DNA of 64,000 nucleotides from Phoenix dactylifera. Its lineage: Eukaryota > Streptophyta > Magnoliopsida > Arecales > Arecaceae. A program made the position numbers and the translations under genes. Numbering within the stretch: position 1 is the first letter of the stretch; each line of letters begins with the position of its first letter. The notes below the pieces were generated by a model, which was not told the origin of the DNA, searched no databases, and worked only from the letters and a program-made list of their open reading frames with translations. The stretch lies in assembly GCF_009389715.1 (NCBI RefSeq), contig NC_052399.1, forward strand, positions 29,583,146 to 29,647,145. Direction: 5' to 3'. Positions 1 through 64,000 of the stretch are shown here, in pieces.

Positions 1-1778
1 GTTGTAGATATGTTGAAGTGGTAAGGGTAAAATTGGAAGGAATCAAAAGTTAATGGCATAACGGTAGATATGTTGAAGTGTTAGGGGCAAAATAGAAATT
101 TAATAATATTAAAAAAGGGGTGAATAGTATCTTGATGTGATTTAATTGGAGGGTTTTGAGCTGGCTCACGGGAGTGAAACAGAGAGGAGAGGGGGAGGGT
201 TCTCAGACGACAACAGAGAGAAAAAAAAAAGAAGAAGAGGAAAGGAAAGAAGAAAGAAAGAGGAAGAAAAAGAAGAAAGGAAGAGGAAGGAGATCCCGGT
301 TGCACTTCCAGCTGAAGGAAAAAACGTAGATCTCCTTCCCCTCTACGCAAAAGACCTCGATTTCCAAAAAGAAAAAGGTAAATATCCGTCCCTATCTAGT
401 CTTTTGATGACATTAGGCTATACAAAGGGTGGATATAGTCTAGAGGGGTCGGATAAGGGTTGTAGAGGTGGTTAAAAGAGGAAGAATCGGATTTTGACAA
501 ATTTTTCCGGCACTACGAAAAAACTGTGTCGAAGTCCCAACTTCGGCGAATTATTTAGGGGGTCAAACGACCTCCGATAGCAATGCATGTTACCTCTTTG
601 GAATCCCCTATGAGTGTAGAATGTTAGGTAAAAATTTCATCAAATTTGGAGTTTGGAAAGTGGATCAAACCCAGGATGAAGTAACGGCTGTCGGTCCGGG
701 TTACTGTTCATCCGAGTGGGAAAATAGGGGATTTCATGCCATAATAGGGTATTAAGCCCAGATTAAGCTAAGGGGACCTTGTACTCATGCAAGGAAGTCC
801 CTAATACACATAAATGGTGAGTTAATTAATAGAAAAAGAAAAAAAAGAAAGAAAAGAAAAGATTTAGGAAACGGGGGAGTTGAATCAATTAAAGTCCCCT
901 ATATTATAATTGGCACGTAGATTATGGCCCTTGATACAAGACTAAATGTATTGTAAATGCATGTCACAGTTGGGCAAGAAGCTAGGGAACAAGAGGAAGA
1001 AGTTTTCCCACTGCCTGCTGTAGATTTTTGGAGGCGTATCAGGGCTGTGCTGGATTGACAGGTGAGTGGGAGTCATGTACTTTGCACCATGAGCACATTC
1101 CTTATTCATTTTCATGAATGTTGCCAAGTGTGACTTGATTCCACCTGAGCTTATTGATTAATTGTTGTAGTAGATTCCTCTATAATCTTAATTCTCCATG
1201 CTTGATTATTCTGTACATGCATTTGAGGAAACATTGAGAGGAATTACGAGGGGTTGATGAGTAATCAAATTGATTCCGAATTGTGAAATGATTTCTTTTG
1301 TAAATTGATTTCATTTCCTCTATTTCAAAGATTTGTAGAGCCTTTTTAGTGGTATATTGAGTTGTATTGCACTTCCTTGACCCTCACTCCTAATCCTGAT
1401 GTTAGTTTATGATTGGGTCATGATCGAGTGAGTGGTAGTCTTGATTATACTCCTTTTTAGTTTGAGTATTGGGAGGGTGCATTATGGCATTTATGCATGG
1501 CTTGGCAGTATCTGCAGGACACCTATAGTCGATGGGGGTTGAACATCGGCCTTTGTGCGCACATAGTAGCCTTCTGGGTGGGCGGAGCCCAGTCCCTTCC
1601 TAGGGGGGACACGGCCCTAGGCGTAGGATCGGCCGGTCCTACGACTTATATTCTGCTTGCCGCCGGGCATAGTAAGACCCCGCGAGGTGCAGTACGGCTT
1701 TCCGCGGATGTAGAATTCCCGCGAGGTGCCGTTTAGTATGTAGATGTGAGATGGATTTCTGTTCTGGATACTGGCCAG

Positions 1779-2099
1779 CATTTACATGATCAGTGTGGTG
1801 TATTATCCTGCATATGCATGTGACAGTAGGGAGTTGTTGCTGGTTCGCCTGGGGCGTAAAACCCACCTTCCGACAGCTGTCTAGCATTTACATTATCGAT
1901 ATGGTGTCTTATCCTGCATATGCATGTGACAGTAGGGAGTTGTTGCTGGTTCGCCTGGGGCGTAAAACCCACCTCCCGACAGCTGTCTAGTGATGATTTA
2001 CATATTGGTGTGGTGTCATATTCGATATATGCATATGGCAGTAGGGAGTTGTTGCTGGTTCGCCTGGGGCGTAAAACCCACCTCCCGATAGCTGTCTAG
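1779..2099. repeat. Three-copy 106-bp tandem repeat inside the LTR
   Basis: Copies lie at 1779-1884, 1885-1990 and 1991-2099. Each ends with the same block (GTAGGGAGTTGTTGCTGG, then a CGTAAAACCCACC core, ending GCTGTCTAG). The first two copies are nearly identical and the third differs mainly in its first half. Short ORFs over it on both strands are products of the repeat, not genes. Confidence 0.9.
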
Positions 2100-2461
2100 T
2101 GATGATTTCAGCATATTGACACCTGATTTGTATGTTCCAGCATTATGATCTGTGAGCATATTCATGAGTAGCATATATGTTTACTTGATTATTCCATATA
2201 TGCTTCAGATGAGTTGATATTGATTGTGGTGATATTGATGATTTACTCCATATTCTCTATGTTGAGATCATGTTCATCTTGTTATTGATCTTGAGATTTC
2301 ATCTCGAGCCATGATTATATTCTGTCTCATGTGCATAGTACTCTCTACTCCACTCACTGAGTATTTATATACTCACTCCCCAGTTTGGTGTTTTTGATTG
2401 CAGGGCAGGTATTGTATAGAGAGGAGCAGGGTTAGAGATTGCCTGCTAGCTGTGCCGCTCC

Positions 2462-2489
2462 ATAGTATAGTATAGTATAGTATAGTATA
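2462..2489. repeat. TATAG pentanucleotide microsatellite
   Basis: About five consecutive TATAG units lie inside the LTR block. They may vary in length between individuals. Confidence 0.85.
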
Positions 2490-2908
2490 ATGTAGATAGA
2501 GTTTATTCCCTTTTGGTGTATTATAAACCTTCTGTTGTATTTAGTGTATAGTTACAGTCATAGATCCTGTTGTGGATATGGGTTTGACCATGGATAGAAT
2601 GGGAACCAGATTTTTATACAGTTGAGTTATATGCCTGTGATGATGTATTGATATATATTGTCCAGGTTCGTTATGTGACAGGTTATGTGATTGCTGCTCT
2701 GACAGGTAGCGTTTTGTATGTAATGAGATAATCCTGACAGGTCACCATAGGAAAGGTGATCATTTTGTGCATGCATCATGCCAAAATTTTCAGAATTTAT
2801 TGATGATTAATAGGTAGTAGGGTTCTACGTGGTGGCTGGTGGCCTTATGCCTACCCGCACCCTAGGACCGTCGCGGCGGCCCGCCGGGAACGGGGCGGGG
2901 GTCGTGAC

Positions 2909-3041
2909 AGGATGTACATGCTTTTGAGAACTAGGATAGGAGAAATCCTGGCCATAATTTGGGTGAGGGCAGGACTCAAACTCAGGTCTATGGTACCAAC
3001 CTGCAAAAGACTTTACCAATTGAACCAGGGAGGATGTATAT
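2909..3041 (-). mobile_element. tRNA-derived SINE-like insertion
   Basis: Read on the minus strand, the head holds an A-box-like TGGTTCAATTGG (3016-3027) and, about 35 bases on, a B-box-like AGTTTGAGTCC (2972-2982), the internal Pol III promoter layout of tRNA-derived SINEs. The flanks carry AGGATGTA(C/T)AT at 2909-2919 and 3031-3041, matching at 10 of 11 positions and readable as a target duplication. The body past the B box is not tRNA-like, so it is not a tRNA gene. A related piece lies near 60.4 kb. Confidence 0.5.
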
Positions 3042-3322
3042 TAACCCTCAAATAAAAGAATGGTCCAGAGTCCAGACACAAGTGGTGTGTTATTGAAGTT
3101 ACATAAATATTGAAAATACATCATATTAGATGAGGATCATAGCTTTTCATGCTTCCTCTCAAATGCATTGCACTTACTCTAGTACACGATTGTATATATG
3201 AAAAAAGAGAGCATATGATGAGTTAATCCAAGATTCTCATAGGTGATCATTTGATATCTGCATACATATATTTAAGTTGGTTATGGTTTTTTTCCACTGG
3301 ATGAAGATTTTCTGGGTTGCAG

Positions 3323-5257
3323 CCCCATCTAGGTATTCAAGGATTGAAAAAGCTGAGCGGGTTCTCAATGTTCCACCAAAAGATTCTGCAACAACGAGCC
3401 TGGTCAACACGACAATAGCAGATAAGACTTTAAAAACAACACCTCTGGAGAAGAAAGGTGACTTTTTCCTTCTGATGCCTCATATTTCACATTTCTGTAG
3501 GCTCTCTTTTTATTCTTTGGTATTACAATAAGAATTATATATATGATGAGTTGATGCAGGATATCTCTAGTGATTTTTTGTTTTGCACATGTGCATAAGT
3601 ATGTCTCTTATGATTGTCAATCTAGCATAGTTCATTAATTTCCATATTGATTCTTTGATATCTACATCTTTATACCTTAAAAATCTGTAAAAGTTAAAGA
3701 TTGATTTACCCAACTTTATGTTTCCTATATTTGCACCATACTTCATAGTTCATACCCTTAATAAAATGTTGATGGTCTCTGCCTTTCTTACCGAAAAAAC
3801 AAAAAACTACATCCGAATACCTCTGTCTATTATTGATATCAATCTGTATTCGTTTTCTAGATTGCTTTGCCTCACCATTTGATATATCTATAGTTACAAC
3901 CTGTTCGAGAGTATTTGAGTTTGATGTGCTTTCATTAACATAGTCTGACTCCTAAGGTTGTCATTCTGAGCATGTTTTTGTGAAGTAAAAATCTGGAGAT
4001 TTTCATAGAACATAGTTCTTCAGGATTTTGGATTATGCATGAGATTCTGATATGATCATTTTGCAGAATGCAATTATGGAAAGGGAAAATGGATCGAGGA
4101 TGATAGGCATCCATTATATTCAGGGTTTGGATGTAAACAGTGGCTCTCTACGATGTGGGCTTGTAGATTGACTACACGTCCAGATTTCTCCTATGAGAAA
4201 TATAGATGGCTGCCTGAAGGTTGTGAGATTCCAGAGTTTGAAGGGACTGAATTCTTAAGAAGGCATGTTTATTTCATTAACAAGTACCTCTAGTTGGATG
4301 CATTATTCACAGGTTAAATACTAGCATGGGGTCTAGTAGATGTTTGTGTATGCACACGTGCATGTGCGCGCATGCACACATACATATGCAGGAATTTATG
4401 TTATAGGGTTGTAATGGTTTAAATGTGTTCCAGGATGCAGGACAAGACTATCGCGTTTGTAGGCGATTCTCTAGGAAGACAGCAGTTCCAATCATTAATG
4501 TGTATGGTCACTGGTGGTGAAGAGAGCCCAGAAGTGGAAGATGTTGGCATAGAGTTCGGTTTCAGCAAAGATGATGAGCGGCCCAGTGGTTGGGCTTATC
4601 GATTCCCCAAAACCAGGACTACCATTCTGTACTATTGGTCTTCTACCCTCTGCGAATTGGAGCCTCTTAATGTATCAGATCCTGCTACTGGTTATGCTAT
4701 GCACCTTGATCGCCCTGTATCATTTTTGAAGCAGAAATCTCCACAGGTTTGATGTTCTAGTTCTTAACACTGGGCATCATTGGAATAGAGGGAAGCTTAT
4801 AGCAAACAGGTGGGAATTCTATGTTGGTGGAGTGCCAAACACCAATAGGAGGCTTAGAGAGATGGGTAGAGCCAAAAATCTTACAATTCATACTGTTGTC
4901 AAATGGTTAGATTCCCAGCTCCCTCAACATCCACAGCTCGAAGCATTTCTCAGGTCGATATCACCTAGGCATTTCTTCAATGGAGAATGGAATAGTGGTG
5001 GTAGTTGTGATAATACCAGGCCTCTGGCTCATGGATATGAGGTCTTACAGGATGCTTCAGCTGATTTTGTTGCTGCTGCTGCAGTGAGTGGCACGAGGGT
5101 TAAGCTTTTGGATATCACTGCATTATCACATTTGAGAGATGAGGGACATATATCGAGGTATGGTTTTAAAGCTACAGAAGGTGTGCACGATTGCTTGCAC
5201 TGGTGCCTACCAGGAATACCTGATACATGGAATGAGATCCTAGCTGCACAAATTTAG
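3323..5257 (+). CDS. TRICHOME BIREFRINGENCE-LIKE protein (polysaccharide O-acetyltransferase), 3' exons
   Basis: Three exons are visible: 3323-3457, 4067-4262 and 4434-5257. The first opens in phase 1, so upstream exons (signal anchor) are missing, outside the window or beyond the LTR. The PMR5N part ([20 protein letters not shown]) is followed by the GDS block VGDSLGRQQ and, near the C-terminus, the DxxH block DCLHWCLPG. These are the two catalytic signatures of the TBL family, whose members acetylate xylan, mannan, pectin or xyloglucan in the Golgi. The sequence resembles the TBL14-16 group. Near 4734-4740 the frame moves by +1: FLKQ is followed by KSPQV and a stop, while the next frame gives [14 protein letters not shown], as relatives have. 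This is either a 1-bp gain in an AAA run (assembly error or true lesion) or a pseudogene. Substrate is unknown. An AATAAA at 5414-5419 could be the poly(A) signal. Confidence 0.88.
4263..4433 (+). other. GC-AG intron of the TBL gene with a 46-bp alternating pyrimidine-purine tract
   Basis: The only junction that keeps EFLRR joined to [12 protein letters not shown] uses donor AG|GCATGT at 4263 and acceptor CCAG|G at 4433, so this intron begins with GC rather than GT. Inside it, 4345-4390 is a perfect alternation of pyrimidine and purine (TG, CA, CG and TA steps) with no interruption, a sequence type able to form Z-DNA. Confidence 0.7.
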
Positions 5258-6104
5258 GCCATCAATTGGAGGTGGAAGAGCAAGCACACATTCTTGTACT
5301 GGCTCAAAAATTGCATTACGAATGGCATTACCTTTACATAGAGGAGAACAAATACAGGAGAGAGTGCTGTTTAAAGGATACTCTCGAAGCTTTTCTTCCT
5401 TCACATAGAGAAGAATAAATACTGGAGAGAATAATGTTTAAAGCATACTGAGAAAATGCTGGAGAGCATGCTGTTTAGATCACAATGATCACATCATATA
5501 GGTCTTGTTTAATGTAGTCCTTACAAACAGCTGCTAGCCTGTAATATGGCGCAATGATTATAATGTTTTATCGCAAAATGAACATGGCTGCTCATGCTAC
5601 TTCGAAGTGCTTGATTTGATCATCCTGTAAATTTGTACTTTTTATAAAACTACAGACAGCTTAATTGGGCAAATTTTCCTGATAATGGTTCGCTCTACCA
5701 TCACCAAATTGTGACTTTGCACCTGGCTGCTTGTGGCTTTTATTTTATAACAATTCACATTTTCATAAAGGATTTTGCGGACTTTGCTCTCCGACATTAA
5801 ATTTGAATGTGTTTACTTGTATATATAGCCAAAGAGTGTGTTGCTCATCATTTAGGACACCAAGCAGAACCCTTCCAAAGAACTTGTTTGGTATTATTGT
5901 TATTTTTCTTTTTTTCCTACAAATTAGTGAAATATCATACGGAAACTATTTAACTATCTAACATATACTTCAAATTCTAACGTTTGTTATAAAACTAACA
6001 AACTTTAAGAAAACTTCAACCATGCGAGCCTTCAGTAGAGACAAATGTGGAATTCCTCAAGGTACGGTCAGCTTCTCCAGGATGTACTTTAACAATCTTG
6101 TGGG
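5258..6104. other. Intergenic, TBL 3' flank
   Basis: AT-rich sequence holding the probable TBL 3' UTR. Short ORFs here show no recognisable domain. I see no gene in it. Confidence 0.6.
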
Positions 6105-6221
6105 TTGGAGAGAGGGAGAGAGGGAGTTGCCTAGAATACTTCGGAATGTACTGTCTTTTGATCTTTTGGATGTGTCCGTATTAAAATTGTGTGAATCATC
6201 CCTTCTAATAAAAAAAAAAAA
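6105..6221 (+). mobile_element. LINE 3'-end fragment (severely 5'-truncated)
   Basis: The stretch starting GAGTTGCCTAGAATACTTCGG and ending in a 12-A tail (6210-6221) matches, with many differences, the 3' ends of the larger LINEs at 56.5 kb and 62.8 kb when those are read on their coding strand: the TTGCC...CTTCGG...TTTTGTCTT core, then ...TTGT(A/G)TGAA..., then the A tail. It is the only LINE piece here on the + strand. No target duplication is evident. Confidence 0.6.
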
Positions 6222-6467
6222 GCGTTGGGACTTATGTTTGGGGTCTTGGGGCCGTCTGACCCACCGTTAATCCTGAAGCCCAATCCAAAACTAACGAGGC
6301 TTTAAAAAGGCTTCTCCTATGTAAGCGAAAACAGGCTTCTCTTGGACCCAAATACAACCCATTTCCGGTGAGTCCTGACCTGTTCATGCGGAGCAGGTGA
6401 ACCAAAACCTCTCATTCCACCCCTTATCCCCCAACCCAAAGGCCATACATAGAGGACCGCCGGAGCT

Positions 6468-6512
6468 ATGGCTGCGAGCTCCCCAAACCCCAAGAACCCT
6501 CACCGCCGGTGA
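6468..6512 (+). promoter_or_regulatory. Short upstream ORF in the IleRS 5' leader
   Basis: A 14-residue ORF (MAASSPNPKNPHRR) ends with TGA at 6510-6512, directly abutting the ATG at 6513. If the transcript starts upstream of 6468 this ORF would be met first by ribosomes and could lower translation. Transcript start is unknown, so this is a candidate only. Confidence 0.25.
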
Positions 6513-6650
6513 ATGGACGCCGCTGTGCTCCTCGCTTCTTCCGTTTTCTCGAGTCTGCTCACCTCCACTGAAGCCAAGATGGCCGCCCGAGCCTCCTCCT
6601 GCCTCGTATTCTCTCTCTTTTTTCTCTTTCTTGTTCCCCTCATCTCATCA

Positions 6651-36944
<30,294 letters not shown>

Positions 36945-39323
36945 GTCTTCACAAAGGTGAAGGGTGAAGGTTCTGCAATCTTGTGGTGTGTTAGACTTCC
37001 TCCAGTGACATCACGTATGCAGTAGAGTTCGTTTCTGTGCCCCTGAATCATCTGATTTGGAAAATATTCATTTTTTTGAATCACAATAATTTTTTTAGTG
37101 CTATAGGTAGAAAAGGAAAAAATTTTGATTGTTGGTTTACCATGTAGCTGAATGGGATTCAGTTAAGGTATATTTTTCCCAATAGATATGGAAATTCTTT
37201 TGGATTTATGTATTGATCATTTGCAATATTTATCAAGATTATAAAGGTTCTTTAAGTTTGACAACAGACTTGGTTGTATATTTATTTATTACGAGCTATT
37301 TATGTTTTAGCATGTTTTCTGTGCATTTTTCAAAAGTAAATGTCTTCCCTTAATATGTTTTCCAATGGGCCGAGGCCTCCATTCTTGCCATCATAAGCCT
37401 CATCAGGTAAAATCCAACATGAAGTCCAGGCTTGGTGACCCCCCACCTCCTCTCTCTCTCTCTCCCCCTGTACAGATAATTTTTATAGAAATCGTTAGTT
37501 GTTATTTTTTAATGAAGAATACTTAAAAGATATCAGAAATAAAAAAATAATTATATTTTTATGGGTAAGAATGATGAAATTATCAGCATACATAAAATGA
37601 TAGCTATCATCCTAGCAGTACTTCTCTACCTTTTTTCTATGTGTTTGGAAGCAGCACTGATGACGTAAAGCTGATTGTAATCTTTTGATCATTAATATTA
37701 GAACTAACTAGTAGTGGCATTGACGTCTGGATTCTATTTTATTCCTTAATTTTCTTTGGATCATGCTTATAGAAGATGTGGATATACCTAGATTTAGACT
37801 AGGAGTGGTCTTTCTATCAATTTCTTCATGTTTTCTCTGATAAGCTTAAATACAAACATAGTCTTCTACCTTTATACGTTTTTCCCTCCTTTACTAGCGT
37901 GGAGCATACTCGCTCTTCTCTGGCTCACTTGCTGAGAGCAGGCACGGAGGCTCTATTTTTATATGTTTGGACAATTTCATGCTTGTGCCTGTGTGATCTT
38001 CTATTTTTTGATTTTGTTGGCCGCATTCATACCCGTCACGCGTGAGCTGCTGTTGTAAAAAAAAAAAAGAGAAGAAGAAGAAGAAGAAGAAGAAGAAGAA
38101 GAAGAAGAAGAAGAAAAAAGAGGATATGGAATAGCTTCCTAAATGCCTTCATGCTGCAGTTTGGGTTGAGGATTTTTTGTTAGTCAGGATACGGTAGGGT
38201 CAAGTTTATTTACCTTAAATTTAAATACAGTGAAAATAGGGGCAGAGCTTTGACTGGACTTAAATCATGAGGCTAGAATACTATTTAGAAATTGAAACAA
38301 TATATATATCAGATTTTTGAGACATGATTTCGAATAAATTTTTTAATAATTATTTTTAAATTGATTGTTTAAATTATTTCTGAAATTAGTTGATATGATT
38401 CATACAAATTCGACTTGTCAGCTTATATTAGGTTTACTATGAATTAAGTCTTAACAAATTGTTTAAATTAGGATCAAATGAATGGCCTGAAAGTTCTGCA
38501 GGTGAATATGGGTGGAGAGCTCTCGACCACTGCCGAATCGTTGTGTTTATTTGACCCAACCGGTTTCACCCCTAAGTCCACACGTGTGCAACCACACTAA
38601 ACAGTGCTTTTCGTCACTATCAGGGTTGGGCCCATATCGGCCGTGAATCATATCTGAATTTAGATCCTTCTCTCATATTCAATAGCGTCGTGGCTTACCA
38701 AACGAAATTAGGCTACACCGTGACATGTACGTGGCCTTCAAATGTGCCTTGCCTGGCTTGAGCTCTTGAACTATGGAAATTAATATCGGATGAAGGAAAT
38801 TTCATTGTCCTGTCTACTCTGACTAAAGGATTCGTAATAAAAATTGAAAGTTATTGATAAATATATAAATAACTTTTATTTTCTATTTTCTATTTATTTT
38901 TTAATTTGATTTTTATATTTTTTATTGTCTATATTAATATGTAAGCAGTCTAGATAATTTTTTTATCTTCCTTAATTCTAATTTTTTTGAGGAAGAAATT
39001 CTTTTTCTCACCCTGTTGATGGATTTGTGATCGCTAATCATGAATAGAGGTAGTGGCAAAAAAAATTTTTTTGCTATTACATTACCTGTCCTTTCGTGGG
39101 CGAGAGGAATTGAATTAAAAAATTAATTTATTTGATGTCACATAACCAGGGTTGTATCTTGCGCGCGAAGAAAGATTCACCTTTCTTCATACGAATCCAC
39201 CGTGGGTCGCTTCTTGCACGGATCTCAAAGCGCTTCTAAATCTCAAAGAAGACCCTCTCGAGGCGCAACCCCGTGAACACCCGCTCATGAACGCGCCTCT
39301 TTGAAGAGATCCCCCCTCATGGC
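36945..39323. other. Intergenic region between IleRS and GEX1
   Basis: Starts with the probable IleRS 3' UTR and continues as AT-rich sequence. It holds a CT-rich microsatellite near 37.45 kb and the GAA tract at 38.07 kb. I see no gene. Confidence 0.6.
38069..38115. repeat. (GAA)n microsatellite
   Basis: About 15 consecutive GAA/AAG units follow a poly-A run. Likely polymorphic in length. Confidence 0.95.
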
Positions 39324-39487
39324 CATAAATAACTCTCCATAACCCGTCTTTTGGAACCCCAACCGCACCAGACTCGCGGCCAACCCAAAGGTCTCTCTCT
39401 CTTTCTCCTCTCTTTTTTTCTCTCTTCCAGATTTCTTCTCCTTGTCCATACCTCCATCAGGCTTCTCACCACTGATGACCAAAGAAC

Positions 39488-39519
<32 letters not shown>

Positions 39520-39535
39520 AGTCTCTCTCATAAGT
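39324..39535 (+). promoter_or_regulatory. Candidate GEX1 promoter and CT-rich leader
   Basis: A TATA-like CATAAATA at 39324-39331 is followed by pyrimidine-rich leader sequence and a (CT)n tract near 39494-39530, a common plant 5' UTR design. The start codon is 1.07 kb from the TATA-like box, so an intron in the leader would be needed (a CTACAG acceptor lies near 40348). No direct evidence of transcription. Confidence 0.3.
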
Positions 39536-40400
39536 TGTGTTTAGTATTAGAATTCTTCTCTGATCCATGTGGAAACAAAGTCTAGTTTAGTCCAAGGATT
39601 AGTTATAAGTCTTTTTGGTTACTTAGGGTTCAAGTTTTCAGTGTGAGAGGAAGGGGAAGGAGTGGATATCATAAGAGGCCACCTCGTAAGGGAAGGCCTG
39701 GTTATTCTAATGGCCTTTCTAAGACTTGTCTTTTATGGCCGGCTAAGAATTACTTGCACTTTCTGTCTCTTCCCTTTTATTTTCGATGTTTTTAATGCTT
39801 TAATTCCCTCCTAATATGATAAAATCGAAAACTTTATGGTGCTTGAGTTGTATGATATTAGGAGACAGGGTTGATTTGGTTTGGCCTTAGATCTCTGGTT
39901 TCCAGGAATGGAAATAATTCTTTCAAAAATGGAAATAATTTTTATGGACATAAGAAAGCAGGTAAGTTGAGGTCCACCATAGACCAAGATTCATGACCAC
40001 CATATTCTGCACATTAATGAAGATTTTAAAAAAAACAATATTCTCAAACACTTTGTTCAACCATCCGTATGATTATGATTTGTTCATGAATTACTATGAT
40101 TATGAATTGCCCGTGAGCCTTCTTTCATTTTATCATAGTGATATCATCACTTGTTTCTCTTGGTGGTTGTGGTGGTTTTGCTGTTTGAGTCCTTACAATC
40201 CTAGAGAGATTTCCAAATGCCAACCTCGTGACTCTGCCTTAATTTTGACTAATGTTCGAGGAATTCCTTCAAATTATTTGCTTGCAAATGCTTAGTTTTT
40301 ACAGGTTTTTGGGTGTAGTATTTACTTAATAATTTCGTGCTCTACAGGTTGAAATAATCATCAACAATCATACTTTCTCAATTCTGAAATTCTTTACCGC

Positions 40401-42712
40401 ATGGGCAATAGATGCTACCTATTCCTACTTGTCTTGGTTTGTTTGTGCTCTAAGAGCCAGAGTTTTTCATGGCCCTTCTCTTCTTCTTCTGCAATTCCTC
40501 CCAGCCATGGTGGTCCGAAGAAGGAATTGTTCGGCACCAGAGCTGACTTCTCAATTGAAGCCATTGAAGACCCCAAGGGAATGAGATTAGTTGAGGATGC
40601 AAAGAAGAAACTGGTGACCTCCAACAGCTGTTGGCAAAATGCTTACCGAAATCTATTCTCTGGCTGTAAGGACATCATTGCTGATAAAGATAAGCGATCG
40701 AGGTTAGCGTGGCACCTCAGCGATTGCTTTCAGGAGGACTCTGGTAGGTCCAACTTCCCTACCTGTGATGCAGGGACTGCAATGATGAAATGTCTCAAGA
40801 AATTAGATGAATCCGAATATAACATCTACCTCCAGTTCTTCCTTGAGACCAATTCCATATGCCACCAATTACAGTTAAGTGTTTGCATTTAGTTATTTCC
40901 TACCAGTTTGCATGTCAAGTTATGGTATCAATTTCCTTACAGATAATTTGGTTTCATTTCCTCAGGACCGAAGCATTCAAGCATGATACAGAGAGGCTGA
41001 TCAATGATCTTTCTGAATCAGCTCGATTTGCAGAGGATCAGTTAGTGATAATAGAAGAGAGATCAGAGAAGCTACTGCATGACTCCAAAAGAGTTCATGA
41101 CTCATTGACTTCAATAGACCTCCAAACCCAAAATATTGCCCAAGCATCAAAGGATGTTGAAGCTCAGCTCCATGATGTGGAGAAGCACTCCGTGGCAATT
41201 ATTGAGCAATCCAGGGGAATAGCTGAATCTCAGCTGGAAATACAAACAGGGTATTTGAGGATGAACGAGACTTTGGAGTCAGGCATGGCTCAGTTGCACA
41301 AATCCCACGAGAGTTTGGGTGACGGCTTGGCGAGATTGAGGGACGATGCTACAAAAATAGAGAGCGAGATAGAAGTCTTGAGGGAGTCCATGTCTTCTCG
41401 GATGCAAGATCTTCAGAGGAAGGCTAATGACATTGGAGAAGTGGCTGGCATGTCCTTGGAGAAACAGAAGCGACTCTTGGATGGACAGTCTCGGGCCATT
41501 GAAGGCCTTGATTTCCTTACAAGATCTCAATATGAAGCAATCAAAGAAAGCCGGTAAGATAATCTTAATTGGATTTGATGGAAATCTATGCTGTCAAGTT
41601 CTTCATTCGTTTTTTACTTCTATATGAACTTTGGTAGGGAAAATGTGGAAAAGCTGGCAGAACTTGGACACAGGCAGCAAAAGGAGCTACTTCGTAGACA
41701 AGAAGAAATCCAACAGGCTCATGATCGTCTACTCCAAAATTCGCAGTCGATACTGGCAGCTCAGGTACAGTATTCGAGTTAATCTTCTTTACATGCATAA
41801 TATCTAATTAAATCCGTCGCTTGTATTCTCAGGAAGAGTTTGAATTAAAGCAAGCAAATATTTTTGCTGCTCTGGACAAGCTCTTTGCACTGCATAATGC
41901 CCTCTTGGTTGAATCCCGTTTCATCAAGTCATTCTTCTTCTACTCCTCTGTGATCTTTCTTCTCTACATGCTTACTAGTGCAAAGCAAACTTTTGGCATC
42001 AGAGCCCGCCTTTATCTAGGTATGCTTCTTCTACATGTGTACGTACCGTCTTCAGTCGAAATAAATCGATAGCGTCTTCTTTAGCTCTGATTTGTATTTT
42101 TCTAGGTCTCTGTATCACGTTTATGATCGAGATAGCTATAATTAGATTTGGAGAGGATGACTTCAATCGGCAAACGTGGATAATGTCCAAAATCTTTTTA
42201 GCTAGATCAACATTTTTAGTTGCTGCGGCTGTTCAAATCTTGCATTCCATCTTTACTTTCAGGTATGTAATTATTCTTCTTTTTGTATTTCGTTTCATAC
42301 AATTAATGGTGGTAATGCTTAGGAGACCAATATCAGAAACATGTCTCTGTGATTCTTTTCAGAGACTATGAAGTATTAAACCATCAGTTGCTGCAAACAT
42401 TGGTGGAGAAGGTTCATAATATGGAACAAAACTCAGGTTTGGAATGTCTTTTTTTTTCACATTTGACCATATGCCGCAACTTATAAGCTGATTTATAAAT
42501 TCTCTTATTGGATAGGGAACAAATTCTTGTCTTATAGCATGGAGAGTGATACGGATTTAAGTCGATATTCATGGATAGATGAGGAATTGCCAGAAGATGT
42601 AGATGTCGATGTGGATCCCAATTATGCCTTGCCAGAAGAAGTCGCGGAAAATTCTATCACTACGACCTCAGTCAGCAGAAAATATGATCTTCGGCCACGT
42701 AGGTGTCGATGA
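40401..42712 (+). CDS. GEX1: GEX1-type nuclear membrane protein (KAR5/Brambleberry family), 7 exons
   Basis: Needed for nuclear fusion in gametes and early embryos. Exons: 40401-40873, 40966-41553, 41638-41764, 41833-42019, 42106-42262, 42363-42436, 42516-42712. They join in frame to 600 residues, close to the Arabidopsis GEX1 length. An N-terminal signal peptide (hydrophobic LFLLVLVCLCS) leads into the cysteine-bearing domain (SCWQNAYRNLFSGC, HLSDCF, CDAGTAMMKC), a family hallmark. Next come a long coiled-coil (about residues 165-400, rich in Q, E and S heptads), a membrane segment FFFYSSVIFLLYMLTSA (about 430-446) and two further hydrophobic segments in exons 4-5. The tail is acidic (EELPEDVDVDVDPN) and then basic (KYDLRPRRCR). 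The frame is intact throughout. The assignment rests on the architecture and on recognised sequence. Confidence 0.9.
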
Positions 42713-43544
42713 AGCTTTTTTTTTTTTTTTTTGATGTAAAGGGAGGCAATATGTATAATGAGTCCTATCTCAAAAATATATAGCAATCTAAAAGAGTGCT
42801 ATCGCAAAAAACATACAATAATCAATTTTTCTCCTGACTTGTAAAAATTTTATAAGAATGGTTTAGAACCATCATGATGATGCGTAATAATCTCTGGGTT
42901 GTTGACAATTTTGACTGGTTGGATCATAAAAAATATCAATATTATAATCTATTGGCACTGTTCCTGTGACAACCCGTGTTCTTACCAAAAAAAATATAAG
43001 CCGAAAAATATTGTTTAAGTTTATTGGCCTTGTATAAGCATCCAAGATTTATCCAATATATTCGACGTGAGACAAAACATACATATGCATGGTTGCTTGT
43101 ACGCTCCCCCCATTTAATCTTTAGTGGCCTTGTTTAGTTGAAAGTAAATTTAGTCGCAACCACTACTTGTGGTCGGTCTAAATTAGTTCATCTCGTAGTG
43201 TCCTCGTATTCGCTTAAGCCATGAACCAAATTCACTCTAATATCATTTGTCACAACTTAATTGGTACCGAAAATCCACTTAGTGCATAATTGAGTGGGAC
43301 TGAACACATGCTAACGTAGATTCTCACAGCACTGTCATATTATAAGATTCATTTTGCTTGATTTCATATGAGAGGTCCTCCATGGTGCATGTGTTGTATC
43401 GTAGAAGATTGTACAGTTGTGTATAGGTGTCATATCATCCATTTCATAGACGGATATATCATGTTTGGCATCGAATGTAATTGTTCAAGTTTCTGAGACG
43501 AGAAACAACCGTTTGTCTCTAAAATGGATGACATAGTGGCTATA
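42713..43544. other. Intergenic, GEX1 3' flank
   Basis: Begins with a poly-T run (about 42718-42733) directly after the GEX1 stop, then unremarkable AT-rich DNA. I see no gene. Confidence 0.6.
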
Positions 43545-43857
43545 TAGGGGTGGCAATTGTAGCCGATCCATCGTATATCATATTTGACCCAACCTAAATA
43601 GAATGAGTTATACCCGACCCATTTAAACCCTAGGGTTGGTATGAGTTCCGGATAAAATATCAAAGTGGGTTCGGATTCGGTACGGATAATGGTATGTCCC
43701 TACTCAAACCCGATCCAGTATTATCTTAATCTAAATCCACCCTTCCAAAATTATAATTATTTTATAATATTTGTGTTTTCTTTTCCGATCCTATCAAACC
43801 CAACCCAAATCCGTACCATCTATTTCACCTTAAGCCGATCCGACCCTGCCATCCCTG
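43545..43857. mobile_element. Non-autonomous hAT-like element, copy 2, upstream of the PPR gene
   Basis: Starts TAGGGGTGGCAATTG and ends CCTGCCATCCCTG, an imperfect inverted match to the start. The interior shares the GACCCAACC, GGTTGG and CGATCCGACC motif style of the 17.7-kb element. Flanking octamers do not match, so either the ends are eroded or the call is off by some bases. Its right end is about 118 bp from the PPR start codon, so it forms part of the promoter or leader. Confidence 0.5.
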
Positions 43858-43974
43858 GGAAAATAACAGCCGCTGTGACCGTCAACATTTTTTTCAGGTA
43901 ACAAAAAACGACTTTTTAAAACTTGACTGCAGGAATTCGACGGTTGGCTTTGCCGCCACTGGCCATTTGGTAAC

Positions 43975-45813
43975 ATGTCCTCCATTTCTCCCGCCCTCCC
44001 GAAGCTCCAATGCAGCTCCTTCTCCTCCGACCAACGAGCCCTCTCCCTCCTCCTCCAGGGCCCCGTCAACCCCACCCACCTCCCCCAAATCCACGCCCGA
44101 ATCTTCCGTCTCGGCGCCCACCACGACAACCTCATCGCCACACGCCTCATCGGACGCCTTCCCGCCCCCCTTGCCCTCCGCATTCTCTGCCTTCTCGATA
44201 AGCCCAGCATCTTCCCGTTTAACGCCGCCATCCGTGTCCTCTCCGATGCCGGTCTCCCCCTCCCTGCCCTCTCCCTCTTCAAGTCCCTCATGCTCCGCTC
44301 CCTTTCCCCCAATGATTTCACCTTCTCGTTCCTCCTCAAGGCCTGCACATCCTCCAAAGACGCTTACCACGTCCAGCAAATCCATTCCCATGTCGTCAAA
44401 ACAGGGTTCGGTTCGAATTCTTATGTCCCCAATGGGCTTCTCTCTGCCTATGTAAAGGGTGCTGGGGATGTTGTATCGGCGCATAGATTGTTTGATGAAA
44501 TGCCGGAGAGAAAGTTGGTTTGTTCCTGGACATGTTTGATTGCTGGATATGCTCAATCTGGGAGGTCGGAGGAAGCTCTGAAGCTTTTTCTGAGAATGGT
44601 CAAGGGGAATATGAAGTTGGAGGATGACACCATGGTAAGCACCCTGTCTGCATGTTCAAATCTCAAGACTGTAGATCTTGAGAAGTGGGTGGATATTTTC
44701 ATGGAATTTGGTACTAGTATTCATAAGTTTTCATGTGATTCAGTCAACACTGTTCTTATTTATCTGTATGGAAGGTGGGGGAAGATTGAGACAGGCAGAG
44801 AATTATTTGATAGGATGATGGGGAGAGGAAGGGATAATATAAGCATTGTGGCATGGAATGCCATGATCGGTGGGTATGTCCAAAACAGTCTGCCGATTGA
44901 GGCTTTGGATCTTTTTCATAAAATGCTTTCTATTTCGAGACCCAAACCTAACCATGTTACGATTGTTAGCATGCTCTCAGCTTGTGCTTTAGTGGGTGAT
45001 TTGGAACTTGGGAGATGGGCTCATGAATATGTGAAATTCAATGGTCGTAAAGGGGTTCTCGAATCAAATAGGATTCTAGCAACTGCTTTCATAGACATGT
45101 ATTCCAAGTGTGGGAGTTTGGAGGAGGCTAAGAAGGTCTTCGATGGAATGGCCATGAAGGATGTCGTCTCTCTCAATGCCATGATCATGGGTCTTGCCAC
45201 AAATGGTCAAGGAGAAGTGGTTCTGAGGCTCTTCTCTGAAATGGAGAAGTCTGGTGTCCAACCCAATGATGGGACTTTCTTGGGTTTACTGTGTGCATGC
45301 ACCCATTCAGGATTGGTGGATGAAGGGCGCATGCTCTTCAAAGATATGTACCGGAAGTATTTAGTCACACCAAGTTTAGACCATTATGCCTCTTTTGTCA
45401 ATCTCCTTGCACGGGCCAGCCATGTTGAAGAGGCTCTTGAGGTTGTTAAGAGCATGCCAATTCAGCCTAATGGCCTTGTGTGGGGAGCATTGCTAGGAGC
45501 ATGCTTGGTTCATTCTAGAGTTGACATCGCTCAAGATGTAGCAAGAAAGCTTGTTGATGTGGACCCAGAAAACTCTGCTGGTTATGTTATGTTGTCTAAT
45601 GCATATGCAAGCCATCATTGTTGGGGCAACATTGTCGAGTTGAGAGAATTGATGAAGATGAAAGGCGTCAGAAAGCAACCAGGTTGCAGTTGGATCAGTG
45701 TCAATGGAATTGTGCATGAATTTCAAGTGGGATCTATATCACACCCTCAATTAGAGAAGTTGCACTGTTTATTGGCTTCTTTGTCTCAGGAAATGAGATT
45801 GATGGGCTGTTAG
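43975..45813 (+). CDS. Pentatricopeptide repeat protein, PLS class with E domain, intronless
   Basis: 612 residues in one exon, the usual PPR gene form. Degenerate 31-36 residue helical repeats begin at about residue 80 (FPFNAAIRVLSDAGLPLPALSLFK, split here as FPFNAAIRVLSD and AGLPLPALSLFK). Clear repeats include SWTCLIAGYAQSGRSEEALK, AWNAMIGGYVQNSLPIEALD, TAFIDMYSKCGSLEEAKKVF and SLNAMIMGLATNGQGE. The C-terminus has the E/E+ signature (VWGALLGACLVHSR, GYVMLSNAYAS, KQPGCSWISV), then ends without a DYW deaminase domain. E-class proteins bind organellar RNA and usually serve C-to-U editing with a separate deaminase, so that role is inferred. The first 400 bases are very C-rich and the rest is not, a monocot-like gradient. 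ATG 43975 is chosen as the first in-frame Met. Organelle and RNA target unknown. Confidence 0.92.
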   Translation: MSSISPALPKLQCSSFSSDQRALSLLLQGPVNPTHLPQIHARIFRLGAHHDNLIATRLIGRLPAPLALRILCLLDKPSIFPFNAAIRVLSDAGLPLPALSLFKSLMLRSLSPNDFTFSFLLKACTSSKDAYHVQQIHSHVVKTGFGSNSYVPNGLLSAYVKGAGDVVSAHRLFDEMPERKLVCSWTCLIAGYAQSGRSEEALKLFLRMVKGNMKLEDDTMVSTLSACSNLKTVDLEKWVDIFMEFGTSIHKFSCDSVNTVLIYLYGRWGKIETGRELFDRMMGRGRDNISIVAWNAMIGGYVQNSLPIEALDLFHKMLSISRPKPNHVTIVSMLSACALVGDLELGRWAHEYVKFNGRKGVLESNRILATAFIDMYSKCGSLEEAKKVFDGMAMKDVVSLNAMIMGLATNGQGEVVLRLFSEMEKSGVQPNDGTFLGLLCACTHSGLVDEGRMLFKDMYRKYLVTPSLDHYASFVNLLARASHVEEALEVVKSMPIQPNGLVWGALLGACLVHSRVDIAQDVARKLVDVDPENSAGYVMLSNAYASHHCWGNIVELRELMKMKGVRKQPGCSWISVNGIVHEFQVGSISHPQLEKLHCLLASLSQEMRLMGC

Positions 45814-46714
45814 ATAGAAGAGTCTACCGAAGGTTGGGCACAAATGAGCATAGAAGTGGATTCACAGGGATGCTATCAACTCCAAAAGGAGTCTCCTTGG
45901 TGTGAGTTCTGTTCATGCAACTCATTCTACTTTAAAGTTCTTTTATTGTTAAATTTTTGCCATGCTTTGCAAAAATTACAACCTTTTTTCTTTTTGGATA
46001 AAAAATTTTAGGCCAACAAAATTCCTTTTGAACATCAACTTGCTTTTGAGAAAAGCTGGATTCCTAGACCCTGCAAATGCAAAGCTTCCTAACGATTATC
46101 TATATCCCACCGGCTTAGAGCCAAAATCCTCAGGGTATGTCAGTTTTGAGAATACTTATTCTGTGTATTTGCAAACTTAACTTAGTCTTATTTCTTCATT
46201 CATGGATCAGTGATTTGTGTGGATAAATGGCAATTCCTGATTAGATCAGGCTGATGCCAAGTTACTGTACCTTTTGACTGTACTGTTATTGCGTTTATCT
46301 AATAAAGTGCAGAATTTATTAGTCATAACTTTTAATTGATTGTTCCAAGTAAGCAGCCACAGAGAGACATGACATGAAAATAAGAGTTCACACTTTTATT
46401 ACCACCAAATTTTTGGAAGATTGGGATTTCTCACTCGTATGATGTTCACCAAATTTAAGTTTCATAAGGAATAGTACTAATCTTTTGACTTTTTTCTTGG
46501 TATTTTGCAATTTATTCCAAACTTTATGATTGATTGCTCATTTGCAGCCTTACACATGATAACATTTTGTAACATATATTGACGGCCGGGTCTTATTACA
46601 AATAATTTTAAGAATTCATTATTAATTGAAATTTTTAAAAATTTTGGTGGTGTAAGTGTAAATATTGAAGTGTTTCTGCAATTTTCTCCCAAATTTTTAT
46701 GCTGCTTAACTTCC
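45814..46714. other. Intergenic, PPR 3' flank with an inverted-repeat element
   Basis: Contains the probable PPR 3' UTR. Between 46391 and 46663 an inverted pair, ACACTTTTATTACCACCAAA and TTTTGGTGGTGTAAGTGT, bounds about 270 bp without an ORF and may be a small MITE. Nothing else is recognisable. Confidence 0.4.
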
Positions 46715-47900
46715 ACATAAAAACGTGTGCGGACTTTGGGAACCTGGAATCCATCGGCGCATAAAATTCTTATGCAAGGAAACATATCCGCATAGAACAA
46801 ATATGCTGCTTATAAGTCACCAGAAACCGGAGAGTGCATAAACGTATTATGCGGATATTCATCAGCATAGCAAAAATATAAAGACAAGAGCCACCTGGTA
46901 TCATTTCCCGCATAAAATTCTTCTGCCGATAAAGATCCGCATAGCAATAATAATATGAGCACTCTTGTAAACTATAGTCAACGGTTGCATAAACGTTTTA
47001 CGCGGCCATTATGCCGCATACGAAATATATGCAGACACAAGCCGCATAATTGGATGGCGGTGCATAAACTTTCTATGGGGAAGCAATCCGCATAGAAAAA
47101 AATAGATGCGCACGTAGAATTAATATGCTGACATACAACCGCATAAAAGGTTATGCGTACAATATCATCTGCATAGCCATAATATGAGGACACCAGTCTA
47201 CTCGTATTGATTCGCGCATAACCTTCTTATGCGGAAGAGAAACCGCATAGCAAAGATCATTTGCGGACAACCATCAGACGACGTGTGCATAAACGTTATA
47301 CGCGGACAATTATGCCGCATAGGAACTGTATGCAGACATAAGGCACAATATGGAATACGGTGCATAACCGCATAATACAAATATGAGGAAACGGGCAATT
47401 AAAAATAGTTGCGCATAAAATTAATTCGCTGGCATGACCCGCATAAATTATTATATGCGGATAAAGAAATATAAGCAATTGTTATGCATAACCGTCTTAT
47501 GCGGACGATGTTTCCGCATAAACATAATATAAGGACAGCACTCAAATCGGAACCTTTTGTGCATAAAAGCCTTATGCGGCCCAGGAACCGCATAGACAAG
47601 ATAATATGCGGAGGCGAATATATGAAGACGACGAGCGCATAATATTTATATGCGGAATTGCACCGCATATGTAGAAGTGCGGACACGTGGCGAATGTTAG
47701 ATCTTAGTGCATAGAATGTTTGTGCGGATGAGTGGCCACATAGGAAAAATACGAGGACATTCACTTTCCATTTAAATAACCGCCCGCATAAAATGCTTAT
47801 GTTGACTTACGCCCACATAAAAACGTATGCGGCCACTAGACAACTGAGGAGAGTGCGTAGCATAAAATGCTTTATGCTGTTATAACGTCCGCATAATCAA
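46715..47900. repeat. Array of about 16 diverged 75-bp units with hairpin cores
   Basis: The motif (G/C)GCATAAA-N4-6-TTATGCGG recurs at about 46758, 46836, 46910, 46986, 47061, 47141, 47215, 47287, 47361, 47413, 47486, 47561, 47637, 47709, 47785 and 47857, that is every 72-80 bases with one short step. Its two halves (GCATAA and TTATGC) are complementary. Eight or so bases later most units have ATCCGCATAG and then AATATG(C)GGACA. The remaining 20-25 bases of each unit vary freely. No ORF of substance crosses it. It could be a minisatellite or the subterminal array of a CACTA-like DNA transposon. No CACTA terminus was found. Confidence 0.85.
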
Positions 47901-47914
47901 AATATAATCAGCGG

Positions 47915-48110
47915 GACGTGGAAAGTGACGGAGCGTGCCGGCACGGGAGACCACGTGCGCTCAGCGCGGCGGCCGCCAGCTTTGGGCGCGGGGGCCACGT
48001 GCCGACTTATGAGACCGACACGACGGTTGATGGCGCGGAGGCTTCCATTCTCATGTCCGGACGCGACATTCGAGAAGCAGAGCGGCTTCCGGGTGCTTGG
48101 GATTACGAGT
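47915..48110. other. GC-rich CpG-dense patch with two CACGTG boxes
   Basis: Directly after the hairpin array comes about 190 bp of GC-rich, CpG-dense sequence containing CCACGTGCGC and GCCACGTGCC (G-box cores), then ordinary AT-rich DNA resumes. Two overlapping ORFs of 88 and 131 codons start here but match nothing I recognise. It may be the end of the element carrying the array, or a promoter-like patch. Confidence 0.4.
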
Positions 48111-48845
48111 TACGTTTCTTTGATGACTCCTTCGCCCTTCCCTTTTGTTTTTTTCTCTTTTCTTTACTTTTATGTAAGGTGGTGGAAATAATCTCTTTAC
48201 TATTAGCACGGAAATCTTGTGCTATCTGTGGACATCTACTACTGATTACGCTATATACGTCTCCGCACAAGCTTGTTATGAAAAAGGGAATAATCACTGT
48301 CATCCTTCCCTGAGTCAGGATCCATTAGAAAAGATGTATGTATTAATTATCATCCGCATGCATGGAGGCCTCTTTTGTTAAATACTCTTTACTAAATTAT
48401 CTCATGCAGAAATTTTTGAAATTCAAACACATGTTTAGCTTCCATGCTTTTTGCATTATATAGAGAAATATAGTGATCTATAGATGTATATAATTATTCT
48501 AAACATGTAGGTTGTTATCTATTAATAAAGCATACTAATGATGGTTTACCAAACAAAAAGCTATGTCAATGATTTGTTGCTACATCCTTTCTCATATATA
48601 TGAATCATATATCCTAAAGATAGAGAAAATATTTAGACACATCATTTCATCCTAGAATAAAGTTAAACTTTTAAATATTTTTTTTAAAATATATTTTAAA
48701 ATATGGACTGAATTGTTTTTTATTGATACATTGCAACAAAAAAAAAGTTTATTATAAATATGCAGGTTGTTACCCATTGAGAAAGTATAGCAATGATGGT
48801 TTACCCAAGTCAAAAAAAAAAAAGAAAAAAAAAAAAGCAATGGTT

Positions 48846-48885
<40 letters not shown>

Positions 48886-48903
48886 GTAAAACGGCTACTC
48901 ATT

Positions 48904-51900
48904 TCATATAAATCTAACGTGAGTACAACCAGCCATATCACGAGAAAGTAAAAGATACAAAGGATGAGGGGCATCTGAAGCCTCCGTCCAGAGAAAATCT
49001 CCAGAGTGCCGAGCAACAAAGGAGGCGACCCAGTCAGCGGACCTGTTCGCCTCCCTAAACACGTGACCAATCTGACAATCACCCATCAGCTGGATCATCC
49101 TGCGGGTCTCTCGGATGAGAGGGTGACCATCCCCAAACCGATCCGCCCCTCGGAGCCAGTCAATGACCACGGATGAGTCTCCCTCGAGGTAGACCCGCTC
49201 CACCCCCAAAACCTGCCATACATAAGATATGCCCTCCCACGCAGCCCGTAGCTCTGCACCGACCACAGTAAGACCTGGCGCCCGCCTACCACCTGCTGCT
49301 ATCATCCTGCCCAGATGGTCCCTGATCACAAACCCAACACCTCCAGTCACACCATCCAGAGACCGACTCCCGTCGAAGTTTACTTTGAGATAGCCAAGGG
49401 GTGGGGGTACCCAAGAAACATGGGCAAACCGGGGCGCTGAAACAGCGTAAGGGGTACCCCAGATGTCCCTGGCAAACCCAGAAGAAAACCCAACGGAAGC
49501 CGCAATAACCTCCCTCGCGTGTAGCAACGCTCTATCCGCCACCGTCCTCGGATGCGACCTCCTCCCCTCAAACAGACCGGCATTCCTATCCAACCAGATA
49601 TAGTAGGACAAGTATGCCACAAAAATCCCTGCCTCGACCAATCTAGGACTCCGCATGGATGCTCTCATCAGCTGAATCATATCCTGCACAGAAACCACCG
49701 AGTCGGGTAATGGAACCGGTGACCTCCTCCATATCTCCCGGGCTCTGGGACACTGCAAAAGGACATGCTCGGTCGACTCCTCGATAACCGTACACTCCTC
49801 ACAGCACTGAGACATCATCATGCCACGTCGCACTAACAAGCTCCTCGTTGGAAGGCAACCCCAGGCCACCTTCCAAATAAATAACGCCACCCGAGATGAA
49901 TCCGCAGCCTCCATATCCAACCAACCTCAATCTGGCGTGCTGGCTCCGACCTGACCAAGGCAAGAAGATCTCTAGCTCGAATCCGCGACCGTCCGGACGG
50001 CAACCACACTAGTCTGTCAACCCCTCCCCCAGAGGGAACCGGAAGAGCTAGAACCGACTCCGCCAGCTGCTCCCCAAAAACCTCCTGAATCAACTCCACT
50101 CTCCACCGTCCCCCCTCTGAAGACAACAAGTCACTGACCCTGGAGCCCGCTAATCTCGCCGAGTCCACCATAGTCGGCAACCGACAAAGCGGCAGCTCCG
50201 TCACCCAACTATCCTCCAGCACATCAACAGAGCTTCCGTCACCTATGATCCATCTGATCTCCGGAAGCACCAGCATGGCTCTAGCACACATCTCCCTCCA
50301 AACCGGGGAATGGTGCCGACCACCCCGCACCCCGGGAACCAAGTCGCCATACTTGGCCCTCATCAATGAGGACCACAAGCTCTCAGGCTCGAGCACAAAT
50401 CTCGCCGCATGTCTAGCCACTAAGGCCTCCCGCCTCGCTACCAGAGACTGCACCCCCAAACCTCCAAGACTAGTCGGCTGGCATACAACATCCCAAGCCA
50501 TCAGGTGGACCCCACCTCTACCACTGTGCCTTCCCCAGATAAAGTTCCTAAATAACTGCTCCAGGGACCTCAGAACAGTAACTGGAATAATGGCATTGGA
50601 AAGCAGATAAATGGGAATAGAGGAAAGAACTGAACGAACCAGAGTGATCCTACCCATCATAGATAAAGAGTGCATCTGCCAACCCTCCAATCTGCGCCTG
50701 ATACTGAGCTCCAAGAAAGTACAATCCCCGCGTCGTAACCGCTGGCCCGAAAGAGGGACCCCCAAATAAACCATCTTGCCCACCTGCGCACCCACTCCCA
50801 GGATCTCCAATATAGGGCGCCTCACCGCCTCCTTGGTCTTCGGGCTAAAAGTAACAGCAGACTTGGCCAAATTGACCTGCTGACCCGAAGCTGCACAATA
50901 ATCCCGAAGAATCTGACAAATAACCCGGGCCGCCTGCCGCGACGACCTGGCAAGAAGCAAGCAGTCATCAGCAAAAAGCAGGTGGGATATCGGGGCAGCC
51001 CCCACCGTCGGTCTATAAACCTCCAACTCCTGAGCCGCCACTGCCTGGTGTAGGAGTCTGGACAACGCATCTGCACAGAGAATGAATAAAAGAGGAGATA
51101 GAGGGCAGCCCTGACGTAACCCCCCCGAAGACACAAAGAAGTGGGACGGTGAGCCATTCACCAAGATAGCAAAAGAAGGAACACGGACACAGCCCATCAC
51201 CCACCTGATCCAAGTCTCATGAAAACCAAATGCCTGCAGGGACTGCTGCAAAAAATCCCACCGAACCCTATCATAGGCCCTCTCCATATCAAGCTTGATC
51301 CCCATCAAGCTCCTCCTCATCGGAGCCCTGTCAAGATCAAACATAAACTCCTGGGCAATCATCACATTATCCGAGATACTCCGCCCCTCCAAAAAAGCTC
51401 CCTGCTCCGGACTAATAAGCCTAGGAAGAACCTCCCTCAACCTAGCGGCAAGAATCCTCGCTATAGCCTTGTACAGAGTAGTACAAAGGCTAATCGGGAC
51501 GAAAATGGCTCGGCTCCGTAGCATCCTGCCGCTTCGGTATCAGAGTGATGAAGGTCCTCTGCCAGTCTGCTGCCATCACTGCTGTACTGAAGAACTGCTG
51601 TATGGCTGCCGTCACATCGCGCCCAACAACCATCCAATATCTCTGAAAAAACAAGGGTGGGAAGCCATCCGGCCCAGGGGCCTTGTCCCCCTTGAGGGAC
51701 CACACCGCCTCTCTAATCTCCCTCTCCGTCACCGATCTAATCAGAGCTACTGTCTCCTCCTGTGACACCCTGCCCACTGGCGGAGGTATAGCTGCTAGGC
51801 TCCCAACAGTAGACTGCTCTGTCCACCTGGCCCTGAAAAAACTCTCCATAATCCTCTGGATCATCTCCGGATCCTCCGACAGCTGCCCCTCCTCATCCCG

Positions 51901-53043
51901 GAGGACTCTAATCCTGTTCTGGTGCCTCCTGATAACCGTCGCCTGATGAAAAAACCTCGTATTTCTGTCCCCCTCCACAATCCACTGTACCCTCGATTTC
52001 TGTCTCCAGAATGTCTCCTGCTGTCTGAGTAGACCGTCATGCAGGGCCAATAAGGATCGGAGGTCCCCCAGCTCCTCCTCCGCAAGGCCCCCCTGATCCT
52101 CCTGGGCGTGTAACCTGGCTATGGCCCCCTCTGACTCCTCTATCCTCCTGAGGATATCTCCCACCTCCTCACGATTCCACCTCCTCAGACGTCTTCTTGT
52201 TAGCTCCAATCTCCGGGACACCCGATACATCGCATCTCCTCTCACCTGAGCACTCCATGCCTCCCTCACCACCTCCCATGACCGTGGATAACAGAGCCAA
52301 ATTTTTTCAAATCTAAAAGGGGCATGAACTGGAAAGTAGGAATCTGTACTCACCAGTATTGGATTGTGGTCCGACGCAATCCTGGGCAGATGGCTCACAT
52401 GATGGTCCGGAAAGGTCTGAATCCACCCAGCGGTCGCGCAGGCTCTATCAAGTCACTCCCATACTCTAGCTTGGCCCTGCTGATTGTTGCACCATGTGAA
52501 CTTAGACCCAGAAAACCCCAAGTCAATCAATCCATTCGAGGTCAGAAAGTCCTGGAACTCCATGACCTTCCTCTCAAATGTGAAAGGCCTCCCCCCCCTC
52601 TTCTCCTGAGGATCAACAATACAGTTAAAATCACCAGCCATCAACATAGGGTACCCCTGACTAATCAACTGAGAGGCCTCATCCCACAGTATCCGTCTCT
52701 CCCTGAAGTCAGTACTGGCATACACCGCAGAAAGCACCCATGAACCTCCACTACCCTCCGAGATCACCATAACCACCTCCTGAGAACACACATGGAACAC
52801 ATCCAAACTACAAGCACCCTGCATCCACGTAACAATGATACCACCCGACAAACCGCTAGACTCCACAGCATAAAAGCCCCACGATCGAGGTATCGCCCTC
52901 CTGGCCTTCTGAAGGCTCCTCCCAGATAAACGGGTCTCAAGCAGTACACAAATCTCCGGTCTATGCAACTGCACAATCCTCCGAAAGGCCGGGGCAAAAG
53001 AAGGCTTCCCCGCGCCACGACAGTTCCATAAGATAACCTTCAT
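48904..53043 (-). pseudogene. LINE 1 ORF2: endonuclease, reverse transcriptase, RNase H; disabled
   Basis: Endonuclease at the N-terminus (MKVILWNCRGAGKPSF, VLLETRLSG, MAGDFNCIVDPQEKRGG, then ASDHNPILV); reverse transcriptase with GLRQGCPLSPLLF and the catalytic FADD at 50964-50975; a Cys/His stretch (CCEECTVIEESTEHVLLQC); and a C-terminal RNase H with VNFDGS, GAELRAAWEG, LEGDSS and REANRSADWVA, so its acidic residues are kept. An in-frame TGA at 52453-52455 lies where a relative would have Arg (GARVWE then LDRACA), consistent with CGA to TGA decay. Frames also change near 51.50 kb (SHFRP to ISLCTTLYK) and near 49.89 kb (before VALFIWKVAWGC). Confidence 0.9.
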
Positions 53044-55278
53044 TGGGCACCCAAGGATGCATCACAACCCCCTACCCCGGGATTGCAATCATGGAACACC
53101 ACCTCCTCCATAGCACCAACCTTCTCCAACTTTGCAAGACTCGCCCCTTTAGCTGCTGCCAACAGCTGATTCACAATACCCTGCCGATCCATCCCGAAGC
53201 CCGGTTGTGCTAATTGGCACGGAGAGTCCCCGGCAACTTCACCATTTTCCACAGGCCCCTCCAACAGCCCACCTCCTGGAAGAGACTTGGTACCGCCCAC
53301 AACTTCACTGGCGACCTGTTTCCCGGCACCCAGCATCTTCACAACACCAGAGAGACCTCCCTCCTCCCGAGCCAGGTGAGCCGGAAAAGCCTGTGAAGAC
53401 GTTTTGGAGCTGCCGGCTCGGTTCACCTGCTCACTACTGTCACCGGACTCCCGGTTCCCCACTCGATCCAACCGACCCTCCTTGCCGGTCGCCTCGACCG
53501 GAGCCATCATCCCCAATTCCGAGAGCTTCGCCGCAGCCGAGATAGCACGATTTAGCTTCGTCGAAGGGGCCATCACACCACGCCGGACATGCTCGCCACC
53601 ACCCCTAGACTCACACTCCGCCCGCGGAGGTCGGAGACGAGCCGCCGAGAGGGGAGGAGGGGAGCTCTTGCTCCTGCGTCGGAAGTCAAGCTCCGACCGC
53701 GCCTTCGCCGTTGGCAGAGGACGGGTCCCCCCGACGGAGAAGACCGGCCCTTTCAAACCCTTGCCTCCCGTACCCAGAGCCCGACTTGGGCTTCTGGAGC
53801 GCTTCCTCGGGCTCGGGCCCAATCCGTCGAGGCACTGCATCGCTGAGGGGCCTGGCCTGTCCACAGCCCGGTCCGACACACCATCCAGCCCACAAACACC
53901 CTGGCCCGCCTCCAAGTTAAGACACGGGTTGAGTCGGCTCGGACCAGCGCCATCGACCTGGGTGGGTTGACTCGGGCCCGCCCTACCCTTGCCCGCCCCG
54001 GCCGCCGTGACGTCCTTCTCCGGAGTCCTCCGCCGGGCAACCTTCGATGGCATCTGCCAAGCTTCCAGGTCGATCGGGGAGACCGAAGAACCCGACCCAT
54101 CCCCCATTCCACCCTTACCGGAACAAGGAGGAGTGGCCGTCGAGATCGGCCGGGACCCGGACCCAGCCATCTCCTTCTTCCGCGGCATCTTTTTGGCCGG
54201 CCGTTGTTGCCAAATGCGATTGGTAACCAACCACGGGCCAAAGGCCGATGGTTCCTCCGGGACAGGACCACCGGTATTCACTTCAACCTCCGGGAGATCC
54301 GCCCCGATACCTTCCTTCTCCTTCCCTCGGTCCACTGCCGGTTCCGCCTCGCCACCCCACCGAGGACGGATAACCGCACTCCGACGACGAGTGCCCAATC
54401 CGCCCACACCTCGAGCAAGGAGCAGGGAGGTTCTCATAGATAAACCCCTGCCAAAAGGTCTCCTCGGCACCCCCATATTTCCCCCTAACCAGGATACCCG
54501 GCTTGAGAGGATTCGAAACATTTAGCTCCACCTTCACCCTAGCAAAGCCATACCGTCCCCCCTGCTCCGTGAAGCCGTCCACGGCCAAGGGATTTCCGGC
54601 GCTGGCCGCTATCCTAAGTATGGTCTCCCTTCTCCAATAATCCAGGGGCAGTCGTGGTAGACGCAACCAGACGACCACCCGATCAATACCCCCAACGCCG
54701 GGCACAAAATTGGGTCGCCAACGCTCCATTGCCAGAAGTTGGCCTGCCACCGACCATGGACCGTTCTTCAGAGCGGCCTCACGATCCTCCTCCTTGGCGA
54801 ACCGGACGGCGATGAAGCCATCCATCAACGAGAAACACTCCACGTTATAGTCCAAACGACCTACCCGTTTGAACTCCCTGGCCACCCAGTCAATCGGAAC
54901 AGGCCTCCCCAAGCTCCTCACAATGACGGTCGTGCTTTGCCATTCCGCTCGACTCCCCTCCAGCTCTTCCTCAGGAACGTCCACCACCTCGGCCGACGTA
55001 CTCCGCAGCATTTCCAAAACCCGAGGGGGCATCCGGTGACTCGTCCACGCCGACTGCCGAGGGACTCCCTTCGCAACCTCCGCCCAGGAGCGAGACTTCG
55101 GTGCAGTCCCGACACCCCGCGAAGCCTGACCACCCTCCTTCCCCGTCTCCGGCTGAGCAGCGTCCCCCCCACCAGCCTCCATAGTTTCCGGCTGAACAGT
55201 GACCCCTCCCAGGTGTTTGGGGAAAAGCCCCAACCACCGCACGGAGTTTGGCGCACCTGGGCACACTTCCCGAGACAC
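53040..55278 (-). pseudogene. LINE 1 ORF1 (DUF4283 and zinc knuckle), frameshifted
   Basis: ORF1 of plant L1 elements encodes an RNA-binding protein of the ribonucleoprotein particle. From ATG at 55276-55278 the first 331 codons hold a DUF4283-like domain (EWQSTTVIVRSLGRP ... RFAKEEDREAALKNGPWSV) and a CCHC knuckle CSRCGRIGHSSSEC (Cx2Cx4Hx4C). The frame then leaves ORF1 near 54.39 kb and the remaining about 450 codons continue in another frame with GPWLVTNRIWQQRPAKK and a long low-complexity basic tail (RKRSRSPSRA). The stop TGA (53040-53042) overlaps the ORF2 start ATG by the sequence ATGA. Confidence 0.85.
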
Positions 55279-55440
55279 TCACTCTCTCTCCTCACTCACT
55301 CACTCTCTCTCCTCCGAAGCACTCTCTCTCCTCACTAAAGCAATGGTTAGTTGCTACGACCTTTTATCTTACATATGAAGTATCCTAAAGTTAGATAAAA
55401 TATTTGAACACGTCACCTCCTTCTAGAATAAAGTTAAATA

Positions 55441-56446
55441 ACCAAATAAAGTTAAACAACTAGTTGCTGGCTTACGGAGAAATATATGTTTTCAAAGTAC
55501 TCAGCCATTGACGCTACCAAGTCAATATCATAAAATCTCCACCTACAATCCATGATATAATAATATTTCTTGTCAATCAAGCTAGCTGCCTTCGCTTGAT
55601 CCATAAATCACCATTCTTGAGCTCTCCTTTCATCCTGTAATTTTAGATGAAGGTTGTCAAACAAAGACCTTTTTTATATATTAAAAATGTAAATTATTTG
55701 CAATCACTGAATGCTAGAAACTTGCTTGTCCTCTGATGTGACAAGCCTTTTTAATGATTAAAGTAAATTATTCAATTACCTTTCACTCACATGATCAAAG
55801 ATGAGTGTGTGGAGGCAATGATAGATGATTAAAAATATAAGTTGCTTTAAACTTGTTTATTGAACAACCTATATTAAAACAACACTATAACTATTTTATT
55901 CCACCAATCATCCCCATCTTTATCATTCTGAAATATATTTAATTGAACCACACATTACAAGCCTCACCTAACTCCCCTAAATCTGCTATTATTAAAAACT
56001 ATTTTTTATATATACCATATTATTTTGCACCAATTAAAACTTAGCACAAAATTACAATGCATTCTTCCTCGCATAATAGGCCGTAAAGCCATACTATTCA
56101 GCTCCTACACATCAGCTCTAGAGCCATCGCGAATAAAATGCTGTAACTGAGGTCAATGAAGATGCAGATTAGGTAACTGCTATTTTGAAGTATTTTGTGG
56201 GTTGGAAAAAAGGGTTTAGGACACTCTAAAATTTATTATTTTTTAATTTTATTAGAAGTATCGTATGGAGCACCTCATTTTAGTAAAAAAAAAAAAAAAA
56301 AAGAAATTGTAGTTAGATTCTTTTCTTGCATCTAATCCTAAGTTATCCAGCCTAATGGACCTGGAATTAACTATTTGTACCACCGCCCTCGCCAAAAAAA
56401 TAACGTAAAGCTAATGGAAAAATCTCCATGGGCAATTTAGTCATTC
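55441..56446. other. Intergenic AT-rich DNA between LINE 1 and LINE 2
   Basis: About 1 kb without a recognisable gene. It includes an 18-base poly-A run near 56286-56302. Confidence 0.6.
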
Positions 56447-58095
56447 TACCGCTCCTCCTCCTTTTTTTTTTTTTTTTTTTTTTGATGAAACGGGCATTTC
56501 ATACAACTCGGGTACGAATACACCCAATAGAGTCAGAAGACAAAATGCTCCGAAGAGCTCCGGGCAACTCATACTCGCCTGACCATAGGGTACCTCCTGA
56601 GTGGCTCGCAACAAATGCCGCCACCCAATCGGCCGCCCCATTGGCCTCGCGATATACATGCATAGCCTGGAAACTAATCTCCCTCACCATATCCCAAATA
56701 TCACGGATCAGAGGGTGAACACCCCCATGGCTGCACGGGCCCTTTCGGACCCAACTGATCACAGTAGCGGAGTCACCCTCTAACAGGACTGAAGTCGCCC
56801 GAAGCACACGCCGCACGTAGCACATACCCATCCAGGCTGCCCGCAGCTCTGCCCCAGGGACCGAAGTATCAAAAATCTGACATCCCCCTGCCACCAACAC
56901 ACCAGAGCTCGGCCCCCTGATAACAAAACCAGCCCCTCCTCTCCTACCTCCATCCAGGACTGAGCCATCAAAATTGACCTTGAGGAAACTCGGGGGTGGG
57001 GGCTCCCAGGTAAAAAATACCCTATGTGAAGCTGCCGAAGCAGAGTGGGGGCCCCAGATGTCCCGAGCTATCAAAGGTCTATGGGCTAAGTCTACATGAA
57101 TAATCTCTGCTGCCTGAGCACTGGCCCGCTCCATCACAAAACGCGGTGCCGGCCTACCCTCGCCAAAGACACGGGCATTCCTGGCCAGCCATATCTGATA
57201 AGCTGTACAAGCTGCCCGAATAGCCATGCTGCGCATCAGAGGGGTGCCCGCCCATCGCTGAACCCACTCCAGAAAACAGTCCCTCCGACTCCATGCATCC
57301 TCCGGAATCCCAGTCAGCCTCCAAGCATCCCGCGCCCGAGCGCAATGGAAAAGGGCATGCTCCACTGACTCGTCCTCCCCACAATCCGGACATAGAGGAG
57401 AGAGGCTCACTCCTCGTCTGCTCAGCACTGAACACGTCGGCACGCACTCCCAAGCCACCTTCCAGAGGAAAAGAGCAGTCCTCTGGTGTAGCCCCACCCT
57501 CCACACCCAGCCACAATCTAGGCCTGGCACTGACTCCCGCTGAATGACTCGGGAGACATCACCAACCCCGACACTCGCTCTGCAAGTAGTACTCCAGACC
57601 CTGACATCCGGACCTGCAGAAACCGGAATGGGAAGTGCCCGAACTCGCTCTGCCAAATGCTCTCCGAACAGCTGGTCAAGCCTAGCACCATCCCACTCTG
57701 CCGCCCCCGGCCTGAGAAGGTCGGAAACCCGGAGTCCCTCTGCCCCCGATCCACTAAACATCGTCGGCCATAATCTCAATGGGAGCGCGTCCACCCACGG
57801 GTCCTCAGTCACATCAATACTCCGGCCGTCGCCAATCAACCATCTAGTATGAGCCAGGGCCATCGGCAAGTGCCGCCCAATCTCTCGCCATATAAAGGAA
57901 AACCTACGGCCCCCTACCGCCTGTGCAGTAAGTCCCGCACCACCGTATCGAGCTATCATGATCCGGCTCCAAAAGCCCTGTGGCTCCAAAACGACCTGCA
58001 CGGCCCGTCGTGCCAGTAAAGCCTCGCGCCGCACCTGGAGTGACTGCACCCCTAAGCCACCCTCCCGCAGTGACAGACATACCGCTCCTCCTCCT
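56447..58095 (-). mobile_element. LINE 2: young 5'-truncated L1-type LINE upstream of RSH
   Basis: The element proper is 56463-58079 (1,617 bp, minus strand), ending in a poly-A tail seen as T from 56463 to about 56483. A perfect 16-bp target duplication TACCGCTCCTCCTCCT lies at 56447-56462 and 58080-58095. The 5' end is cut inside the C-terminal part of ORF2, as is usual for LINEs. Removing it joins ATTC|TACCGCTCCTCCTCCT|GGCCTTCC, the original RSH 5' flank. It sits 384 bp upstream of the RSH start codon, in antisense orientation. Confidence 0.95.
56499..58079 (-). CDS. LINE 2 ORF2 C-terminal part (zinc-binding RVT and RNase H), open
   Basis: An unbroken frame of about 526 codons inside the LINE holds the region after the RT core (SLREGGLGVQSLQVRREAL), a Cys/His zinc-binding-RVT-like part (CPDCGEDESVEHALFHC) and an RNase H domain (VNFDGSVLDGG, GAELRAAWMGM, LEGDSATVISW, REANGAADWVA). 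No stop or shift breaks it, which fits recent insertion. The frame continues 24 codons past the LINE edge into host DNA (to 58151), so the first ATG of the open frame is not LINE sequence. The RT catalytic core is absent, so it is not autonomous. Confidence 0.85.
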   Translation of the reverse strand, partial: CLSLREGGLGVQSLQVRREALLARRAVQVVLEPQGFWSRIMIARYGGAGLTAQAVGGRRFSFIWREIGRHLPMALAHTRWLIGDGRSIDVTEDPWVDALPLRLWPTMFSGSGAEGLRVSDLLRPGAAEWDGARLDQLFGEHLAERVRALPIPVSAGPDVRVWSTTCRASVGVGDVSRVIQRESVPGLDCGWVWRVGLHQRTALFLWKVAWECVPTCSVLSRRGVSLSPLCPDCGEDESVEHALFHCARARDAWRLTGIPEDAWSRRDCFLEWVQRWAGTPLMRSMAIRAACTAYQIWLARNARVFGEGRPAPRFVMERASAQAAEIIHVDLAHRPLIARDIWGPHSASAASHRVFFTWEPPPPSFLKVNFDGSVLDGGRRGGAGFVIRGPSSGVLVAGGCQIFDTSVPGAELRAAWMGMCYVRRVLRATSVLLEGDSATVISWVRKGPCSHGGVHPLIRDIWDMVREISFQAMHVYREANGAADWVAAFVASHSGGTLWSGEYELPGALRSILSSDSIGCIRTRVV

Positions 58096-58463
58096 GGCCT
58101 TCCAACCAATCCAACTGAGACGCGCAAGATTTTTCTCCTACGACAAAACAAACCAACAGCGAAAAGAAAAAAAAGAAGAGAGAAAAAAAAATGTCCTCCA
58201 CCGTCTTTTCACTGGCTCTCTGACTTCTTTCCCCGTCCCCACGGCCCCCTTTCTTCCCTCCCTATTTCCGCGAACCTAGGGTTTCTTCGATAGATCTCCT
58301 TGATTCTAGATTCCCAACTCCCGATCCCATCAAGCTCCCTCCTTTCCCCCTAATATCCGATCGTCCCCCTAAAATTACCCCGATCTCGCTTCCCAGGTGC
58401 CGGAATAGGGTTTTTGATCTCGGATTCGAGGGGAGAAAGCCGAGACATTAGGGGTCGGCGTCC
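58096..58463 (+). promoter_or_regulatory. RSH 5' flank and leader
   Basis: Contains an A-rich stretch (about 58155-58195), then pyrimidine-rich sequence and AACCTAGGGTTTCTTCG, a motif style common in plant 5' leaders. With LINE 2 directly upstream, only about 370 bp of original proximal flank remain next to the gene. No TATA box is certain. Confidence 0.35.
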
Positions 58464-61400
58464 ATGTCGGTGCCGGCGATCGCGCTCTACGCGAGCCCCC
58501 CGAGCGGCGTCTGCCCGACCTCCCACCACTCCTGCCAGATCGCCTCCTCCCACGGCCCCTCCGACTTCGACCTCAACCCCCGCCCGCCATCCTCCTCCTC
58601 ATCCTCCTCAGCCCAGAAGCCGATCTCCGGCGGCCTTTCCTGCCTATTCTCCTCCCCGACCTCCCGCCATGCCGCCGCCACCTCTTCTTCCTCGAGCTTT
58701 ACCGGCGCCGATGAGCTCGGCTCGCTCTGGCACGACAGATCCGAGGACCTCAGCAGCTCCTTTTGCTACTCTTCCTACCCCTCGTCGTCCCTCAAGTGCC
58801 GGGACCAGAGCCCGGTGTCGGTTTTCCAGGGTCCGGTGTCGTGCAGCGGGAGCGGCTCCGCTAGAAGCCCGTCGTTGGTGAGAACCACGCGCGAGTGGAG
58901 CAGCGGCGACTGGAGGGTGGGGAAAGATAGAATTTTTAGCGGGTTTGTTAGAAACGCGTTGGGCTCTTGTCTTGATTTCAATTCCCCGAGTTTATCTCGA
59001 CCGGGAGGTGGTGGATTCAATGTGGAAGAGTTGGATTTTAATTTGGAAGAGAGTCTGCACGAGGAGGCGTCTGCTTGCGAGCCGTATGCCAGAGACTTGC
59101 TCGCCAGGGCTCAGTCAAGACATAAAATTTTCTATGAGGAATTTGTGGTGAAGGCTTTCTACAAAGCCGAAGAGGCTCACAGGGGGCAGGTGAATACAAA
59201 TATGGAAACTTTACCATTTGAATTGAAATGCGATCTTCTTAGTTTCTTTAGGCTAGTTTGTTTTTGATACATGCAATGAAGTTCTGGCATATATTCTGAA
59301 TTATTGGTGACTCGGTTGTTATTTGAAGATGTCGAATATATTTTAAGTTCGTGAATTGAGCTGGGTTTCTTTTGGCTTGTCTATTAGATGAGGGTGAGCG
59401 GAGATCCTTATCTGCAACATTGTGCGGAGACGGCTGTTTTATTAGCGAAGATTGGTGCTAATGCTACAGTAGTCGCTGCAGGGCTTTTACATGATACATT
59501 TGATGATTCTTTTGTGGATTATGCATCTATTCTCCAAATATTCGGAGCTGGTGTAGCTGATCTGGTCCAAGGGGTAATTCTCTCTTTTTTTTTCAATGCT
59601 TTAGTTCTTCCAGAGTATTGTGTAAAACTGAGTGATGAGTTTTTAATATGATACTTGCAAAAGTTAGTTGGTGCAGCTTTCACACACTCTCCTGCTGCAC
59701 CATTGGTTACTAGGTCATTCTCTTGTCCCATCATCTTTCTGAAAGAGTAAAACAATCAAAGTATAGCACTTAATGTAGATCATATGTTCAAATGGGCAAC
59801 TATTATATTGTCTTTGTTCATCATTTTTCTTTCACCACTGGACATTCGGTTATACTTATATAAGTTTAAACAAAACTCTGATATAACCAATAGAAGTTTA
59901 AACAAAACTTTGATCTTGTTATTTTTGAATATCACTTCATGTGATAGTTTGTCATTTACTAGACTGAACATTGGAAAACATTTGCTGTGTTTTTCAGATT
60001 AGAGGAGGAACTTGGTTTTGCTTGATTCTGTTATAGTTCTCTTATTTGGTGGAGTAATCTGGCATTTATGTGTTTCTATTCATTTTTGTGCTTTTCTGTT
60101 GTTGATATTTACACTTAACAAGTGTTTATTGTATTGAGCATCATCGACTGGCATCATGCTATGAGATGCCTGCATGGTTACACTGGTCTCTGTAGTTTGT
60201 TGACCATGACTTTTTTTGGGGGGGATTAATAATACAAGATAAATTTAACTTCAATTTAGCATAATATCTCATGGACCCAGCTTCTAATATTTATAAGCTA
60301 CACAGACATGTCCAATAATTCACCACTAAAGAGGCATGTCCAGAATTTTATATCGTCCTTTTTCTTAAGGTAGAGAAAAGCTTGTATTCAATGGGCTGTG
60401 CATCTGGTGGTTTACCTTCTCTAATACCCTTCAACCACCTGAACCCTGATAAAGGCAGGATTTGGACCCAGGTCTCTGGTATGTAACCACTGAAAGACTT
60501 TATCAGCAGACAGAGCTGTTCCTGTTATTTGTTTCCTTCACAGGTGCTATCATTATCTGATTGTTGAATACAGAAGATTTTTCCTTATTAGGTATTAGCT
60601 CCTTCAATTGGATTTTCTATAGCTTTCTTTCAGTTAAACTACATGGATTTTCATTTTAAGGTTTTGCATAAGTGCATAATAAGACTGTGAGAGGCATGTT
60701 GTTTTTGTTTTCTGATTATAAAAATGGCCATTGCATGTTATATGTTGTGTTTTGGAGGAAGACATCAGAAAAAACAAAATTACCTGAAGAGTTTTAACAT
60801 TTTTTAAAAGTCTGTTTCCTTTTATCTTTTTGGTGTTTTATTCAATAGGCTGGTACTTTTGTATGTAGAGGCAACCGTAGCATCCATAACTCAGACATAA
60901 GCTCTGAAGACTAAAATTTGAAATGCTGTTTGGCGTTTTATGCAGGTCTCGAAATTGAGCCACTTAAGCCAGCTTGCTCGTGATAACAATACTGCAAGTA
61001 AAACTGTTGAGGCTGACCGGTTGCACACAATGTTTCTTGCAATGGCAGATGCCAGAGCAGTTCTTATAAAGCTAGCAGACAGACTGCATAACATGATGAC
61101 ATTGGAGGCATTACCTATGGTTAAACAACAGAGATTTGCGAAGGAGACCTTGGAGATTTTTGTTCCTTTGGCCAGTAGATTGGGAATCTCAAGTTGGAAG
61201 GAGCAGCTTGAGAATTTGTGCTTTAAGCATCTCCATCCAGAGCAACACAAAGAGCTATTCTCCAAATTTGTCAAGTCCTTCGATGAAGCAAAGATCTCAT
61301 CTGCCATTGCAAAACTTGAAAAAGCTCTTGAGGATGAAGGTGTTTCTTTTCATGCTTTATCTGGGAGGCACAAGGGCTTGTACAGTGTTTACTCCAAGAT

Positions 61401-62489
61401 GCTGAAGTACGTCCTTCCCCCTTTTTGTATAATCATATGTTAAACTGAATACATATGTCCAATCTGAACTAAAATTCATTGGCTCACATATACAATGCCA
61501 AATTTTTAATAAGGCTAATTAGGTTGATGCACCAAAACTTCAGGAAGAAGCTGACCATGGATGAGATCCATGACATTCATGCGTTGCGTTTGATTGTTGA
61601 TAATGAAGAAGATTGTTACGCAGCTCTGACTGTTGTTCATCGATTATGGCCTGAAGTTCTTGGAAGGTTCAAAGACTACATCACTCATCCCAAATTTAAT
61701 GGGTACGTCAACGACAAACTTAGGTAGTGTGACTAAATTTTTATGCGAATTAGTGCTGATTGTCGTCTGCAGGTACCGATCTTTGCACACGGTTGTTCTG
61801 GGTAAAGACATGCTCCCTTTGGAAGTTCAGATCCGAACAAAGGAGATGCATCTACAAGCAGAATATGGAATTGCTGCTCATTGGAGATACAAGGAAGGTG
61901 ATTGTAAGCACTCTTCATTTGTGCTCCAAATGGTGGAATGGGCAAGATGGGTGGTTACTTGGCAATGCGAGACAATGAACGATGATCGGACTTCATCCGT
62001 AGGCGACTCCAGCCTCATTAGGCCTCCCTGCCCATTTCCTTTCCATTCTGATGACTGCCCTTATTCATATACAAGCCAGTGTGACTATGATGGACCCATT
62101 TTCATCATCATCCTGGAATATGAGAAGGTGAGTTGAATTTTTCGTATGCGATTGTGAAAACCTAATTACTATTATTCAGATACCTACATTCTGATGTTTG
62201 TGTGTGATTTCAGATGACTGTGCAGGAGTTTCCAGCAAACTCAACTGTAATGGATTTGTTGGAGAGAGTCGGGGGACGGAGCTTAAGATGGTCTCCTTCC
62301 AGTTTCCCTCTCAAGGAGGACTTGAGGCCGAGACTGAATCATGAGCCAGTGAGCAACCCTAATCAGAAGCTGGAGATGGGGGATGTTGTTGAGCTGACAC
62401 CATCGATACCTGACAAGTCGTTGACAGAGTATAGGGAGGAAATCCAGCGCATGTATGAACGAGGATTATCTCAAGCTGGCGTGGTTTGA
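58464..62489 (+). CDS. Chloroplast RelA/SpoT homologue (ppGpp synthetase/hydrolase), RSH2/RSH3 type
   Basis: Makes and probably degrades (p)ppGpp in plastids. Exons: 58464-59189, 59388-59573, 60946-61406, 61544-61702, 61773-62127, 62214-62489; they sum to 2,163 nt, or 720 residues, close to Arabidopsis RSH2/RSH3. The N-terminus ([15 protein letters not shown]..., Ser-rich) looks like a transit peptide. The HD hydrolase domain has GDPYLQHC and LLHDTFDD (His277-Asp278). The synthetase domain has [41 protein letters not shown] (about 505-517, with the glycine that is replaced in RSH1-type proteins), and [19 protein letters not shown]. No complete TGS-ACT region is present, as expected for this clade. 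All junctions are GT-AG and in frame. LINE insertions flank it on both sides. Confidence 0.93.
60380..60525 (-). mobile_element. tRNA-derived SINE remnant in RSH intron 2
   Basis: On the minus strand it has GCTGATAAAGTC near the head (about 60499-60510) and a B-box-like GGTCCAAATCC (plus-strand 60458-60468), then CCTGCCTTTA. Spacing and flanking words (AAAGTCTTT...GACCTG...TCCTGCC) match the SINE at 2.9-3.0 kb, so the two are probably one family. No clear target duplication. Confidence 0.4.
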
Positions 62490-62817
62490 GAAGCTGACCG
62501 ACACCCATGCCTAACATGAATTAGTCCATTGATTCATTGTATGTATGAACTAATTGTAGGGACATCCACTCCCATTGCAATACGGAAGCTTGGAATGAAA
62601 TGAGGTCCAAGCAGGTTGTTTAGATCTCAATATAGCAGTTAATGAAGCTTCCTAAATTTGTTCCCCAGCTCCTTTCCCTTTCTCCCAATTGGGTCTTCTC
62701 CTGCATCAGAAAGAAATAATCAAATGATCTATGATGGCAGTAACCCTGCGAAGGCACCATCAGATTCACATGAAGCTGACCTGTCACCAACTCCACTCTA
62801 TTTCAGGCTGTTATTGA
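62490..62817 (+). other. RSH 3' flank
   Basis: Probable 3' UTR of RSH, ending where LINE 3 begins. I see no canonical AATAAA. The LINE tail lies 328 bp after the stop codon, so it could fall inside or just past the native 3' UTR. Confidence 0.5.
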
Positions 62818-64000
62818 TTTTTTTTTTTTTCTGCGCTAAAATAGGTATTTTATATAGTACGTGTATAAATACATTCAATAAAATCAAAAAACAAAAGATC
62901 ATGGAGTGCTCGGAGTAACTCCTCCTCCTTGGCCTACATGGTACTCTCGGAATTGTTGGCCACATAGGTAGCCATTCAATCTGTAGCTCCATTAGCCTCT
63001 CTAAATACATGCATAGCTTGAAAGACCCTCCATCTCTAACCATCATCCAGATATTCCGAAGGGGTGGTCCATGCCAACACCCATCGGGCCTTCCTGGATT
63101 CAACTGATCATTGTGGTCGAGTCATCCTCTAAGATGATTGAGCTGGCCTCTAGCACTCGCCACGCATGTCGAAAACCCACTCAGGCAGTCCTCGGCTCCG
63201 CGTCGGGGACCGAGATGTCAAATAGCTAGCAGCCCCCTGCTGCCACCGCTCTGGAGTTCGAGTTCCTGATGATCAAATCTACACCTTCTCTCATGCCTCC
63301 CTCCTAGATGGATCTATCAAAGTTGACCTTGAGGAAGCTCGGGGGTGGGAGCTCCCAGGTGAAGAACACCATATGGGCAGTTGCATAAGCAGAATGGGAA
63401 CTCCAGATATCCTTAGCTGTCAAAGGCTTGTCTGAACCAATGTCATGACTGATCTCTGCAGCCTGCGCCCAGGCAGGCTCCACTACGAACCTCGGTGACA
63501 TGCTGCGCTCTCCAAAAACTCGAGCGTTCCTTGCCAGCTAGATCTAGTATGATGTATAAGTCGCTCTAATAGCCTTTCGGCGCATTCGTGGACTACCTGC
63601 CCACCGAATGGCCTGTAAGAACCGATCCCTCTGACTCCAAGCATCCGGTGGAGTCCCTGTGATCCGCTAAGTCTCCCTCGCCTTTGCACATTGGAATCAC
63701 ACATGGTCCACTGTCTCATCAACACTACACATCCTGCACTTTGGGAAAATTCTCAAGCTACATCTACTGAGTACCAAACTCGTTGGAAAACGCTTCCAGG
63801 CCACCTTCCATAAAAATAAAGCAAGCCTCGGGTGAAGTCTGAATCGCCAGATCTAAGCACACTCTGGCCCCAGCTCGTGCTCCTGCCAGAGGACTCGGAA
63901 GAGATCCCCCACCCTGACGTTGGTCCCACATGAAGAGCTCCAAACCCGGTTATCAGGTCTCGCGCACCCAAGAACCGAAAGAGACTGGACCTGCTCAGTA
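62818..64000 (-). mobile_element. LINE 3: decayed L1-type LINE running off the window
   Basis: Starts with a poly-A tail seen as 13 T (62818-62830), followed on the minus strand by RNase H and linker sequence of the LINE 2 family: VFFTWELPPPSFLKVNFDRS against VFFTWEPPPPSFLKVNFDGS in LINE 2, and AKDIWSSHSA against ARDIWGPHSA. Its frames are broken many times, so it is older than LINE 2. The 5' end and second target duplication are beyond 64000. Confidence 0.85.

Follow-up and report, generated by a model that had tools for sequence, protein, structure and literature searches.

The window, by which we mean the whole 64,000-nucleotide stretch of DNA that was analyzed, contains an orderly set of inverted half-sites, built around the 7-base motif CCGCATA, that is a real feature of this DNA. 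The motif is kept from one repeat unit to the next, and most of the sequence in between has little more similarity among units than is expected by chance. We put at roughly 0.55 the probability that this array is a protein-docking platform derived from a plant transposable element with unrecognizable ends, of which it would be the non-coding subterminal part or a region near the promoter. The analysis covered one copy of the array, in a window of 64,000 nucleotides, and that copy showed no ends in the ranges searched.

Organization and conservation of the array

The window has the appearance of nuclear DNA from a flowering plant. The array lies between a gene for a PPR protein and the first of the LINEs in this region. 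The main features of its neighborhood are as follows:

43975-45813, + strand: gene for a PPR protein with an E motif
46693-47935, no single strand: array of 62 CCGCATA-type half-sites (33 on +, 29 on -), mostly alternating in orientation
47905-48130, no single strand: GC-rich block (62.8%; CpG observed/expected 1.33) that adjoins the array and has no Pfam match in six frames
48904-55278, - strand: reading frames of an L1-type LINE (DUF4283, endonuclease, RVT_1, RVT_3)
about 56462-58208, - strand: second, shorter LINE with RVT_3 and zf-RVT domains
60922-61443, + strand: piece of an HD-domain protein

We take the HD-domain piece, by its sequence, to be a RelA/SpoT homologue (RSH), with a putative first exon that we place at 58464. 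The long LINE extends from 48848 to 55336 on the - strand, where it has a poly(A) tail (poly-T on the + strand) and the repeat AAAGCAATGGTTAG on both sides, and its insertion site appears to lie in the second of two copies of an AT-rich sequence of ~255 bp (48494/48749). A LINE fragment with similar RNase H-like reading frames was recognized by eye at ~62800-63950 on the - strand. To the left of the array, 46391-46658 is a possible small inverted-repeat element in which ACCACCAAATTTTT appears by eye to be matched by an inverted ACCACCAAAATTTTT; its ends read CACTT...AAGTG and its flanks TCA and TAA, with no matching duplication. Approximately three copies of a tandem repeat of 106-109 bp, with 88-89% matches, are present at 1777-2119.

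The array spans 46693 to approximately 47935, slightly wider than the 46715-47900 of the original prediction. Each half-site is composed of CCGCATA followed by A-rich bases, giving a core of 7 bp with a weak extension. A weight matrix identified 62 copies on both strands, 24 of them exact, a total that is circular to the extent that the matrix was trained on the array. Less circular, yet still based on a word chosen from the array, is the count of exact CCGCATA/TATGCGG, of which the array has 24 and the remainder of the window 3, with shuffles of the whole window giving 3.67. When one mismatch is allowed, motif density elsewhere in the window does not exceed 4 copies per 250 bp, and the array stands as a single cluster. 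Orientation alternates in 51 of the 61 steps between neighboring half-sites, a value well outside what 20,000 shuffles of orientation produced (mean 30.9, maximum 45). Steps from a + to a - half-site measure 13-15 bp in 21 of 25 cases, and those from - to + fall mostly into two classes, one of 14-17 bp (18 of 26) and one of 29-32 bp (7 of 26).

These steps are arranged in a period of ~75 bp. There are 16 units anchored on GCATA, running from 46759 to 47935 and preceded by a partial unit; 14 of the 15 intervals are 71-79 bp and the remaining one, from the shortened unit at 47441, is 45 bp. The proposal of about 16 units of ~75 bp was thus accurate. The proposal that each unit carries a single hairpin and a tail was right about the hairpin but not about there being only one, as a unit has two inverted pairs: a convergent pair is followed by a 15-bp step, a second convergent pair that is often decayed, and a long step of ~31 bp. 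This full pattern is matched exactly in only 3 units, and Tandem Repeats Finder does not include the array among its 21 rows for the window. Examples of duplicated, exact and irregular units are:

46987-47361, + strand: two units, beginning at 46987 and 47287 and separated by 300 bp (4 units), that a permissive gapped alignment shows as 86% alike; this method overstates similarity (shuffled spacers reach 0.71) and serves for this one example only
47216-47249, + strand: one of the three exact matches to the full pattern, with the convergent pair GCATAA-5-TTATGCGG followed by CCGCATA
47362-47485, + strand: irregular stretch in which the unit at 47362 is without most of its first pair and the unit at 47441 has only 45 bp

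Conservation was assessed column by column using 15 of the 16 GCATA anchors, that of the 45-bp unit at 47441 being excluded. The choice of anchor accounts for the conservation of columns 0-4, and the informative comparison is that of the second arm (offsets 11-18, unused for anchoring), which holds 0.50-1.38 bits per column, with the spacer (offsets -30 to -3 and 42 to 59), which holds 0.02-0.66 bits. Unit-by-unit alignments gave an identity between units of 0.83-0.88 at motif positions, a value somewhat inflated since the sites were selected for their resemblance to the motif. At non-motif positions identity for lags of 1-3 and 5-9 units was 0.56-0.62, versus 0.56-0.58 after shuffling (z -0.2 to 2.4). 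These positions fall within 2 SD of the shuffled null at 7 of 9 lags, and six of those seven lie slightly above it. The two exceptions are lag 4, where identity is 0.656 versus 0.568 after shuffling (z 4.5), and lag 8 (z 2.4). Thus, the motif is kept between units and the other positions are near chance similarity save for a trace at lags 4 and 8, so that divergence along the unit is not uniform and the conserved core and divergent spacer of the original prediction are both borne out. The array also matches itself at an offset of ~300 bp, in agreement with the lag-4 signal, and together these observations indicate that some of the array arose when four units were duplicated as a block. Consequently, the spacers are not wholly without memory of their origin.

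Sequence context and the origin of the array

The array is rich in CpG, with an observed/expected ratio of 1.41 across 46690-47905 and of 1.51 at its non-motif positions alone, and its flanks are CpG-poor (0.30 for 45900-46690 and 0.41 for 48130-48840). The GC-rich block at 47905-48130 may be the promoter or leader of the presumed element. However, a presumed host gene start at 58300-58900 is likewise rich in CpG (observed/expected 1.02) and in GC (63.6%), so a block of this type is no proof of an element.

A search for inverted ends bounded by duplications of 2-11 bp (left 46560-46764, right 47900-48499) gave no pair that stands out: the best score was 16.0, and among 21 other places in the window, 17 scored at least that high. 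Only this generic scan had a background, and the scans for TG...CA and CACT...AGTG ends were judged by eye. The window has 742 CACT...AGTG pairs in which 9 or more of 13 positions match. Among those spanning the array, a 3-bp duplication accompanies only two (at 26.8 and 36.5 kb; 9-10 of 13 matches), and no spanning pair within the window reaches at least 11 of 13. The CACTA words at 47834 (+ strand, inside the array) and 48475 (- strand) are isolated, with no such partner. Thus, no credible pair of CACTA-type terminal inverted repeats was found within the window and, with no credible ends, there is no credible 3-bp target-site duplication. Transposase_21 and Transposase_24 were both absent from the six frames of 45900-48848 and 55330-58500, although non-autonomous CACTA copies lack a transposase anyway; the first of these ranges has no Pfam domain in any frame and the second yielded LINE domains only. 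The earlier statement that no transposase reading frame or CACTA terminus is visible therefore holds in the ranges searched, apart from the partnerless CACTA words. Additionally, CTRRT words near the array showed no convincing hairpin by eye. Elsewhere in the window, a CACTT pair at 20660-27147 (11 of 13 matches, TTC duplication) was rejected as a candidate, as it has no transposase match and has tRNA-synthetase matches that suggest a host gene.

The failure to find element ends in the ranges searched is also what would be expected if the array were a host feature, either a local minisatellite or a regulatory or insulator array near the RSH-like gene, whose presumed start lies ~2.3 kb from the array once the two LINE insertions are discounted by subtraction, with the array upstream. 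We consider this origin unlikely. The G-box-like words within and beside the array, the GC- and CpG-rich presumed start of a host gene, the signs of block duplication and the restriction of the motif to a single cluster in the window are all in keeping with it. However, one 7-mer would not be retained on both strands of a neutral minisatellite whose spacers approach the shuffled null, and 62 sites are far above the usual count in host promoters.

Also unlikely is an origin in the promoter (U3) of a Sirevirus-like LTR retrotransposon, of which the array would be a palindrome cluster within a solo or broken LTR, with the palindromes and CpG island regulating transcription and possibly serving as small-RNA targets. 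A scan for TG...CA ends (left 46300-46764, right 47880-48847) gave six candidates with A/T-rich repeats of 5-6 bp and terminal matches of 2-3 bases. The only one with a duplication longer than 5 bp, 46666-47899, is also the nearest to the array, is flanked by the 6-bp repeat AAATAT and would fit the size of the array, which speaks for an LTR-like reading. Against this candidate, its right end cuts the last unit (47888-47907 matches 47513-47532 at 90%), its terminal match is 3 bases long and its duplication consists of A and T only. A scan of 46000-48848 for an initiator Met tRNA primer-binding site, allowing up to 2 mismatches, gave no match, although a solo LTR would lack such a site. The excerpted text of PMC2829016 reports 3-14 palindromic motifs in Sirevirus 3' LTRs, with a CGG-CCG core in 12 of 13 elements and CpG islands upstream of the TATA box, and the TATGCGG...CCGCATA of our array similarly presents clustered CGG...CCG in a CpG-rich stretch. 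For maize, an excess of small RNAs at Sirevirus-type palindrome clusters is mentioned, with reference to earlier work, in an excerpt of PMC10760457. However, CGG and CCG are 4-6 letters apart in the Sirevirus motifs, as counted from the table of PMC2829016, whereas the gap in divergent pairs of the array, calculated as the step minus 7, is mostly 7-10 bases. Half-sites in the array thus sit farther apart and in a lattice; the excerpted Sirevirus text describes no 75-bp lattice, and neither LTR ends nor a primer site was found in the ranges scanned.

We give a similarly low weight to an origin in another type of DNA transposon, for example a Mutator-like VANDAL element with a non-coding region of tandem repeats targeted by an anti-silencing protein. 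VANC proteins are described in an excerpt of PMC10398659 as binding short motifs in non-coding tandem repeats of VANDAL elements that expand, contract and diverge. The array resembles such targets in having tandem repeats around a short, presumably bound motif that change quickly, and its retention of CpG would fit a lasting loss of methylation. Against this, no generic inverted ends above background were found in the range scanned and no transposase domain, VANDAL-type or other, was detected by Pfam in 45900-48848 or 55330-58500. Furthermore, the array has inverted pairing, which the excerpted text of PMC10398659 does not state for VANC sites. A more speculative proposal, and one that we regard as a long shot, is that an undescribed family of plant elements encodes an anti-silencing or assembly protein for which the array serves as cis-target, and that this protein would multimerize along alternating inverted half-sites at steps of ~13-16 bp. 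Binding would then have preserved the sites and also held the stretch free of CG methylation, so that CpGs survived while the spacers were rewritten.

Folding and protein binding

Inverted motifs allow hairpins to form, and the original prediction raised selection for folding as an explanation of the conserved core. Both strands do fold better than their dinucleotide-shuffled versions (20 per strand; z -5.0 and -7.58), as measured over 46698-47660, which is 963 of the ~1240 bases. However, when the motif was kept and the rest shuffled (12 shuffles per strand) the real strands were no better than the shuffled ones (z 0.35 and 0.90), so the folding energy is explained by the motif itself. Pairing between the arms likewise gives no sign of being maintained. 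Among 24 convergent pairs, 39 core cells deviate from the motif, 2 of them on both arms, and 1 keeps pairing (null 1.49); among 18 divergent pairs the corresponding numbers are 22, 1 and 1 (null 0.55). There is thus no excess of compensatory changes over chance in either set, in a test on a 7-base core that has limited power as only 3 cells deviate on both arms. With many arms having two competing partners and no Rfam match at gathering scores, selection on RNA or DNA hairpins, such as microRNA-like or small-RNA precursors, is very improbable despite the folding of both strands, and the proposal of selection for folding is not upheld.

The lack of compensatory excess, together with a folding energy that is due to the motif, favors protein-binding sites over selection for folding, and each half-site seems to be conserved on account of its own sequence, as is expected of a site bound by protein. 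The preferred reading, that of a docking platform from a transposable element, can be given a mechanistic form that stays provisional. A putative binding protein would recognize ~7-9 bp, (T)CCGCATA(A), seated as inverted pairs. This protein may have been encoded by the element and have bound the half-sites as TNPA binds the subterminal repeats of Spm, in which case it would bring the ends of the element together, set the activity of the GC-rich block, or both. Half-sites would have been added through duplication of 75- and 300-bp blocks, with the spacers diverging while binding held the half-sites in place. The half-site and its spacing are defined well enough that they could be used to find the binding protein and to search plant genomes for the parent element. 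If the array is instead an ordinary decayed element end, then its interest is modest.

Comparison with known systems

A degenerate pattern derived from the plant unit, in which 21 bases were fixed and the octamer CCGCATAA was itself required, matched 67 loci, 6 of them viral and 61 in prokaryote stretches. Gaps of 6 and 4 bases are common to 62 of the 67, which suggests that they belong to a single kind of bacterial element in which this octamer is spaced differently. What look like the ends of these elements carry several half-sites of sequence CCGCATAA, in both orientations and at fixed steps, as in the following:

L052, 193-3656: bacterial element ended by CCGCATAA half-sites
L035, 703-4769: bacterial element ended by CCGCATAA half-sites
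L033, 3005-6662: bacterial element ended by CCGCATAA half-sites

Three adjacent Phage_integrase genes are present in L052 and L035, the two loci checked, and we presume that the elements may be of the recombinase-in-trio type, with three tyrosine recombinases. They share with the plant array a half-site in both orientations, but the three plant units that match exactly have gaps of 5 and 8-9 in place of 6 and 4, the bacterial elements have few sites per end and no array, and the bases flanking their half-sites differ. The plant array does not follow the fixed series of bacterial steps (11, 15 and 17 bp). We judged a link between the three-recombinase elements and the plant array to be coincidence, given the different geometry, the restriction of the loci to prokaryotes and viruses, and a pattern that demanded the octamer.

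The closest match in style is the subterminal repeats of CACTA (En/Spm) elements such as Tgmt*, and among the papers listed in our literature search nothing on similar arrays is closer than PMC2613891; the papers listed for the motif letters together with transposition were unrelated by title and the start of the abstract. According to excerpts of PMC2613891, beside which PMC8195511 is cited in our comparison with published systems, one end of the soybean element Tgmt* packs 24 subterminal repeats into 732 bp, enough for 12 possible stem-loops, whereas its other end has only 4, forming 2 stem-loops. The same excerpts state that CACTA motifs seem to combine a GC-rich and an AT-rich part, a split that fits the CCGC|ATAA of the array, and that TNPA is said to recognize the subterminal repeats of Spm, with a role as recognition sites still to be determined for the motifs compared. 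The array and Tgmt* have in common a short motif repeated in direct and inverted orientation, a possible series of stem-loops and putative binding by a TNPA-like protein. They differ in that the array has no CACTA ends, 3-bp duplication or transposase in the ranges searched, and has a regular unit of ~75 bp with two inverted pairs in each. Thus, where the original prediction likened the array to the repeated binding sites of CACTA subterminal regions, the anatomy fits, whereas membership in CACTA is not established because a search of the window for the ends that define these elements turned up no credible pair. By analogy, the array likely works like a CACTA-style binding array. If this reading holds, its 62 half-sites in 1.24 kb exceed both published counts with which we compared them, namely the 24 at one end of Tgmt* and the at most 14 palindromes of a Sirevirus 3' LTR, with the array being no denser than the Sirevirus clusters.
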